The notes under the pieces are model-generated. The model was not told where the DNA came from. It saw only the letters and a program-made list of their open reading frames with translations, and ran no database searches. Made by a program: the position numbers and the translations under genes. DNA of 64,000 nucleotides from contig NZ_CP070619.1 of the NCBI RefSeq assembly GCF_017068395.1, positions 7,130,001-7,194,000 of the forward strand, read 5' to 3'. The DNA comes from Rhodococcus pseudokoreensis (GTDB lineage: Bacteria; Actinomycetota; Actinomycetes; Mycobacteriales; Mycobacteriaceae). Below, in pieces: positions 1 through 64,000 of the stretch; the first letter of the stretch is position 1, and each line of letters begins with the position of its first letter.

Positions 1-518
1 CTGCCCGACGTCGTAGACCTCGATCTCCGGCCGGGTGTCCGACTCGCGCATCTGCTGCGCCATGTAGGTCATGTCCTCGAAGGTGTTCTTGAAGATGTAG
101 TCGGTGGTGCCCTCGAGGTAGTCGCGTTCCCAGTCGGCGAACGGCAGGTCGCGGGAGGCGACGGGGAAGAGGCCGAAGTTAAAGCTGCCCGCGTTGAAGG
201 TCGCCATCTCGGGTCGGAACTTCAGGACCGAGGCACGCTCTTGGACGGTCATTCCGCGGCCGCCGCCGGTGGTGGGCTGGAGGACTGCGTCGGTGTGTTT
301 CCGCAATTCGGACAGGGCGCGTTCGAACAGGTCGAGGTCGGCGACGGGTCGTCCGGTTGTTTCTTCGCGCACGTGCACGTGCAGGACGGAGGCCCCGGCC
401 TCGGCTGCCTTCACGCCTTCCTCGACGATCTGGTCGACGGTGATCGGGATGGCCTTGCTCTGAGCGGGAACGGTCATGCCGCCGGTGAGTGCGCATGTGA
501 TGATGACGGTGTCGTTCA
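1..518 (-). CDS. BKACE-family beta-keto acid cleavage enzyme (DUF849), 3' part beyond window
   Basis: The first 172 residues of a DUF849/BKACE protein (3-keto-5-aminohexanoate cleavage family) are present; the C-terminus lies off the left edge. These Zn-dependent TIM-barrel enzymes condense a beta-keto acid with acetyl-CoA and release acetoacetate plus a new CoA ester. The N-terminus MNDTVIITCALTGG and the LHVHVR strand, whose two His residues bind the metal in Kce, are clear, as is the TTGGG loop. The start is ATG at 518. It is the last visible gene of the lacI-MFS-reductase-BKACE operon, 39 bp after the reductase stop. The family acts on many different beta-keto acids, so the substrate cannot be read from this fragment. 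Confidence 0.87.
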
Positions 519-557
519 TGGTTTCGATTCCTTCGGTGGGGGAAAGGTTTTCCGGGG

Positions 558-1571
558 TCAGGCGGGGACGGTGGCAAGCGCGGCCAGGGTGGCGCGGCCC
601 GGTGTGCGGAGCCCGCGCTCGCAGTCGTGGACAAGTTCGACGATGCGGGAGTTCAACGGGCTCGGGACGCCGGCGGTCGCGGCGGTAGAGGAGACGCCGC
701 CGTTGATGACGTCGACCTCGGTGATCGCGCCACGTTCGAGGTCCTGGAGCATCGAGGCCTTGGTGGCGCCGAGCCGGGTCATCAGGATGCTCAAAGCGGC
801 GTCGGCGCTTGCAAGGTCGTCGTCGGTTCGGACGACGAGGTGATCGGGCTGCACACCGACGATTGCGTCGAGGGTGACGCCGGCCGCGTGGGCGACGTCG
901 TAGGCCTCGGTCCACAACCGGTACGCGACCTCCCGGCCGACCGGGTCGGCGGCGATGTCCCGGTACAGGAGTCCGCTGATCGCGCCGAGCCCGGAGAAGG
1001 TGCTATTGAGGAGCAGCTTCGACCAGATCTGGCCGACGATCTGCTCGGAGACGTGCACCTCGGCCACCGCGGTGAGGACGCGGGCGAGTCGTTCGATGCG
1101 GTCGGTCCGGGTGCCGTCGATCTCGCCGATCACGAACGGTGCCACGGTGGTCTGGGCGAGGTGCCCGGGACCGAGATTCGTGGCGCCCCATTCGGTGATT
1201 CCGATGACCAGACGGTCGGCGCCGACGAGTTCCTGAACTGTGTTCTGCACCAGCCCGTTTCCGAGGGAGACATAGGTTTCGACCAGGTTTCCACGGACCA
1301 GCGGGGTGAGTGCCACATCCAGGAAGGGTGCCTTGAGCGTGACGAGCGCGAAGTCGAAGCTGCCGTCGAGGTCGGCGGCACTGTCGACGGCAGTGATCCT
1401 GACATGTGAGGTGGTGCCGAGTTCGTCGAACCGCAGTCCCGGAGAGTTCATCAACCGGACGTGCTCGGTGTTGGCGTCGAGGACGACGACGTCGTGGCCG
1501 GCGCGGGCGAGGTGGGCAGCGGTGACTCCGCCGATCGCCCCTGCGCCCACGACGAGGATCCGTTCGTTCAT
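558..1571 (-). CDS. Ketopantoate reductase-family NADP-dependent dehydrogenase (PanE/ApbA-like)
   Basis: A 337-aa member of the 2-dehydropantoate 2-reductase family. The Rossmann motif G9-x-G11-xx-G14 follows ILVV at the N-terminus, and the C-terminal helical domain contains the conserved SKLLLNS segment. It is somewhat longer than biosynthetic PanE (about 300 aa). The start is ATG at 1571, which overlaps the transporter stop in an ATGA, so the two are translationally coupled; the reading frame stays open much further upstream but that part is shadow. Its place between a transporter and BKACE suggests it oxidises or reduces a 2- or 3-hydroxy/keto acid in a catabolic route rather than making pantothenate. 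That role is inference. Confidence 0.85.
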   Translation of the reverse strand: MNERILVVGAGAIGGVTAAHLARAGHDVVVLDANTEHVRLMNSPGLRFDELGTTSHVRITAVDSAADLDGSFDFALVTLKAPFLDVALTPLVRGNLVETYVSLGNGLVQNTVQELVGADRLVIGITEWGATNLGPGHLAQTTVAPFVIGEIDGTRTDRIERLARVLTAVAEVHVSEQIVGQIWSKLLLNSTFSGLGAISGLLYRDIAADPVGREVAYRLWTEAYDVAHAAGVTLDAIVGVQPDHLVVRTDDDLASADAALSILMTRLGATKASMLQDLERGAITEVDVINGGVSSTAATAGVPSPLNSRIVELVHDCERGLRTPGRATLAALATVPA

Positions 1572-2905
1572 GCCTGTACCTGACTTTCGTTCTTGCCGGC
1601 TGTTGTCTTCTGGGGGTTGCGAATGTCGAGAGCGAGACTTACCACCGCTCCGAGCGCAACGAGGGCGATGACGAACCACAGACCGGCGGAGGGGTTGTCG
1701 GTCGCCGTCTCGATCAGCCCCATCGCGAACGGTCCGACGAAACCGCCGAGGATTCCGAGGGTGTTGACCAGGGCGAGTCCGCCGGCCAACGCAGCGCCGG
1801 CGAGTCGTGCGGCCGGAACGGCGAAGAGGATGGACTGGACGACGAAGAAGGTGGAGGCTGCGATGCAGAAACCGACCAGGGCGAGCACCGGGCTCGACAC
1901 CGCGCCGATCGTGAACCCGACGACCATCGACGACATTCCGCCGAACAGCATTTTTCGCGAGCGGCGGCCGTTGGTGGCGTACCGCGGCAGGATCAGTGTG
2001 CCGATCGCTGCCGCCACCCACGGCAGGGCCGTGAGCAACCCGATCGTCAGGTCCGACATCTCGCCCCACTCACCGATGATGCTCGGCAGGAAGTAGGTCA
2101 GGCTGTAGACCGCGATCTGATGAGTGAAGTACACGGCGATGACCAACAGAATCTGCTTGTCCTTGAACACTCCCGCGAATGAATGGGTGCCGGAGGCGTC
2201 GGCGCCCTCCTGTTGCTCCTTGGCCAGCCGCTCGGTGAGGTCGCGGGCCTGTTTCGGGTCGAGCCACTTGGCGTCGAGCGGGCCGTTGGGCAGGTATTTG
2301 AACACCACCACGGCGAGGACCACGGCGGGCAGCCCCTCCAGGACGAACATCCATTGCCACCCGTGCCAGCCGAGCAGACCGTCCATCCCCAGGAGCGCAC
2401 CGCCGATGGGGGCACCCATGATGTTCGCCAGGCACACCGCGACGAGGAACGAGCCGTTGGCGCGGGCTCGCTGTTCGCGGCCGAACCAGTAGGTGAGGTA
2501 GAGCATCACTCCGGGGAACAGGCCGGCTTCGGCCACCCCGAGGAGCACCCGCAGGATGTAGAACGACACCGGCCCCTCGACGAACGCCATCGCGGCCGAA
2601 AGCAGACCCCAGGTGACCATGATCCGGGTGATCCACAGCCGGGCGCCGACCCGGTACATGATGAGGTTGCTCGGAACCTCGCACAGTGAGTAGGCGAGGA
2701 AGAACAGTCCCGCGCCCAAACCGTATGCCGCTGCGGAAATTCCCAGATCGGCTTCCAGGTGGTGCTTGGCCAGGCCGATGTTGGTGCGGTCGATGAACGC
2801 GATGATGTACGCGGCGATCAGCAGCGGCATCAGCTTGCGAAAGATCAGCCTGTTCAGTTCTTCACCGGGCGGCACGGAGGCAGCGCGGGTGTGGTTGTCA
2901 GACAT
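1568..2905 (-). CDS. MFS transporter, anion:cation symporter (ACS) family
   Basis: A 445-aa protein with 12 predicted membrane segments. The N-terminus has the ACS-family pattern FIDRTNIGLAK followed by a helix ending SNLIMYRVGAR. Relatives import organic anions such as phthalate, 4-hydroxyphenylacetate, glucarate or tartrate by proton symport. ATG at 2905 is 87 bp downstream of the lacI stop, and the 3' end overlaps the reductase by 4 bp. It probably imports the acid that the downstream reductase and BKACE degrade. The substrate is not determinable here. Confidence 0.87.
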   Translation of the reverse strand: MSDNHTRAASVPPGEELNRLIFRKLMPLLIAAYIIAFIDRTNIGLAKHHLEADLGISAAAYGLGAGLFFLAYSLCEVPSNLIMYRVGARLWITRIMVTWGLLSAAMAFVEGPVSFYILRVLLGVAEAGLFPGVMLYLTYWFGREQRARANGSFLVAVCLANIMGAPIGGALLGMDGLLGWHGWQWMFVLEGLPAVVLAVVVFKYLPNGPLDAKWLDPKQARDLTERLAKEQQEGADASGTHSFAGVFKDKQILLVIAVYFTHQIAVYSLTYFLPSIIGEWGEMSDLTIGLLTALPWVAAAIGTLILPRYATNGRRSRKMLFGGMSSMVVGFTIGAVSSPVLALVGFCIAASTFFVVQSILFAVPAARLAGAALAGGLALVNTLGILGGFVGPFAMGLIETATDNPSAGLWFVIALVALGAVVSLALDIRNPQKTTAGKNESQVQA

Positions 2906-2992
2906 AGCAGTGCCCTTCTCAGGGTGTCGAGAGGTGGTCCCCGTGCGCGGAGTGCGCAGGAGAAGTGGTGATGAAGTTGTGTGGGCGCATGC

Positions 2993-4081
2993 TCACGGCG
3001 CACGTTCGGCCGCCGCCGGGGCGGCCGTGTGCTCCCTCCGTGGGCATCCGCAGGTAGTGCCGATGCGGAGTTCGTGGGCGCGAAGTACCGACTGAAATGA
3101 GCCTCCGGCCCCGTCGATGCGACGGGTGAGGAGTTCGAGTGCCTGTTCGGCCATCTCTCGGCGCGGTTGGTTGACGGTGGTCAGTTCGACGAGGGGGGAT
3201 GCGCCGGGAAAGAGGCCGTCGAAGCCGGTGACGGCGACGTCGTCCGGAACTGTGATCGAGTGCGCACGCAGCGCACTGATCGCTCCGAGTGCGATGGCGT
3301 CGCTACCGCAGACGATCACTCGCGGAAGGGCTTTTCGTGCGAGGAGTTCTTCGACGGCCGCGTACCCGCCCTGCTCGCTGAGATAGGTGCTGATGTGGTG
3401 CGAAGCGATGCTTCGAATGCCGTGTGACTCGGCGGTGCGAGTGAATCCGTCCTCTCTGGCAGCGGATGCGCTCGATACGCGGGGCCCGACGATGGTCACG
3501 ATGTCTCGATATCCGTGTTCCAGAACGTGTTCCATCATTTCCGCTGCGGCCGCCCGGTCGTCGATCCCGACGAAATCGGCCTCGATTCGTTCGATCCGCC
3601 GTGACAGCTGGATCAGCGGTATGTGCGCGCTACGGAGGGAGCGGATCACGTCGCCGTCGTCGGGATGCAGCACGGTGAACACGACACCGTCGACGTGTCG
3701 GGCGATCATCGCGTCCACCACGGACCGGAGAGTCGCGGGATCCTCCTGGGTATGGGCGAGAAACACCTCGTATCCGCGGGCCCGGGCGGCGTCGATCGTT
3801 CCCGCGGCGATCTCGGTGTAGAACGGATTGGCGATATCGGTCAGGACGAGGCCGATGACGCGCGTCTGGTGCGATCGGAGGCGGTTCGCCCGTGCGCTGG
3901 ACGTGTGCCCCAGTTCCTCGGCTACCTCCAGAATCCGCTCTCGGGTTTCCTCGGACACCCCGGATCTCCCGTTCATCACGTAGGAGACTGTGGCCGGCGA
4001 GACGCCCACCGCTCGTGCGACGTCGGCAGCGGACACGCGCCGGGGGCGCTGGGCGCTAGTTCGTGTGGCGGTCGTTCTCAT
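2993..4081 (-). CDS. LacI-family transcriptional regulator
   Basis: A 362-aa LacI/GalR repressor. The N-terminal helix-turn-helix is clear (VSAADVARAVGVSPATVSYV, about residues 17-36), followed by the hinge helix and a periplasmic-binding-protein-like ligand domain. A short tail contains CGCPRREH. ATG at 4081 is preceded by a GAGG-type ribosome site. It is the first gene of the minus-strand operon leading to the MFS transporter, reductase and BKACE, and so is the likely local repressor of that pathway. Two dyads of the form CAAC-N5-GTTG lie upstream (listed separately), suggesting autoregulation. Confidence 0.9.
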   Translation of the reverse strand: MRTTATRTSAQRPRRVSAADVARAVGVSPATVSYVMNGRSGVSEETRERILEVAEELGHTSSARANRLRSHQTRVIGLVLTDIANPFYTEIAAGTIDAARARGYEVFLAHTQEDPATLRSVVDAMIARHVDGVVFTVLHPDDGDVIRSLRSAHIPLIQLSRRIERIEADFVGIDDRAAAAEMMEHVLEHGYRDIVTIVGPRVSSASAAREDGFTRTAESHGIRSIASHHISTYLSEQGGYAAVEELLARKALPRVIVCGSDAIALGAISALRAHSITVPDDVAVTGFDGLFPGASPLVELTTVNQPRREMAEQALELLTRRIDGAGGSFQSVLRAHELRIGTTCGCPRREHTAAPAAAERAP

Positions 4082-4140
4082 GGGTTCACCTCCTCGGTCC
4101 GATCTGATGTACCGACGTTAAGTGTGACCCAAATCATTAA

Positions 4141-4155
4141 GCAACGTTAAGTTGC
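4141..4155. promoter_or_regulatory. Putative LacI operator 1
   Basis: The sequence GCAACGTTAAGTTGC is a perfect 5-bp-arm inverted repeat around GTTAA, 60 bp upstream of the lacI start. A related half, ACGTTAAGT, recurs as a direct repeat at 4115-4123, nearer the gene. The form and position fit an autoregulatory LacI-family operator. Assignment to this regulator is inference. Confidence 0.5.
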
Positions 4156-4254
4156 CAGCGAGGCCGAGACCGTCGGAGGAACTGCAGCATCGGGTGCTCC
4201 GCAGCGCAAGATGCGGCGTCAACCCTCACTGCTGGTGCCGAATGGTGCGGCTCA

Positions 4255-4267
4255 CAACCTAACGTTG
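4255..4267. promoter_or_regulatory. Putative LacI operator 2
   Basis: CAACCTAACGTTG read on the opposite strand is CAAC-GTTAG-GTTG. It differs at one of 13 positions from the core of operator 1 (CAAC-GTTAA-GTTG), with centres about 113 bp apart. Two matched dyads upstream of a LacI gene suggest cooperative or looping repression. This is inference. Confidence 0.42.
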
Positions 4268-4735
4268 CTGAACGCGTTCGATCGGTTCCGGCGGTCCGGA
4301 TTGACGGCACCGACGGTAAAATTTCCGGCTTCACTGCGACGAGACCGAGGGGTGTTAGGTTCCTCGGTTTCCCGTGTCAACGCCCGTCTGCCGAGCGAGT
4401 TCGTTCATGAGCTCGGTATATCGAGCTCTCAGCAGGTGCATGCCGGTCTCATAAAGGCAGTGGAGTCGGAATCGGTCGACTATGTATCGCGATCTGCCAC
4501 AGATCTCTCGAGCTGCACGATTGACGCTGACGGCACGTAACCGGGGCGCGTGTGCATGGAGACCGGACGCTGCACGCCGCACGGGCTCGACCAGCCGATG
4601 CTCGGCGTGCTCAATCGCCCATGCGCGCTGAAGGATTCGATCCAGAATGGGAGTTGGTCCGTCTGGCGACGTGTCAAGCGTCGGAGCTGGGTGAGTTACG
4701 TTCGAGGTACGTGGTCACCCGGTCGGGTAATGCAC
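4268..4735. other. Gene-poor, AT-richer stretch with palindromes
   Basis: No convincing gene is visible between the operator sites and the terminator of the next gene. Short open frames exist on both strands (for example 4211-4540 plus, 4355-4582 minus) but lack good ribosome sites and recognisable homology. The stretch is visibly poorer in G+C than its surroundings. It contains a perfect hairpin-type palindrome, GAGCTCG-N6-CGAGCTC, at 4409-4428. It could hold a decayed gene or an unrecognised small RNA; I cannot support either. Confidence 0.4.
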
Positions 4736-4766
4736 GAGAGCGGCGAGCACGAAGCTCGCCGCTCTC
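4736..4766 (-). terminator. Strong hairpin, likely terminator of the HugZ-like gene
   Basis: GAGAGCGGCGAG and CTCGCCGCTCTC form a perfect 12-bp stem around the 7-nt loop CACGAAG. It lies 47 bp beyond the stop codon of the minus-strand gene that ends at 4814. There is no clear T-tract, which is usual for high-GC actinobacterial terminators. Confidence 0.65.
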
Positions 4767-4813
4767 ACGCAGGCCGGTCGGTGGGCCAGGGAGTCGCCCC
4801 AGCGTTCACGCGG

Positions 4814-5623
4814 TCACCGACCGGTCAGAGCCTGGGCCTTCTGCGTCAAAGCGACTGTCGCCGCGCGCAACTGGTCGGCCGATTGGAGTGGCTCCGCGTA
4901 CCCGACGCGGGTGACGGCCTCGCCGCGGGGTGTGGTGACGCGCAGGTCCAACCCGTAGCGGTCGGCGCCCTCGCAGGTGGCCGACTTCGCGTCGGGGAAG
5001 CCACCGAGCGCCTGGGCCATCGCGCGCAGGGCGTCGGCGTGGTCGGCGTTGAGGTGCTCGATCGCCCGCCCGGCATGCGGGGTGATGGGGTCGGCCGTCG
5101 CGGCGGCGTAAGACTCTTCGGTCGCGGAGTCCATCCGCCCGTAGCCGCCGACCCACCGGACACGCTGCACTCGCAGCACCCACAGCGAGAAATCGCTGAA
5201 GTCGATGTAGACATTCGCCGCCGGGATGGCTGCGAGGTGTGCCTCGCGGGCGGCGGCGAGTTCGTCGCCTTCCGGGCGATAGACGTATCCGGCGAGGGTG
5301 ATGCGGGTGCTGGCCAGCGGATCGGAGGGTGGGTTCGGTGCGACGATCGCGATGCTGGCGCGTGGGTCGTGCGCGAGGTTGCGGCCGTGCTCGGCCATCT
5401 GCGACACACACAACACGGGGGAGCCGTCGAGGAGGCCGTAGGTGACGAACGACGCCCACGGCTCGCCGTCCCTGGTCAGGCTCGCGAGGGTGCCCACATT
5501 GGTGGTGGCCGCGACCGTCCGGGCCTCCTCCGCAGCCGACGGGCGGGCGGGGTTGTCGACCTCCGACAGCGGCGGCGGCACAGTCGGGGCGTCGCCGGGA
5601 TCTCCGTGATCTAAGTTCGTCAT
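4814..5623 (-). CDS. HugZ-like protein: PPOX split barrel plus DUF2470
   Basis: A 269-aa protein. The N-terminal half (about residues 30-165) is an FMN-binding split barrel of the pyridoxamine-phosphate-oxidase superfamily; the C-terminal half (about 180-262, containing HLNADHADALRAMA) is a DUF2470 domain. This two-domain order is that of HugZ-type haem-utilisation proteins and their actinobacterial relatives. Function here could be haem degradation or binding, or a flavin-dependent reaction; the sequence does not decide. ATG at 5623. Monocistronic, with a strong hairpin after its stop. Confidence 0.82.
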   Translation of the reverse strand: MTNLDHGDPGDAPTVPPPLSEVDNPARPSAAEEARTVAATTNVGTLASLTRDGEPWASFVTYGLLDGSPVLCVSQMAEHGRNLAHDPRASIAIVAPNPPSDPLASTRITLAGYVYRPEGDELAAAREAHLAAIPAANVYIDFSDFSLWVLRVQRVRWVGGYGRMDSATEESYAAATADPITPHAGRAIEHLNADHADALRAMAQALGGFPDAKSATCEGADRYGLDLRVTTPRGEAVTRVGYAEPLQSADQLRAATVALTQKAQALTGR

Positions 5624-5761
5624 TCGCTGAACGGTACCCGCCGCGAATTGCCGGTGGCATTGCCGCCCACCTGCGCTTACCGTTGAACTGAGGGCTCGAT
5701 CGCCGAGTGGCTATGCGAGCGCGACCGGGTCCTCGCGAAGCGTGATCGTGGGTGATGCGAA

Positions 5762-6229
5762 ATGACCGCGTTGGGCGTACTGGCGCTGGTGCTGGGTGTG
5801 CTGTTGATCGTCGTCGAGGCACACGCACCGACTGCGGGTGTGCTCGGCGGGATCGGGGCCCTGTTCGTCGGCGCCGGGGTGTGGCTGCTGTTCACGTCCA
5901 GTGACACCGCGCAGATGATCGCCATCCCGGCCGCCGCGGGAGTGGCGGTGGTCGGTGTGGGTCTCGCAGTGGTGGGCGGCCGGAAGGCGCTGGCCGCCGG
6001 GCACGCGCCCGTGCGCACCGGAATGCAATCCCTCATCGGATCCGACGCCACCGTCCGCAACTGGAAAGGCCGGCAGGGTCAGGTCGAGGCCGCGGGAAGC
6101 CTGTGGCGGGCGCAAACCCTGTTCGGGGACGACGAGACCCCGACCGCGGGCGATTCCGTCGTCGTCGAGCAGATCCGCGGTCTCACCCTCACCGTGCGCC
6201 GCCGAGAGCCGTGGGAGATTCCGTTATGA
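5762..6229 (+). CDS. NfeD-family membrane protein (short form)
   Basis: A 155-aa protein with three N-terminal membrane segments within about the first 75 residues and a C-terminal OB-fold domain, the short NfeD form that lacks the ClpP-like protease domain. NfeD proteins are encoded beside SPFH/slipin proteins and are thought to act with them in membrane microdomain organisation. Its TGA overlaps the start of the slipin gene (ATGA), so the pair is translationally coupled. Confidence 0.85.
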
Positions 6230-7098
6230 CCACCATCATCATCATCCTGTGTGTCGTCATCACCCTCCTCGCCGTCGTCGCGAGCAGCTCGATCCGGGTG
6301 CTCCGCGAATACGAGCGGGCCGTCGTGTTCCGGCTCGGCCGGCTGGTCGACCTGAAGGGTCCGGGTCTCGTGTTGCTGATCCCGGCGATCGACCGGATGG
6401 AACGGGTCAGCCTGCGGACCGTGACCCTGAAGATCCCCGTCCAGGAAGTGATCACCCACGACAACGTGCCGGCCAAGGTCACCGCCGTCGCCTACTTCCG
6501 GGTGGTCGACGCCGACCGGGCGATCGTCGAGGTCGAGGACTTCCTCGCCGCCACCCTGCAGATCGCCCAGACGACGCTGCGCTCGATCCTCGGCAAAGCC
6601 GACCTCGACTCCCTCCTCGGCGAGCGGGAACGCCTCAACGAAGACCTGCAGAAGGTGATCGATCAGCAGACCGAACCGTGGGGCGTGAAGGTCACCACCG
6701 TAGAGATCAAGGACGTCGAGATCCCCGCCAACATGCAGCGGGCCATCGCCCGGCAGGCCGAGGCGGAACGCGAGCGCCGCGCCAAGATCATCAACGCCGA
6801 AGCCGAATTCCAGGCGTCCGCGAAACTGGTCGAGGCCGCCGACGTCATCAGCCGCAACCCCACCACCCTGCAGCTGCGCTACCTGCAGACCCTGAGCGCG
6901 ATGGGCGGCGAGAACAACTCGACCGTCGTCTTCCCGATGCCTCTCGACCTGGTCCGCCCGTTCCTCGCCGCGGCCAAGGATGTGGTACCGACGGACGACG
7001 GCGACGAGCGCGCCCGGTTCGAGGCGCAGGCCAACCTCGCCGCGATGATTCCGCCCGCCGGCCCGGAGACGCGCACCCCGCACCACGCACGAAACTGA
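6226..7098 (+). CDS. Slipin (SPFH/band 7 domain protein)
   Basis: A 290-aa stomatin-like protein. One N-terminal membrane helix (about residues 2-22) is followed directly by the band 7 domain ([25 protein letters not shown]) and a coiled region rich in A, E and R ([18 protein letters not shown]). Slipins oligomerise at the membrane and pair with NfeD. The start is ATG at 6226, inside the NfeD stop; the frame is open upstream but codes for nothing sensible there. The length is typical for slipin. Confidence 0.9.
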
Positions 7099-7232
7099 CG
7101 TGCCCCACCGTTCACCGTCCGGCCACCGCGCGTACCCCGGGCGGTGGCTGCAGTGCGCTTGGCTAGGGTTGGACAACCAGCAGGAGTCCACCCGGGCACC
7201 TGCCCGTCGGGGCGAGCGGAAGCGAGAGACCG

Positions 7233-8162
7233 ATGAGCGGCACCGAGGCAGCCGACATACGGACGGCCGAGTATCCGCGACCGTCGCACTTCGTGCTGCA
7301 CCTCAGCGACACCCATCTCGTCGACGACGACCTGCTGTACGGGGCCGTCGACAGCGAGGCCACGCTGCGGCAGATCTTCACCGAGATCGAGGCGTCGCAC
7401 GCCCGCCCGGACGCTCTGGTGTTCACCGGCGACCTCACCGACCGCGGACAGCCCGGCGCCTACGAGAAGCTGCGGGGGATCGTCGAACCGGTGGCCGCGT
7501 CGCTCGGTGCGCAGGTGATCTGGGCGATGGGCAACCACGACGACCGCGGCCACTTCCGGACCGAACTGCTCGGGCAGGAACCGTCGTACGAGCCGATCGA
7601 CCTCGTCCACGACGTCGACGGGCTGCGCATCATCACCCTCGACACGACCGTCCCCGGGCGCCACCACGGCGAGATCTCCGAGAGTCAATTGATCTGGCTG
7701 GCACAGCAGCTCGCGGTCCCGGCCCCGCACGGAACCATCCTGGCGCTGCATCACCCGCCGGTGCCGTGCGTCCTCGACCTGGCCGTGCTGGTGGAACTGC
7801 GCGACCAGCCGCGACTCGCCGACGTGCTCCGCGGCAGCGACGTCCGGTCGATCCTCGCGGGACACCTGCACTATTCGACGACGGCGACGTTCGCGGGCAT
7901 CCCCGTCTCCGTCGCGTCGGCCACCTGCTACACCCAGGACCTCAACGTCCCGGCCGGGGCGCTGCGCGGACGCGACGGCGCCCAGGGATACAACCTCGTG
8001 CACGTGTACCCGGAGACGGTCGTGCACTCGGTGGTCCCGATGGGCAGCTACGACACCGTCGGCGAATATGTCACCGCCGAGGAAACCGAGCAGCGGCTCG
8101 CGGCCGAGGGTGTGCGGATCCCCGACGCCGGCGAGCAGGCCGTCAAGCCCGTCCGGGTCTGA
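7233..8162 (+). CDS. Calcineurin-like metallophosphoesterase, cAMP phosphodiesterase type (CpdA/Rv0805-like)
   Basis: A 309-aa class III phosphodiesterase. All metal motifs are present: D26-x-H28 in LHLSDTH, D67 in [10 protein letters not shown]100-N101-H102-D103, H173/H174 in ALHHPP and G210-H211-L-H213. The pattern matches the mycobacterial Rv0805 and CpdA enzymes, which hydrolyse 2',3'- or 3',5'-cyclic nucleotides. Substrate preference cannot be settled from motifs. ATG at 7233, with a purine-rich ribosome site. The stop abuts that of the convergent HTH gene with no spacer. Confidence 0.87.
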
Positions 8163-8516
8163 TCAGCTGCTGCGCGGGAACTGCTCCCGGTAGGCCATCA
8201 CGTCGGAGAGCCGGAACCGGCGATGGGTGCCCCGCATCTCGATGGGCAGCGCGCCGGAGTCGGCGAGCCGGCGGACATAGGTGTCGGAGACGCCGAGGAT
8301 CTCCGCGGCCTGCGACGTGGTGAGCAGTTCGGCCACCGCGCCGAGCGCCACACTTTGACCGTCGGCGAGAAGGGTGAGCAGCTCGAGGACGGCGTCGCGC
8401 GCGGAGTCGGGCAGCACCATTCCGTCGAGGGTGACGACCGGCGACCCGTCGAGGGCGGTCCGAAGCTCGGCCGCGGCCTTCGAGCCGAGCGCGGAAACGA
8501 TGTGGTCGATGCTCAT
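8163..8516 (-). CDS. Small excisionase-type helix-turn-helix protein
   Basis: A 117-aa protein whose C-terminal half is a MerR/excisionase-like DNA-binding domain (TTSQAAEILGVSDTYVRRLA, about residues 67-86), ending in the typical HRRFRLSDV beta-wing. The N-terminal half resembles the extension seen in antitoxin-like relatives. The start is ATG at 8516; the frame upstream is antisense to ppk2 and not real. It diverges from ppk2 across 57 bp. No partner toxin is adjacent, so it is probably a regulator. Confidence 0.77.
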   Translation of the reverse strand: MSIDHIVSALGSKAAAELRTALDGSPVVTLDGMVLPDSARDAVLELLTLLADGQSVALGAVAELLTTSQAAEILGVSDTYVRRLADSGALPIEMRGTHRRFRLSDVMAYREQFPRSS

Positions 8517-8573
8517 GTGGTCCACGATCTCATGAGTCCCACAGGCGAGCCCCCACGGCGGTAGCCTTTGGGA

Positions 8574-9518
8574 ATGGACGAGTTGCACCATCCCACTGCC
8601 TTCGAACTCGCGCGCGCCGACCAGATCGACGTGACACCGGAGATCGACGAGATCGGTGAATTGCTGCGCAAATCCGGCCGGAAACACGCGGTCGACGACG
8701 AGGACGAGCCCTGGCGGCACGGCTACCCGTACGACAAGAAGATGACGCGGCGGCAGTACGAGAACCGCAAGCGGAAACTGCAGATCGAACTGCTCAAGTT
8801 CCAGGCCTGGGTGAAGGAGAACGGCGAGAAGGTCGTCATCGTCTTCGAAGGCCGCGACGCGGCGGGCAAGGGTGGCGCGATCAAACGGTTCACCGAACAC
8901 CTCAACCCTCGTGGTGCGCGGGTGGTGGCGCTGGAGAAGCCCACCGAACGCGAACGCACCCAGTGGTACTTCCAGCGGTACGTGCAGCACCTGCCCGCGG
9001 GCGGGGAGATCGTGATGATGGACCGCTCCTGGTACAACCGGGCCGGCGTCGAACGCGTCATGGGCTACTGCACTCCCAACGAGTACCTCGAGTTCACCCG
9101 GTCCGCCCCGGAGTTCGAGCGGATGCTGGTGCAGTCGGGCATCCACATCGTGAAGTTCTGGTTCTCGGTGGGCAGGGAGGAGCAGCACGCCCGGTTCGTC
9201 TCCCGCAGCACCGACCCCGTCAAGCAGTGGAAACTCTCACCCACCGACCTCGCGAGCCTCGACAAGTGGGACGCCTACACCGAGGCCAAAGAGGCCATGC
9301 TGTTCTACACCGACACCCCGCACGCGCCGTGGACCGTCGTGAAATCGAACGACAAGAAACGGGCCCGGCTCGAGGCGATCCGCTGGATCCTCGCGCGGTT
9401 CGACTACACCGGCAAGGACGCACGCCTCGTCGGCAAACCCGACTCGCTGCTTATCGGTTCTCCCGCAACGGTCTACGACGAGGGCGAGCGCCCGGCCGAC
9501 GCGTTCCCCAGCGTCTGA
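8574..9518 (+). CDS. ppk2: Polyphosphate kinase 2, class I
   Basis: A 314-aa PPK2. The P-loop is GRDAAGKGG (from G93) and the second motif MDRSWYNR follows (D150); the lid region includes KPTERERTQWY. A single PPK2 domain of this length is class I, which phosphorylates nucleoside diphosphates from polyphosphate, GDP being preferred in mycobacterial relatives. ATG at 8574 is chosen over an in-frame TTG six bases upstream. The stop abuts that of the convergent Stealth gene. Confidence 0.92.
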   Translation: MDELHHPTAFELARADQIDVTPEIDEIGELLRKSGRKHAVDDEDEPWRHGYPYDKKMTRRQYENRKRKLQIELLKFQAWVKENGEKVVIVFEGRDAAGKGGAIKRFTEHLNPRGARVVALEKPTERERTQWYFQRYVQHLPAGGEIVMMDRSWYNRAGVERVMGYCTPNEYLEFTRSAPEFERMLVQSGIHIVKFWFSVGREEQHARFVSRSTDPVKQWKLSPTDLASLDKWDAYTEAKEAMLFYTDTPHAPWTVVKSNDKKRARLEAIRWILARFDYTGKDARLVGKPDSLLIGSPATVYDEGERPADAFPSV

Positions 9519-11087
9519 TCAGGCCCCGGTCTCCCACGGCGCCGGGATCGGGAAGTAGTTCTCCAGGAACTGCGTCACCTTCCGGGTCCGCAACTCCAGG
9601 TCGATCTCGGGTGCGCTGCCGTCGTTGAGGCAGAAGAAGTCCATCGACCGTTTCGCGAGCAGCGAATCCATGTCGCGCAGTCCCGACTTCATGGTGGTGT
9701 CGACGTACTTCACCCGCGCCGCCGTCTGCACCACCGCGCGGCCGCTCATCAGCGCGTAGTAGTGATACAGCGAGTTAGTCACCGAAATGTTGGAGCTGGC
9801 CCGGAAAGTGCTTGCGGCCGTGGCGGCGAACTCGTCGGGGAACTCCTTCTCCATCTCCTCCATCACGGATTTGCGGAGAGGGGTGGCGGCGTGCTCGAGG
9901 TGCCGGGTGGTCATCAGCCCGAACCGGTCCTGAAGCAGCCGGCGGTTGACGCGGGCCGCGTTCTCGAAGCCGCTGCGCTCGTCGTCGTTGTGGCCCAGCC
10001 CGATTCGCGTGGTCGCCTCGATGAACATGGTGATGCCGCCGGGGGAGAAGAACATCTGCGGGCCCACCGCGCGACCGAAGAACATGTCGTCGTTCGAATA
10101 CAGGAAATGCTCGGCGAGACCAGGGATGTGGTGCAGCTGGCATTCCACGGCCTGCGAGTTGTGGGTGGGCAGCACCGACGGGTCGGCGAAGAACTCCTCG
10201 CTGGGCACGAACGTCACCCGCGGGTCGTCGGCGAGCCACGCCGGACGGTCGGAGTCGGTGGCCACGAAGATGCGGCGAATCCACGGCGCATACATGTGCA
10301 CCGAGCGCAGCGCGTACTTCAATTCGTCGATCTGCCGGAACCGGGCGGCGGAATCGTCACCCTCACCGACCACGTAGTTCTGCATCCGCTTCGCGCGCTG
10401 CGCCTGGAACTCCGCCGACGAGCCGTCCACCCAGGAGAACACCAGGTCGACGTCGAAATTGATGTCCGACGCGTGGTCGGCGAACATGTTCTCGATGGTC
10501 GGCCACACCCGGCCGAATCGCTCCACGGTGCCGCGGACCGCCTCCTCCGACCGCACCACACGGCGGGTCAGCGAATTCTCCATCGGCAGCACGATCTCGT
10601 CGTCGCTGATCGACCACAGTTCGATCTGCACGCCCGTCGACGCCCCGTACGCCAGACCGCTCGTCAGGTGCACCCGCGGCCGGAACAACCGGAAGATGCG
10701 GGCCTTCGACGTCGCGGACAGCCGGCCGTCCGAGACGAGCAACGCCGGACCCTTCGAGTCGACGGTCTTCGAGTAGAACGGGCGGTCCTCACACGCGGCG
10801 ACGAGAGCGGCGCGCAACGCCTTGCGCTGCGCCCAGTTGATCGCGATCACCGGACGTTCGTCGTTGCCCCGCACCAGCAGGTACTCGATGCCGGCCGCGT
10901 CGAGGACGTCGCGGACGAACAACAGGTCCTCGACCATCGCCTCGTGCGGCGTCGTATGCGTGATCGCCAGCGCGAACCGGCCCTTGAACCGCACCACGTC
11001 GGGGCGGTCCCGCAACCGCGACGATGCGGCGGCGGAGGCATGCGCGACAGCGTCGGCGGTCTCCTGCTCCGGAGGAACCAGGTACAC
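9519..11087 (-). CDS. Stealth-family sugar-phosphate transferase
   Basis: A 522-aa Stealth protein. The conserved VDLVFSWVDG block (about residue 215) and the later FLYSNDDMFFGR block are diagnostic. Stealth proteins transfer hexose-1-phosphates to glycans, as in capsule and teichoic-acid-like polymers. In mycolata they are thought to act on cell-envelope polysaccharide. No other glycan genes are nearby. The listed start is GTG at 11087. A GGAAGG ribosome-like site further upstream is followed by an in-frame ATT rather than a standard start, so the N-terminus may be about nine codons longer. Confidence 0.84.
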   Translation of the reverse strand: MYLVPPEQETADAVAHASAAASSRLRDRPDVVRFKGRFALAITHTTPHEAMVEDLLFVRDVLDAAGIEYLLVRGNDERPVIAINWAQRKALRAALVAACEDRPFYSKTVDSKGPALLVSDGRLSATSKARIFRLFRPRVHLTSGLAYGASTGVQIELWSISDDEIVLPMENSLTRRVVRSEEAVRGTVERFGRVWPTIENMFADHASDINFDVDLVFSWVDGSSAEFQAQRAKRMQNYVVGEGDDSAARFRQIDELKYALRSVHMYAPWIRRIFVATDSDRPAWLADDPRVTFVPSEEFFADPSVLPTHNSQAVECQLHHIPGLAEHFLYSNDDMFFGRAVGPQMFFSPGGITMFIEATTRIGLGHNDDERSGFENAARVNRRLLQDRFGLMTTRHLEHAATPLRKSVMEEMEKEFPDEFAATAASTFRASSNISVTNSLYHYYALMSGRAVVQTAARVKYVDTTMKSGLRDMDSLLAKRSMDFFCLNDGSAPEIDLELRTRKVTQFLENYFPIPAPWETGA

Positions 11088-11179
11088 GTCGTGCGGAGCA
11101 GAAGAATGAGTAATGTCGGGCCTTCCGGTGACGGTCGCGAGTGCGAACAGTGCCAGTGTAAGCCCAGGTTGAGGGACGG

Positions 11180-11605
11180 TCAGTCGAGGACCGTGAAGAA
11201 CGAGTCGCCGTCCTCCGCCGACCCGTCGATCTGACCGCGGTCGGTGCGCGAGTCCTCCACGATCACACCCTCGACGACGGAGGCGTGCTTGGTTCCGAAC
11301 ACCGGAATGTCGATCTCCTCGTCGTCGATGACCCGGTCGACGTCCTCCGTCAGCTCGTCGTCGGGCAGATCCCGCAACGACACCTCCTGCTGCTCCTCCA
11401 GCGGGGTATCGGGCTCCTCCTCGGACAACTTCTCGTCGAGCGACTCACCCTCGCGCTCCTCGTTCAAGGTGGTACCGAACCGGTCGGCCTCACTCCAGCC
11501 GTCGGGCGGATCGACGACATCGTCGCCGTCGTTGTTGCGCACGTCGTCGGAGTCCAGGCTCTCGCTCGGGCTCAGCGTGTCACCGGGCCCGTCTTCGGTA
11601 CTCAT
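11180..11605 (-). CDS. Acidic DUF5709 protein
   Basis: A 141-aa, strongly acidic, probably disordered protein with the repeated D/E-rich blocks and SVRDLPDDE-like core seen in DUF5709 proteins of mycobacteria and relatives (here SLRDLPDDELTED). Function unknown. ATG at 11605 is listed; another ATG at 11611 is in frame. It precedes the Stealth gene on the same strand by 92 bp, so co-transcription is possible. Confidence 0.72.
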   Translation of the reverse strand: MSTEDGPGDTLSPSESLDSDDVRNNDGDDVVDPPDGWSEADRFGTTLNEEREGESLDEKLSEEEPDTPLEEQQEVSLRDLPDDELTEDVDRVIDDEEIDIPVFGTKHASVVEGVIVEDSRTDRGQIDGSAEDGDSFFTVLD

Positions 11606-11654
11606 AACCATCAATTGCCCAGATCAGGCGTGGTTGAAACTTCGATGGCCCAGG

Positions 11655-12071
11655 TCAGGCGACGGCCTGTGCATCCCGCAACGTCTCGAACGCGGCGATC
11701 TGCGCCGGCGACCACGGCGCCGAGTTCACGCGGCTCGAATCGAGTTGGACGAGTGTCGCGGTCACCTCGGCGGCCTGCACGCCGTCCTGCTCGATGGTGA
11801 TCAGGAGGGTCAGCGACGTGGTGCCGATCCGCTCCAGCGTGACGACGACGTCCGCGTCGCCGGTGAAGAGTTCGCGCCCGAAGTTGCTGACGACGTTGAC
11901 GACGGCGGTCTGGGTGACCGGGTCGAGCAGGTCGCCGCACGCCTCGCCGATCGCCCGCGTCCACGCGGCGGCCGCCGCCTCGTGCGCGCAGTAGAACGGC
12001 ACGTGGCGGCTCACGGACTCCGGGGCGTCCGGGCGCGGGTTGTTCCGCAGGGGGATCGTGTAACGAGGCAT
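11655..12071 (-). CDS. Hotdog-fold acyl-CoA thioesterase-like protein
   Basis: A 138-aa protein of 4HBT-thioesterase size. It opens with MPRYTIPLRN and carries the FYCAHEAAAAAW segment and the paired beta-strands of a hotdog fold (ADVVVTLERIG, SLTLLITIEQDG). The likely substrate is an acyl-CoA; no catalytic residue can be asserted. ATG at 12071; the upstream extension of the frame is antisense to an intergenic stretch. It follows jetD by 52 bp on the same strand but has no obvious functional link to it. Confidence 0.7.
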   Translation of the reverse strand: MPRYTIPLRNNPRPDAPESVSRHVPFYCAHEAAAAAWTRAIGEACGDLLDPVTQTAVVNVVSNFGRELFTGDADVVVTLERIGTTSLTLLITIEQDGVQAAEVTATLVQLDSSRVNSAPWSPAQIAAFETLRDAQAVA

Positions 12072-12123
12072 GGATCGGACATTACTTGCTCCCCGCACAG
12101 GCGTCGCAGCCGGAGGACGCCGA

Positions 12124-13275
12124 TTACGGGCCAGGGTCGAAGGCGGCGAACAGGTGCTCGAGCACGTACGGCCAGGGGATGCGTTCCTGCTCCAGTCGGA
12201 GATCACCTTCGCGCAAGCACTCCAGGGCGGCGCCTTCGGACGCGGTCAGGTGGGACGTTTCGTTGAACGTCGGCGACTGTTCCCGGACCGCGAGGTCCCG
12301 CCACCGATCCAGGGTGGCCTCATCCATCAACAGGCTCCGCACGTGCGGAAGATGCCGGCGCAGACGGTCGAGGATGGCGAACCCGTGACTGTCGAGGTCG
12401 CCCCAATACCAGACTTCCGAGTGGGCCACCCACGGGATCGCGGCCAGTTCGTGCACCGTGTAGCCGCCACCGTGCACGGCCACGGTGTCCGCCAGCGGAG
12501 GTAGCGCGTACAGGCCCTCCTTGTTCTCGAGAATCAGGACGCGCGCCGGGTTCAGCGGCAACGTGGTGAGTTCGTCCAGCGAGGTGGCGAAGCGCCGAGG
12601 ACTGCCGACCAGCAGTTCGGGATCGCACAATGCGACGTCGCGCAGGTGGGGAAGGCTTCGGATGCCGAGGTCCCGGCTGCCACGAACACCTTCGAGCAAC
12701 GTCTCCACCACGCCGCGGTGACGCGCGAGCCATTTCGTGTCGACCCCCGGAACCGGTAGCTGACGGATGAAATACCCGGAGTTCGGGTGGTCGCTCAACC
12801 ACCGCGCGATGGTTGTGAGCCTGCCGAAGTCGTCGTCGTCCAGCTCGAGCCATTTGGCCGCGGTCGCGGCAACCGCGGCCAGCAATGCCGGAGTGCCGGG
12901 GCCGAGTCGGTCGACGAGTGCGTCACGGCGTATCACCAGGGCGCGCCATTCGGATCCGCGGCCACCCGCGGACGCGATCTGACCGGCCCCGGCCAGCGTC
13001 AGCCGCACCGGCACCTCCTGGGTGCCGAAGCTCGGCCACCGCCGCGTCGCCCACTCCACCCGGCCGTCGCCGGTGTAGCCGCGCCAGGCGCGTACCCACG
13101 CGACAACCGTGTCGGGATCCTCGGCAATCTGCTGCTCGGACGGCGGATGCAGCGCCACCGTCAGCGAATCCTGATCGGCGAGTGCGGAGTCGGCCAGCCA
13201 GCGTCGTCGGCGACTCGAGTAGGTGGTCTGCGCCTTCGCCGCGGCAGCGGGCGGCAGAACACACCGTGCACTCAT
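12124..13275 (-). CDS. jetD: Wadjet type I nuclease subunit JetD (DUF3322/DUF2220)
   Basis: A 383-aa protein with an N-terminal DUF3322 region and a C-terminal DUF2220 Toprim-like nuclease region. The Toprim signature is visible: a conserved Glu in LILENKEG (about residue 250) and the D-x-D motif in YWGDLDSHG (about 293-295). In characterised Wadjet systems JetD cleaves small circular DNA that the JetABC motor has looped. The ATG overlaps the jetC stop by 4 bp. The key acidic residues are intact, so the nuclease should be active. No mutations or frameshifts are seen. Confidence 0.93.
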   Translation of the reverse strand: MSARCVLPPAAAAKAQTTYSSRRRRWLADSALADQDSLTVALHPPSEQQIAEDPDTVVAWVRAWRGYTGDGRVEWATRRWPSFGTQEVPVRLTLAGAGQIASAGGRGSEWRALVIRRDALVDRLGPGTPALLAAVAATAAKWLELDDDDFGRLTTIARWLSDHPNSGYFIRQLPVPGVDTKWLARHRGVVETLLEGVRGSRDLGIRSLPHLRDVALCDPELLVGSPRRFATSLDELTTLPLNPARVLILENKEGLYALPPLADTVAVHGGGYTVHELAAIPWVAHSEVWYWGDLDSHGFAILDRLRRHLPHVRSLLMDEATLDRWRDLAVREQSPTFNETSHLTASEGAALECLREGDLRLEQERIPWPYVLEHLFAAFDPGP

Positions 13276-16200
13276 GTGTCACTCACGTCGTCGAATTCGA
13301 TGAGACTGAGTTCGGTGTGCATCCGGTCGCGGATACTCACGGTCACCGCTCCGCCGATGTACTCCTCGAGTGTGCCGAGCAACTTCAGCGGCGTCGCCAG
13401 CACCATGTGGAAACCGAACTGCGCGAACACGTCCAACGCCCGGCGCGTGTACGCGGAGTCGGCGCGGTCGAACGCCTCGTCCAGGATGACCGTGCCGTAA
13501 CGGGGAAGGTCGGCGCCGTCGGGTGCGAGCTGATACCGCAATGCCGCTGCCAGACAGAAGAACACGAGTTTCTGTGCCTGTCCGCCGGACAGTCCGGAGC
13601 TCGAATCGTGGTAGTTGCGAGCCTCTCCGGCGCCGTCGATCTCGACGCCGATGAATCCCACGTGCAGGCGAGTGTCCAGGACCTGCCGCTGCCATCTCTG
13701 ATCCGCGGGTTCCTTCGAGGCCAGCCGCTCCAGCACCGCCGCCATCCGCTCGAATCGCTCCTCGGCCGCGGGGCGCTGCTCGATGTCCCAACCACCGCTC
13801 GTGATCCGGGTCAGGTCGTCCAGCAGGTCGGCCGCCGCCGGGGAGCGTCGTTCGCGGACGTCGATGCGCAACCACCGGTCGGTGTCGAACGCGGAGCGGC
13901 GCAGCGAGTCGTTCACCGGGTCGATCCGGGAACGGATCTCCGCCGGCGCCTTACGGATCGTGCGAGCGAGTTCGCCGATGTTGCGGTGTGACTGGTCGTG
14001 CAACAGCTGGAAGAACCGGTCTTCGTATCGGGGGAGACCGTCGGAGCGCAGCCGTTGGAGAATCGCCAGGGCGTCGTCGACGTATTCGGCGTCGACCCTC
14101 AGCTCACCGCCGCGGGACTCCCATCGCGCCAGATACTGGGACAGGATCCGGACGATCGACGCGCCGGCGGCGGACACCGCGCTCTGCGCCTCACTCCTGT
14201 CCTTGCCGATGCCCTGGCCGACCTCGAACAGTGCCCTGTCGATATTGTCCGACGTGACACGGCGCGCGAACTTCTGAAACCGCGCCTTGATCCGGGCGGC
14301 CACCGCATCGGGAGCCGTCTCGCCCGCGTCGAGTTCGGCCTGCGCGATCCTGGTCTCGAGGTCCGTGAGCGCCGCCCGGTGCACCGTCAACGCCGTGTCC
14401 GCCTGACGCCGGGCAGCGTCGGCCTCGTTCTCCGCCTTCTTCGCGAGTTCGAGGGCAGCCGACACTGCGGAATGCTCCGGGTTGTCCTGCTGCCAGGAGT
14501 CGAGGCGGCCGTCCACCGCGTCGACGGCGGCCTGCGCGGCGCTGACGTCGATGTCCGTCCACTGCGCATCGAGGATCGTCTGCGCTGCGCGATTCTGCCG
14601 GGCGATCCGCTGATCCTCACGGTCCAGCGCGTCGAGTCGGCTCGTGACGCTCGCGATCGTGATGTCGAGATCCGCGATTCGACGGCGAATGTCCTCCAGT
14701 TTGGTTTCGTTGTCGAATCCGAGAACCCACCGCCGTCGGTCGTCGATGCGGCTGCGGTCATCCTTCTCGTGCCGCTCCGCGGAGTGCTTGACCTGCCCGG
14801 CGCGTGTCACGGCGCGGGCGTGATTCGCGAAGCCGGCCGCGGTGTCGACGCACGCGTAGTCGTAGCGGTCGGCGAGATGGTGGTGAATCCACGGGGCGAG
14901 CGGACCGTCGGTGACTTCTACTCGACGCACCAGCGACAGCGCCCCGGTCTTCGGCACCGCCGACGGTGTGGCGCCGACCCGCACCCGGCGATACACGAGT
15001 CGCGCGCCGAGATGGGTGGCGTCCACGGCCGCCGCGACCGCCGGATACACCTCCTCCGGGACCAGGAGGGTGCGGCCGAGGCCGCCGAGGACCCGTTCGA
15101 TGGGGCCGGTCCACTCGGCGTGCTCGTCCCGGACCGCGATCAGCTCGCCCGCGAACGGCACGGCGTCGTCCGGCACACCCGCCGCGGAACAGATCGACTC
15201 GCGGGCGCGGAGCAGACTCGGATCGATGTTGGAGCGTCGGCGGGCGATGATCTCACGATCGGTGATCAGCTCGGCGCGCTCCTTCTGTGCGGTGCCGCGC
15301 TGTTCGGCGAGGGGATAGCGGTCACCGAACCGCTCCTCGTGGGTGGTGGACGCCTGACGCAGCTGGTCCTCGAGTTGCCCACGTAACCGCGCGAACTCTT
15401 CGGCGGTCTCGGGAATGGTTCCCTCCCAGGCCGATACCGCCTCGGTGATCTGATCCCGCCTGGCACGCACCCGTGCCAGCGTCTTCAGTTCTGCGTCGCG
15501 TTGCGCGTGGAGGGTGGCGAGCCTGCCGCCCCCGATGCCCTCGAGTTTCACGGTCAGATCGAGGGTTTCCTGGCGGGCGCGTTCGGCCGCTGCCGTGGCC
15601 TCGGTCGCTCCCGACTCCAGCAGAGGGGTCAGGGCGCGGCGTTCGGTGCGATCACTGCACAGCAGCGACAACGTCATCTCGGCGTGAACCGTCCCGAGAT
15701 GCGTGTTCTCCTCCTCCGTGTCACGCAGGGACTGCAGGCCGCGTCGCCTAGTGTCGGCAAGCTCGACGAGCGGTGTGAGCATCTCGACCTGAAGCCGTGC
15801 ATCGACGACGACGCGGTGCGCCTCCTGCAGATCGTGGAACTGGTTGACCGCGCGCTCGGCCATCGCGAAAGTGCTCGGGGTGTCGAGCATGTAGTCGCGA
15901 AACAACTGGTCGAGGCTGCCGAGGCTCTTCGCGGACAGGGTGCGGTGCAGCAGCCGCTGTGCGCCTTCCGTCGAGATGCCCAGGCGGGAGCGGAAACTGC
16001 GGGCAAACGGTGCGTACGTCGGGTTGACGGCCGCCTCCGGCCAGCGTTTGCGTATTCCCCGCGTGTCGATTCCGCGGGCCATGAACGCGCCGAAATCCGT
16101 CAGGTCGAGTTCGTGGTCGAGAATGAGGTGGAGGTGGCTGACGTCGCCGGCCGCGTTCTGGCCCCGCCCGAGCTGCATGAGCTTGACGAGGGTGATCGGC

Positions 16201-16559
16201 GGATCGTCGGTGTCCGTGCGGTAGGTGAGGGCGATGCCGCTCCACGTCGCGCCGGTGCGCAGGTACGAGGCGACGAGACCCTCCGTGTCCGCGCCGGCCT
16301 CCCGCCGCCACGCACCCCGGATGTATGTGACGAAGTTGCGTCCCGAGTTCGTGGTCTCCTGCGCTGCCGCGTTGAACCGCAGCTGATTGCCCGGGACCAG
16401 CACCGCCGAGATGGCATCGATGAGCGTGGACTTGCCGGAGCCGGAATTGCCGGTGATCAGGAAACCCTTGCGGGCCACCGCGAGGTCGTGGTGGCCGTGC
16501 AACGTCCCCCAGTTGACGACCTGCACGCGCGCGAGACGGCGTTGACCGGGATGGATCAC
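13272..16559 (-). CDS. jetC: Wadjet type I SMC-like ATPase JetC
   Basis: A 1095-aa MukB-like SMC protein. The Walker A motif GNSGSGKST lies at residues 37-45, long coiled coils occupy the middle, the ABC signature LSGGQ is near residue 990 and Walker B ILDEAF near 1025. It is the loop-extruding motor that senses plasmid size in Wadjet. The start is GTG at 16559, with a GGAGGA ribosome site; this GTGA overlaps the jetB stop. A longer open frame runs upstream through jetB in another reading and is not real. The 3' end overlaps jetD by 4 bp. Confidence 0.93.
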   Translation of the reverse strand: MIHPGQRRLARVQVVNWGTLHGHHDLAVARKGFLITGNSGSGKSTLIDAISAVLVPGNQLRFNAAAQETTNSGRNFVTYIRGAWRREAGADTEGLVASYLRTGATWSGIALTYRTDTDDPPITLVKLMQLGRGQNAAGDVSHLHLILDHELDLTDFGAFMARGIDTRGIRKRWPEAAVNPTYAPFARSFRSRLGISTEGAQRLLHRTLSAKSLGSLDQLFRDYMLDTPSTFAMAERAVNQFHDLQEAHRVVVDARLQVEMLTPLVELADTRRRGLQSLRDTEEENTHLGTVHAEMTLSLLCSDRTERRALTPLLESGATEATAAAERARQETLDLTVKLEGIGGGRLATLHAQRDAELKTLARVRARRDQITEAVSAWEGTIPETAEEFARLRGQLEDQLRQASTTHEERFGDRYPLAEQRGTAQKERAELITDREIIARRRSNIDPSLLRARESICSAAGVPDDAVPFAGELIAVRDEHAEWTGPIERVLGGLGRTLLVPEEVYPAVAAAVDATHLGARLVYRRVRVGATPSAVPKTGALSLVRRVEVTDGPLAPWIHHHLADRYDYACVDTAAGFANHARAVTRAGQVKHSAERHEKDDRSRIDDRRRWVLGFDNETKLEDIRRRIADLDITIASVTSRLDALDREDQRIARQNRAAQTILDAQWTDIDVSAAQAAVDAVDGRLDSWQQDNPEHSAVSAALELAKKAENEADAARRQADTALTVHRAALTDLETRIAQAELDAGETAPDAVAARIKARFQKFARRVTSDNIDRALFEVGQGIGKDRSEAQSAVSAAGASIVRILSQYLARWESRGGELRVDAEYVDDALAILQRLRSDGLPRYEDRFFQLLHDQSHRNIGELARTIRKAPAEIRSRIDPVNDSLRRSAFDTDRWLRIDVRERRSPAAADLLDDLTRITSGGWDIEQRPAAEERFERMAAVLERLASKEPADQRWQRQVLDTRLHVGFIGVEIDGAGEARNYHDSSSGLSGGQAQKLVFFCLAAALRYQLAPDGADLPRYGTVILDEAFDRADSAYTRRALDVFAQFGFHMVLATPLKLLGTLEEYIGGAVTVSIRDRMHTELSLIEFDDVSDT

Positions 16560-17161
16560 GGTGTGTCCTCCTCCAGAATCCGCCGGAACTCCGCCTCGAC
16601 GAGCGCGACCTGTTCGGCGTCGAACAGCTGCCGCAATACCGGGGAGACCTCCATCCGATCGTCGGTCGTGGTCTTCGTGAGCAGCGAATACTTGTCGAGT
16701 TTCTTCCACGACGCGTTGATGCGCTTCGCGTAGCCGGCGGGATCGGTGTCGCTCGCCGCGCGATACATCTCGAGCTGTTCGCGCAGTTCGTCGAGATCGA
16801 CGATCACCCGTTCGCCCGGTTGCGCGCGCAGCAGACGTTGGCGCAAGGCGAGCAGCATGACCGTGTCCATGAAGGTCAGACGCTCGGTGCGCAGCACCGT
16901 GGGAGTACCGGGGTCGCCGGTTTCGGCGGGGCGGGTGAACGCCAGCTCGTTGTCGTCGTCGATGACGAGCACGAGAAACACGTCGGCGAGCCGGGACCGG
17001 AGGAGCCGCTCGTCCCGGATCACCGCGCGCCACACTTCGGGGTGCTTGGCAGCGGTGACGAGCGGGCCCTTGAGCAGCTGCACGAAGGCGCGCCGTGTCT
17101 CCAGGTCCAGTTCGCCGGTGTCTCCGGGGTAGTGGCCGTGGGTCGTCGGCTCGTCGGTCAT
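16556..17161 (-). CDS. jetB: Wadjet type I subunit JetB (DUF4194, MukE-like)
   Basis: A 201-aa DUF4194 protein, the MukE/KITE-type winged-helix subunit that bridges the kleisin JetA and the SMC JetC. Typical segments include TFMDTVMLLALRQRLL and NASWKKLDKYSLL. ATG at 17161 overlaps the jetA stop (ATGA), and its own TGA overlaps the jetC GTG. It is normal in size for the family. Confidence 0.9.
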   Translation of the reverse strand: MTDEPTTHGHYPGDTGELDLETRRAFVQLLKGPLVTAAKHPEVWRAVIRDERLLRSRLADVFLVLVIDDDNELAFTRPAETGDPGTPTVLRTERLTFMDTVMLLALRQRLLRAQPGERVIVDLDELREQLEMYRAASDTDPAGYAKRINASWKKLDKYSLLTKTTTDDRMEVSPVLRQLFDAEQVALVEAEFRRILEEDTP

Positions 17162-18654
17162 GTCGAGCTCCCGGTGGGTGCGAATGCTTTGCGGGTGGTG
17201 AACTCGTCGGCGGCCGGATCGAACAGGCGACGTCGAATCGTCGCCCGACGTGCGACGCCGGCTCCCGAGACCCACTGAATGTCCTCGGTGCCGTCGATCG
17301 CGTGCCCGTGGTGCGTGGCAAGGACCATCAATCCCACCGCGCTCGCGAGTCCCTGAGTGGCGGGGTGGTCGCGCAGGACGTCACCGATCGTGGCGTGACC
17401 GTGCGCCCGCAGCGTGGCCGCGACGTTGTCGGACAATTCGTCCATATCGATCTCGGATTCTCGGACGAGCCTTCGAAGTTCGTCGAGATCGACGGTGCCG
17501 GCGTCGTTGGTGAGCACCGGTTCGGTGACGAGGTTGTCGGCGGGATTGTGCAGGCGAAGAGCTGCGACCGATTCGAGGGTCATGCCCACGCGCACCAGGT
17601 CCAGATCGAGCAGGTCGTAGGGCCGACGACGTTTGGCCACGGCGACGGCGCTCTGCTGCGCGCTGCGCAGCAACCGCTGCAGCCGGCGGTGTTCCTCGTA
17701 GTGACGTGACTGAACAAAGTGCCGCAGCGACCGGGACAGTGAGGTCATCGTCGAATGCACCTCGGAGCCGGCCGTTTCCATCTCCGTCAGCAGCGTCCGG
17801 AACCGTAATCTCTGGTCGGTGGTCAGCATGGCGGCGAACGGCCGCTGCAGCACCGCGTCGATCCACTCGTCGATCTGAGACGACCGGGCCGGATCGAGAA
17901 TCATGTCGTAGAACGCGGTGAAGCTGCGGCCGGCGTCGGAGTCGCCGATGAGGTCGACGCCGCGGAACACATCTCCCAGGGTGTCGCCGCGGTCACCGTC
18001 GTCGTCGAGGATCCGGGCCCGCAGATCGCGGTTGAGGTCCTCGAGTTCGGCGCGGACCCGGGCGAAGTCCGCGGGGACCTCCGAGGCCAGCGCGAGAATC
18101 TCCGCGGAACGCTCGACGGCACGGTCGCCGTCGAGGACCGGGAAGACCCCCGACTCCACCGCCGCGATCTGCCGATCGATCGCCGCCCGTTCGGTCAGCA
18201 GCGCGGTGAGGCGAGTTTCCGTGCGGGGATCGGAATCCCGGGCCAGAGCCTGCAACTGGGTGGAGAGCGTGGTCAGGCGGGATTCGGTGGCCGAACTCGC
18301 CTGACTGGTGAAATTCGCGACGAACGCCATCGCGGCGAACGCGCCCTCGGTCGGTTCCAGGGTCTCCTCACGGGTACCGACCGCGGCTCGGCGGAGCAGA
18401 TAACCGGACCGCACCCACTCGGTGCAATACGCCTGACCGGTACGCGGGAAGTCGAGGCCTTCGTCGCGCATGGTCTGAAGGTCGGAGTCCAAGCGGGCGA
18501 ACAGTTCCGGAGCCGGGAGCCGTCGGGTCCCGTGATCGAAGTGCCGGCCCAGCAGCGCCAGAATCGCCGGCGCCGTGTCGGCCCGCAGCAACGTCCACGC
18601 GGCGTGGTCCTGGCGCAGGCGAAGAAGCCGATGGACGTCGGCGGTGATGGACAT
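17158..18654 (-). CDS. jetA: Wadjet type I kleisin subunit JetA (DUF3375, MukF-like)
   Basis: A 498-aa DUF3375 protein. It opens with a winged-helix region (DHAAWTLLRADTAPAILALL), has a central coiled coil and ends with another winged-helix-like region. As the kleisin it closes the JetC ring and recruits JetB and JetD. The ATG at 18654 has a GAGGAG ribosome site and sits only 15 bp after the DUF2786 gene, which suggests that gene belongs to the same transcript. Confidence 0.92.
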   Translation of the reverse strand: MSITADVHRLLRLRQDHAAWTLLRADTAPAILALLGRHFDHGTRRLPAPELFARLDSDLQTMRDEGLDFPRTGQAYCTEWVRSGYLLRRAAVGTREETLEPTEGAFAAMAFVANFTSQASSATESRLTTLSTQLQALARDSDPRTETRLTALLTERAAIDRQIAAVESGVFPVLDGDRAVERSAEILALASEVPADFARVRAELEDLNRDLRARILDDDGDRGDTLGDVFRGVDLIGDSDAGRSFTAFYDMILDPARSSQIDEWIDAVLQRPFAAMLTTDQRLRFRTLLTEMETAGSEVHSTMTSLSRSLRHFVQSRHYEEHRRLQRLLRSAQQSAVAVAKRRRPYDLLDLDLVRVGMTLESVAALRLHNPADNLVTEPVLTNDAGTVDLDELRRLVRESEIDMDELSDNVAATLRAHGHATIGDVLRDHPATQGLASAVGLMVLATHHGHAIDGTEDIQWVSGAGVARRATIRRRLFDPAADEFTTRKAFAPTGSST

Positions 18655-18669
18655 CGGACTCCTCTCGTT

Positions 18670-19992
18670 TCAGCCGGTGATGCGTTCGCGGCCGCCGGTC
18701 AGATCGGCCAACTCGGCGGCCACGCGACCGGCCTGCCAGCCGTGCGCATTGGTCACGGAATGCGCGATTGGGACGGTGGACGGGAACTGATTCTCGAACA
18801 CCGATCCGACCGCCTCGGTCCGTTCGGCCATGATCGGTACCAGTTCCTTGCCGTACTGACTGGACGCGTCACGGCCGGCCTGATCCCGGGCGATCGCCAG
18901 CCGTTCGCCCACCCGGGTGGCGAAGGCGAGCAGGAACGACCGACGGAAACTGGGGGTTCGCTTCACCCGGTCGCCACCCGCCTCGCTCAGCGCGTGTGAC
19001 GCCTGAACCAGGAGTGAGGTGAACAGCATCTCGCAAAGGTCCAGGTCGATCGGCATCCCGACCATGCTGACGAGGCCGAATCGCTGATGCCAGATGACGC
19101 GGACGCTGTTGGTCTCAGCCACACAGTTCAGTAGCTGAAGTTTCGCCTCGGGGTACGGGTTGTCGACGAGCAGCCGGCGGGTGACGACCTGATCACGCAG
19201 CGAGGTGTGCGCGGCGGCGTCGATCACAGCGCTGCCGATGGCATAGCGCGTCATCAGATCCTGCGCCTTCGCCGAAAGCGTTTCCGCCTCCTCCGGGTAG
19301 GGAGTCGCTTCGGCCTTGGCCAGCAGGCCGCGGATGCGGGCCAGAATCTTGGGTTCGGGCCCCCGTGAGGCAGATGACGAGGCGGCCATTCCCTCGCTCC
19401 AGTTCGCCGGGGCCGCGAGCAGCGGCGTCAGGGGTATCAGGTAGCTGCAGTAGCCGAGGAACGACAGGATCGCAGTCCACGTGTCGGTGGGGTCGGCGTT
19501 CTCCGAGGCACACCACGCGGACAGGTAGCCACGGGCGGGTGCGCTGTCCGGTGCGATACCCAGCTCGTCGAGCTGCTCCCGCCACTGCGCCGGCGCGACC
19601 TTGCGCGCCGACGTGCGGCTCGCGTGCGCGCCGATCACGGTGACCGTCAGCCGAGCGGTGCGAGCACCGAATTCCCGGCGCACCGCGTGCACGAATTCCG
19701 TCGGCTGCCACCCCGTGCCGAACACGTGGTCCATCGACCCGTCGAGAATCCGGGAGACCCAGTCCAGGACAGTGTCCGCAGATCGGGAACCGTCGAGATC
19801 GGCCAGCTGACGGACCGTCCGCCGCAGCGACTCGGGATTCGCCGCAGGCCCGCACGCGAACTCGATTCCGGCGAACACCAAGGATTCGGCACCCTCGATG
19901 CCGGGACGGGGCGCACGCTGCTCCCGGGCATTGCCACGGTGCTGCTTCTTGCGTTTGCGTGCGGCGCGATTCTGCTGACTGTTGCGGCTCAA
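18670..19992 (-). CDS. DUF2786-domain protein upstream of Wadjet
   Basis: A 440-aa protein. The recognisable part is the DUF2786 motif in the middle (LARIRGLLAKAEATPYPEEA, then LMTRYAI), with flanking regions I cannot assign; the N-terminus is very basic (RNSQQNRAARKRKKQHRG). Its function is unknown, though DUF2786 occurs in phage and accessory-region proteins. A TTG start at 19992 is chosen because a GAGGA site lies 6-7 nt upstream and the next methionines are deep in the protein. It sits 33 bp below the 288-aa gene and 15 bp above jetA, so it may be an extra Wadjet-linked factor. Confidence 0.75.
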   Translation of the reverse strand: MSRNSQQNRAARKRKKQHRGNAREQRAPRPGIEGAESLVFAGIEFACGPAANPESLRRTVRQLADLDGSRSADTVLDWVSRILDGSMDHVFGTGWQPTEFVHAVRREFGARTARLTVTVIGAHASRTSARKVAPAQWREQLDELGIAPDSAPARGYLSAWCASENADPTDTWTAILSFLGYCSYLIPLTPLLAAPANWSEGMAASSSASRGPEPKILARIRGLLAKAEATPYPEEAETLSAKAQDLMTRYAIGSAVIDAAAHTSLRDQVVTRRLLVDNPYPEAKLQLLNCVAETNSVRVIWHQRFGLVSMVGMPIDLDLCEMLFTSLLVQASHALSEAGGDRVKRTPSFRRSFLLAFATRVGERLAIARDQAGRDASSQYGKELVPIMAERTEAVGSVFENQFPSTVPIAHSVTNAHGWQAGRVAAELADLTGGRERITG

Positions 19993-20025
19993 CTCGCATT
20001 CCTCACTCGGGTGAATTTTCTGACG

Positions 20026-20892
20026 TTATCGGGTCGCGCGACGGCTGCGCCTCGGGTGGGCTGATTGGCGCAGCTGGTCGGCGCGCTCGAGCAGCGCGAC
20101 GACGGTACGGGGCTGCTGGTCGATACTTCGACCGGCATCGGCGGTCAGGCGGGCGAGCTCGGTCCTCGCCACCGCGTGTTCACCCTTGGCGACGGCGAGC
20201 AGGATCTTGTTCTTCGTCGCTTCCGGGAGCTTTGCGATCTGTCTCCGCAATCCCGCGGTGGTCTGGGTCTTCGAGGCGAGGGGCGAACTCGCCTCGCGTG
20301 CCGCAGCCAGCAGATGGGTGTCGATCCGAAGGTAGTCGGTGAGTGCTTCCTGCGGCGCGGTGAGGGCTTCGAGACCGGCGGGAACCGAGGGTTCGCGTTC
20401 GTGCTCCCACTCGTCGTATCCGTCGAGTTGCCGTGTCCCGATCGCTGCCAACCATCCGAGGTACAGCGGTCGCACGTCACCCATCATCATCTCGTCGCGG
20501 ACCCGGGCGAGGGACGCCATCCATCCCTCGGCTGCGTCCGTGAAATCGGCTGAGTCGTCTTCATGGGTGAAGTCGAAGACGAGGTGCTTGCCGATCGACT
20601 CGACCTCGAGGTACGGCTCGACCGTGTAGTCGGCCGCATCTTCCGAGAACGACTGAGCCGGCACCTTGACCATCAGGCGGCGGGTTCCCCAACTCGTGAC
20701 ATGGATGTGCAGGTCATAGCACTTGTGCACCATTTTGCGTGGATCGCCGCGGAAATCGCCGAAGTGATAGGTGTTCGTGAAGGTGGTCGGCGTGATGACG
20801 GCCCTGGTCGAGAGCTTGCGCACCTCCGACTGCATTCGCTTGCTCAGGGGAGTGTCGAGTGCGAGGAACTCGAAGTATTGGTACTCGCTCAC
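20026..20892 (-). CDS. Conserved protein of unknown function next to SNF2 helicase
   Basis: A 288-aa soluble protein that begins with an YQYFEFLALD strand. I recall this start only as a conserved hypothetical often seen near SWIM or SNF2-type genes. Other features are a tryptophan-rich middle (VTSWGTRRLMVKVP) and a basic C-terminal tail (RRSRRATR). No enzymatic motif is visible. GTG at 20892 with GAGGAG five bases upstream. It lies 34 bp after the helicase and 33 bp before the DUF2786 gene, so all are probably co-transcribed. It may be a partner of the helicase. Confidence 0.68.
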   Translation of the reverse strand: MSEYQYFEFLALDTPLSKRMQSEVRKLSTRAVITPTTFTNTYHFGDFRGDPRKMVHKCYDLHIHVTSWGTRRLMVKVPAQSFSEDAADYTVEPYLEVESIGKHLVFDFTHEDDSADFTDAAEGWMASLARVRDEMMMGDVRPLYLGWLAAIGTRQLDGYDEWEHEREPSVPAGLEALTAPQEALTDYLRIDTHLLAAAREASSPLASKTQTTAGLRRQIAKLPEATKNKILLAVAKGEHAVARTELARLTADAGRSIDQQPRTVVALLERADQLRQSAHPRRSRRATR

Positions 20893-20926
20893 GGGGTCTC
20901 CTCGGGTGATGATTCGATGGCCGGCA

Positions 20927-23900
20927 CTACTCGAACAGGCTGCGGATGTCGTCGGCGTCGAGGGTGGAGCTGAGCAGGGTGTCGGCGTCCATGACGCTCG
21001 CGAACAGCGCCGACTTCTTCGCCTTCAGCGCCATCACCTTGTCTTCGATGGTGTCCTTCGCGATCAGCCGGTACACCATCACGTTGCGGGTCTGCCCGAT
21101 GCGGTGCGCCCGGTCGACGGCCTGCGCCTCGGTGGCCGGGTTCCACCACGGGTCGAGGATGAAGCAGTAGTCGGCCTCGGTGAGGTTCAGCCCGAAGCCG
21201 CCGGCCTTGAGGCTGATCAGGAATACCGGGGCGTCGCCCTCTTTGAAATCGCGGAGCACGTCGCCGCGGCGCCGGGTGCCGCCGTCGAGGTAGGCGTGCG
21301 CGATGCCCGCGTCGTCGAGACGGTCGCGGACCTTCCCGAGGAACCCGGTGAACTGGCTGAACACCAGCGCCCGGTGGCCGCCGGCGACGACGTCGGCGAG
21401 CTGTTCGAGCAGCGCGTCCACCTTGGCGGACGGCACGTCCCGGTACTCGTCGTCGACCAGACCGGCGTCGAGACTCAGCTGCCGCAGCAGGGTCAGCGAC
21501 TGCAGGATCGTGAAGCGGTTCTTGTCGACGTCGGCGAGCAGGCCGAGGATCTTCTGCCGCTCACGCTGCAGGTGGGTGTCGTAGATCTTGCGGTGCTTCG
21601 CGTGCAGGTCGACGTCGAGCACCTGCTCCTGTTTGGCCGGAAGATCCTTCACCACTTGCTTTTTGGTGCGGCGCAACATCAGCGGCTTGACGCGGCGGCG
21701 CAGCTGCGCGAGGAGTTCGGCGTCGCCCTGCTGCTCGATCGGCTTGCGGTAGTAGTCGGTGAACCGGGCCGGGTTCGGGAACAGTCCCGGGGCGGTGATG
21801 GAGAGCAGCGCCCACAATTCCATCAGGTTGTTCTCCATCGGCGTGCCGGTGATCGCCAGCTTGAACGGGGCCTCCAGCCGGCGGGCGCACTGGTAGATCT
21901 TCGACTTGTGGTTCTTGGTGAACTGCGCCTCGTCGAGGATCAACCCCGACCACGTGCACCCCGCGTACGCCTCGAACTCCAAACGGAACAGGGTGTACGA
22001 CGTGACGACGATGTCGGCGCCATGCACCAGTTCGTCCATCGGAACCTTGCGGCGTTTCAGGGTGTCGGCGATCGCGACAACATTCGCGTCCGGGGCGAAG
22101 CGCGCCGACTCGGACTCCCAGTTCGACACCACGCTGGTGGGGGCCACGATGAGGAACGGCGGCGCGGCCGGATTCGACTGCCGCGCATGGCAGATCATCG
22201 CCAGCGCCTGCAGGGTCTTGCCGAGTCCCATGTCGTCGGCGAGGATGCCGCCGAGCCCGTGCTCCCAGAGGAACGCCAGCCAGCGGAACCCCTCCAGCTG
22301 ATAGGGGCGCAACTGCGCGTCGAGCGTGCCCGGGACGTCGACCTCGTGGACGGTGCCCGGGGCCAGCAGGCCGTCCACCTGCTGCCGCCACGCCTTCGCC
22401 TGGCGCTCGACGGTGCCGAGGGATGCGAACTCTTCCCACAGGCTCGCCTGGAACCGGCTGATCCGCAGCGACCCGTCGGCGCGGTCGTGGAGGGCGCGGG
22501 CCTCGTCGATCAGTTTCCGCAGCGTGTGCAGTTCGGGTTTGTCGAGGGAGAAGTAGGCGCCGTCAGGCAGCAGCAGTTCGGACTTTCCTGCGCTGAGCGC
22601 GGAGAAGACCTGGTCGAACGGGACGTCCCGGCCCTCGACGGTGAGGGTGACACCGAGGTCGAACCAGTCGGTGCTGCCGCTGGACGCCGCGGTGGACACC
22701 CCGATGGCGAGCGAATCGCCGGCCTCGCGGTAGTCGGCGCGGTCGCCGGAGACATCGATCGACACGTCGGTGTTGCCGTCGAGCAGGGGCAGGACCTCGG
22801 TGGTGAACCGCATCGTGTCGAGTCCGCACAGCAGCATCGATTCAGGGCCCTCCGTCCCCAATCCGTATCGGCTCCAGTCGATGTCGAGTTCGGCGAGCAG
22901 GGCACGTTCGCGGGCGTCGTCCCGGAACTCGTCACCGGACGTCCGGGCCGTGAGCGGCACACGGTGCTCGTCGTCCCCGACGGTGTACAACCATTCCCAG
23001 TCGACGGTGACGTCGTGGTCGGGCAGATACCTGGCCCGCAACGTCAGGGTGGGTGCGGAGATCGCAGGTGGGACGAACGAGCCGTCCGAGGAGATGACCG
23101 TGGCCAGGTTGCGCAGCTTCGGCAGGAAGTCCGTCAGGAACCGGGACCGTTCGTCGTCGGGGATCTCGATGCGCGTGCGACGGCGCACCAGATCCTGCAG
23201 GGCGGCGTGCACGGGGGAGTCGAGCCGCGCGAGCTGGATGCGTTCGTCCGCGTCGACGTAGAACAGGCCGTGGCCGCGGAGCCCGATGAAGCCGACGGTG
23301 GTCGCGTCGACCCGTTCGCCGTCGACCCGGACCACCGGCTGCACGACCAGGGCGCCGACGGCCTCGTCGTGGGTGGCGTCGAGGCAGATCTCGGCCGAGC
23401 GGACCGGGGCGAGCGCGCCCAGCCGCTTGGAGGTGTGGATGAGCTGCACGCCCACCCGGGCCGCCTCGTCCAGGAGCGACCACAGCTGGCGGCTGGGGAA
23501 GATGCTGAGGTTCAGATCGACGTTGTTGTCGCGGCGGTAGCGCATGCCCCCGTCGGCCAGCAGGTGGATCTCGTGCAGCACACGGATGTGCTCGGCGGGA
23601 TGCTGAGACGAGCTGCCGAGCTTGTTCCACGCCAGTCCGCCGACGATCCAGTCCTTGCTCCCGGGCTGGACGGGCCGCACCAGCAGTTGTGGTCCCGATT
23701 CCACCGCGGATGCCGACACCCGGAATTGGATGGCGAGAGGCGTACGCCGGGCGGACTCACCGAACGCGTCGAGGGGGGTCAGCAGTGAGCTGAGCGATCG
23801 GTCCCAGGTGGGTGCGACCGCATCCGGCGCCTCGGACCGCGCCTTGTTCATCGCTGTGATCAGCACGGCGGCGACATGCTTGCAGTTCATGGCGACCGGG

Positions 23901-24142
23901 CACGTACAGAGTCCGTACCGGTACACGGTGCGGCCGGCAGTGGACGTGACGAACGCGGTGGCTGCGTACGGTTTCGTCGCGGTGCCCATCACCTCGCCCC
24001 ACAGCACCTTGGCCGCCGGATCCCAGGCCACCACGGACACCGCGCCGGTCTGCGCATACTGCGCGCCGCGGGTGAAGGTGGTGGTGCCGAGGACCGCCCT
24101 GATCGACGCCACGTCGACGTCACGGAACTCCGGTGGCAGCAT
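20927..24142 (-). CDS. SNF2-family DNA helicase/translocase with N-terminal SWIM zinc finger
   Basis: A 1071-aa protein. An N-terminal SWIM zinc finger (C79-x-C81 with C87-x-H89) is followed by a long central region. The SNF2 motor has Q-motif RPYQLEGFRWL, Walker A DMGLGKT near residue 635, the DEAQ box near 735 and a helicase C lobe ending in DRAHRIGQTRNVMVYRL. It is an ATP-dependent double-stranded-DNA translocase of the HepA/Swi2 type. Such proteins are widespread in actinobacteria and also occur in defence systems. ATG at 24142. It is the first gene of the 12-kb same-direction run that ends with jetABCD. Confidence 0.9.
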   Translation of the reverse strand: MLPPEFRDVDVASIRAVLGTTTFTRGAQYAQTGAVSVVAWDPAAKVLWGEVMGTATKPYAATAFVTSTAGRTVYRYGLCTCPVAMNCKHVAAVLITAMNKARSEAPDAVAPTWDRSLSSLLTPLDAFGESARRTPLAIQFRVSASAVESGPQLLVRPVQPGSKDWIVGGLAWNKLGSSSQHPAEHIRVLHEIHLLADGGMRYRRDNNVDLNLSIFPSRQLWSLLDEAARVGVQLIHTSKRLGALAPVRSAEICLDATHDEAVGALVVQPVVRVDGERVDATTVGFIGLRGHGLFYVDADERIQLARLDSPVHAALQDLVRRRTRIEIPDDERSRFLTDFLPKLRNLATVISSDGSFVPPAISAPTLTLRARYLPDHDVTVDWEWLYTVGDDEHRVPLTARTSGDEFRDDARERALLAELDIDWSRYGLGTEGPESMLLCGLDTMRFTTEVLPLLDGNTDVSIDVSGDRADYREAGDSLAIGVSTAASSGSTDWFDLGVTLTVEGRDVPFDQVFSALSAGKSELLLPDGAYFSLDKPELHTLRKLIDEARALHDRADGSLRISRFQASLWEEFASLGTVERQAKAWRQQVDGLLAPGTVHEVDVPGTLDAQLRPYQLEGFRWLAFLWEHGLGGILADDMGLGKTLQALAMICHARQSNPAAPPFLIVAPTSVVSNWESESARFAPDANVVAIADTLKRRKVPMDELVHGADIVVTSYTLFRLEFEAYAGCTWSGLILDEAQFTKNHKSKIYQCARRLEAPFKLAITGTPMENNLMELWALLSITAPGLFPNPARFTDYYRKPIEQQGDAELLAQLRRRVKPLMLRRTKKQVVKDLPAKQEQVLDVDLHAKHRKIYDTHLQRERQKILGLLADVDKNRFTILQSLTLLRQLSLDAGLVDDEYRDVPSAKVDALLEQLADVVAGGHRALVFSQFTGFLGKVRDRLDDAGIAHAYLDGGTRRRGDVLRDFKEGDAPVFLISLKAGGFGLNLTEADYCFILDPWWNPATEAQAVDRAHRIGQTRNVMVYRLIAKDTIEDKVMALKAKKSALFASVMDADTLLSSTLDADDIRSLFE

Positions 24143-24305
24143 GCCGACAGGGTAGTCAACCGATCCGACACGATCACGGCGTCCCCGCCGGCGGCCGGGG
24201 TGCGCGGGGTGTGCAGACCGTCACCCCAGGGTTACTGGTCGCGCGCGCCGTGGGGTCGGAGACTTCGGTGCGTCGGGGGAAGGCGCAGCGATCGGAGAGA
24301 ACATC

Positions 24306-25088
24306 ATGGCCGAGATGGTCGAAGCACGGCACGCGCACCGCCCAGGCGGCGTCGCCAGAGGACTGATCACCGCGTACGGGCTGGTCGTTTATGCCACCTT
24401 CGTGGTCGTGTTCCTGTATGCAATCGGATGGGTCGAGGGCCTCGTCGTGCCCTACACGATCAACGACGGTCCCGCTGCCCCCGTCGCGGTGGCCGTGGTC
24501 GTCGACGTAGCGCTGCTGATGGTGTTCGCGATGCAGCATTCGGTGATGGCCAGACCCTGGTTCAAGGAGCGCTGGACCAGGATCGTCCCGCAGCCGATGG
24601 AGCGCTCGACATACGTACTGTTCGCCACGGCCGCGCTGGCTCTGCTGATGTGGCAGTGGCGTCCGCTACCCGAGCAGATCTGGGACGTGGAGACGAACTG
24701 GGTCCGCGTCGTAATCTACGCCGTATCGCTCGGCGGGTGGGCGCTCGTGTTCGCGGCGACATTCGCCATCGACCACTTCGACCTGTTCGGATTGCGTCAG
24801 GTGCTGCGGAACCAGAGCGGGAAGTCGGCTCCGCCCAGCATTTTTCGGACGCCGATGCTGTACCGGATGGTCCGGCATCCGCTCTATGCGGGCTTCGTGA
24901 TCGCGTTCTGGGTGGCGCCGACGATGACGTGGGGACGCCTGCTGTTCGCCGTGGGCACCACCGGCTTCATCCTGGTCGCGGTGCGGTTCGAGGAGCACGA
25001 CCTGATCGACACGTTCGGCGACGACTACCGCACCTACCGCACGCGGGTGCCGATGCTCGTCCCGAGGTGCGGCGCGCGGCGGGGGTAG
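24306..25088 (+). CDS. mddA: Methanethiol S-methyltransferase-like membrane protein (MddA family)
   Basis: A 260-aa integral membrane protein of the NnrU/isoprenylcysteine-methyltransferase superfamily. Five or six membrane segments are visible, with MddA-like blocks FAMQHSVMARPWFK, PQPMERSTYVL and RHPLYAGFVIAFW. MddA methylates methanethiol to dimethyl sulfide using S-adenosylmethionine. The assignment rests on family resemblance; another thiol substrate is possible. ATG at 24306, purine-rich upstream. Its end is 3 bp from the convergent SDR. Confidence 0.77.
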   Translation: MAEMVEARHAHRPGGVARGLITAYGLVVYATFVVVFLYAIGWVEGLVVPYTINDGPAAPVAVAVVVDVALLMVFAMQHSVMARPWFKERWTRIVPQPMERSTYVLFATAALALLMWQWRPLPEQIWDVETNWVRVVIYAVSLGGWALVFAATFAIDHFDLFGLRQVLRNQSGKSAPPSIFRTPMLYRMVRHPLYAGFVIAFWVAPTMTWGRLLFAVGTTGFILVAVRFEEHDLIDTFGDDYRTYRTRVPMLVPRCGARRG

Positions 25089-25091
25089 CCG

Positions 25092-25823
25092 TCACAGGCC
25101 GCCGGCGACGGCGATGGTCGTGGCGGTGACGTAGGACGCCTGATGGGACAGCGCCCACAGCACCGCCTCGGCGATCTCCTCGGGTGTCGCGACCCGGCCG
25201 AGGGGGATCCGCCCGGCGACCCGTTCGGGTCGCCCCGGGTCTCCCGCGGCCGCGTGGATGTCGGTGTCGGTGGTACCGGGAGCGACACCGACGACCCGGA
25301 TGTTCGCGGCCGCCAGTTCCCGCCCGAGTCCCGTCGTGAGACTGTCGACGGCCGCCTTCGAGGCCGCATACCCGACGTATTCGCCGGGTGCCCCGCTTCC
25401 CGCCGCGACCGAACTGAGGTTGACGATCACGCCGGGACGCCCCTCCCGGACCCAGTGCTCGGCCGCCGCGCGGGCGTAATTGATGGTCCCGAACACGTTG
25501 ACGTCGAACACCTCCCGCAGCGACGCATCCGAGGTGGACAGGAAGGGACCGAGAGGGCCGGTGGTCCCCGCGTTGTTGACCACCGCGACCAGTTGGCCGC
25601 GTTCGTCGGACGCGCCCACCACTGCCGCGGCCAGTGCGGCGTCGCGCACATCGGCACGCACGGCGGTGGCCCGGATCCCGCAGTGGTGCATGAGGTGGTC
25701 GGCGGCCTCGTCGTCGTTCTGATAGGTGAGCGTCACCTGATAGCCGCGATGGACGGCCAGACGCACGACGGCGGCGCCGATGCCGCGCGATCCACCGGTG
25801 ACGAGGATGTGTTCGCTCACCAT
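25092..25823 (-). CDS. Short-chain dehydrogenase/reductase
   Basis: A 243-aa classical SDR. The cofactor motif TGGSRGIG is at residues 9-16, NNAG follows, then the catalytic Ser in NLSS and the Y-x3-K motif in YAASK. The absence of an acidic residue after beta-2 (YQNDDEA) leaves NADP or NAD open. It resembles 3-oxoacyl-ACP reductase/glucose dehydrogenase-like SDRs. Substrate unknown. ATG at 25823. It stands alone on its strand. Confidence 0.83.
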   Translation of the reverse strand: MVSEHILVTGGSRGIGAAVVRLAVHRGYQVTLTYQNDDEAADHLMHHCGIRATAVRADVRDAALAAAVVGASDERGQLVAVVNNAGTTGPLGPFLSTSDASLREVFDVNVFGTINYARAAAEHWVREGRPGVIVNLSSVAAGSGAPGEYVGYAASKAAVDSLTTGLGRELAAANIRVVGVAPGTTDTDIHAAAGDPGRPERVAGRIPLGRVATPEEIAEAVLWALSHQASYVTATTIAVAGGL

Positions 25824-25919
25824 ACGAGCGTATCCGGGCGATCAAACGAGGACCAAAGCTGAAAGCGATCGGTTCCAGGGTGAGGCGGAGGGTGGCGTCA
25901 TAGCGCACGGGCGGTAGGT

Positions 25920-26345
25920 CTAGGGAACTGTCCACACCCCGGCGCCGGGCAGCAACGTGAAGCTCGGAGTGCCGGGAATCCCGACCGAAGCGACGAGCAC
26001 CCCCGAACCTGTCGGTACATAATCGCGATTCTGCGTGCTCCTGAGCCCCACCTGAGCCACCCCAGTCGCCCCCGTCGATAGGTTCCGCCACTGGATACTG
26101 CAGAAGCAATAGCCGGCGTCATTGGAAATAAAGCGCGTCATTCCCGGCCGTTCCGCGTCGGTCTGCGCGATAACCCATCCGCCGGCGGCAGACGACAGCA
26201 TGTACGGCGGCGCGGCCGTCACGCCGAACGTTGGAAGAAGGAACTGCACGTCAATCGGTGCAGCGTGAGCAGTTGGGTTCACGGACAACGCAATCCCAAG
26301 GGATGCGACGACTGCGGTGGACGTGGCGGCGATCCTACGGAACAT
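25920..26345 (-). CDS. Small secreted protein, paralogue B
   Basis: A 141-aa exported protein with a Sec signal peptide (cleavage likely after AHA, about residue 28). The mature part shares GGWVIAQTD, PGMTRFI, a C-x-C pair (CFC), NLSTGATGV and the C-terminal ending GVWTVP with the gene just upstream. I recognise no named family. ATG at 26345 overlaps the upstream paralogue by 11 bp, so its first codons are also the last codons of that gene. The Cys-x-Cys pair may form a disulfide outside the cell. Confidence 0.72.
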   Translation of the reverse strand: MFRRIAATSTAVVASLGIALSVNPTAHAAPIDVQFLLPTFGVTAAPPYMLSSAAGGWVIAQTDAERPGMTRFISNDAGYCFCSIQWRNLSTGATGVAQVGLRSTQNRDYVPTGSGVLVASVGIPGTPSFTLLPGAGVWTVP

Positions 26346-26799
26346 TCCACACCCCTACGGTAGGTAGCAACGTAATCGGCTGATAACCGATGGTCCACAC
26401 CGAGCCGACGACAACTCCTGACCCCGTGTTCGCGAAGCCGAAACTGGGAACGGGAAGTTGGTCCTGGTCGGCGCCCGCATCCGTGACACCGGACGCACCG
26501 GTCCTGAGGTTCTGCCAATGGACCGCACACATGCATCCAATCGACGGGTCGGTGATGAACCGCGTGACGCCCGGTGTACTCGAATCGGTTCGCGCGACGA
26601 TCCAACCGCCACCGAAGCCGCGCCAGCCGATGCCTGGAACTGCGCTGCTCCCGAAGACCGGGCTTGGGAACTGATAATCAGAGGGAGCGGCTTGGACGGC
26701 TACCGGACTCAGCAGGGCTACACCCGATGCGATTGCGATCACTGCCGCAGCCCGTAGCTTCCTGCTCGTGAGAATCTGGACGCGGTGGAAACGGGCCAT
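26335..26799 (-). CDS. Small secreted protein, paralogue A
   Basis: A 154-aa exported protein with a long signal peptide (cleavage likely after VQA, about residue 38). The mature part parallels paralogue B: GGWIVARTD, PGVTRFI, a CMC pair, NLRTGASGV and a final GVWNVP. ATG at 26799 with an AGGGGG ribosome site five bases upstream. The two genes arose by tandem duplication and form a two-gene operon. The role is unknown; size and export fit a cell-envelope or secreted factor. Confidence 0.72.
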   Translation of the reverse strand: MARFHRVQILTSRKLRAAAVIAIASGVALLSPVAVQAAPSDYQFPSPVFGSSAVPGIGWRGFGGGWIVARTDSSTPGVTRFITDPSIGCMCAVHWQNLRTGASGVTDAGADQDQLPVPSFGFANTGSGVVVGSVWTIGYQPITLLPTVGVWNVP

Positions 26800-27085
26800 G
26801 GCTGCCCCCTCATGTCACCCCGACACGGAATAGATGGAGGATCCCTGTTAGTCATTATGGCGGAAGTGAAGCGATCGGCAACGTCATTCGGGTGAGCGAC
26901 ATCAGCGGAGTGAAATGGACTGCGAACAACTTTGCCGAAATGCTGCCCCTGCAGTCCACCAGTGATGCACAGAAGTGACGCGTGGCCGTTGCTCTCGCCG
27001 CGTCGAGTACAAGCGCGTGTAACGCAGGTCATGACTGTGCGCGATACCTAGTTGTCGGGGCCAACTTCAACATGCGGAGGAAGCT

Positions 27086-27193
27086 ATGGCACCGCTGAGC
27101 ATGTGGGGAATACCCGAGTGGGCTCAGCCCGCCTTCTATGCGATCGCCAACGGGCTGGCGCAGATCGCCTACTGGTGGTTCAGCGTTACGTAA
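27086..27193 (+). CDS. Small hydrophobic peptide, copy 1 of a tandem family (intact)
   Basis: A 35-codon open frame, ATG at 27086 to TAA at 27191-27193. A good GGAGGA site at 27076-27081 is 4 nt from the ATG. The peptide starts MAPLSMWGIPEW and ends in an aromatic, membrane-like run (AYWWFSVT). The pattern [WYC]-G-[ILFV]-P-[ED] at residues 7-11 and Pro at 15 recurs without gaps in the copies downstream. No known family is recognised. It is the only copy with intact start and frame. It is too short for most gene finders but well supported by the repeated pattern. Confidence 0.55.
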   Translation: MAPLSMWGIPEWAQPAFYAIANGLAQIAYWWFSVT

Positions 27194-27202
27194 GGGCAAG
27201 GC

Positions 27203-27318
27203 ATGTTCGAGAACGTCACGTTTGCGGCTTCCCTTAGTTCCGCACCTTTGTCATCGCAGACGTGGACAACGCCTTCGCCGCCATTGCCAGGCCGATCATC
27301 GCCTGGTGCAGTCCATAA
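27203..27318 (+). pseudogene. Small peptide family, copy 2 (stop at codon 11 and start out of frame)
   Basis: Reading the frame that ends at TAA 27316-27318 gives C-G-F-P, then TAG (27235-27237) where other copies have the acidic residue. After it comes a residue string matching copy 1 without gaps (NAFAAIA against NGLAQIA at residues 22-28). GAG to TAG is one substitution. The nearby ATG at 27203 is in another frame, so a small frameshift near the start is also needed. It looks decayed. The call rests on the ungapped alignment, not on expression. Confidence 0.45.
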
Positions 27319-27334
27319 CTCGAGGAGCATGAAC

Positions 27335-27457
27335 ATGGACGATCCACGGTTCTACGGCCTGCCTGACGCGTGGTATCCCGGCTACATGGCTTTCAGGCAG
27401 TGGTCGATCGACCTGGTCTGACCGATCTTCTTCCGGTGGACCGAGAACATGATGTGA
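27335..27457 (+). pseudogene. Small peptide family, copy 3 (28-aa frame, internal TGA at codon 29)
   Basis: ATG at 27335 (a second ATG lies at 27329) has a GAGGAG site at 27322-27327. The open frame MDDPRFYGLPDAW... runs 28 codons to TGA at 27419-27421. If the TGA is read past, the frame continues 11 more codons to TGA at 27455-27457, giving 40 residues in all, exactly as in copy 4 and with the shared P30, W35 and final N-M-M. The TGA stands where copy 4 has a Gly codon. It may be a truncated but still translated 28-aa peptide, or a decaying copy. Confidence 0.48.
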
Positions 27458-27467
27458 GGAGACAGAT

Positions 27468-27524
27468 ATGCACTTCGTAATCGTCTTTGTGTCAGCATTT
27501 TCCCGCACCGAAGGAGTCGACTAG
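27468..27524 (+). CDS. 18-codon mini-ORF immediately before copy 4
   Basis: ATG at 27468 has a strong GAGGAG site (27456-27461) with ideal 6-nt spacing. It encodes MHFVIVFVSAFSRTEGVD and ends at TAG 27522-27524. The TAG is in frame with, and stands at the expected start codon of, peptide copy 4. It may be a leader peptide or the remnant N-terminus of a longer copy 4. Only the ribosome site supports it. Confidence 0.3.
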   Translation: MHFVIVFVSAFSRTEGVD

Positions 27525-27644
27525 GACGACCTTCGCCTGTGGGGCGTACCGGAGTTCATGATTCCGGCGATCAACGATGGACTCTACTGGTTTGCGCAGA
27601 CTTTCGGCCCCGCGATTATCTGGTGGCAACACAACATGATGTGA
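27522..27644 (+). pseudogene. Small peptide family, copy 4 (TAG in place of start codon)
   Basis: The frame after TAG 27522-27524 reads DDLRLWGVPEF... and ends in WWQHNMM at TGA 27642-27644. It aligns codon for codon with copy 3 (DDPRFYGLPD), placing TAG exactly where copy 3 has ATG. An AAGGAG site (27511-27516) sits 5 nt upstream, just where a ribosome site for that start should be. Start loss by mutation is the simplest reading. No alternative start codon with suitable spacing is seen; CTG at 27537 is 20 nt from the site. Confidence 0.45.
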
Positions 27645-27672
27645 CCCGTGCCTTGACCCGTTCGGCATCCTG

Positions 27673-27690
27673 TGTGGGTTCAGGCCCACA
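27673..27690 (+). terminator. Short hairpin after the peptide cluster
   Basis: TGTGGG-TTCAGG-CCCACA is a perfect 6-bp stem with a 6-nt loop, 28 bp after the last peptide copy. It is weak and has no T-run, so it is only a possible terminator. Confidence 0.3.
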
Positions 27691-27772
27691 TCGAAGACGT
27701 CGACGAGGCGGAGATGAGCGCCCCGGCCTTCACATGCTGAGCGCAGGCTTCTTTACCTGCCGATGACCGCGG

Positions 27773-28261
27773 TCAGCGCGTGGGCCTGCCGAACGTGATG
27801 CTCGGCGCCGTCACCGTGATCGACGCGATGCGGACCGCGAGACCGGGGGCAGGCGGCGGCTCGGCGTCGATGAGGGTGGGGTGATAGTCGACCTGCTCGG
27901 GCGCCGTGCGGGCCGGCGCGAAGACGCTCCGGACCACCCCGATCGGCGTGCGGGCAATGGCGTCGGCCGACTGCTGGATCTGCTCGAGCGTCCGGAACAT
28001 CGTGTCGAAATTCTCGGACTGCCTGCCCGTGCTCACCGCCTCGACCACCGGACGCATCGTCCGCAGCAGGAACACGACCTCTTCGAGGAGTTCCTCGGTG
28101 AGCCGGAGGATGTGGAACGACGTCTTCGCCACCTCGATCGGCACGGTGACGGTGCACACGGCGATGCGGACGGGACCTTCCGCGGCCTCGGCCGCCCTCC
28201 GGTACGCGTCCTCGATGACCGGGGCGACACACGAGGGCACGAAGCGGGAAACGAATGTCAC
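27773..28261 (-). CDS. Hypothetical protein, helical
   Basis: A 162-aa protein of no family I recognise. The first 110 residues look alpha-helical, with amphipathic stretches (ILRLTEELLEEVVFLLRTM) and a strand CTVTVPIEV; the C-terminus is Pro- and Ala-rich. GTG at 28261 is preferred because a GAGGGGG ribosome site precedes it; an upstream in-frame start would add about 22 residues. It stands on the same strand as ligB, 79 bp downstream of it. Confidence 0.62.
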   Translation of the reverse strand: MTFVSRFVPSCVAPVIEDAYRRAAEAAEGPVRIAVCTVTVPIEVAKTSFHILRLTEELLEEVVFLLRTMRPVVEAVSTGRQSENFDTMFRTLEQIQQSADAIARTPIGVVRSVFAPARTAPEQVDYHPTLIDAEPPPAPGLAVRIASITVTAPSITFGRPTR

Positions 28262-28340
28262 TGGTCGACCCCCTCGCGGCACGGCGACTTGCTTTGCCGG
28301 GGAGGCTACCGCCCCGGCGCGCGCCACGCAGGACGAGCGG

Positions 28341-29852
28341 TCACCCCGGCAGCAGGGCGCGGACGGCGTCGATGGTGTCGGCGTCGGCGGCCGTCTTGTC
28401 GGGGCGGTACCGCAGGACGCGGGCGAACCGCAGGGCGAGCCCGCCGGGGTAGCGGGAGCTGACCTGGACGCCGTCGAGTTCGATCTCCACGACGAGGTCG
28501 GGGTTCAGGTACACCGTGTGGTCGTCGCGGCGGCGTTCGTGGCGGGGGAATTCTTCCGTCTGCCACTGCAGCAGCGCGTCGGTGAGGCCCTTGAACGTCT
28601 TGCCCACCATGATCGGTTCGCCGCCGTCCGGGTCGCGGGCCCCGAGGTGCAGGTTGGACAGGTAGCCGGTGCGCCGCCCGTATCCCCACTCCGCGCCGAG
28701 CACCACCAGGTCGAGGGTGTGCTCCGGTTTCACCTTCTGCCAGGCGCGGCCGCGTCGTCCCGCCGCATATGGCGCGGTGAGCGATTTGACCATCACGCCC
28801 TCGTGCCCGGCGGCGAGTGCGTCGTCGAAATGGGTTGCGGCCCCGTCGCTGTCGGGGCGGATCAGGCCGGGGATGCGGTGTTGTGGGGCAACCCGTTCCA
28901 GCGCGTCCAACCGCTGTTCGAGGGGTGCGTCCAGCAGGTCGACGCCGTCGAGATGCAGGCAGTCGAAGAAGTACGGGTGCAGCAGCAGGTCGCGGGAGGA
29001 CTCGGCGCCGAAGCGGCTCATCGTCTCCTGGAACGGCCGGGGCCTGCCGCTGTCGGTGAGCGCCAGTGTCTCCCCGTCGAACACCGCCGACGTGCAGGGC
29101 AGTCCTGCGACGAGATCGACGAGTTCCGGTACGCTGCCGGTGATCTCACGCAGGGTGCGGGTGAAGATCCGTACCTCGTCGCCGTTGCGGTGCACCTGGA
29201 TCCGCGCGCCGTCGAGTTTGTATTCGACGCTGACGTCGCCGCCGAGTTCGGTCCACGCGTCGGCGAGGGATTCGGCGGGGGAGGCCAGCATAGGCCGCAC
29301 CGGACGGCCCACCTCCAGCCGGAACGCGGTGAGCGCGTCGACCCCGCCGTCGAATGCGGCGACCGCGGTCGCGGGCAGCCGTCCCGACAGCATGAACGCC
29401 CGGCGCACCGGTTCGACGGGCAGATCGGCGGCCGCCGCGATCGCGTCCGTCATCACCCCCTCCAGTGCGCCCTGGCGGAGGTCGCCGGTGACCAGCCGGA
29501 TCAGGAAGTCCCGCTCGTCGGTGGTGGTGCGGGAGAACAGGTCCGCGAGCAGTTCACGCCGGCGTGCGGCCGACCCGGAGCCGGTGACCGCGGCGACGGC
29601 GGAGATGGTCCCGTCGACCTCGGAGACCGTGACGGACCCGGCGTCGACGGGTGTGGCCGGAATGTCCGCGACTGTCCGCCAGCCGATTCCGATCCGGCCC
29701 TGCCGCAGTTCCCCGGACAGCCACGCGACCACCGGTTCCACCTCGGGCGGCTCCAGCCGGGTGAGGACCTCGCGGAGCGCCCCGACCTTCACCTTCCGCG
29801 ATCGGGTGGCACCCACGTCCCGGGACGTCGCGACGATCTGCGAGAACAGCAC
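28341..29852 (-). CDS. ligB: ATP-dependent DNA ligase LigB
   Basis: A 503-aa ATP-dependent DNA ligase. The N-terminal DNA-binding domain is followed by the nucleotidyltransferase core with the lysine-adenylation motif E-Y-K-L-D-G-A-R (near residue 211) and a C-terminal OB domain (DLVVEIELDGVQ, LRFARVLRYRPDK). The layout and length are those of mycobacterial LigB (Rv3062 type), a non-essential accessory ligase. GTG at 29852. It is divergent from the flavin monooxygenase across 92 bp. Confidence 0.92.
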   Translation of the reverse strand: MLFSQIVATSRDVGATRSRKVKVGALREVLTRLEPPEVEPVVAWLSGELRQGRIGIGWRTVADIPATPVDAGSVTVSEVDGTISAVAAVTGSGSAARRRELLADLFSRTTTDERDFLIRLVTGDLRQGALEGVMTDAIAAAADLPVEPVRRAFMLSGRLPATAVAAFDGGVDALTAFRLEVGRPVRPMLASPAESLADAWTELGGDVSVEYKLDGARIQVHRNGDEVRIFTRTLREITGSVPELVDLVAGLPCTSAVFDGETLALTDSGRPRPFQETMSRFGAESSRDLLLHPYFFDCLHLDGVDLLDAPLEQRLDALERVAPQHRIPGLIRPDSDGAATHFDDALAAGHEGVMVKSLTAPYAAGRRGRAWQKVKPEHTLDLVVLGAEWGYGRRTGYLSNLHLGARDPDGGEPIMVGKTFKGLTDALLQWQTEEFPRHERRRDDHTVYLNPDLVVEIELDGVQVSSRYPGGLALRFARVLRYRPDKTAADADTIDAVRALLPG

Positions 29853-29944
29853 ACCCCGACGGTAGCGGGACGGTGCGACGGGCGGTCAGAATCCGACTGA
29901 TCCGAATGCTGGGCCGACCGCCCCGCCGTTCCTAGGCTGGGCGA

Positions 29945-31240
29945 ATGAGTACTGCGCGACGCCGCCCACTGAAGACGGTGACGGGAGTCAGCGGCGCCGT
30001 CAGCACCTTTGCGGCGGCGATCGACCCGCAGCAATCGACCGTCGCCTCCTCGATCGAGATCGCGAAGATCGCGGAGGCGAACAAGTTCGACGCGCTGTTC
30101 GCCGCCGACCTACTGAGCTTCGGGGCGCAGGGCGCGATCGGCGCGCAGGAACCGCTGATCTTCCTGTCTGCGCTGAGCGCCGTGACGTCGCACGTCGGGC
30201 TGATCGCGACGGTGACCACCACATTCCACCACCCATACAACCTCGCGCGGCTGTTCGGCACCCTCGACCACGTGAGCAACGGACGTGCGGCTTGGAACGC
30301 CGTGACGTCATCGCTGGGGGAGGAGAACTACAGCGACCGCGACCTTCCCAGTCCCGAGGAGCGGTACGCCCGGGCAACGGAATCCCTCGAAGTCATCAAC
30401 GCACTGTTCGACAGCTGGGAACCCGGGGCGCTCACGTCCGACGGTGCCGGGGGTACCCGGCTCGACGCCGACCGGGTGCGGCCGATCGACCACAAGGGCC
30501 CCTATTTCACGGTGAAGGGTCCGCTCAACATCCCGCCGCTGCCGCAGCGCCGTCCCGTGCAGTTCCAGGCCGGCCAATCCGCGGCCGGCGTGGAACTCGG
30601 CGCTCGCTTCGCCGAGGTGGTGTTCACGTCGCTGCCCACCCTCGAGGACGCCGTCACCTACACCAAGAGCATCCGGGCGCGGGCCGCCGAACTCGGCCGC
30701 GCCGACGGGCTGCCCCTGATCATGAGTTCGTTCCACGCCACCTACGGCGCGTCCGAGGACGAGGTGCGGCAGCTGGTCCGGGAGCAGGAGGAGGCCACCG
30801 ACCTGGACGCGGGCCGGATCCGGCTCGAGGACATGTTCGGTGGCGACATCGACCTGTCCGGGCTGCCGCTCGACAAGCCGATCCCGGCCGACGTGCTGCC
30901 CGACGTCGGGTCGGTGAACCGCCGCCGGGGCCGGGTCGAGATCTTCAGCCGGCTCGCCGCGTCCGGGCGGACACTGCGCGAACTGATCATCGCGTCCAAG
31001 GACACCGGCCACTGGGCGGTCGCGGGCACGCCCGAGCAACTCGCCGACGCCGTCCAGGAACGCTACGATGCCGGTGTTCTCGACGTCATCTCCCTCGGCG
31101 GGCTCGCCGAGGAACGAACCCGCGACTTCGTCGTCAACGGCCTGCTGCCCGAACTGCGGCGACGCGGAATCGTGGGCGACGACTACGTGGGCGGCACGTT
31201 CCGGGACAACCTGGAACTGCCGCCGCTGCCGGTCCGCTAG
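29945..31240 (+). CDS. FMN-dependent monooxygenase, NtaA/SnaA/DszA family (LLM class)
   Basis: A 431-aa bacterial-luciferase-like flavin monooxygenase. Family blocks are present: FDALFAADLLSF, then THFHHPYN-like TTTFHHPYNLAR, NGRAAWNAVTS and GPLNIPPLPQRRPV. Such enzymes use FMNH2 supplied by a separate reductase to oxidise compounds such as nitrilotriacetate, dibenzothiophene sulfone or alkyl sulfides. No reductase is adjacent. ATG at 29945. Its TAG overlaps the stop codon of the convergent gene within the tetranucleotide CTAG. Confidence 0.86.
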   Translation: MSTARRRPLKTVTGVSGAVSTFAAAIDPQQSTVASSIEIAKIAEANKFDALFAADLLSFGAQGAIGAQEPLIFLSALSAVTSHVGLIATVTTTFHHPYNLARLFGTLDHVSNGRAAWNAVTSSLGEENYSDRDLPSPEERYARATESLEVINALFDSWEPGALTSDGAGGTRLDADRVRPIDHKGPYFTVKGPLNIPPLPQRRPVQFQAGQSAAGVELGARFAEVVFTSLPTLEDAVTYTKSIRARAAELGRADGLPLIMSSFHATYGASEDEVRQLVREQEEATDLDAGRIRLEDMFGGDIDLSGLPLDKPIPADVLPDVGSVNRRRGRVEIFSRLAASGRTLRELIIASKDTGHWAVAGTPEQLADAVQERYDAGVLDVISLGGLAEERTRDFVVNGLLPELRRRGIVGDDYVGGTFRDNLELPPLPVR

Positions 31241-32019
31241 TTCTCCACCGGTGTGCCGTCGACGACGATGCGCACACGGTCCGGGTAGAACGAGACGTGG
31301 TCGTCGATGCCCGACGCCTCCGCGGTGGTGAACGGGTAGAACCAGGCGGCGTCCTCCACCGGGTCGGTGCCGTCGGTCCCGGTGAACGACAGATACGACG
31401 CCGTCCCCTTGTATGGGCAGGACGTCCGGGTGTCGGAGGCGGTGAAGAACTCGGACCGCACGTCGATGCGGGGAACGTAGTAGCGCACCGGCAGCGACGT
31501 CTCGAACAGCAGACGCGGGCGGACCGTGTCGGCCACCAGGGTGTCGCCGACGAAGACCTCCACGTGCCGCGACGACGGCAGCACATCCACCCGGACGTAC
31601 GGGTCGCGGGCGTGGACGAACACCTGCTGATCCTCCTCGTACCAGGCGTCCATCCGGTGCCAGTAGAACGCGACATAAGCGCTGAGGTCGAGGGAGTCCG
31701 CGAGTTTCTCGTCGTAACCCCACACCGACTGCTCGGCGCGGCGGTCGCCGACGGCGAGATCCCAGTACCGCGCCTTGCCCTTCCACGGGCAGGTGGTGGA
31801 CGCGTCGACGGGCTCGAGGAAGTCGAAGTTCACGTCGTCGCGGGGAATGTAATAGACGGGCAGGTGACCCTTCTCGAACAGGTACACCGAACGGGTGGTG
31901 TCGGCGACCGGTTGACCGCCGAAGAACACCCGGATGCGCTTGTGATTGGGTTCGATCGAGATGCGGCCGTTCTCCGCGACCTGCTGAGTAGCGGCGGCAT
32001 GCGTGAGGGCTGTGGACAT
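31237..32019 (-). CDS. DUF427 protein with two tandem domains
   Basis: A 260-aa protein made of two DUF427 repeats (about residues 20-115 and 145-245). Each carries the same landmarks: a VFFGGQPVADT / VFVGDTLVADT strand, an R-D-D-V or R-I-D-V turn and the C-P-x-K-G motif (CPWKGKARYW, CPYKGTASYL). DUF427 proteins are common in actinobacteria and fungi, and their function is unsettled. ATG at 32019 with a GGAG site 4 nt away. A palindromic element abuts the upstream side. Confidence 0.85.
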   Translation of the reverse strand: MSTALTHAAATQQVAENGRISIEPNHKRIRVFFGGQPVADTTRSVYLFEKGHLPVYYIPRDDVNFDFLEPVDASTTCPWKGKARYWDLAVGDRRAEQSVWGYDEKLADSLDLSAYVAFYWHRMDAWYEEDQQVFVHARDPYVRVDVLPSSRHVEVFVGDTLVADTVRPRLLFETSLPVRYYVPRIDVRSEFFTASDTRTSCPYKGTASYLSFTGTDGTDPVEDAAWFYPFTTAEASGIDDHVSFYPDRVRIVVDGTPVEN

Positions 32020-32027
32020 CACTCCAT

Positions 32028-32099
32028 AGTGCGCTTCGCGCCCGTGAGTGGTTAAGGAGTCTCTGGACTCGTTTCCCACGCACGGGCGCGAAGCGCACT
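32028..32099. repeat. Palindromic intergenic element, copy a
   Basis: Perfect 19-bp arms (AGTGCGCTTCGCGCCCGTG at 32028-32046 and its complement at 32081-32099) enclose a less regular middle. It lies 9 bp upstream of the DUF427 start. Its right arm codes for the last residues of the DUF998 protein, whose TAA falls inside the element. It is one of six related copies in the window. Confidence 0.75.
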
Positions 32100-32708
32100 G
32101 AACCCGGCGGTCACGACCCACACGATGAATGGGTAAAGCGCGAGGCGTTCCGTGATGCCGAACGGTGCGCCGGGGAGCAGGATCGCCGCCGTTCCGAGAA
32201 TCCCGACGAGTCCGCAAAGGCCGGTCCACAGTGCGAACACGCGCCAGCGCTTGTACAGCCCGACCGCGACTACGAGCACGGCGGCGTTGCGCGCGACGAA
32301 CGTCGGGGTCGCGACGACCTGGTGGAGGTGGGCGTCCACGTCGATCGGAACGAGACCCGTCAGGGCGGCGCTGACGGCGGCGACACCGAACAGGGCCAGC
32401 GCGACGCGTCGGAGGAGGCCGGGCGGGAGGAACTCGCGCAGGCACACCGCCCCCACGAGGATGAGCACGCCGGTCAGCACGAACGCGCTGTTGATCATCG
32501 CGTGCAGCGGCGAGCAGAGCCTGGTGGCGGCAGACCCGTCACAACCCGTGACGCCCAGATTGCTGATCGAATTCGTCCGCACCCGGTACGGCCGCAGCCA
32601 GGCCCGCGCGGTCACGACCTCCGCGGGGAAATACAGGGCGACCAGCACCCACGCGGCGCCTCCCACCCGCACGGCCAACGGTCGCCGGGCGGGTGCGGAC
32701 GTTCGCAC
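32052..32708 (-). CDS. DUF998 membrane protein
   Basis: A 218-aa protein with six or so membrane helices and the DUF998 landmarks: RVRTNSISNLGVTGC near the N-terminus, a central SPLHAMINSAFV helix and GLVPIDVDAHLHQ. Function unknown. GTG at 32708 is favoured over GTG at 32717 because GGAGGGG then has an 8-nt spacing. The C-terminal residues (RARAWETSPETP) and the TAA are encoded within palindromic element a, so the repeat seems to have supplied this protein's end. Confidence 0.78.
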   Translation of the reverse strand: MRTSAPARRPLAVRVGGAAWVLVALYFPAEVVTARAWLRPYRVRTNSISNLGVTGCDGSAATRLCSPLHAMINSAFVLTGVLILVGAVCLREFLPPGLLRRVALALFGVAAVSAALTGLVPIDVDAHLHQVVATPTFVARNAAVLVVAVGLYKRWRVFALWTGLCGLVGILGTAAILLPGAPFGITERLALYPFIVWVVTAGFSALRARAWETSPETP

Positions 32709-32838
32709 GACGCTCACCCCTCCGTACCGTACCGGCTCACGGAGTGGATTGTTGACAATCTTCGGGGGCGGCTCGACGATGTAGCCATGGGCCCGCTGAC
32801 GACGATTCCGGTTGCTGACTCCGAGGGCAGGGCCGCGC

Positions 32839-35751
32839 GTGGCTGAGCTGACGCGCCGCCCCGCCGCCGACCTGCACGCCGAGCTCGCCGAGCTGGGCAT
32901 CGACCTCGACACCGGAACGCGCCGGCGCGCCGAATACTCCTTCGACGCCTCCAATTACCGGGTTCCGCCGCTGGCCGTGGCGTTTCCGCACACGCCCGCC
33001 GACGTGGTGGCGATCGTGCGGGCCTGCACCGACCGCGGCATCCCCGTCACCAGCCGCGGCGGCGGCACCTCGCTCGCCGGCAACGCGATCGGCAGGGGAG
33101 TGGTGCTCGACTTCTCCCGGCACATGAACCGGGTGCGGGCCGTCGACGCGTCCGCCCGCACCGCCGTCGTCGAACCCGGCATCGTGCTGACCGACCTGCA
33201 GAAGGACGTGCAACTGGCGACGGACGGAGCGTTCACCTTCGCCCCCGACCCGTCCAGCAAGTCCCGCGCGACCGTCGGCGGCGCCATCGGCAACGACGCC
33301 TGCGGCAACCACTCCGTCCGCTACGGCCGCACGTCCGATCACGTCGTCGCACTCGACTTGGTGACCGCGAGCGGGCACCGGCTGACCGCCACCCGCGACG
33401 GGCTACGGGCCACCGATCCGGACGACACTGCTGCTTTGGGCGAGGCCGCACGGATCGCCGCCGGACTCGACGAGTTGACGCGGGAACATCTCGGCGACTT
33501 CCGCCTCGAGCTCGGCCGCATCCCGCGTCAGGTGTCCGGATTTCACCTGGCGAACCTGTTGCCCGAGAACGGCTTCGACGTGGCCCGCGCCCTGGTAGGC
33601 AGTGAGGGGACGTGCGCGGTGATCGTGGCCGCGACCGTGGCGCTGGTCCCGGTGCCGCCCGCGGCGATGCTGCTGTGCCTCGGATACCACGACCTGGTGG
33701 ACGCGGCCCGCGACAACGCGATCATCCTCGACTATTCACCCGCCGCCATCGAGGGCATCGACTCGGCGATCGTCGACACCATGCGGCACCTCCGCGGCGC
33801 CGACTCCGTCGTCGGGCTGCCCGACGGTCAGGCCTGGCTGTACGTCGACCTGGACGGCGACGACCTCGCGGAGGTCGAACTCCGCGGGGCCGAACTGGTC
33901 TCGAAGCTGCGTGCCGCCGGACGCCTCGTCGACTCGCGGGTCGTCGGGGACCCGGCCGAACGCGCGTCGCTGTGGCGGGTCCGCGAGGACGGCGCCGGAC
34001 TGTCCGCCCGGCTCGTCGAGGGCGGCGAATCCTGGACGGGCTGGGAGGATTCCGCCGTCGCACCCGACCAGCTGGCCGACTACCTCGTCGACATCAAGGC
34101 GCTGCTCGCCGAATTCGACCTCACCGGCGTGATGTACGGGCACTTCGGCGCCGGCTGCATGCATATCCGCATCAACTTCGACCAGCGCACCGACGAGGGC
34201 CGGGACGTGATGTCGCGGTTCATCCACCGCGCCGCCGAACTCTGCGTGCGGTTCGGCGGATCGATGTCCGGCGAACACGGCGACGGCCGCGCCCGGTCGG
34301 CGCTGCTGCCGATGATGTACACCCCCACCATGATGGCGGCGTTCGCCACGTTCAAACGGCTCTGGGATCCGGCGGCCGTGCTGAACCCCGGCAGCATCGT
34401 CGAACCCGAACCGCTGCTCGGCAGCCTCGCCCTCGACGGCGTGAATCCGCGGGCGTGGCAGACCAGTTTCGACCTCACCCCCACCAGCGACGTCCCCGTC
34501 GCACCGTTCGTCCACGCCGTCCAGGGGTGCATCGGCGTGGGCCGCTGCCGCGCCTCGACCGGCGGGGTGATGTGCCCCAGCTACCGCGCCACCGGCGACG
34601 AGAAGGACTCCACCCGCGGCCGGGCCCGCGCCCTGCAGGAGATGGTGCGCAACTCGCCGACCGTCGCCGACGGCTGGCGGTCCGAGGACGTCAAGGAATC
34701 CCTCGACCTGTGCCTGTCCTGCAAGGCCTGCTCCACCGACTGCCCCGTCGGCGTCGACATGGCCACGTACAAGTCCGAGTTCCTCGACCACCACTACCGT
34801 GGCCGGGTGCGTCCGCTGTCGCACTACTCCCTCGGCTGGCTGCCGGTGTGGCTGAAGGTCGCGGAACGCTCGGCGCCCGTGGTGAATCGGCTGACCGCCG
34901 GCCGGCTCGCGAAGGTCGCGGCCAAGCTGGGTGGTCTCACCCCGCACCGGTCGATGCCGGAGTTCGCGTCCCGCAAGCAGATCCGCCGCGAGGTGGGGGA
35001 GACGTCGCGGGACGGCACCGCGGACGTCGTGGTGCTCGCCGACACGTTCACGCGCGGGTTCCGCCCCGAGGTGGTCGGGGCCGCGTCGCGGGTGCTCGCC
35101 GACGCCGGCCTGAGCTCGCAGTGCCGGAGCGACGTGTGCTGCGGGCTCACCTGGATCTCCACCGGACAGCTCAAGCAGGCCACCAAGACCCTCACCAGAG
35201 CCGCCGAACTCCTCGACGACGGCACCGACCGGCCCATCGTCGTCCTCGAACCGAGTTGCGCGGCCGCATTCCGCAAGGACCTACCCGAACTCGTCCACAC
35301 CGACGCCGCACGCCGCGTCGCCGCCCGCATCCGCAGCTTCGCCGGCGCGGTGCTCGAACGCACCGAGGCCGGATGGAGCCCGAGCGTCCCGGTGCCCGAA
35401 GACGTCACTGTGCAGACCCACTGCCACGAATACGCGGTGTTCGGCGCGGCGGCCCAGCGCAAGGCACTCCAGGCCGTCGGGGTGCCGCGCGTGCGGGAAG
35501 CCACCGGATGCTGCGGCGTCGCAGGAAACTTCGGATTCGAGGCCGACCACTACGACCTCAGCATGCAGGTCGCGGAGCAGGCGCTCGCGCCCGCCCTGCG
35601 CGAGAGTCCCGAAGACGCAGTAATACTGACGGACGGATTCAGCTGCCACATGCAGGTGCGGCAACTCGACCCGAACCGATCGTCGAAACACCTCGCCCAA
35701 CTGCTCGACCCCGCACCACCATCGAAACCCGATCACCAGAGCGGAGACTGA
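32839..35751 (+). CDS. Fused FAD-linked oxidase and Fe-S/CCG-domain protein (GlcD-GlcF type; D-lactate/2-hydroxyacid dehydrogenase)
   Basis: A 970-aa two-part enzyme. The N-terminal half is a VAO-type FAD domain (TSRGGGTSLAGNAIG, then ATVGGAIGNDACG) with the FAD-oxidase C lobe (GEHGDGRAR). The C-terminal half is an iron-sulfur reductase with CIGVGRC and CLSCKACSTDCP clusters followed by two CCG motifs (CCGLTW, CCGVAGNFG). Such fusions oxidise D-2-hydroxyacids and pass electrons to the membrane. GTG at 32839 is chosen behind GAGGGCAGGG. A PPOX gene follows one base after the stop. Confidence 0.88.
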   Translation: MAELTRRPAADLHAELAELGIDLDTGTRRRAEYSFDASNYRVPPLAVAFPHTPADVVAIVRACTDRGIPVTSRGGGTSLAGNAIGRGVVLDFSRHMNRVRAVDASARTAVVEPGIVLTDLQKDVQLATDGAFTFAPDPSSKSRATVGGAIGNDACGNHSVRYGRTSDHVVALDLVTASGHRLTATRDGLRATDPDDTAALGEAARIAAGLDELTREHLGDFRLELGRIPRQVSGFHLANLLPENGFDVARALVGSEGTCAVIVAATVALVPVPPAAMLLCLGYHDLVDAARDNAIILDYSPAAIEGIDSAIVDTMRHLRGADSVVGLPDGQAWLYVDLDGDDLAEVELRGAELVSKLRAAGRLVDSRVVGDPAERASLWRVREDGAGLSARLVEGGESWTGWEDSAVAPDQLADYLVDIKALLAEFDLTGVMYGHFGAGCMHIRINFDQRTDEGRDVMSRFIHRAAELCVRFGGSMSGEHGDGRARSALLPMMYTPTMMAAFATFKRLWDPAAVLNPGSIVEPEPLLGSLALDGVNPRAWQTSFDLTPTSDVPVAPFVHAVQGCIGVGRCRASTGGVMCPSYRATGDEKDSTRGRARALQEMVRNSPTVADGWRSEDVKESLDLCLSCKACSTDCPVGVDMATYKSEFLDHHYRGRVRPLSHYSLGWLPVWLKVAERSAPVVNRLTAGRLAKVAAKLGGLTPHRSMPEFASRKQIRREVGETSRDGTADVVVLADTFTRGFRPEVVGAASRVLADAGLSSQCRSDVCCGLTWISTGQLKQATKTLTRAAELLDDGTDRPIVVLEPSCAAAFRKDLPELVHTDAARRVAARIRSFAGAVLERTEAGWSPSVPVPEDVTVQTHCHEYAVFGAAAQRKALQAVGVPRVREATGCCGVAGNFGFEADHYDLSMQVAEQALAPALRESPEDAVILTDGFSCHMQVRQLDPNRSSKHLAQLLDPAPPSKPDHQSGD

Positions 35752-35752
35752 A

Positions 35753-36181
35753 ATGTCGCAGTTGTCGATGACCAGTGACGACCGTCAGAAGTTCCTCGCC
35801 GACGTGCACGTGGGGGTGATCGCCGTCGACCGCGACGGACGCGCCCCGCTCGCCGTGCCCATCTGGTACGGCTACGAACCCGGCGGCCAACCGTTCGTCT
35901 GGACCGGCCGCGGCTCACTGAAGGAGCGGCTGATCCGCGCCGCAGGCCGCTTCAGCCTCGTCGCCCAGCACGAGAAGCCGCCGTACCGGTACGTCAGCGT
36001 CGAAGGTCCGGCGGAGTTCGACGAATCACCCACCGCCGACGACATCCGCGGACTCGCCGCCCGCTACCTGCCCGCCGACGAGGTCGACCCGTTCGTGGAA
36101 CAGGCGTACGACGACAACGCGATCATCATCCGCATGCGGCCGGAGCACTGGCTGAGCGTCGACTACGGCAAAGGCGCGTAG
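35753..36181 (+). CDS. PPOX-family flavin/F420-binding split-barrel protein
   Basis: A 142-aa single-domain pyridoxamine-phosphate-oxidase-like protein with PLAVPIWYGYEPGG and YVSVEGPAEF blocks. Actinobacterial relatives bind FMN or F420 and reduce small molecules; the cofactor is uncertain. The ATG is one base after the GlcD-GlcF stop, so it is clearly in the same operon. It ends at palindromic element b. Confidence 0.82.
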   Translation: MSQLSMTSDDRQKFLADVHVGVIAVDRDGRAPLAVPIWYGYEPGGQPFVWTGRGSLKERLIRAAGRFSLVAQHEKPPYRYVSVEGPAEFDESPTADDIRGLAARYLPADEVDPFVEQAYDDNAIIIRMRPEHWLSVDYGKGA

Positions 36182-36183
36182 CA

Positions 36184-36242
36184 CCCGTGCGTGGTTGACG
36201 AGTGCCTGGACTCGCTAACCACGCACGGGCGGCGGAGCCGCC
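36184..36242. repeat. Palindromic intergenic element, copy b
   Basis: Arms CCCGTGCGTGGTT (36184-36196) and AACCACGCACGGG (36217-36229) are exact complements. The self-complementary tail GGCGGAGCCGCC follows. It begins 2 bp after the PPOX stop codon, between two plus-strand genes. Confidence 0.78.
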
Positions 36243-36337
36243 TACGTTCGGTTCACGGTGATTCTGATGATGGCGGGGCGGCCCGAAGTGCGGAAGCGTC
36301 GAAGGGCAGTTGTTCCGCCTCGACAGGAGCGCCCTTC

Positions 36338-37933
36338 ATGACCGAACTTCTCGACCTGAGCACCGACGTCCTCGTCATCGGCGGCGGCCCCGCCGGAACG
36401 TGGGCCGCCCTCCGCGCACGCCAAGCCGGGGCGGACGTCGTCCTCGTCGACAAGGGGTACTGCGGAACCAGCGGCGCCACCGCGCCTTCGGGCACCGGCG
36501 TCTGGTACGTCGACCCCGACCCGTCCGCGCGGGCGAAGGCCAAGGCCAGCCGCGAAGCACTCGGCGGCCACCTCGCCGACCACCACTGGATGGACCGCGT
36601 CCTCGACCAGACGTACGCGAACATGAACCTGCTCGCCGAGGAGGGCCGGTACCCGTTCCCGGTCGACCCCGACACCGGCAGGCAGATCCGCACCGGACTC
36701 CAAGGGCCCGAATACATGCGACGCATGCGCGCGTGGGTCAAGAAGGCGGGCGTCCGGATTCTCGACCACTCACCGGCCCTGGAACTGCTCGTCGACACCG
36801 ACGGCCGGGTGCGCGGTGCGGCGGGCTACCAGCGCCACGACGACCGCGACTACCGGATCAGCGCGGGCGCCGTCGTGATCGCGAGCGGCGGTTGTGCGTT
36901 CCTGTCCCGCGCGCTCGGCACGAACGTCGACACCGGCGACGGCGCGCTGATGGCCGCCGAGGTAGGTGCCACGTTCTCCGGCATGGAATTCTCCAACGCC
37001 TACGCGATCGTCCCCGCCAACTCCACCATCACCAAGACCGCCTACTACGGCTACGCCACGTTCTTCCACGCCGACGGCAGCGTCCTCGAGGGCGCCGGCT
37101 CCACCAAGGGGCGGTCGGTGATCGCGAAAACGCTGCTGTCCGAACCGGTGTTCGCCCAGCTCGACCGCGCCGACGACGAGGTGCAGCGCCAGATGCGGCT
37201 CGGCCAGCCGAACTTCTTCCTGCAGTTCGACCGTCGCGGGATCAACCCGTTCACCGACCGTTTCGAGGTCAGCATGCTCGCCGAGGGCACGGTCCGCGGA
37301 ACCGGTGGCATCGAGGTGGTCGACGACACCTGCGCCACCTCGGTGCCCGGACTGTTCGCCGCGGGGGACGCCGCCACCCGGGAACGCATCTGCGGCGGCT
37401 TCACCGGCGGCGGCAGCCACAACTCGGCGTGGGCGATGTCATCCGGCAGCTGGGCCGGGACCGGGGCCGCTCGGTTTGCGCGAACCGAACGTCGGGTCGC
37501 GGCGGGCGAACTGCGCCCCGCCGGCCGGGCCGGGTTGCGTCCGACGCGGCGGCCGGGGCTGGAGGCGTCCGCCGTCGTCGCGGCCGCGCAGGCCGAACTC
37601 ATCCCGTACGAGAAGAACTACCTGCGGGACGGGACGCGGGTGCAGGGTGCGCTGGGCGAACTGGAGTCGCTGTGGACGGCACTGTCCGCCGGCCTCGGCG
37701 GCGACTCCGGCGACGAGCGGGTCCGCGCCCGGCAGGCCGCCGCGATCACCGCGGTGGGCCGGTGGATGTACCACTCGACGCTCGCGCGGACCGAGACCCG
37801 CGGAATGAGCAAGCGCGCCGACTATCCCGACCTCGACCCCACCCAGCACCACCACATCCTCACCGGTGGGCTCGACGACGTCTGGACCTCGACCGCCGCC
37901 GTGCACGACGGGCCGTTGCGGGTGGCCTCGTGA
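36338..37933 (+). CDS. FAD-binding flavoprotein, fumarate reductase/AprA-like
   Basis: A 531-aa flavoprotein of the succinate dehydrogenase/fumarate reductase family. The N-terminal GGGPAGTWAA dinucleotide motif, the FAD-loop GTSGATAPSG and the C-terminal AAGDA and GGGSHNSAW blocks are clear. Its partner is a ferredoxin encoded in an overlapping gene, which recalls adenylylsulfate reductase AprAB and similar two-subunit oxidoreductases more than the four-subunit respiratory enzymes. Substrate unknown. ATG at 36338 with AGGAG 9 nt upstream. Confidence 0.82.
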   Translation: MTELLDLSTDVLVIGGGPAGTWAALRARQAGADVVLVDKGYCGTSGATAPSGTGVWYVDPDPSARAKAKASREALGGHLADHHWMDRVLDQTYANMNLLAEEGRYPFPVDPDTGRQIRTGLQGPEYMRRMRAWVKKAGVRILDHSPALELLVDTDGRVRGAAGYQRHDDRDYRISAGAVVIASGGCAFLSRALGTNVDTGDGALMAAEVGATFSGMEFSNAYAIVPANSTITKTAYYGYATFFHADGSVLEGAGSTKGRSVIAKTLLSEPVFAQLDRADDEVQRQMRLGQPNFFLQFDRRGINPFTDRFEVSMLAEGTVRGTGGIEVVDDTCATSVPGLFAAGDAATRERICGGFTGGGSHNSAWAMSSGSWAGTGAARFARTERRVAAGELRPAGRAGLRPTRRPGLEASAVVAAAQAELIPYEKNYLRDGTRVQGALGELESLWTALSAGLGGDSGDERVRARQAAAITAVGRWMYHSTLARTETRGMSKRADYPDLDPTQHHHILTGGLDDVWTSTAAVHDGPLRVAS

Positions 37934-38268
37934 TCGAGGTGCTGCTGGCCGACGCGTGCATCGGCTGCGACAAATGCGTCGACGCGTGCCCCACCAACGT
38001 GTTCGAGCGCACCGACACCGGGATCCCCGTGATCGCGCGGCAATCGGACTGCCAGACGTGCTTCATGTGCGAGGCGTACTGCCCGGTCGACGCGCTGTAC
38101 GTCGACCCGCAGTCCACCCCGCTCGTCGACGGGCAGCGCATCCCGGAGGACCACATCGGCCGGTACCGCGAGAAACTCGGCTGGGGCAAGGGGCGCGCCG
38201 CCGGCTCGCTCACCGCGGTCGGGCCGTCCCTGCCGCATGGTGCGCCGCCGCCCAGGCTTCGCCCGTGA
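37930..38268 (+). CDS. Ferredoxin with two 4Fe-4S motifs, partner of the flavoprotein
   Basis: A 112-aa protein with C-IGC-DKC-VDACP and C-QTC-FMC-EAYCP, two complete bacterial 4Fe-4S ferredoxin motifs, and a longer C-terminal tail, as in AprB-like subunits. GTG at 37930 overlaps the flavoprotein stop (GTGA), so the subunits are coupled. The tail's last residues and stop (TGA 38266-38268) lie inside palindromic element c. Confidence 0.87.
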   Translation: MIEVLLADACIGCDKCVDACPTNVFERTDTGIPVIARQSDCQTCFMCEAYCPVDALYVDPQSTPLVDGQRIPEDHIGRYREKLGWGKGRAAGSLTAVGPSLPHGAPPPRLRP

Positions 38269-38319
38269 GTGCGTAACGAGTCCAGGGACTCCTTCCGCAC
38301 TCACGGGCGGCGGAGCCGC
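38261..38319. repeat. Palindromic intergenic element, copy c
   Basis: Arms GCCCGTGAGTGCG (38261-38273) and CGCACTCACGGGC (38296-38308) are exact complements; an inner GAGTCC/GGACTC pair follows. A GGCGGAGCCGC tail ends it. The left arm contains the ferredoxin stop codon. It carries GAGTGCG where other copies have GCGTGG, and the change is compensated in both arms. Confidence 0.75.
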
Positions 38320-38358
38320 TAGATTGGAGGTACGGAACAGTCGTTTCCGGGTGCAGGG

Positions 38359-39726
38359 GTGCGCGTGCAGAATTCGAAATCGACACCGACAACCGTGCCC
38401 GGGCTGCGGGTCTACCGGCCCGAATCGCCCGCGGCGCGGATGGCGCTCGTCGGCGCCACGGTCGTGGTCGGGATCGTGCTCATGTGGATGGCCGGACGGT
38501 CGGGTCCCGTCCGCACGTCGATGGTGGCGGCCGGGATCGCCGTCCTGCTCGTCGCCCGGGGACTGCACCTGCGGCGGCCCGTCACCGTCACGCATGCGGT
38601 CTCGGCGGTGCTGATCGTGGCCGCCGCGGATGTGGCCTATTCGAGCGCACATTCGACCCCGGGGTTCCTGCTCCTCGTGGCCACCGGGCCCGTCCTGATG
38701 CTGCCGGTGCGCAGTGTGCCGCAGCCCGAGGACCGGGCCCGCGTCTTCGCGCTGATCCAGCAGACCACCGGCGACCCGTTGTCGCCGTTCGCCCTCAATT
38801 CGGCGAAGTCGTACTACTTCAACGCGTCCGGCACCGCGGCGATCGCCTACCGGGCCCGCTCCGGGATCGCCGTCGTCTCCGGCGATCCCATCGGAAACCC
38901 GCTGGAATTCGGCGCGCTCCTCGACCAATTCGACGAGTTCGCGGCCGAACGCGGCTGGCGCGTCGCGGTGCTCGGCGCGGGGGAGCGGGTCACCCGGCTG
39001 TGGGAGATCGGCGGCGACACCCGAAAGCCGTTGACGGCGGTCCCGATCGGTCGCGACGTGGTGATCGACGTCGGATCCTTCACCCTGCACGGCCGGAAAT
39101 TCCGGAACCTCCGGCAGGCGGTGCAGCGCACCCGCAACGCCGGGCTGACCACCGAGATCGTTCCCGAAGCCGCGCTCGACGAACCGATACGCCGGGAACT
39201 GACCGACATCGTCGACGACGCGCGCGCCGGACATCAGCGCCGCGGATTCTCGATGATCCTCGACCACCTGCTGGACGGCACACTCCCCGGTGTTGTTCTC
39301 GTAATCGCCCGCGATTCGAGCGGTCGCGCCGTCGCCTTCCAGCGGTACGGCACCGCCGATTCCGCCCGCGAACTGAGCCTCGACGTGCCGTGGCGCGGTG
39401 ACGGCGCACCGAACGGCACCGACGAACGCATGACCGTCGACGTCATCCGGTACGCCGAGCAGACCGGCGCGCGCTACGTCTCGCTGTCGTTCGCGGCGTT
39501 CCCCGAACTCCTCGACCGCGACACACCCGGCGCGGGTGCCAGGCTCTTCCGCCGAGTCCTGCACCTGGGCGACGCACTGATCGCGCTGGAGTCGCTGTAC
39601 CGGTACCTCGGCAAGTTCCATGCGATGGGGAACCGGCGCTACGTGCTCCTGCGATTCCGCTACCTGCTGCCCGTGGCGTTCGCGTGCCTGACGTTCGAGT
39701 TCGTGCCGCACCGGGAACGGGACTGA
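38359..39726 (+). CDS. DUF2156 membrane protein, phosphatidylglycerol lysyltransferase-like
   Basis: A 455-aa protein. Three or four membrane segments occupy residues 25-125 and a C-terminal DUF2156 (GNAT-like) domain follows (SYYFNASGTAAIAYRARSG, GDPIGNP, HAMGNRRYVLL). The domain is that of MprF-type aminoacyl-phosphatidylglycerol synthases, which transfer Lys or Ala from tRNA to lipids. The membrane part is much shorter than in full MprF. GTG at 38359 (another GTG at 38365). It stands alone. Confidence 0.8.
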   Translation: MRVQNSKSTPTTVPGLRVYRPESPAARMALVGATVVVGIVLMWMAGRSGPVRTSMVAAGIAVLLVARGLHLRRPVTVTHAVSAVLIVAAADVAYSSAHSTPGFLLLVATGPVLMLPVRSVPQPEDRARVFALIQQTTGDPLSPFALNSAKSYYFNASGTAAIAYRARSGIAVVSGDPIGNPLEFGALLDQFDEFAAERGWRVAVLGAGERVTRLWEIGGDTRKPLTAVPIGRDVVIDVGSFTLHGRKFRNLRQAVQRTRNAGLTTEIVPEAALDEPIRRELTDIVDDARAGHQRRGFSMILDHLLDGTLPGVVLVIARDSSGRAVAFQRYGTADSARELSLDVPWRGDGAPNGTDERMTVDVIRYAEQTGARYVSLSFAAFPELLDRDTPGAGARLFRRVLHLGDALIALESLYRYLGKFHAMGNRRYVLLRFRYLLPVAFACLTFEFVPHRERD

Positions 39727-39735
39727 CGCTCCGGT

Positions 39736-39888
39736 TCAGAAGTCGAAGTTCTTCTCGTTCGTCGCGGTGAGCGCGTCGACGACGGCCGCGAGATCGGTCT
39801 TGGAGACGTCCGCGGTGTCCTCCTTCGGCGTCGATCGTATCGCCTTGTCCGGTCGGGTCTGGTTCTTGGCGGGCCGTTCGTCCGTCAT
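39736..39888 (-). CDS. Small hydrophilic hypothetical protein
   Basis: A 50-aa charged protein, MTDERPAKNQTRPDK...ATNEKNFDF. ATG at 39888 with GAAGG about 8 nt upstream. The frame continues upstream without a ribosome site. No family is recognised. It lies 9 bp from the end of the convergent DUF2156 gene. Confidence 0.55.
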   Translation of the reverse strand: MTDERPAKNQTRPDKAIRSTPKEDTADVSKTDLAAVVDALTATNEKNFDF

Positions 39889-40012
39889 CTGTGTACCTTC
39901 GCGATAGGCCGAGCCGGGCAGGTTACTCACGAGTACACCGTCCGGGCGTCGACTCCGCAACCCGGCGGGGTCCTGATGTGACGCGGTCCACGCAAGGTCA
40001 GCTATCGACTAG

Positions 40013-40420
40013 CTATTCGGCCGGGTGGGATTGCGGCGACAGGTGCTCGTGGACGGCGATCCACCCCGAGTTTTCGCGGTGCCGGAACATGATCGTCTCG
40101 CGTTCGTCGAGTTCGACCGTCCCGGACGAGTCGCGCACGGTGGTGCCGACCCGGTGCGTCAGCACCGCGACATCCGGGGACGGGAACGTGACGTTCTGCT
40201 CGCTGGAACGGCACGCCAGGACGCGGAACCCGTCCGACTCCCATTCGGTCCACAGGTCGCGGTAGGCGTCGCGACTCGGCAGCGGCACCGGGTGGGTGTA
40301 GAAGACGAACGTCGCGTCCGGGCTGAACGAGGAGAAGTACGCGGTCGTGTCGTGCTCGCCGAACGCCCGGATCAGTGCGTCGATCGTGTGCTGGAGGTCG
40401 TCGGTGTTCGTGTCAGCCAT
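40013..40420 (-). CDS. NTF2-like (SnoaL/DUF4440-type) protein
   Basis: A 135-aa alpha/beta-cone protein: a helical N-terminus (LQHTIDALIRAFGEHDTTAYF), then strands with SPDATFVFYTHPVPLPSRDAY and a final SGWIAVHEHLS. Such domains bind or convert small molecules. ATG at 40420 overlaps the permease gene by 8 bp, so they form an operon. It may act on the compound that the permease imports; that is inference. Confidence 0.82.
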   Translation of the reverse strand: MADTNTDDLQHTIDALIRAFGEHDTTAYFSSFSPDATFVFYTHPVPLPSRDAYRDLWTEWESDGFRVLACRSSEQNVTFPSPDVAVLTHRVGTTVRDSSGTVELDERETIMFRHRENSGWIAVHEHLSPQSHPAE

Positions 40421-41864
40421 GTGCGTGGGTCTCCTCGAGTGCCAGTGCGGCTTCGCTGTCTTCGATGAACCGTTCCTCGGTGCCGAGGTCGAGCGACCGG
40501 GACAGGACCCAGTACGCGATCCCGGACACCGCGAGTCCGACCGCGAACGCGACGTCGACGTCACCGAGGGCCGCGGCGATCGGCCCGACGTAGAACGGCA
40601 GCACCATGAACGGAACGGACGCGACGATGCCGGCGAAGAAGGCGGTCATACCCCGCCACGACCACATGCCGTACAACCCGTCGGGCGTGAACAGGTCGGT
40701 GATGGCGTAGTGCCCGCGGCGCACGAAGAAGAAGTCGGTGAGGTTGACGGCGGTCCACGGCACCAAGAGGTACAGCATGATGAGCAGCGTCGTGTTCAGG
40801 ACGGTCGTCGAATCGGTGAACAGCAGGCTCAGCACCAGCCAGATCGCCGCCAGCGCGAGGACGGTCACCACCCGGATCCGGCGGGAGGGGGTGACCTTCC
40901 GGAAGGAGTCGATGCCGGTGATCACGGTCAGCATGCCGCTGTACGCGTTCAGGCCCATGGTGGCCACCAGCACGAGCGTCGCGACGAGTGCGAGCACACT
41001 GCCGAGGAACGGGACTACCGAGTTGCCCGCGTCGTGGATGCCGGCGAGCGCATCCGTGGCCCCCAGCCGGGTGGCCATCCACGCGCCCACCGGGATCAGC
41101 CAGACCGGCGACGCGGACGCGCCGAGGAACACGGCCGACACGATCGCCGACGTCCGGGTGTTGCGCGGCAGGTACCGCGAGTAGTCCGACACGTACGGCG
41201 CGTACGTGATGTTGTAGGAGGCCGCCACGCTGAACTGCGCGATGAACGCCAGCAGGGTGAACCCGCCCGTCGCGGCGCCCGCGTCGCCGCCGGCGTGCCC
41301 GAACACGACGCCCCAGGTGAGAACGGCCCACAGCGGCAACGACAACCAGAACAGCACACGGAACGACAGGTGCAGCAGATCGTGGCCGAAGATCGCGAGC
41401 AGGGTCGCGACCGCGGTGATGACGACGGCGACGACGGCCGCGTTCCACCCGAAGATGCTGTGCAGTCCGGTCTTGATGATGACGACGTCGACGACGTTGA
41501 AGCCGACATACGTGAACAACGTCCCGATCAGGGCGAGGACCACACCGCGGTACCCGAACTGCGCGCGCGACTGCACCATCTGGGGGAGTCCGAGGACGGG
41601 CCCCTGCGACGCGTGGAACGCCATGAACAGGGTGCCGAAGAAGATGCCGAGAATGCCCGCGACGACAGTCCAGCCCAGCGACAGGCCGAGGGCGGGGCCG
41701 ACGAAGCCGATGGCCACCGTGAAGGGCTGGAAGTTTCCGACGAACCAGAAGGGGCCCTGGTCGCGGACCTTGCCGTGACGCTCGTCCTCGGGGACGTAGT
41801 CGATCGAGCGGGTCTCGATGGTGCCACCGAGGGTCGCGGCGGTGTCGCCGGAGTGATCTGTCAC
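40413..41864 (-). CDS. NCS1-family permease (cytosine/purine/related)
   Basis: A 483-aa transporter with 12 membrane segments. The N-terminal R-S-I-D-Y-V-P, GNFQPFTVAIG and a central ASYNITYAPYVSDYSRYLP block are characteristic of NCS1 nucleobase/allantoin/hydantoin transporters. ATG at 41864 is followed 3' by the overlapping NTF2-like gene. It is divergent from a PucR regulator, whose homologues control purine or related catabolism, which supports a nitrogenous substrate. Confidence 0.87.
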   Translation of the reverse strand: MTDHSGDTAATLGGTIETRSIDYVPEDERHGKVRDQGPFWFVGNFQPFTVAIGFVGPALGLSLGWTVVAGILGIFFGTLFMAFHASQGPVLGLPQMVQSRAQFGYRGVVLALIGTLFTYVGFNVVDVVIIKTGLHSIFGWNAAVVAVVITAVATLLAIFGHDLLHLSFRVLFWLSLPLWAVLTWGVVFGHAGGDAGAATGGFTLLAFIAQFSVAASYNITYAPYVSDYSRYLPRNTRTSAIVSAVFLGASASPVWLIPVGAWMATRLGATDALAGIHDAGNSVVPFLGSVLALVATLVLVATMGLNAYSGMLTVITGIDSFRKVTPSRRIRVVTVLALAAIWLVLSLLFTDSTTVLNTTLLIMLYLLVPWTAVNLTDFFFVRRGHYAITDLFTPDGLYGMWSWRGMTAFFAGIVASVPFMVLPFYVGPIAAALGDVDVAFAVGLAVSGIAYWVLSRSLDLGTEERFIEDSEAALALEETHAHG

Positions 41865-41929
41865 TGAAACTCCTAGAAGGTGCTGTGGCTCTGATCACTA
41901 CTCTGCGCACTGCGCCCCGCCGGCACCAG

Positions 41930-41951
41930 AGACGAGATGTACAGTTCGTCT
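41930..41951. promoter_or_regulatory. Nested dyad in the pucR/permease intergenic region
   Basis: AGACGA and TCGTCT (41930-41935 and 41946-41951) flank TGTACA (41938-41943), all with one centre at 41940.5. It lies between the divergent permease and PucR genes, 66 bp from the permease start and 35 bp from the PucR GTG. It is a good candidate for the PucR operator or a promoter control site. The assignment is inference. Confidence 0.5.
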
Positions 41952-41985
41952 ATTACGGTTGGGCAATACGTACAAGGGGTCATCG

Positions 41986-43497
41986 GTGATCACCGTCCAG
42001 GACGTCCTGTCCGCCCCCACACTGCGGCTCACGTCGATGAGCGGAACGGCGGGGGTGAACAACCCCATCACCGCAGCCCACGTCTCCGAGTTGACGCGGC
42101 CGCGGGACTGGCTGCAGGGCGGCGAGTTGCTGATGACCGTCGGCCTGATGCTCCCGACCACCGAGAATGGGTGCCGCGACTACGTGCGGGACTGCGTCGC
42201 GGGCGGGGTCGCCGCATTGTGCCTCGGCCTGGGCCACGGGCTGCCCTATCAGGCGCCACCGGCGCCGCTCGTCGCGGCGGCGCGGGAATTCGGCGTCCCG
42301 CTGCTGATCGCCCCCGACTCGGTGCCGTTCATCGCCATCACCAAATGGATCTTCTCCCGGATCGCCGAGGAGGAGAAGCGTGCGCTCGAGGACGCAATCG
42401 AACTCAGCTATCAGCTGACCGCGGTCGCGGCCGGACCGTCGCCGCTGAGCGGACTGCTCGGCACGTGGCGTTCCGTCAGCGGCTCACTCTGCGCGGTGCT
42501 CGACGCGTCCGGCGGGGTCGTCCAACTCTCCGACGGCGTCGATGCCGCGTTCCTGGAGGACGCCCGGGATCAGGTCGGTCGCTACACCACCCGCGGCAAG
42601 GGCTGGACCGCGTTCGGCGGCGCCGGCAGGCGGGAACTCGAACTGCACCCCGTGCGCATCGAGAACCCGCTCGCCTTCGTGGTGCTCGAACGGTCGGCGG
42701 ACAGCGGGCTGCGCCACGCGTCGAATGTTCTCGTCTCGCTGCTGTCGCTCGAACTCGAACGCCGGCACGTGGCAGGCGAACCGGAGCGGCAGCGGCGGGC
42801 GGCGGCGCTGGCGCAACTGCTCCGGCCCGGCCTCCGGCGGGAGCGCGCCCATCAGATCGCCGCCGGCATCGGGCTGTCCCGGGACCCGCTGCAGATCGCA
42901 GTGGTGCGCTCCACCCCCGAGGCGGTGGCCGACCTGACCGCCCGGATCGGTGCAGCCCTCCCGGATTCCGTCCTGAGGCAGCGCAACTCGGACATCGAGA
43001 TCGCGCATCCAGAGTCCGCCGGGCTCGCGGAATTGTTGTCCGGCGTCGCCGAGGGATGCGCGATCGGGATCGGCGCACTGGTTCCCGTCGATGCGCTGGC
43101 GGTGTCGGCCATGCAGGCGCGATCCCTCGTCGCCGTCAGTGCACGACTCGGCCGGGCCGTCGACGCCAAGGAGGGGGAGACCGTCCAGTTGCTGCTGCGC
43201 CTCGGCTCGGCCGACGTGCTCAGCGGCTTCTCCACCGCCGTCCTCGCACCCCTCGATCAGCTCGAGCCGCGCGAACGCGTCGAACTCCAGAGAACCCTCG
43301 AGGAATGGCTGCGCGCCAACGGGGCATGGGACCCCGCGGCGGCCGCCCTCTCCGTGCACCGCAACACCGTCCGGAACCGGATCGACAAGATCGCGGCGCT
43401 GACCGGGCGGAACCTCGACCAGGCCGACGACCGCATGGAACTGTGGCTGGCGCTCAAGGCCAGGGCCGTGACCCCGTCGACCGACGAACCCGACTGA
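41986..43497 (+). CDS. PucR-family transcriptional regulator
   Basis: A 503-aa PucR-type regulator. The N-terminal PucR domain (residues 1-130, with SELTRPRDWLQGGELLMTVG) is followed by a GGDEF-like central region and the C-terminal HTH_30 block (AALSVHRNTVRNRIDKI). GTG at 41986 has AAGGGG six bases upstream and is favoured over a TTG at 41959. It is divergent from the NCS1 permease and so probably its regulator. It ends 3 bp from the convergent butanediol dehydrogenase. Confidence 0.87.
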   Translation: MITVQDVLSAPTLRLTSMSGTAGVNNPITAAHVSELTRPRDWLQGGELLMTVGLMLPTTENGCRDYVRDCVAGGVAALCLGLGHGLPYQAPPAPLVAAAREFGVPLLIAPDSVPFIAITKWIFSRIAEEEKRALEDAIELSYQLTAVAAGPSPLSGLLGTWRSVSGSLCAVLDASGGVVQLSDGVDAAFLEDARDQVGRYTTRGKGWTAFGGAGRRELELHPVRIENPLAFVVLERSADSGLRHASNVLVSLLSLELERRHVAGEPERQRRAAALAQLLRPGLRRERAHQIAAGIGLSRDPLQIAVVRSTPEAVADLTARIGAALPDSVLRQRNSDIEIAHPESAGLAELLSGVAEGCAIGIGALVPVDALAVSAMQARSLVAVSARLGRAVDAKEGETVQLLLRLGSADVLSGFSTAVLAPLDQLEPRERVELQRTLEEWLRANGAWDPAAAALSVHRNTVRNRIDKIAALTGRNLDQADDRMELWLALKARAVTPSTDEPD

Positions 43498-43500
43498 CGG

Positions 43501-44556
43501 TCACGCCCGGACCAGGATCTTCACCGCCGTGTCGTTGTGCTCGATCAACGTGGTGAGCCCCTCGGAGACCAGGTTGTCGAGTTCGATCCGGCCCGTGATG
43601 AACGGGGCCAGGTCGATCACCCCGCTGCGGACCATCTCGATCACCGCCTCGTGGTCGCGGACGTAGGCGATGGTGCCGCGCAGGTCGATCTCCTTGAGGA
43701 CGAGTTTCTGCATGTCGACCGTCGCGGGCTTGCCCCAGATCGACACGTTCACCACCACGGCCGCGGGTCGGACGGCGTCGAGGATGGTGTCGAGGACGGC
43801 GTTCACCCCGGCGCACTCGAACCCGAGATCGGCGCCGACACCGCCGGTAAGCTCGAGCACCCTGGCCTTCACGTCCTCCGACGACGGGTCGACGACGTGA
43901 TCGGCGACCCCACTGGACAGCGCCTTCTGCTTCCGGGCGTCGCTGAGTTCGGTGACGATCGTGGTGACACCCAGACCCTTCAAGACCGCGGCAACCAGGA
44001 GCCCGATCGGCCCGGCACCGCCGACCAGCGCGACGTCGCCGGCCTCGGCCCCGCTGCGGACGACCGCATGATGCGCGACGCTGAGTGGTTCGATCAGGGC
44101 TGCCTCGTCGAGCGGGATGTCGCCGATCTTGTGCACCCACCGGCGGTCGACCACCACCTTCTCGCTGAGTCCGCCTCCGCCACCGGCCAATCCGATGAAC
44201 CCCATCTTCGTACACAGGTGATAGTTGCCAGCCTTGCAGGACGCGCACTCGTTGCACACGAAGTACGGCTCCACCACCACGTTGTCGCCGACCGCGACAT
44301 CGGTGACGCCCTCACCGACCTCCTCCACCGTCCCGGAGAACTCGTGGCCCATCGTCACCGGCGCGTTCTCGTGCGACAGCGGATGCGGATGTCCCGGCGG
44401 GGAGATGAAGATCGGGCCCTCCAGGTACTCGTGCAGGTCGGTGCCGCAGATGCCGCACCAGCCGACCCGGAGTTTCACGGCGCCCGGCCGCAATTCCGGT
44501 TCGGGGATGTCGTCGATCCGGATGTCGCGTCGTCCGTGGAACCGTGCTGCTCTCAT
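43501..44556 (-). CDS. Zn-dependent 2,3-butanediol dehydrogenase-like alcohol dehydrogenase
   Basis: A 351-aa medium-chain dehydrogenase. The catalytic-zinc residues are visible in C-G-I-C-G-T-D and GHEFSG, and the structural-zinc cysteines in CNECASCKAGNYHLC. The Rossmann motif is GGAGPIGLL. It resembles (R,R)-butanediol/L-threonine-type dehydrogenases (EGPIFISPPGHPHPLS insertion). Substrate should be a secondary diol or similar. ATG at 44556. Monocistronic. Confidence 0.84.
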   Translation of the reverse strand: MRAARFHGRRDIRIDDIPEPELRPGAVKLRVGWCGICGTDLHEYLEGPIFISPPGHPHPLSHENAPVTMGHEFSGTVEEVGEGVTDVAVGDNVVVEPYFVCNECASCKAGNYHLCTKMGFIGLAGGGGGLSEKVVVDRRWVHKIGDIPLDEAALIEPLSVAHHAVVRSGAEAGDVALVGGAGPIGLLVAAVLKGLGVTTIVTELSDARKQKALSSGVADHVVDPSSEDVKARVLELTGGVGADLGFECAGVNAVLDTILDAVRPAAVVVNVSIWGKPATVDMQKLVLKEIDLRGTIAYVRDHEAVIEMVRSGVIDLAPFITGRIELDNLVSEGLTTLIEHNDTAVKILVRA

Positions 44557-44629
44557 GGATCCGCCCTCACCTCGTTGTGAACGTGCTGATGAGCCGAACG
44601 GTACGACGCCGCAACGCGGCCGGGAAGGG

Positions 44630-44645
44630 TTGCACTGCGTTGCAA
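44630..44645. promoter_or_regulatory. Dyad upstream of the butanediol dehydrogenase gene
   Basis: TTGCA-CTGCGT-TGCAA is a perfect 5-bp-arm inverted repeat, 73 bp upstream of the dehydrogenase start. It may be a regulator site for that gene. No adjacent regulator gene can be assigned to it. Confidence 0.35.
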
Positions 44646-44746
44646 TCCGACGACGACTGTGTGACGTTCACCGGCGGATAGCTGGTTTGGCCGGATCTGC
44701 GGGTACCTTCGAAGGGAAAGACTGGTTCGATCTGGGGGAGTGAGGC

Positions 44747-45388
44747 ATGGCACGCATACGCACGGCGGCTGAAGCTGAAATCAATGCCGCCGAGCAGATG
44801 CAGAAGCTCGGTTACGGCGACGCGACAGCGCTACTCGGCGGCACGGACGGCGGCATCGACGTCTACTCGTCACGCGCGTACGCGCAGGTGAAGTGGCGCG
44901 GCGGCAGCGCAGGCAAATCGGATCTCGAGAACCTCTACGGCACCCGCGGAACCAGCCACGCCCGGAAACTCCTGTACTTCTCCGGCCCCGGCTACACCGA
45001 CGAGGCCGTCGACTACGCGGACGCCGTGGGCATCGCCCTGTTCCGGTGCGAACCCGACGGCGAAACCCCGCCGCTCGGCGCCCACGCCCCGAAACTGGTG
45101 ACCGCCGCGCGTAACTCGACGGTTGCGGTGGCCCCGTCCCCGCCGCCCCCACCCGAGCCCGAGTCGCCGGCGCGCATCGTCGCCCGCAACGCATGGGCGA
45201 TGGTCGCGGGCTTCTTCGGCGCGCACTGGCAACTCCTCGGCGCCGTCCTCTGCACGATCGTCCTCATGATCGCCCCCTTCGGCGAAGGGAACGTCGGGCT
45301 GCGCGTGTTCGCGACGATCCTCGCCGTCGTCGGCGCACCGGTGTTCTGGCTCCTCTTCGTCCAGCACCGGCACGCGAGAGCCAGATAG
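44747..45388 (+). CDS. Mrr-like restriction-endonuclease domain with C-terminal membrane anchor
   Basis: A 213-aa protein. The N-terminal half has the type IV/Mrr PD-(D/E)xK core: GGTDGGID with D38, then Q47-V-K49 in AQVKW, plus conserved early glutamates. A proline-rich linker (about residues 123-140) leads to two C-terminal membrane helices (about 155-208). A nuclease tied to the membrane suggests action on incoming or membrane-associated DNA. ATG at 44747 behind GGGGGAG. It stands alone, with no methylase nearby, as is usual for type IV restriction. Confidence 0.78.
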   Translation: MARIRTAAEAEINAAEQMQKLGYGDATALLGGTDGGIDVYSSRAYAQVKWRGGSAGKSDLENLYGTRGTSHARKLLYFSGPGYTDEAVDYADAVGIALFRCEPDGETPPLGAHAPKLVTAARNSTVAVAPSPPPPPEPESPARIVARNAWAMVAGFFGAHWQLLGAVLCTIVLMIAPFGEGNVGLRVFATILAVVGAPVFWLLFVQHRHARAR

Positions 45389-45468
45389 TTCGTTGCCGTA
45401 ACGATCTCGCTCGCGTCGACGACAGCCAGCGTGACTGTCGACATTCGAGTGGAATCGCGGAGATGAAT

Positions 45469-45846
45469 ATGGGCTTGATGAATGGCCTGATGGGTAATGC
45501 GGGAAAGATCGACCCGGCTGCGGCGCAGGCGGAATACTCACGACTTCTCGGAAACGGTGAGCAGGTCCACGCCGCGTATCTGCTGGTTCGCGACGCCTTC
45601 CTGTTCACCAACCGGCGACTCATTCTCGTCGACAAGCAGGGGATCACGGGAAAGAAGATCGAGTACCACAGCGTGCTGTACAAATCGATCACGCATTTCG
45701 CGGTGGAGACGGCCGGGAACTTCGATCTCGACGCCGAACTGAAGATCTGGATCTCCGGCAATCCGGTTCCGCTGCAGAAGCGGTTCTCGAAGTCGGTGGA
45801 CATCTACGAGGTGCAGGCGATCCTGTCGCACTTCGTCGCCGGGTAG
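45469..45846 (+). CDS. Bacterial PH-domain protein
   Basis: A 125-aa single bacterial PH domain with the family landmarks LGNGEQVHAAYLLVRDAFLFTNRRLILVD and a final helix VDIYEVQAILSHFVAG. The function of these small soluble PH proteins is not established. ATG at 45469 (an alternative ATG at 45463 overlaps the GCGGAG site). A strong hairpin follows it. Confidence 0.85.
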   Translation: MGLMNGLMGNAGKIDPAAAQAEYSRLLGNGEQVHAAYLLVRDAFLFTNRRLILVDKQGITGKKIEYHSVLYKSITHFAVETAGNFDLDAELKIWISGNPVPLQKRFSKSVDIYEVQAILSHFVAG

Positions 45847-45866
45847 CGCACCCGACCCCGTAACTG

Positions 45867-45908
45867 CGAGAACACCACCGTCGGTAAATACCGGCGGTGG
45901 TGTTCTCG
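45867..45908. terminator. Strong bidirectional terminator hairpin
   Basis: CGAGAACACCACCG (45867-45880) and CGGTGGTGTTCTCG (45895-45908) pair perfectly over 14 bp. The inner CGGT/AACC-like segment CGGT-AAAT-ACCG extends the structure. It lies between the convergent PH-domain and ribH genes, so it can serve both. Confidence 0.85.
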
Positions 45909-45928
45909 GTGCGGATTCGGGAGGCGAG

Positions 45929-46390
45929 TCAGTTCGCGGTCGGCAGCGACTTCAGCGACTTGACGGTGGCGATGCAGGCCCGCGCGGCCTCGGCGCCCTT
46001 CTTGACGAAGTGGTCGCCGAAGTAGGTGAGGTGCTCGTCGTGCTCGTGGAAGTGGTGCGGGGTCAGCACAACCGAGAACACCGGCACGTCCGTGTCGAGT
46101 TGCACCCGCATGAGGCCGTCGATGACCGCGGTCGCGACGAACTCGTGCCGGTAGATGCCGCCGTCGACTACGAGCGCGGCCGCGACGACGGCGTCGTAAC
46201 GCCCCGTGAGGGCGAGGCGTCGTGCGTGCAGCGGGATCTCGAACGCGCCCGGCACCTCGAAGAAGTCCAGGTCGTCCTTCGAATAGCCCAGCGTGGTCAC
46301 CTCGTCGGTGAAGCCGTCGCGTGCGCGGTCGACGATGTTGCGGTGCCACGTGGCCTGGATGAACGCGATTCGTCCCTGACTCTCACTCAT
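45929..46390 (-). CDS. ribH: 6,7-dimethyl-8-ribityllumazine synthase, type II (RibH2-like)
   Basis: A 153-aa lumazine synthase. The FIQATWHRNIVD, FEVPGAFEIPLHARRL and VVDGGIYRHEFVA motifs and the LTPHHFH block are present. The short HHF.EHDEH variant and isolated location match the decameric type II (RibH2) enzymes first described in rhizobia, not the standard RibH of the rib operon. It makes the direct riboflavin precursor, or in some RibH2 cases supports stress response. No other rib genes or FMN riboswitch are nearby. ATG at 46390. Confidence 0.88.
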   Translation of the reverse strand: MSESQGRIAFIQATWHRNIVDRARDGFTDEVTTLGYSKDDLDFFEVPGAFEIPLHARRLALTGRYDAVVAAALVVDGGIYRHEFVATAVIDGLMRVQLDTDVPVFSVVLTPHHFHEHDEHLTYFGDHFVKKGAEAARACIATVKSLKSLPTAN

Positions 46391-46413
46391 GGTCTGAAAC
46401 TACTGCACCGGTC

Positions 46414-46926
46414 CTAGCGGTGTGAACGGGGCAGTGCCGTCGACCGGCCCCACCCGGAGTCGTCGGTGAGGTGCTCGAGCAGCGGCTGAATCCGGTACGG
46501 CAGCGGGCTCGTCAGCGCGATGGTCGTCGTCGAATGCGTGATGCCGGGCAGGTTCGCGATCTTCTCCAGCAACTTCTGCAGCTCCGCGTGCGTGGACGTG
46601 GCCACCCGCACCAGCAGGTCCTCCCGGCCGGTGGTCGCGTGGATCTCGATGACCTCCGGCAGGTCGACGAGACGGTTGCCGACGGCGGTCAGCTTGCCCT
46701 GTTCGAGTTCCAGCCCGACGAACGCCTGAATGGGAATGCCGACCTCGGCGAGGTCGAGGTTGGGGCGGAAGCCGGTGAGCAGCCCGCTGGTCTCCATGCG
46801 CTTCATCCGGGACTGGACGGTGTTGCGGGCGACGCCCAGCGAGTTGGCGAGTTCGGCCACGCTCATGCGTGAGTCCTGGCCGAGCAGTCCGAGCAACTGC
46901 ACGTCGAGCTTGTCGATGCTGAGCAC
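46414..46926 (-). CDS. Lrp/AsnC-family transcriptional regulator
   Basis: A 170-aa Lrp-type regulator: N-terminal winged HTH (LDVQLLGLLGQDSRMSVAEL, VARNTVQSRMKRME) and a C-terminal RAM ligand domain. GTG at 46926. It is divergent from the indolepyruvate oxidoreductase/valine-type dehydrogenase pair, which fits a BkdR-like regulator of amino-acid catabolism. Two dyads lie in the shared intergenic region. Confidence 0.88.
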   Translation of the reverse strand: MLSIDKLDVQLLGLLGQDSRMSVAELANSLGVARNTVQSRMKRMETSGLLTGFRPNLDLAEVGIPIQAFVGLELEQGKLTAVGNRLVDLPEVIEIHATTGREDLLVRVATSTHAELQKLLEKIANLPGITHSTTTIALTSPLPYRIQPLLEHLTDDSGWGRSTALPRSHR

Positions 46927-46944
46927 TTTGGGTACCTCCGGGAA

Positions 46945-46980
46945 GTGACCACCGTCACCTGTTGCGTGAACTGATCAGTT
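46945..46980. promoter_or_regulatory. Dyads in the lrp/oxidoreductase divergent promoter
   Basis: Two palindromes lie here: GTGAC-CACC-GTCAC at 46945-46958 and the perfect 12-mer AACTGATCAGTT at 46969-46980. They sit upstream of both divergent genes, so are candidates for Lrp binding. Lrp sites are usually loose, so the assignment is tentative. Confidence 0.45.
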
Positions 46981-47063
46981 GATCCGATTTGCGTTGACCA
47001 AATCATAGAGCAGATACAGGATCAAGCTCACGAAATGCTCAACGCGACGGATCGGGAATCGCA

Positions 47064-50000
47064 ATGACTCAGCTAGACGACGCTCGCACCAGTGCAGCAT
47101 CCTTTGATCTCGCCGACCGATACCGGGCCGACTCGGGTCCGGTGTTGATGACCGGTGTCCAGGCCATCGCCCGCCAGCTGGTGGAGCAGCACGAACGCGA
47201 CCGCCGCGCGGGCCTGAACGTCGCGACGTTCGTCTCCGGCTACCAGGGCAGCCCCCTCGCCGGCCTCGACCGCACCATCGCCGCCATCCCCACGCTGAGC
47301 ACCGACCACGACGTGAAGTTCGTGCCCGGCATGAACGAGGAACTCGCCGCGACGTCCGTCTGGGGCAGCCAGGTGGACCTCCCGCAGGGCGAGCGTACCC
47401 ACGACGGCGTCGTCGGCGTCTGGTACGGCAAGGGTCCCGGCCTCGACCGCGCCAGCGACTCCATCCGGCACGCCGCGATGTACGGCGCCAACGCGCGCGG
47501 CGGCGTCCTCGTCCTCGTGGGCGACGACCCCAACGCCAAGTCCTCCACCATCCCCTGCGCCAGCGAACGGTCCATGGCCGCAATGGGCATGCCCGTGTTC
47601 TTCCCGCGCAACGCCGAAGAGGTCATCACGTTCGGCCTCTACGGGGTGGCGCTGTCGCGGATCTCCGGCTGCTGGTCGGGCATGAAGATCGTCGCCGACG
47701 TCGCCGACGGACTCTGGACCCTCGACCGCGACTTCGCCGGACTCGACATCGTGCTCCCCGAGATCGAGTGGAACGGCAAGCCGTGGTCGTACCGGCAGCG
47801 CGTCCTCGCGTCCCCGCCCGACAGCGTCTACGCCGAGGCCGACCTCTACGGACCGCGCTGGGCGATGGTCGAGGCGTTCAACGCCGCCAACGACATCGAC
47901 GCGATCGAGGTCAACCCGCGCACCGCGTGGCTGGGCATCGCCGCCGTCGGCACCGCGTACGACTCGCTGCGCCAGGCCCTGCTCGACCTCGGGCTCGGCG
48001 ACTCCCAGCTCGAGGACGCCGGCATCCGCATCCTCCGGGTCGGCATGCCCTACCCGCTGGGCGCCGACAAGGTTCGCGAACTCGCCGACGGCGTCGAGCA
48101 GGTCCTCGTCGTCGAGGAGAAGATGCCGTTCGTCGAGTCCCAGCTCAAGGACATCCTCTACGGCGGCGCCAGTGCACCCGCCGTGCTGGGCAAGAAGAAC
48201 GCGCAGGGCAAGAACCTGATCCCCGTCGACGGCGAACTGACCGCCGCCCGGCTCACCGGACCGCTGCGACGCGTCCTGAAGGACCGGGTCGCGCTGACCC
48301 CGGCCCCGCCGCCGCGCCTCGAGCTGACCGTCCTCCCGACGTCGCGCACCCCGTACTTCTGCTCCGGCTGCCCGCACAACCGCTCCACCGCGGTGCCCGA
48401 GGGGTCGATCGCGGGCGGCGGCATCGGCTGCCACACCCTGGTCACGATGTCCGGCCGCACCGACAGCGCCGTCACGATGCTTACCCAGATGGGCGGCGAG
48501 GGCGCGCAGTGGATCGGGCAGGCCCCGTTCAGCGACGTCAAGCACATGTTCCAGAACGTCGGCGACGGCACCTACTTCCACTCCGGCCAGCTCGCCGTGC
48601 AGGCGTGCGTCGCGGCCGGCGTCAACATCACGTACAAGGTGCTCTACAACTCCGCGGTCGCGATGACCGGCGCCCAGGACGCCGAGGCCGGGCTGACCGT
48701 GCCGCAGCTGACCCACAAGCTGGCGTCCGAGGGTGTCAAGCAGATCATCGTCTGCGCCGAGGACCCCAAGCGGCACAAGGGCGCCCACTTCGCCGCCAAC
48801 ACGCTGCTGTGGGACCGCACCCGGCTCGACGAGGCGCAGCGCGTCCTGCGCGACATCGAAGGCGTCACCGTCCTCATCTTCGACCAGCAGTGCGCCGCCG
48901 AGGCCCGCCGCAAGCGCAAGCGCGGCAAGCTGCCCGCCCGCCGCACCCGCGTCGTCATCAACGAGGCCGTCTGCGAGGGCTGCGGCGACTGCGGCGTCAA
49001 GTCGAACTGCCTGTCCGTGCAGCCCGTCGACACCGAGTTCGGCCGCAAGACCAAGATCGACCAGACCAGCTGCAACACCGACTACTCCTGCCTCGAGGGC
49101 GACTGCCCGTCGTTCGTGACGGTCGAACTGCCCGAGGAAGGCGCGCCGAAGACGTTGCGCGAGATCCCGGTTCCGCCGGAGGTCGGCGACCCCGATCCCG
49201 CCGTGTGGACCGGAACCCACAACCTGTTCATGGCCGGTGTCGGTGGTACCGGCATCGTCACCGTCAACCAGGTGCTGGGCATGGCCGCGCTGCGCGCCGG
49301 GCTGCACGTCGAGGGACTCGACCAGACCGGACTCAGCCAGAAGGCCGGACCGGTCACGTCGCACCTGCGGCTCAGTGATCAGAAGACGCGGTCGGGAAGC
49401 TCGGCGCCGTCCAACCGGATCAGCCCCGCGACCGCCGACTGCGTCCTCGCGTTCGACCTGCTGACCGCCGCCGACGCCAAGTACGCCGGGTTCGGCAGCT
49501 CCGACCGCACCATCACCGTCGCGTCGACGAGCCAGACCCCGACCGGCGACATGGTCTACGACCCCGCCGTCCGCTACCCCGACGAGGACAAGCTTCTCGA
49601 GCGTCTCGACGTCTCTGCCCGCGAACTCACCGCGATCGACGGCCTCGCCGCCGCCACCGCGCTGTTCGGCAGCACCGCCGCAGCCAACTTCCTGCTGGTC
49701 GGCGCCGCCTACCAGGCAGGCGGGCTGCCCGTCCCCGCCCGGTTCATCGAGGAAGCCCTCGAGATCAACGGTGTCGCCGTCGAGTCCAACAAGGCCGCAT
49801 TCCACTGGGGACGCGTCGCCGTCGCCGACCGGGCCGCGTTCCTCGCCGCCACCAGTTCCGCCGCCGTGCCGCAGCGCAGCGACACCGTCGTCCCGGCCCA
49901 CCTGTTCGCCGGGTCCACCCTCGACGGCGCGACCCGCGAGCTCACCGAACGCCGGGCCGCGAACCTGGTCGCCTTCCAGGGTGACCGCGTCGCCGCCCGC

Positions 50001-50576
50001 TACATCGCCCTGGTGCAGCAGGCGTGGGACGCCGAGCGCGCACTGGGCGACCGGACCGAGTTCAGCGAGGCCGTTGCCGCCGGGCTGCACAAGCTCACCG
50101 CGTACAAGGACGAGTACGAGGTGGCCCGGATGCTCACCGACCAGGCGTTCCTCGACGCCGCCGCCGGCGAGGTCCCCGGAGCCGGCAAGCTCACCTACAA
50201 GCTGCACCCGCCGGTCCTCAAGGCGATGGGCCGCAAGACCAAGATCGGATTCGGCCCCCGCTCCCACGTCGCGCTCAAGACTCTCGCCAAGGCGAAGTTC
50301 CTGCGCGGCACCGCGTTCGACCCGTTCGGCTACGCCAAGGTCCGTCGTCTCGAGCGTCAACTGCTCGCGCACTACGAGGCCACCGTCGCCGGCCTGATTG
50401 CCGACCTCACCGCCGACACCTATGACACCGCCACGCTGATCGCCGCGACTCCGGACCTCGTCCGGGGCTACGAGGACGTCAAGCTGCGCAACGTCACCGT
50501 CTACCTCCAGCGTCTCGCCGAACTCGGCGTCGACACCTCCACCATCACGATTGCCACCCCTTCGGAAAGGTCCTGA
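47064..50576 (+). CDS. Indolepyruvate:ferredoxin oxidoreductase, single-chain form
   Basis: A 1170-aa fusion of the alpha and gamma-type subunits. The N-terminal half carries a pyrimidine-binding domain (TGVQAIARQLVEQ) and a TPP-binding region (CSGCPHNRSTAVPEG). A ferredoxin-like pair of cysteine clusters (CEGCGDCGVKSNC, CNTDYSCLEGDC) lies around residues 635-685 and the C-terminal gamma domain opens with GVGGTGIVTVNQVL. It oxidatively decarboxylates aryl- or branched 2-oxoacids to acyl-CoA, reducing ferredoxin. ATG at 47064. The valine-type dehydrogenase follows after 6 bp. Confidence 0.9.
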   Translation: MTQLDDARTSAASFDLADRYRADSGPVLMTGVQAIARQLVEQHERDRRAGLNVATFVSGYQGSPLAGLDRTIAAIPTLSTDHDVKFVPGMNEELAATSVWGSQVDLPQGERTHDGVVGVWYGKGPGLDRASDSIRHAAMYGANARGGVLVLVGDDPNAKSSTIPCASERSMAAMGMPVFFPRNAEEVITFGLYGVALSRISGCWSGMKIVADVADGLWTLDRDFAGLDIVLPEIEWNGKPWSYRQRVLASPPDSVYAEADLYGPRWAMVEAFNAANDIDAIEVNPRTAWLGIAAVGTAYDSLRQALLDLGLGDSQLEDAGIRILRVGMPYPLGADKVRELADGVEQVLVVEEKMPFVESQLKDILYGGASAPAVLGKKNAQGKNLIPVDGELTAARLTGPLRRVLKDRVALTPAPPPRLELTVLPTSRTPYFCSGCPHNRSTAVPEGSIAGGGIGCHTLVTMSGRTDSAVTMLTQMGGEGAQWIGQAPFSDVKHMFQNVGDGTYFHSGQLAVQACVAAGVNITYKVLYNSAVAMTGAQDAEAGLTVPQLTHKLASEGVKQIIVCAEDPKRHKGAHFAANTLLWDRTRLDEAQRVLRDIEGVTVLIFDQQCAAEARRKRKRGKLPARRTRVVINEAVCEGCGDCGVKSNCLSVQPVDTEFGRKTKIDQTSCNTDYSCLEGDCPSFVTVELPEEGAPKTLREIPVPPEVGDPDPAVWTGTHNLFMAGVGGTGIVTVNQVLGMAALRAGLHVEGLDQTGLSQKAGPVTSHLRLSDQKTRSGSSAPSNRISPATADCVLAFDLLTAADAKYAGFGSSDRTITVASTSQTPTGDMVYDPAVRYPDEDKLLERLDVSARELTAIDGLAAATALFGSTAAANFLLVGAAYQAGGLPVPARFIEEALEINGVAVESNKAAFHWGRVAVADRAAFLAATSSAAVPQRSDTVVPAHLFAGSTLDGATRELTERRAANLVAFQGDRVAARYIALVQQAWDAERALGDRTEFSEAVAAGLHKLTAYKDEYEVARMLTDQAFLDAAAGEVPGAGKLTYKLHPPVLKAMGRKTKIGFGPRSHVALKTLAKAKFLRGTAFDPFGYAKVRRLERQLLAHYEATVAGLIADLTADTYDTATLIAATPDLVRGYEDVKLRNVTVYLQRLAELGVDTSTITIATPSERS

Positions 50577-50582
50577 GAAGAC

Positions 50583-51677
50583 ATGACTCTCACCGCGGAA
50601 CGTCACGCCACCGCACCGCTCCAGAACGCCGGAGTGTTCGAACGGACCGATTTCCCCACCGACACCGCGCACGAGCAGGTGACGTTCTTCCAGGACCCCG
50701 CGACCGGACTCAAGGCGATCGTCGCGATCCACGACACCACCCTCGGACCGGCGCTCGGCGGCACCCGCTTCTACCCCTACTCCGACGAGGCCGCCGCTCT
50801 CAAGGACGTCCTGCGGCTGTCGCGGGGCATGACGTACAAGTCGGCGATCGCCGGAGTCGACCTCGGCGGCGGCAAGGCCGTCATCATCGGCGACCCGGCC
50901 ACCGGCAAGTCGGAGGCGCTGCTCGAGGCGTACGCCCGCTTCGTGCAGACGCTCGGCGGGCGGTACATCACTGCCGGTGACGTGGGCACCAACTCCGACG
51001 ACCTCGACGTGATGGGCCGCGCCACCGACTACGTCGTCGGACGCAACACCGCCGCAGGCGGGTCCGGCGACAGCGCCCCGATGACCGCCCTCGGCGTCTT
51101 CCAGGGCATGCGCGCCGGCGCCCAGGAGAAGTGGGGCACCCCGAGCCTCGCCGGACGCGTCGTCGGGGTCGAGGGCGTCGGGAAGGTCGGCTACCAGCTG
51201 ATCAAGCTGCTGCTCGCCGACGGCGCCTCGGTGGTCGCCACCGACGTCAACGCCGCCGCACTCGACCGCGTCGCCACCGACTTCCCCGACGTCAAGATCG
51301 CCTCCAGCGTCATCGACCAGGAACTCGACGTCTACGCACCCTGCGCGATGGGCGCCACCCTCACCGACGAGTCCGTCGCCGCGATCACCGCCCAGGTGAT
51401 CTGCGGGGCCGCGAACAACCAACTCGCCCACCCGATCGTCGAGCACGACCTCAGTGACCGCGGCATCACGTGGGTCCCCGACTACGTCGCCAACGGCGGC
51501 GGACTCATCCAGGTCGCCGGTGAGCGGCTCGGAACGTCCGCCGACGACGTCCGCGCGCAGGTCGAGAAGATCTTCGCCACCGTCGTGCAGATCCTCGACG
51601 TCGCGAAGCGGGACGGCATCCTCGCCGGCGCCGCAGCCGACGCCGTCGCCGAGGCCCGGATCGCGGCAGCGAAGTAG
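50583..51677 (+). CDS. Glu/Leu/Phe/Val-family amino-acid dehydrogenase, valine/leucine type
   Basis: A 364-aa NAD-dependent amino-acid dehydrogenase. The glycine-rich TLGPALGGTRFYPY block, catalytic Lys in DLGGGKAVI and the Rossmann GVEGVGKVG motif are clear. It is closest in pattern to streptomycete valine dehydrogenase rather than rhodococcal phenylalanine dehydrogenase. It would deaminate a branched or aromatic amino acid to the 2-oxoacid that the oxidoreductase upstream converts to acyl-CoA. ATG at 50583 behind GAGAAG. The stop TAG runs straight into palindromic element d. Confidence 0.88.
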   Translation: MTLTAERHATAPLQNAGVFERTDFPTDTAHEQVTFFQDPATGLKAIVAIHDTTLGPALGGTRFYPYSDEAAALKDVLRLSRGMTYKSAIAGVDLGGGKAVIIGDPATGKSEALLEAYARFVQTLGGRYITAGDVGTNSDDLDVMGRATDYVVGRNTAAGGSGDSAPMTALGVFQGMRAGAQEKWGTPSLAGRVVGVEGVGKVGYQLIKLLLADGASVVATDVNAAALDRVATDFPDVKIASSVIDQELDVYAPCAMGATLTDESVAAITAQVICGAANNQLAHPIVEHDLSDRGITWVPDYVANGGGLIQVAGERLGTSADDVRAQVEKIFATVVQILDVAKRDGILAGAAADAVAEARIAAAK

Positions 51678-51746
51678 GGCGGCTCCGCCGCCCGTGCGTG
51701 GTTAACGAGTCTCTGCACTCGTTAACCACGCACGGGCGCGAAGCGC
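51678..51746. repeat. Palindromic intergenic element, copy d
   Basis: This is the most regular copy. Arms 51690-51710 and 51717-51737 are 21-bp exact complements (core CCCGTGCGTGGTTAACGAGT) around the 6-nt loop CTCTGC. It is flanked by GGCGGCTCCGCC on the left and GCGCGAAGCGC on the right. It fills the gap between the convergent dehydrogenase and NTF2-like genes exactly and could act as a two-way terminator. Confidence 0.85.
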
Positions 51747-52160
51747 CTAGGCCGTCAACCGCCGGTGCAGCTCCCAGGCATTGCGCTCGACGCGGTTGGA
51801 TTCGAGCATCCCGTCGGCGCGGACGTTCCACACGGCGGTGCCGATCAGGTGGATGGGCTGCCCGTCGGATTCGGTGCCCATGAATCCGCGATTGCGGCCG
51901 GTCATTTCCCACAGCGACGCGACGCGGGAGCCGTCCTCGTTCTGGAACGTCTCGACGGGGATGAACTCCAGATCCTCGACGGTGGACTGGAACTTCAGCA
52001 CCCATTCCTTGAAATCGGCCCGGCCGCGGATCGTCTCTCCGCCGCTGACGATGACGAAATCGTCGATGACGAGTTCGTCGATCGCGTGGGGGTCCTGGGG
52101 TGACTGCCACACCCGGGCCCAGAAATTCTCGACTGCGTGAACTCCGTGTTGATGGGACAT
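51747..52160 (-). CDS. NTF2-like small protein under apparent HxlR control
   Basis: A 137-aa NTF2/SnoaL-type cone-fold protein (AVENFWARVWQSPQDPHAIDEL, GGETIRGRADFKEWV, ESNRVERNAWELHRRL). Catalysis unknown; relatives include isomerases and detoxifying enzymes. ATG at 52160. The dyad CTTGG-N5-CCAAG lies 20 bp upstream, the same dyad as before the HxlR gene 92 bp further up on the same strand. Confidence 0.8.
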   Translation of the reverse strand: MSHQHGVHAVENFWARVWQSPQDPHAIDELVIDDFVIVSGGETIRGRADFKEWVLKFQSTVEDLEFIPVETFQNEDGSRVASLWEMTGRNRGFMGTESDGQPIHLIGTAVWNVRADGMLESNRVERNAWELHRRLTA

Positions 52161-52180
52161 GCGTTCTTGCCTCTCTCTGG

Positions 52181-52195
52181 CTTGGATTGTCCAAG
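52181..52195. promoter_or_regulatory. HxlR-type operator candidate before the NTF2-like gene
   Basis: CTTGG-ATTGT-CCAAG, perfect 5-bp arms, centred about 28 bp upstream of the start codon. Its twin lies before hxlR (52740-52754), with the same arms and spacing. Confidence 0.62.
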
Positions 52196-52251
52196 TTAGC
52201 ATGGGTATGACGAGGTAGAGCCGTCGTTTTCTCAGGATGTGAGCGGCGTCG

Positions 52252-52716
52252 TCAGTCGCCCGCAGGCGCTGGTTCTCCGCGCTGCACGTGCAGGGTCGAT
52301 GCGGACACGCGTCGACCGTCGTCGGTGACGAAGGCCAGGGACACGGCCTCGCCGGTGGTCTCGTCCGAGTATTCGGGGGAGGTGCTCCCCGGACGCGGCA
52401 GGTGGTCGCGCCCGAACTGGCCCAGCGCCCCGATCACGACGTGCAACTGCCGTCCCTTCTCGGTCAGCACGTACTCCTGACGTTCCCGCGACCCCGCCTG
52501 GCGATACGCACGGCGCTCGAGTATGCCCTCGTCGACGAGCAACGCCAGTCGGGCGGTGAGCACATCGGACGCAACGCCGAGGCTGCGCGTGAACTCCGAG
52601 AATCGGCTGTGACCCCAGAACGCGTCACGGACGATAAGCAGCGTCCACCGGTCGCCCAGGACCTCGAGCGCACGCGCGATGGAACAGCGGGCAGGCGTGG
52701 CCGGGGACGGACTCAT
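52252..52716 (-). CDS. HxlR-family transcriptional regulator
   Basis: A 154-aa HxlR winged-helix regulator with the typical CSIARALEVLGDRWTLLIVR start, FSEFTRSLGVASDVLTARL recognition region and a beta-wing RRAYRQAGSRERQEYVLTEKG. Members often sense electrophiles or aromatic compounds. ATG at 52716. A CTTGG-N5-CCAAG dyad 23 bp upstream suggests autoregulation, and its twin precedes the adjacent NTF2-like gene. Confidence 0.9.
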   Translation of the reverse strand: MSPSPATPARCSIARALEVLGDRWTLLIVRDAFWGHSRFSEFTRSLGVASDVLTARLALLVDEGILERRAYRQAGSRERQEYVLTEKGRQLHVVIGALGQFGRDHLPRPGSTSPEYSDETTGEAVSLAFVTDDGRRVSASTLHVQRGEPAPAGD

Positions 52717-52739
52717 ACGACGAGACTAGTCGCGTCAGG

Positions 52740-52754
52740 CTTGGCAGGTCCAAG
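52740..52754. promoter_or_regulatory. HxlR-type operator candidate before hxlR
   Basis: CTTGG-CAGGT-CCAAG; the arms extend one more pair (G52739/C52755). It lies 23 bp upstream of the hxlR start and shares arms and spacing with the site at 52181-52195. Confidence 0.62.
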
Positions 52755-52760
52755 CCAGCG

Positions 52761-52826
52761 TCGCCGCCGTCCGTGCGTGGGGAACGAGTGCAGAGACTCC
52801 TCAACCACGCACGGGCGCGGAGCGCC
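52761..52826. repeat. Palindromic intergenic element, copy e
   Basis: Arms CCGTGCGTGG (52771-52780) and CCACGCACGG (52805-52814) are exact complements; the inner segment is more diverged. A GCGCGGAGCGC tail follows. It lies between the hxlR promoter and the TetR gene, and ends at the TetR stop codon. Confidence 0.75.
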
Positions 52827-53402
52827 TCACGCCCGCATCCCGATGATGACGGCGTCGAGGAACTCGTCCGCGATCTCCTCGGGAGTCTCCGCGCCCCCGG
52901 GGGTGATCCACAGGTAGCTGTAGTTGAACATGCCCAGCAGGCCCTTCACCATCAACCGCGGGAGCACGCGGAAATGCCCGTCGCGAATGCCCTGTTCCAC
53001 CGCGTTCCGCCAATGGGATTCGTAGCGTTCACGTTCGGCGATGATGCGATCACGACGCTCGTCCGTCAGCGCGTGGTACTCGCGGAAGAAGACCGTCCAC
53101 TCCGCGCGGTGTTCGGCGATGTTGCGCATCAGCGCCCGGGCGAGGCCGCGCAGTCGTTTCTCCGGATCGGCCTCGGACAGCGCGAGTTCGTCGGCGACCG
53201 TGTTCATCTGGGCGAGTTGCCTGCTGCTGATCTCGTAGAGGATGGCCTCCTTGCTGCCGATGTAGTGGTACAGCGCCCCGCGGCCGAGCCCGACCGCCGT
53301 GCCCAGGTCGGCGATGCCGGTGCCGTGGTACCCCGACTTCGCGAACAATTCGGCGGCCACCTGCAGGACTCGGTCCCGGTTGGCGTCGTACTTGTCGCTC
53401 AT
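52827..53402 (-). CDS. TetR/AcrR-family transcriptional regulator
   Basis: A 191-aa TetR repressor: N-terminal HTH (VAAELFAKSGYHGTGIADLGTAVGL..., recognition helix ALYHYIGSK) and a helical ligand domain with YLWITPGG. It resembles regulators of acyl-CoA catabolism in mycolata. ATG at 53402. It is the nearest regulator to the thiolase/dehydrogenase operon, and probably binds the paired sites at 56700 and 56789. That link is inference. Confidence 0.87.
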   Translation of the reverse strand: MSDKYDANRDRVLQVAAELFAKSGYHGTGIADLGTAVGLGRGALYHYIGSKEAILYEISSRQLAQMNTVADELALSEADPEKRLRGLARALMRNIAEHRAEWTVFFREYHALTDERRDRIIAERERYESHWRNAVEQGIRDGHFRVLPRLMVKGLLGMFNYSYLWITPGGAETPEEIADEFLDAVIIGMRA

Positions 53403-53442
53403 CGAAGGGCCCCTTTGTCTCCCGGCGGTCGAAGGTGTGAGT

Positions 53443-54651
53443 CTAGATCCCGGTCCGTGCGACGTGCACGATCAGGGCCTGCCCCTGGCCGCCGCCCCCG
53501 CACAGCGCCGCCGCGCCGATGCCGCCGCCGCGGCGTTGCAACTCGAGCGCGAGGTGCAGGACGATCCGCGCCCCGGACACGCCGATCGGGTGACCGAGCG
53601 CGATCGCGCCGCCGTTGACGTTCACCCGGTCCGAGTGGATGCCGAGGCGTTCGGACGCGGCGAGCGCCACCGCGGCGAACGCCTCGTTGATCTCGACGAG
53701 GTCGAGGTCGCCGGGCGTGATCCCCTCGCGCCTGCAGGCGGCCAGGATGGCGTTCGACGGCTGCTCGTGCAGACCCGAATCGGGCCCGGCGACCACCGCG
53801 CCCGATCCGATCTCGGCCAGCCACGGCAGGCCGAGGCGGACGGCCGTCGACTTCCGGGTGACCACGACGGCGCAGGCGCCGTCGGAGATCGGGGACGAGT
53901 TGCCCGCGGTGAGCGAACCGTCCGGAGCGAAGGCGGGACGCAACCCGGCGAGGTCCGCCGCCGACGTGTCGGCCCGGACGCCCTCGTCGTCGCGCACCTC
54001 GCTCGACTCACCCCGCCCGACCGTGACCGGGACCGGAACGATCTCGGCCGCGAAGACGCCGTCCTTGCGTGCCCGCGCGGCCGCCCGGTGCGAGCGTGCG
54101 GCCCAGGCGTCCTGAGCCTCCCGCGTGATGCCGTACCCGGGATTGCCGGCCTCGGTCAGCGCCCCCATCGACAACCCGGTGAAGGCATCGCGGAGTCCGT
54201 CGAACGCGAGGTGATCGATCAGGACCGCGTCGCCGTACCGGTACCCACGACGACTGTCCCGGAGCAGGTGCGGTGCGTTGCTCATCGACTCCTGACCGCC
54301 GGCCACCACGATGTCCGCATCGCCGGCCGCGATCATCCGGTGCGCCAGCGTGATCGCGTCGATTCCCGACAGGCACATCCGGTTGATGTTCAGTGCCGGT
54401 GTCGTCAACGGGATTCCGGCTTCCGCGGCCGCGACACGCGCCGGCAGCTGACCACTGCCTGCCGTGAGTACCTGGCCCATCACGACGTGGTCGACGTCGC
54501 GGGCGTCGACGCCGGCGGACCGCAGCGCACCGCTGATCGCGTGGCCGCCCAGTTGCTGGGCGGTGAGATCCGACAGCGATCCCATGAAGCGTCCGAACGG
54601 GGTTCGTGCCCCCGCCACGAGGACGGTGGGGTCTGCGTTCGTCATTGTCAT
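53443..54651 (-). CDS. Acetyl-CoA C-acetyltransferase (thiolase)
   Basis: A 402-aa thiolase with all catalytic elements: nucleophile C93 in NRMCLSG, the [11 protein letters not shown] block with its His, and the C-terminal CGGGGQG with its second Cys. It should cleave a 3-oxoacyl-CoA to acetyl-CoA and a shortened acyl-CoA. ATG at 54651; 64 bp after the acyl-CoA dehydrogenase and the last catabolic gene of the operon. TetR follows after 40 bp. Confidence 0.9.
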
Positions 54652-54715
54652 CTCCTTCGGGGGCGGGTGCCGACCCGCAGCCGAGTCCGGGCTGCAGGTC
54701 GGCGGATGGTGAGCG

Positions 54716-55903
54716 TCAGGGTCGACGCGAGGTCTCGAACGCGTCGGAGTACGCGTACCCGTCGAGCAGTCGTCCCGCCGCCACCAGATACTGGATCGTC
54801 GGCGTGCCCTCCTCTAGCCAGTTGAGGCGGGCGTCCCGGTACAGGCGCTCGATCGGATGCGCACGCGTGTAGCCGATGCCGCCGTGGACGAGCAGCGCCC
54901 GGTCCGTCACCCGGCCGACGGCCTCGAGGCCGAACAGCTTGCACATACTGGCTTCGGCCGGAATCCGTTCGCCCGCATCCCACTTCCTCGCCGCGTCCGC
55001 CAGGATGCCGCGCAGGGCGTAGACGTCGGTGGCCATCTCCGCCAGATAGCGCTGGATCGCCTGCCGCGTGCCGATCGGCTTGCCGAACGTGACGCGGCTC
55101 TTCGCGTGCGCGATCGACAGTTCGAGGGCGCGCTCGGACGTGCCGAGCGAACTTGCCGCGATGAAGACCCGGCTGATCTCCAGTGCGCGCTCGAGGTGCT
55201 CGTTGCCCTGACCCTCGGCGCCCACGAGGGCGGCGCCGGGAACCCGGACGGCGTCGAGGGTGACGCGCCCGTGCTCGGTGCCCTTGCAGCCCATCGTCTC
55301 GGGCAGCGCCGCGATCGACAGGCCGTCGGTGTCGCGGGGAACGAGGAACGCGGACACCTCGCGGTCGGTGGCCTTCGCGAACACGATGAAGTGAGACGCG
55401 ATGTCCGAGTTGGTGATCAACCACTTCTCGCCGGTGATGACGTAGTCGTCGCCGTCCCGCACCGCGGTCGAGCCGAGGTCGGCGCCGGTGCCGAATCCCG
55501 GCTCGGTGAGCGCGAACGCGACCGAACTCCGGCCCGTCGCCGCGCCCGGAAGCACCGCCGCCTTCTGCTGCTCGTTCCCGATTTCGGAGAGCGCGTGGGC
55601 GAACGAGTTGTGCACGTGCACGATGACCCGGAGGCCGCCCTGGACCTTGGCGAACTCGGCGATGATCGGCAGGTACTGGGCGATCGAGAGTCCGCTGCCG
55701 CCGTACTCGCGGGGGACGAGCAGGCCGAGCGCGCCGATCCGGGCGAGGATCGGCATGACGATGTCGTGCGGTACCTGCTCCTCGTCCTCGATCCGCTGTT
55801 CCAGCGGATCGAGTTCGGACCAGATCGCCTCGAAGATGCGGTTCCGGAGCGTCAGGTACTCCGACTCCGGAATTCCGACCGAATGCGTGAGTGTCGCGGT
55901 CAT
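54716..55903 (-). CDS. Acyl-CoA dehydrogenase
   Basis: A 395-aa FAD-dependent acyl-CoA dehydrogenase. The signatures [14 protein letters not shown] (FAD/substrate region), GEKWLITN and the C-terminal [19 protein letters not shown] are present. It would introduce the alpha-beta double bond in a CoA thioester. ATG at 55903, 43 bp after the SDR gene. The chain length or branch preference cannot be read from sequence. Confidence 0.9.
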
Positions 55904-55946
55904 GGTGTTGCTTCCCTTCGTTGTGGGTCGTCACAGTCGTGGTGTG

Positions 55947-56690
55947 TCACAGCGCCCAGCCTCCGTCGACGGTGAGAACGGAGCCGGTGCAGAACGTGGC
56001 GTCTTCGCTGAGGAAGACTGCGGCCTTGGCGATTTCGTCGACGGTGCCGAATCGGCCCAGGACGGTGTCCTGTTCGATCCGCCTGCGCGCGGATGCGGGC
56101 ACCGCGTCGGTCATGTCGGTGGCGACGAAGCCGGGGGCCAGGATGTTGACCCGGATGCCGTTACGGGCGACCTCCTTCGCGAGCGACCGGCCGAAGCCGA
56201 CCATCGCCGACTTCGCGCTCGCGTACGCGGTGTCGCCGGGGTGACCGATCAGGCCGACGACCGACGACACCAGAACGATGCTCGGTGACGTGCCTTTCGC
56301 GAGGTGGGGTAGCGCGGCCCGGGCGAGGGCGACGGTGCCGCGCAGGTTCGTCTCGATCACGCTCCACCAGGCGTCCGGGTCCAACTCGGTGAGCCGCCCG
56401 CCCGACCACTGACCCGCGTTCAGGATCAGCGAATCGAGTCGTCCCCAGTGGGAGACGACGTGCTCGACCGCCGAGGCCGCCGTGGTGTCGTCGTGCAGGT
56501 CGAAGTGGATCGGGAGTACCTGTTCCGGGGCCTCTGCGGTGAGCTTCTCGGCCTCGTCACGACCGGTTCGGTATGTGCACCCCACCCGGCAGCCGCGCTG
56601 GGTCAGACCGATGGTGACGGCGGCTCCGATGCCGCGGGAGCCGCCGGACACCAGTGCGACGCGGAGATCCTCGTTGTCGTTCTCGTTCAT
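55947..56690 (-). CDS. FabG-like short-chain dehydrogenase/reductase
   Basis: A 247-aa SDR with VSGGSRGIG, NAG, the Ser-Tyr-x3-Lys catalytic set (VSSVVG, YASAKSAM) and the FabG-like end GSVLTVDGGWAL. In this operon it most likely acts as a 3-hydroxyacyl-CoA dehydrogenase in beta-oxidation. ATG at 56690 is the first gene of the minus-strand operon; one candidate operator ends about 10 bp upstream. Confidence 0.87.
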   Translation of the reverse strand: MNENDNEDLRVALVSGGSRGIGAAVTIGLTQRGCRVGCTYRTGRDEAEKLTAEAPEQVLPIHFDLHDDTTAASAVEHVVSHWGRLDSLILNAGQWSGGRLTELDPDAWWSVIETNLRGTVALARAALPHLAKGTSPSIVLVSSVVGLIGHPGDTAYASAKSAMVGFGRSLAKEVARNGIRVNILAPGFVATDMTDAVPASARRRIEQDTVLGRFGTVDEIAKAAVFLSEDATFCTGSVLTVDGGWAL

Positions 56691-56699
56691 GTTCGAAAA

Positions 56700-56804
56700 T
56701 GTACTGATCGATCCAAGAATAGTCCAGAGTTGTCGAGAAATGCCACGTAAATCTGCCTAATCCGTGTTTAATAGACATGAATCAGTCGTGGATCGATCGG
56801 TACA
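56700..56804. promoter_or_regulatory. Paired inverted 16-bp operator candidates in the divergent promoter
   Basis: TGTACTGATCGATCCA (56700-56715) and TGGATCGATCGGTACA (56789-56804) are inverted copies matching at 15 of 16 positions, 73 bp apart. They lie between the SDR and transporter operons, with one site about 10 bp from the SDR start codon. The remainder of this 303-bp intergenic region (56691-56993) contains no gene I can support. They are likely sites of the TetR regulator at 52827-53402. Confidence 0.6.
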
Positions 56805-56993
56805 AAAATGCTTGCGACCCATACGGCGGCTGTGCTAAACCTGTGACTGCGGCCACACGGGGCGACGTCGCGGACACGAGGTCCGCTCGGCTAACTCCGG
56901 ACGAGGCCCGACCGCTCGATCACAACCGCGGTGGCACCGGGGCCGAACACGGCAACCACACCGCCCCACATCAGCAGCGATGGGAGATTCGAT

Positions 56994-58283
56994 ATGAGAG
57001 TCATCGACGACCTGGAGGTCACCCGGGTCGAACCCCGGAAGGTCGCATTCGCGTCCTTCGTCGGAACCGCGATCGAGTGGTACGACTTCTTCATCTTCGG
57101 GACCGCGGCCGCCCTGATCTTCGGCAAGGCGTTCTTCCCGTCGCTCAGTCCGCTGTCGGGAACACTCGCCGCGTTCGCGACGTTCGGTGTCGCGTTCGTG
57201 TCCCGACCCGCCGGCGCGATCGTCTTCGGGCACTTCGGAGACCGGATCGGCCGCAAGAAGATGCTGGTGTTCTCCCTGGTGCTGATGGGGTCGTCGACGG
57301 TCGCCATCGGCCTGATCCCCACGTACGGCGCGATCGGTCTCGCGGCGCCCGTGCTCCTCGTCCTCGCGCGCCTTGCCCAGGGCTTCGCGGTCGGCGGAGA
57401 ATGGGGCGGCGCGGTACTGATGGCGGTCGAACACGCACCGCGCGAGAAACGCGCGTTCTACGGCAGCTGGCCGCAAGCCGGCGTTCCCGCCGGACTCGTG
57501 CTCGCCACGCTCGCGTTTCTCCTGGTCGAGCAGCTTCCGGAGGATCAGGTGCAGGCGTGGGGTTGGCGGCTTCCGTTCCTGGCCAGCGCCGGGCTGGTCG
57601 CGGTCGGCATGTACGTGCGGCTGAAGGTAGTCGAATCGCCGGAGTTCGAGAACGTCAAGCGCGACAAGAAGATTGCCGACTTCCCGATCCTCGCGGTACT
57701 ACGGGGCGAGAAGCGCGCACTCGGCGTCGGGATTCTCACCCAGGCCGCCTCGCTCGTGCCCTTCTACCTCGTCACCGTCTTCGTGCTGTCGTACGGTCCG
57801 AAGGAACTCGGCATCTCCCGGCAGACGATTCTGCTCAGCATCCTCGTCGCCTGCGTCCTCGACATCGTGTCCGTGCCCTGCGCGTCGATGATCGCGGACC
57901 GGATCGGGACCCGGAAGATGCTGATCTACGGCTCCCTCTACATGGCCGCGATCGCGTACCCGTTCTTCTGGTTGCTGTCCACCGGCACGGGTGCCGCCGT
58001 GCTGCTGGCGATGATTCTGATCATCACCATCGGCCACGCCGTCACCTACTCCGCGGTCGCCGGATACGTCACCGGTCTGTTCCCTGCCGAGGTCCGGTAC
58101 ACGGGCGCGTCCGTCGCCTATCAGTTCGGCGGCGTCGTGTTCAGCGCGCCGGCACCGTTCATCGCGGTGGCGATCGCGGCCGAGACGGACGGTGCGTGGG
58201 CACTGGCCGCGTACATCGCCGCGGCGTGCGCGATCACCGTCCTCGTTCTGACCCTGACGAAAACTGCAAAGGTGAATCACTGA
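56994..58283 (+). CDS. MFS transporter, metabolite:H+ symporter (MHS) family
   Basis: A 429-aa transporter with 12 membrane segments. The MHS signatures are FVGTAIEWYDFFIFGTAA at the N-terminus and GHFGDRIGRKKM in the first cytoplasmic loop. Relatives import carboxylic acids such as shikimate, citrate, alpha-ketoglutarate or aromatic acids. ATG at 56994 has GGGAG 8 nt upstream; the frame is open further upstream but that stretch is promoter. Its stop overlaps the ligase start in TGATG. Confidence 0.87.
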   Translation: MRVIDDLEVTRVEPRKVAFASFVGTAIEWYDFFIFGTAAALIFGKAFFPSLSPLSGTLAAFATFGVAFVSRPAGAIVFGHFGDRIGRKKMLVFSLVLMGSSTVAIGLIPTYGAIGLAAPVLLVLARLAQGFAVGGEWGGAVLMAVEHAPREKRAFYGSWPQAGVPAGLVLATLAFLLVEQLPEDQVQAWGWRLPFLASAGLVAVGMYVRLKVVESPEFENVKRDKKIADFPILAVLRGEKRALGVGILTQAASLVPFYLVTVFVLSYGPKELGISRQTILLSILVACVLDIVSVPCASMIADRIGTRKMLIYGSLYMAAIAYPFFWLLSTGTGAAVLLAMILIITIGHAVTYSAVAGYVTGLFPAEVRYTGASVAYQFGGVVFSAPAPFIAVAIAAETDGAWALAAYIAAACAITVLVLTLTKTAKVNH

Positions 58284-59908
58284 TGTCTCTCGACGGACCC
58301 GCACTCGCCGCTGCCTGGCAGGGCATCGAATCCCTGCTGGACCGCGACCCGTTCGGCGGCGACTTCAACACGGCACACGAGATCTGCACCCGCTACGCCG
58401 GAGACCCGAATCGGGTGGCGCTGACCGTCCGGCACGAGGACGGGTCGGCGGACCGCTGGACGTACTTCGAACTCGACCGGCTCGCCGCCAAGGCGGCACG
58501 GGTGTTCGCCCGGGCGGGGCTGAAGCGGGGAGACCGCGTCGGCGGACTGCTGTCCCGACAGGTCGAGAGTTGGATCACCGCGCTGGCGGTGTGGCGATCC
58601 GGGCTGGTGTACGTGCCGTTGTTCGGCGGGTTCGCCCCGGACGCGATCGGTCTGCGCCTCGACGCGGCGGGAGTTCGCGCGATCGTCGTCGATCAGCGGT
58701 ACCGGCCGGCGCTCGCGGAGGCGCAGACGACCCACGGACTCGATCCGGCCGTGTTCGTCGTCGGTGACGGCGCGGTCGGCGGGACCGACAAGTCGTTCTG
58801 GACCGAGGTCGATCTGGCGGCCGCCGACGGTCCCCTCGAGAAGACCGCGCTGGGCGACACCGCCACCCTGCTGTTCACCAGCGGCACATCCGGAACACCG
58901 AAGGCGTGCACCATGACCCACGCCACGTTCGTCTCGGTCATGCCCTACGTGAAGTCCGTTCTCGGGGCGACCCGCGACAGCGTCGTCTTCTCCACCTCGG
59001 ACCCGGCGTGGGCGTTCGGGCTGTTCAGCACGGGCGCCGCCGTGATGGCGCTGGGCGTACCGCGGGTCATGTACTCGGGCAGGTTCGTCCCCGAGGCCTG
59101 GCATCGCGTGATCCGGGAGGAGAAGGCGACGATCCTCACCACCGCGCCCGCCGCACTGCGGCGACTGACGGCGACATTCGCGCAGGACGGGGTACCGTCG
59201 TCGCTCCGCACCGTCGCCGCTGCCGGCGAACCGCTGACCGCAGCGGTCGCCGAGGACTGGGCCCGCACCGGTGCACCCGCCGTGCGCAACGGATACGGAC
59301 TGTCCGAGGTCGGCATGCTGCTCGGCGACACGCAGGGCACCGAAACGCGGTCCGGTCCGGGCTGGATGTCCGCCGGGATCCCGGGGTTCGACACCTTCCT
59401 CGCCGACCGGGACGGACAGCCGGTGGCCGACGGCCTGCCGGGACTGATCGCGGTACGGCGGCCCCGCCACCAGATGTCCAGCGGGTACGAGAACGCCCCC
59501 GAGCTGTGGGCCGACCGCTGGCGCGGCGACGTGTTCCTCACCGAGGACCGCGCCGCCACCGACGCCGACGGGCGGTGGCAGATACTGGGCCGGGACGACG
59601 ACATGATCATCGCGTCGGGGCACAACATCAGCCCGGTGGAGGTCGAGAACGCGCTGTTGCAGCACCCGGCGGTCGCGGACGCCGCGGCAGTCGCGTACGA
59701 AGATCCCGTCCGCGGCGGAGTGGTCCGGGCCGTCGTCGTCCGCGCGGACACCCCGGGTGACGACAGCGACCTCGTCACGCAGCTGAAGCAACTCGTCGCG
59801 CAGCGCGTCGGGCCCTACGCGGCGCCGAAGGTCGTCGACTTCCGGCCCGACCTCCCGCGCACCGAAGTCGGCAAGCTCCGCCGGGCGGCGGTCCGCGCGC
59901 TCCCGTAG
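58283..59908 (+). CDS. Acyl-CoA ligase, AMP-forming (benzoate/short-chain type)
   Basis: A 541-aa adenylate-forming ligase: P-loop LLFTSGTSGTPKA (about residue 197), NGYGLSEVG, and the C-terminal GRDDDMIIASGHNISPVEVE and TEVGKLRRA with catalytic Lys. It activates a carboxylic acid to its CoA ester. The layout resembles benzoate-CoA and medium-chain ligases. ATG at 58283, coupled to the MHS transporter. The stop TAG is followed directly by palindromic element f. Confidence 0.88.
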   Translation: MSLDGPALAAAWQGIESLLDRDPFGGDFNTAHEICTRYAGDPNRVALTVRHEDGSADRWTYFELDRLAAKAARVFARAGLKRGDRVGGLLSRQVESWITALAVWRSGLVYVPLFGGFAPDAIGLRLDAAGVRAIVVDQRYRPALAEAQTTHGLDPAVFVVGDGAVGGTDKSFWTEVDLAAADGPLEKTALGDTATLLFTSGTSGTPKACTMTHATFVSVMPYVKSVLGATRDSVVFSTSDPAWAFGLFSTGAAVMALGVPRVMYSGRFVPEAWHRVIREEKATILTTAPAALRRLTATFAQDGVPSSLRTVAAAGEPLTAAVAEDWARTGAPAVRNGYGLSEVGMLLGDTQGTETRSGPGWMSAGIPGFDTFLADRDGQPVADGLPGLIAVRRPRHQMSSGYENAPELWADRWRGDVFLTEDRAATDADGRWQILGRDDDMIIASGHNISPVEVENALLQHPAVADAAAVAYEDPVRGGVVRAVVVRADTPGDDSDLVTQLKQLVAQRVGPYAAPKVVDFRPDLPRTEVGKLRRAAVRALP

Positions 59909-59975
59909 GGCGGCTCCGCCGCCCGTGCGTGGTTAACGAGTCTCTGCACCCGTTAAGCACGCACGGGCCGTAGGC
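59909..59975. repeat. Palindromic intergenic element, copy f
   Basis: It begins GGCGGCTCCGCC right after the ligase stop TAG. Arms 59921-59941 and 59948-59968 pair with two mismatches. From the stop codon on it is identical to copy d for over 40 bases. It lies between two plus-strand genes, 14 bp before the methyltransferase start. Confidence 0.82.
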
Positions 59976-59989
59976 CTAGGCTCTCCCTC

Positions 59990-61111
59990 ATGGAAACCGA
60001 GTTCGTCCGCTGGACCGAGGACGGCACCGAGCATTCGGCGGTGTGGCGGTCCACCAGCGGGGCGGCGCCCCCGAAGAAGGTCAGGGTCGCCGACGACTCG
60101 ATGACCGCCGACGAGGCCTACCGCCTCGCGTGTGAGGGGACGGCGCTGCTGTGGCGCGGCGATTTCCACAACGCCCGCCAGCTCGGCACGGCCGTCGCCG
60201 CCCGCACCGACCGCAAGGCCCGCAAGACGTCCACGGACCCGGCCACCGCGTTCCATCTGCACCGGCAGACGCAGTCGCGGCGGGCGGGCATCCTCGGGAT
60301 GCTGCTGGTGCCGTTCGACGCCGACCAGACCGTTCCGTTGCGCCGCGCCCCCGACGTGCGGCAGGCGGTGCTCGCGGCGTACGGACCGACGGACCAGCCG
60401 ACGGTCACCACGCTGCGGGATCTGCTCGGCGCGATCGGCGCCCACGAGTGGCAGAAGAAGGGCGTCGAGATCCCCGCCCTCGGCGCGCGCATCCACCCCG
60501 GGTACGGGGTGTTCTCACCGATTCGCGGCGAATACGTCGACCTCGTCGCCGACACCCCGCTGCCGTCGCTCGCGAAGGCGTTCGACATCGGCACCGGCAC
60601 CGGTGTGCTGGCGGCCGTCCTCGCGCACCGCGGCGTCGAGAAGGTGATCGCCACCGAACTCGACGCGAACGCGCTGACCTGCGCGCGGGCGAATCTGGAC
60701 CGGCTCGGCTACGCCGATCGGGTGCAGGTGGTGGAAACGGATCTGTTCCCCGACGGCCGGGCGCCGCTCGTCGTGTGCAACCCGCCGTGGATCCCCGCCC
60801 GTCCCACCTCGCCCATCGAATACGCGATCTACGACCCGGACAACCGGATGCTCCGCGGATTCCTGGCCGGCCTCGCCGAGCACCTCGAACCCGGGGGAGA
60901 GGGCTGGCTCGTCCTGTCCGACATCGCCGAGCACCTCGGACTGCGGACCCGCGACGAATTGCTGACCCTGATCGACGACGCCGGCCTCACCGTCCTCGGG
61001 CGAAGGGACGTGGCGCCCCGGCACGGCAAGGTCGCCGACCGTTCGGATGCGCTGCACGCCGCCCGCAAGCGGGAAGTGACGTCGCTGTGGCGGCTGGGTG
61101 CTCGGGACTGA
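59990..61111 (+). CDS. Class I SAM-dependent methyltransferase, HemK/RlmG-like
   Basis: A 373-aa protein. The C-terminal half is a class I methyltransferase: motif I FDIGTGTGVLAAVL near residue 194 and the N-P-P-W motif (VVCNPPWIP) near 260 that marks enzymes methylating nitrogen of glutamine, adenine or guanine. The N-terminal region is like that of HemK or rRNA (guanine-N2) methyltransferases. Target unknown. ATG at 59990. It ends 15 bp from a convergent gene. Confidence 0.84.
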   Translation: METEFVRWTEDGTEHSAVWRSTSGAAPPKKVRVADDSMTADEAYRLACEGTALLWRGDFHNARQLGTAVAARTDRKARKTSTDPATAFHLHRQTQSRRAGILGMLLVPFDADQTVPLRRAPDVRQAVLAAYGPTDQPTVTTLRDLLGAIGAHEWQKKGVEIPALGARIHPGYGVFSPIRGEYVDLVADTPLPSLAKAFDIGTGTGVLAAVLAHRGVEKVIATELDANALTCARANLDRLGYADRVQVVETDLFPDGRAPLVVCNPPWIPARPTSPIEYAIYDPDNRMLRGFLAGLAEHLEPGGEGWLVLSDIAEHLGLRTRDELLTLIDDAGLTVLGRRDVAPRHGKVADRSDALHAARKREVTSLWRLGARD

Positions 61112-61126
61112 CGGGCACATGGCGAC

Positions 61127-62584
61127 TTACTTCGCCGAACCCAGCCCGACCATCGATCCCGACGTCATATACACCAGGCGGGTGTCGGCCGCCGCGACGA
61201 CGGGGGTGCTGTCCCACGCGTCGTCGTCGATGACGGTCTGCAGGGGAAGCACCCACAGTTCGTCGCCCGAACGAACGTCGAGGGCGCGCAGGACGTCGGA
61301 TTCCAGCGTGACCGCGGTGTCGCCGTCCGCGGCGACGACGGTGCCGTACGAGTCGGAGTCCCGGTGCCACAACCGTTCCCCGGACCGCAGGTCGAGTGCG
61401 GTTTCCGTCTTGCCCTCGTAGTCGCGTAGTAACGCCGTGTCGCCCAGCACGGCCACGGCGGTGCCCTGGGTGGTGTTCGGGCCGTACGACTCCGGTGTGT
61501 CGACTCGCGGCGTCGACACGAGATCCGGGCTTGTCCACAACAGTTCGCCCGTCGCGCGATCGTAGGCGCCGTCACCGAGCAGCACCGGGATCGTGGTGTC
61601 GGCGGGACGATCGACGGCGAGAGTGTGCACCGCCTCCACCTCCGACGCCGCGAGGACGCGACCGGTGCGATCGACGGCCTCCGAGCCCAGCACCTTGCTG
61701 AGACTGCAGTCGCTGTGGACGCGGACGACCACGCCACCCTCGGTGGCGCGGGCCGACTGCGTGCAGTCGGGCAGCGTCCGGGTGAACGTCGGACTTCCCG
61801 TCGTGAGGTCGAATCCCGCGACCTCGCCGCCGAGTTCGAGCACTCCCTGCCCGTGGTCGGTGCTCATCAGGTGGCTGCCGAACGCGTCCTCCCACGCCGC
61901 GCCGAGGTCGAACGGCTGCGACCAGCGGGCGTCGGGATCGGTGGGGATGCCGCTGTGCACGCGGATGTCGTCGGATTCCGGGTCGCCTTCCATCACGTAC
62001 AGCCAGTCGTCGGCAGCCGTCAGCGCGAGGATCGTCCAGTCGGTCGAGGTGCGGGTGACGGAGCCGTTCTCGGTGTCGACGGCCAGGATGGTGGGCGTGT
62101 CCTCATAGGGCGTCGTGTAACAGACCATCCGCCCGGCGGCGAGAGTGTCGGCGCATCCGCCCAGCGACTCGACCGGCGTCTGCCAGCGCACCGCCCCGGT
62201 ATCGGCGTCCACCCCGACCAGTGTCGTCTCGTCCAGTCCCGACGTCTGCTGGTTCACCAACCCGATCATGGTGACCAGCGTGTCACCGGCGTCGACGAAT
62301 CCCGGCTCACCCGAGTCGAATCCGCTGCCGTATGCGGGGTTGCGGAACACGGCGAACTGCCGGTCGTAGGTGGCGGCCGCGTCCAGTGACCATTCGGCGG
62401 CCGGTGCATCGGGCGACGCCTCCGGAGGGTCGGGATGTGTGGTGAATCCGGACAGCCCGGGGATGTTCACGTCCTGCTGCGACGTCGGTTCGTGCACGAT
62501 CACGGTGGTGACTGCGCCGGCGACGGTCACGACCGCCACGAGGGCTGCGGCCCACAGGTTTCGGGTGCTCTTGTCGAGGCCCAT
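61127..62584 (-). CDS. Membrane-anchored PQQ-like beta-propeller protein
   Basis: A 485-aa protein with one N-terminal membrane helix (about residues 9-29) and an extracytoplasmic domain of repeated WD/PQQ-like blades (VGVDADTGAVRWQTP, LDLRSGERLWHRD, LDVRSGDELWVLP). No dehydrogenase active site is visible, so it is more likely a binding or scaffold protein. ATG at 62584. It follows the next gene by 5 bp, so both are in one operon. Confidence 0.78.
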   Translation of the reverse strand: MGLDKSTRNLWAAALVAVVTVAGAVTTVIVHEPTSQQDVNIPGLSGFTTHPDPPEASPDAPAAEWSLDAAATYDRQFAVFRNPAYGSGFDSGEPGFVDAGDTLVTMIGLVNQQTSGLDETTLVGVDADTGAVRWQTPVESLGGCADTLAAGRMVCYTTPYEDTPTILAVDTENGSVTRTSTDWTILALTAADDWLYVMEGDPESDDIRVHSGIPTDPDARWSQPFDLGAAWEDAFGSHLMSTDHGQGVLELGGEVAGFDLTTGSPTFTRTLPDCTQSARATEGGVVVRVHSDCSLSKVLGSEAVDRTGRVLAASEVEAVHTLAVDRPADTTIPVLLGDGAYDRATGELLWTSPDLVSTPRVDTPESYGPNTTQGTAVAVLGDTALLRDYEGKTETALDLRSGERLWHRDSDSYGTVVAADGDTAVTLESDVLRALDVRSGDELWVLPLQTVIDDDAWDSTPVVAAADTRLVYMTSGSMVGLGSAK

Positions 62585-62589
62585 GTCGG

Positions 62590-63936
62590 CTACAGCTCCA
62601 GTCCGGGTGTCGTGGCCAGGGATTCGAGCAGCTCGTAGGGGAGTGGGGTCGCCGGGGAGACGGTGGTCGAGCTGACTGAGACCTGTGTGCCCGACGGCCG
62701 CGTCAGCGTGACGTAACGGCCGGCCTCGTTGACGGCGGGCGTTCCGGACTCGGAGGCCGCAGTGGTGTATGCGTCCCGCCGCTCCAGCACCGAACCGTCG
62801 GGCAGTCGGGTGGCCTTCGCGGCTTGCGGATCGTAGGACGGGTCGTACTTGTCGGGTTCGGCCGGAATGCTGTGGCCACCCTCGATCGAGATTCTCAGCG
62901 TGCCCTCCGATCCCGCGGTGGTGACGTCGACGCTCTCGCACACCGAGTTGTCGCTGTACTCGGCCAGTTGCAGCGACCCGAGCGGTTTCGACAGCGCGAT
63001 ACCTCGATCGCGCCAGGCGGCGTCGAGGACGGAATTGAGCCGGTCCAGATCGTCGCGGGTCAAGGCCGATCCCTCGTCCTCGGAGCCGATCCCGGAACCG
63101 CATGCGGTCGGGGGAGGCGGGGTGCCCGGTGGAACGGGTGTGCTCACCCGCAATTCAGGGCGCAGCACGATGGTGGTGAGATCGTCGAGCGTGAGCGGGA
63201 CGGCGCCGCTGTACTTGCCGCCCGGGTCGGCCTCGGTGAAATTCTCGTCGGTGGCGTTCGCGTGGATCCAGGTGCCGTCCGGGAAGTAGCCGGCGACACT
63301 CCGGGACAGTGTGCGACGACCGTCGTACTCCGTCCACGTGTCGTCCGCATCCAGAACCGTGCCGTCGGGCAGCGTCGTGCGACGGTCGAGTTCCCCGGCC
63401 ACGCACGGTGGAACCGGCCTGTCCGCCTTGCTGACCGACATCCACAGCGAACCGGGGACCGCGTCCCGGACCAGGGGTCCCCGAGCACTGGTGACGCCGC
63501 CGAAATCGTCCTCGAAGTCCGGTACGTCCGGCTGGTCGTACACCGGAATCGGCTCGAACAGCAGCGACTCCGTCGGGCTGACGAAGGGGATCTCCACGTC
63601 CTCGGGCAGCGCGTCGAGGACGGCCGCGGTCATCGACGACGCCTTCAGCGCCGAGAACCACGGGTAGCGAGGGTTGTCGTAACTCTGCTCTCCGAAAATC
63701 GAGACGCCGAAAAACTCTCTCTCAGAAGGAGGTTCTACCGTCGCGCACCCGGGAATGTCGACGGGGTACTCGACCGTCGGCGTGACGTACGACGGAACCG
63801 CGGCGGCGTCCTCGACCGTAGCCGGGCCGGATCCGGAATCGAACAGCCCCGCGACGATCACCCCGCACGCCATGATCGACACCACGACCAGGCCCGTCGT
63901 CCAGCGGTCCTTGCGCCTGTCCACCCCGTCGCTCAC
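62590..63936 (-). CDS. Hypothetical membrane-anchored extracytoplasmic protein
   Basis: A 448-aa protein with a single N-terminal membrane helix (about residues 15-34) and a large outside region rich in P, D and T. Two copies of an LPDG-x-V-L motif (TTLPDGTVLDADD, TRLPDGSVLERRD) suggest internal repeats. No family is recognised. GTG at 63936 is chosen because AGGGG is 8 nt upstream; an earlier GTG at 63945 is also in frame. It forms an operon with the beta-propeller protein. The last 64 bases of the window show no gene. Confidence 0.7.
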   Translation of the reverse strand: MSDGVDRRKDRWTTGLVVVSIMACGVIVAGLFDSGSGPATVEDAAAVPSYVTPTVEYPVDIPGCATVEPPSEREFFGVSIFGEQSYDNPRYPWFSALKASSMTAAVLDALPEDVEIPFVSPTESLLFEPIPVYDQPDVPDFEDDFGGVTSARGPLVRDAVPGSLWMSVSKADRPVPPCVAGELDRRTTLPDGTVLDADDTWTEYDGRRTLSRSVAGYFPDGTWIHANATDENFTEADPGGKYSGAVPLTLDDLTTIVLRPELRVSTPVPPGTPPPPTACGSGIGSEDEGSALTRDDLDRLNSVLDAAWRDRGIALSKPLGSLQLAEYSDNSVCESVDVTTAGSEGTLRISIEGGHSIPAEPDKYDPSYDPQAAKATRLPDGSVLERRDAYTTAASESGTPAVNEAGRYVTLTRPSGTQVSVSSTTVSPATPLPYELLESLATTPGLEL

Positions 63937-64000
63937 GTGACCCACCCCTGTCGCAGGCGCTCACTCCGAACGAACGAGCATCCGAAGTCCTATTCGTCAC

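Follow-up and report, generated by a model that had tools for sequence, protein, structure and literature searches.

A partly decayed array of tiny aromatic-peptide genes under a sigma-D type promoter in Rhodococcus pseudokoreensis

Corynebacterium equips its mycomembrane with very short proteins that lack a signal sequence: PorA has 45, PorH 57 and ProtX 38 amino acids (PMC5310785), while PorACj, a mycolate outer membrane protein, has 40 (PMC5310785, PMC3792995). In C. glutamicum, PorA, PorH and ProtX belong to the sigma-D regulon together with the mycoloyltransferase Cmt1 (PMC11175481); this sigma factor recognises the consensus GTAAC(A/G), followed by GAT at -10, and controls a regulon in the service of the mycomembrane (PMC6338062). 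A 2025 preprint describes as unclear by what route peptides lacking a signal pass the inner membrane and come together in the mycomembrane (PMC12632848). Within Rhodococcus, MspA-like cell-wall channels with signal peptides have been described from R. ruber and R. corynebacteroides (PorARc, PorARr, PorBRr); at about 20 kDa they are unlike the peptides considered here in size (PMC9233653).

The locus described here lies in a 64,000-nucleotide stretch of R. pseudokoreensis contig NZ_CP070619.1 (positions 7,130,001 to 7,194,000, hereafter the window), where a promoter and four peptide copies share a short segment with two genes for putatively secreted proteins. Its features, in window coordinates, are as follows.

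25885..27654, strand not assigned: lineage-specific segment with the secreted pair and the array, absent from all four relatives compared
25920..26345, minus: 141-aa protein with a signal-like N-terminus, 42% identical to its neighbour
26335..26799, minus: 154-aa protein with a signal-like N-terminus, on the same segment of about 1.8 kb as the array
27019..27047, plus: promoter of the sigma-D type before copy 1, an exact match to the pattern (GTAAC, 18 nt, CGAT)
27048..27085, plus: leader of copy 1 with a GGAGG Shine-Dalgarno site, read in the sequence
27086..27193, plus: copy 1, an intact WGIPEW-class peptide gene of 35 codons, with GGAGG 5 nt upstream of its ATG
27205..27318, plus: copy 2, a possible remnant with an in-frame TAG, no start codon seen and marginal similarity to copy 4
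27335..27457, plus: copy 3, interrupted by an in-frame TGA at 27419-27421, assigned by similarity to copy 4 and by intact 40-aa relatives
27522..27644, plus: copy 4, with TAG (27522-27524) at the expected start position and otherwise open, assigned by its scores against copies 1 and 3 and by a profile match
27655..27740, plus: surviving 3' end of a glyoxalase-family gene; the segment stands in place of its 5' part, from comparison with relatives

Judged by its reading frames, the locus is one intact gene with two or three broken copies, and only in copy 1 is the frame of a family member open all the way between start and stop codon. The four genes of the original prediction are obtained only if stop codons are read as sense: stops lie inside copies 2 and 3, and in copy 4, where an AGGAG site precedes the TAG, a stop replaces the start codon expected there, which rules out copies 2 to 4 as working genes. 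The gapless alignment claimed for all four frames holds for two pairs, copy 4 with copy 1 and copy 4 with copy 3 (ungapped BLOSUM62 scores of 45 and 55, each reached by 0 of 300 dinucleotide shuffles). Copy 2 is marginal against copy 4 (score 28, reached by 4 of 300 shuffles) and not significantly similar to copies 1 and 3 (112 and 243 of 300 shuffles reach the scores). Because copies 1 and 3, compared head to head, score 25 against a dinucleotide-shuffle mean of 24 (n = 300), the place of copy 3 in the family rests on copy 4 and on intact relatives, two 40-aa entries of the protein database that match copy 3 over the full length at 95% (P0010) and 63% (P0011) identity. Since such relatives exist, copy 3 represents a broken gene rather than a chance frame, and stop-codon recoding in place of decay is not favoured. 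The predicted motif, (aromatic or Cys)-Gly-x-Pro, is present, with Pro15 in copies 1, 3 and 4 and Pro30 in copies 2, 3 and 4; in copy 2, TAG occupies the position of its acidic residue. The 40 sense positions and NMM ends attributed to copies 3 and 4 appear only when the TGA of the former and the TAG of the latter are read through.

Copy 1 is identified as a real gene by its relatives and by the pattern of its substitutions. Searching other Rhodococcus genomes with the first peptide, as had been suggested, returned full-length relatives of 77-91% identity at four loci, namely R. opacus S8 plasmids pCP105 and pCP135 and contigs of R. koreensis DSM 44498 and R. wratislaviensis NCTC 13229, while pRB29 of R. 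oxybenzonivorans carries a relative cut after codon 15. Leader and copy 1 together (27032-27197) are 85% identical at the DNA level to a stretch of contig G006:C5, and a 39-aa form present in nr comes from Rhodococcus sp. JVH1 (P0007, 12 member sequences). Nine of the ten orthologue pairs have dN values of 0.07-0.15, below their dS values of 0.59-1.32, and a single nonsynonymous change is the sole difference in the tenth; the pairwise differences at codon positions 1, 2 and 3 number 37, 33 and 113 and are thus mostly synonymous. PLSDB annotation of three copy-1 plasmids, incomplete by design, lists no gene at the site.

A wider distribution of this peptide found no support. When a copy-1 profile was run against 401 genomes, strong matches came from just four, all of them Rhodococcus and one with a truncated copy, alongside many further matches at E 0.003-1; with copies 3 and 4 added to the profile, a search of 28 genus genomes picked out these four again. 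Matches to copy 4 at E 0.06-0.7 (L004, L005, L006, L007 and L010) look on inspection like chance within other sequence, a further match (L008) is the copy-1 orthologue of genome G026, and tblastn of copy 4 against plasmids returned eight Acinetobacter records at E 5. A phage origin of the array was rejected, as none of five stretches in viral_contigs that fit the copy-1 pattern was confirmed as a relative, the phages collection held no copy-1 match, and PHROG contained no family for the five array peptides searched.

The multicopy family of small aromatic peptides that had been proposed is supported by arrays elsewhere in the genus. Plasmid pCP135 carries six tightly packed ORFs for tiny aromatic peptides, beginning with one for a 65-aa peptide with a signal-like N-terminus and ending with the copy-1 orthologue; similar runs occur on pRWAY01, pDK3, pDK4, pLPS8, pRho-VOC14-C342, pROB01, pRB29 and pRB98 and on contigs of other genomes. 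These arrays define a family of leaderless, neutral-to-acidic, aromatic-rich peptides of about 22-47 aa in operon-like order, where the lack of a signal was judged by eye and the 65-aa lead peptide is the exception. We catalogued 94 distinct peptides, chosen by motif and aromatic content and including a few evident false members. Net charge is zero or below in 80 of the 81 that measure up to 47 aa, and 45 have neither Lys nor Arg; aromatic residues make up 24% of these 81 peptides, a figure raised by the selection. Ser or Thr occurs in 67 of the 81, although its presence alone is no test of O-mycoloylation. Neighbouring ORFs are tightly set in 50 of 63 pairs, with 18 overlapping and 32 spaced by 0-20 nt. 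The sequences show that the peptides are encoded under purifying selection, that neighbouring ORFs overlap or lie close together and that a promoter type is shared.

The commonest class, MIGxxxD...W[WF]N[QP][FL], is matched by its profile (E <= 0.05) in 13 of the 28 genus genomes, and in this genome at six places, two of them within a five-ORF array at C6:7304.7-7305.2 kb; other recurrent peptide ends are GGGS, PLLQAWxDWRY and WG[IV]PEW. One chromosomal MIG-peptide locus is found in eight genomes, preceded in six by a second small frame, and its peptide is under strong purifying selection (dN < dS in 28 of 28 pairs). One instance is located as follows.

3929-4122 of locus L131 (G005:C1:2399728-2399921): chromosomal MIG-class locus, beside a tRNA-Arg gene (the tRNA checked in L131 only)

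Several observations concern individual arrays. On pCP135, the peptide ahead of the copy-1 orthologue (L023 5908-6039) begins like the pROB01 peptide MFGLLTDMADW... and then enters the copy-1 leader, the picture that insertion of a copy-1 cassette into the array would leave. On pRWAY01, about 50 nt separate the end of an IS256-family transposase gene (L061 1599-2965) from an array without a sigma-D type promoter. Two annotated 56-aa hypothetical proteins, WP_157180225.1 (L088 2857-3027) and WP_204165029.1 (L089 2848-3018), resemble the MIG class, their starts apparently called too far upstream. The present genome encodes a peptide distantly related to the 65-aa lead peptide (G000:C1:330155-330286, minus strand, L085), and no adjacent tiny aromatic ORFs were found. 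A hairpin seen in array leaders folds weakly.

Comparison with reference collections assigned the tested peptides to no described family. Eight array peptides gave no above-threshold match in Pfam or NCBIfam, and the best PDB match of copy 1 stood at E 1.7; a match of the MIG profile to a streptococcal surface protein (PDB 6s5y, E 0.00044) spans ten residues only and was taken as a short chance motif. No description of these arrays was found in the literature searched, in which subscription papers are thinly covered.

The arrays share a promoter of the C. glutamicum sigma-D type. The exact pattern GTAAC-N15-18-CGAT stands before 24 of the 35 array first genes, among them copy 1, as against 1 of 827 control frames, and with up to one mismatch in GTAAC it precedes 30 of 35 as against 17 of 827; the first genes were picked by hand and are not independent, since eight are orthologues from a single chromosomal locus and two near-identical sets (L128/L140/L145 and L146/L147) occur among them, and the controls are ATG-started frames of at least 150 aa from all six frames of the loci without L154-L186, many of which are not genes. 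Near-duplicates (L024, L089, L137, L150) were excluded from the first genes, as were second arrays and fragments without a clear first gene (L094, L085, L126, L127, L129, L135, L149, L153). The element usually lies at -59 to -74 before the first gene, its two halves separated by 16-18 nt. It is missing, even at one mismatch, from five of the 35, including L059 and L060, which are both of the other copy-1 orthologue loci on a chromosome or contig. Across five genomes, GTAACR-N14-17-CGATA occurs 10-18 times per genome, compared with 2-6 times for a reversed control. Elsewhere, the same motif precedes genes for a secretory lipase (PF03583), a 248-aa transcriptional regulator, and 207-aa and 117-aa proteins with signal-like N-termini and no Pfam match; other occurrences have no evident gene downstream.

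The RsdA domain, which binds sigma-D, was detected in all 28 genus genomes. As the model matched none of 14 control genomes, it is uninformative on distant sigma-D systems. The present genome has two such domains.

G000:C6:1015147-1015284, minus: RsdA-type anti-sigma domain, RsdA model
G000:C6:8541977-8542114, minus: RsdA-type anti-sigma domain, RsdA model

The segment that carries the array was probably acquired horizontally. Its flanks are colinear at 86-90% identity in all four relatives, which have between them about 360-375 bp corresponding to the 5' part of the glyoxalase-family gene (in relative L187, a Pfam PF00903 match of 46.1 bits with a cut-off of 20.6). A search for terminal repeats at the segment edges yielded none that was convincing. 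The original prediction had noted that the peptides lie next to the two secreted proteins, and both groups do share the segment; however, the synteny check found no relative of either protein in the other 49 loci compared, so that the pair is not a conserved partner of the arrays. The secreted-protein family is present in 14 of the 28 genus genomes, and the 154-aa member (26335-26799, minus strand) resembles the NCBIfam Rv1157c C-terminal domain below the threshold of the model (E 0.024, 14.4 of 70 bits). A frame of an ATP-dependent DNA ligase cluster lies near arrays in 7 of 50 loci, two of them the same plasmid (L022, L059, L089/L150, L134, L148 and the window gene at 28341-29852, minus strand, a PF01068 match), which may be chance.

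Copy 1 is predicted to form a helix over residues 11-34 (mean pLDDT 84, alignment of three sequences), with a hydrophobic moment of 0.33 that 0.1% of shuffles reach. The amphipathic character ascribed to the peptides thus finds support in copy 1; in four other peptide segments tested, the moment is not significant. With PorA, PorH and ProtX, as these are portrayed in the sources cited above, the array peptides have in common very small size, the lack (apparent here) of a signal sequence, adjacent genes, a helical structure (predicted here) and control by sigma-D (putative here, from the promoter type). The PorA and PorH genes are described as co-transcribed, and the array ORFs are adjacent and tightly packed. 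The arrays differ in comprising runs of several distinct peptides, on plasmids as well as chromosomes, and in a strong aromatic content that is not noted for PorA and PorH in the accounts consulted. The NCBIfam PorH model NF033938 (porH_2) matched none of the eight array peptides, for which reason we claim a likeness of working and not membership; the same model has one sub-threshold match elsewhere in this genome (16.1 of 30 bits, C6:1349956), and one of the 14 control genomes gives a match above the cut-off.

We lean, by a modest degree, towards reading the locus as a partly decayed, probably horizontally acquired member of the Rhodococcus array family whose peptides may work like PorA, PorH and ProtX. 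This reading draws on the orthologues and their selection, the promoter, RsdA, the small size, the apparent lack of a signal, the adjacent genes and the predicted helix, as well as on the secretory lipase and signal-like protein genes under the same promoter type. Against it stand the absence of PorH and Pfam matches for the tested peptides, the aromatic content, amphipathicity in one of five segments, the MspA-like channels of other Rhodococcus and the five first genes without the promoter.

The same promoter and anti-sigma evidence would serve equally for envelope or surface peptides with another job, such as signalling, surfactant or wetting activity, the coating of lipid bodies or help in assembling other mycomembrane proteins, and several arrays are headed by a lead peptide with a signal-like N-terminus. 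Nothing speaks directly against this alternative, which is less parsimonious than an analogy with the sigma-D-controlled PorA, PorH and ProtX, and we consider it possible though rather unlikely. That the frames resemble one another by chance and are non-coding is, at the other extreme, barely credible: copies 2 to 4 all carry stops and copy 2 is hardly above chance, yet the orthologues, synonymous bias and promoter refute a chance frame for copy 1, and intact relatives of copy 3 point the same way; copy 2 may yet be a chance frame.

Multi-peptide leaderless bacteriocins such as aureocin A70 and garvicin KS consist of related short cationic peptides encoded in tandem and accompanied by genes for export or immunity. 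The array peptides, which are leaderless, about 30 aa long, related, encoded in tandem and on plasmids, and alike in an N-terminal motif, would suit a system of this style that acts jointly on competitors, and the original prediction had considered the peptides bacteriocin-like. This idea is not borne out by the catalogue, in which 80 of 81 peptides are neutral or acidic and 45 are devoid of Lys and Arg, nor by the annotation of the array plasmids, whose incomplete tables, with many neighbours listed as hypothetical, name no adjacent export or immunity gene; with the promoter being of the sigma-D type, we regard a bacteriocin role as improbable. Still more doubtful is a role as short membrane-active growth regulators, as in type I toxin peptides of the Ldr type, which are likewise produced from tandem copies. 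Length, the hydrophobic helix predicted in copy 1 and plasmid location would agree with it, but the arrays pack several distinct peptides into a run (50 of 63 pairs tight) rather than forming single units with antisense RNAs, positive charge is scarce, and Rfam gave no match at E up to 1 across the array stretch (25500-28400).

If the array peptides do resemble PorA, PorH and ProtX in their working, perturbation of the mycomembrane would cause RsdA to free sigma-D, which would lead to joint production of the peptides of an array. These would pass the inner membrane without a Sec signal, possibly become O-mycoloylated, and come together within the mycomembrane in helical homo- or hetero-oligomers that act as pores or envelope linkers, an assembly model drawn from the Corynebacterium proteins (PMC5310785, PMC3792995, PMC12632848). 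A bolder proposal, which we put forward tentatively and hold to be unlikely as a whole, is that the arrays constitute a plasmid-exchanged, combinatorial repertoire of tiny mycomembrane peptides driven by sigma-D, in which fixed ends (MIGxxxD...WWNQF, GGGS, WGIPEW) and variable middles would provide strain-specific pores or linkers that tune permeability, phage access or kin recognition.

The array genes have mostly been missed by annotation, and they add some 80-90 distinct peptides, behind a promoter of an envelope-stress type, to the inventory of a single genus. Should they prove to be true mycomembrane peptides, the principle of PorA, PorH and ProtX would extend from Corynebacterium to Rhodococcus, and the arrays would offer many natural variants for studying the way in which peptides without a signal pass the inner membrane, reach the mycomembrane and assemble there.
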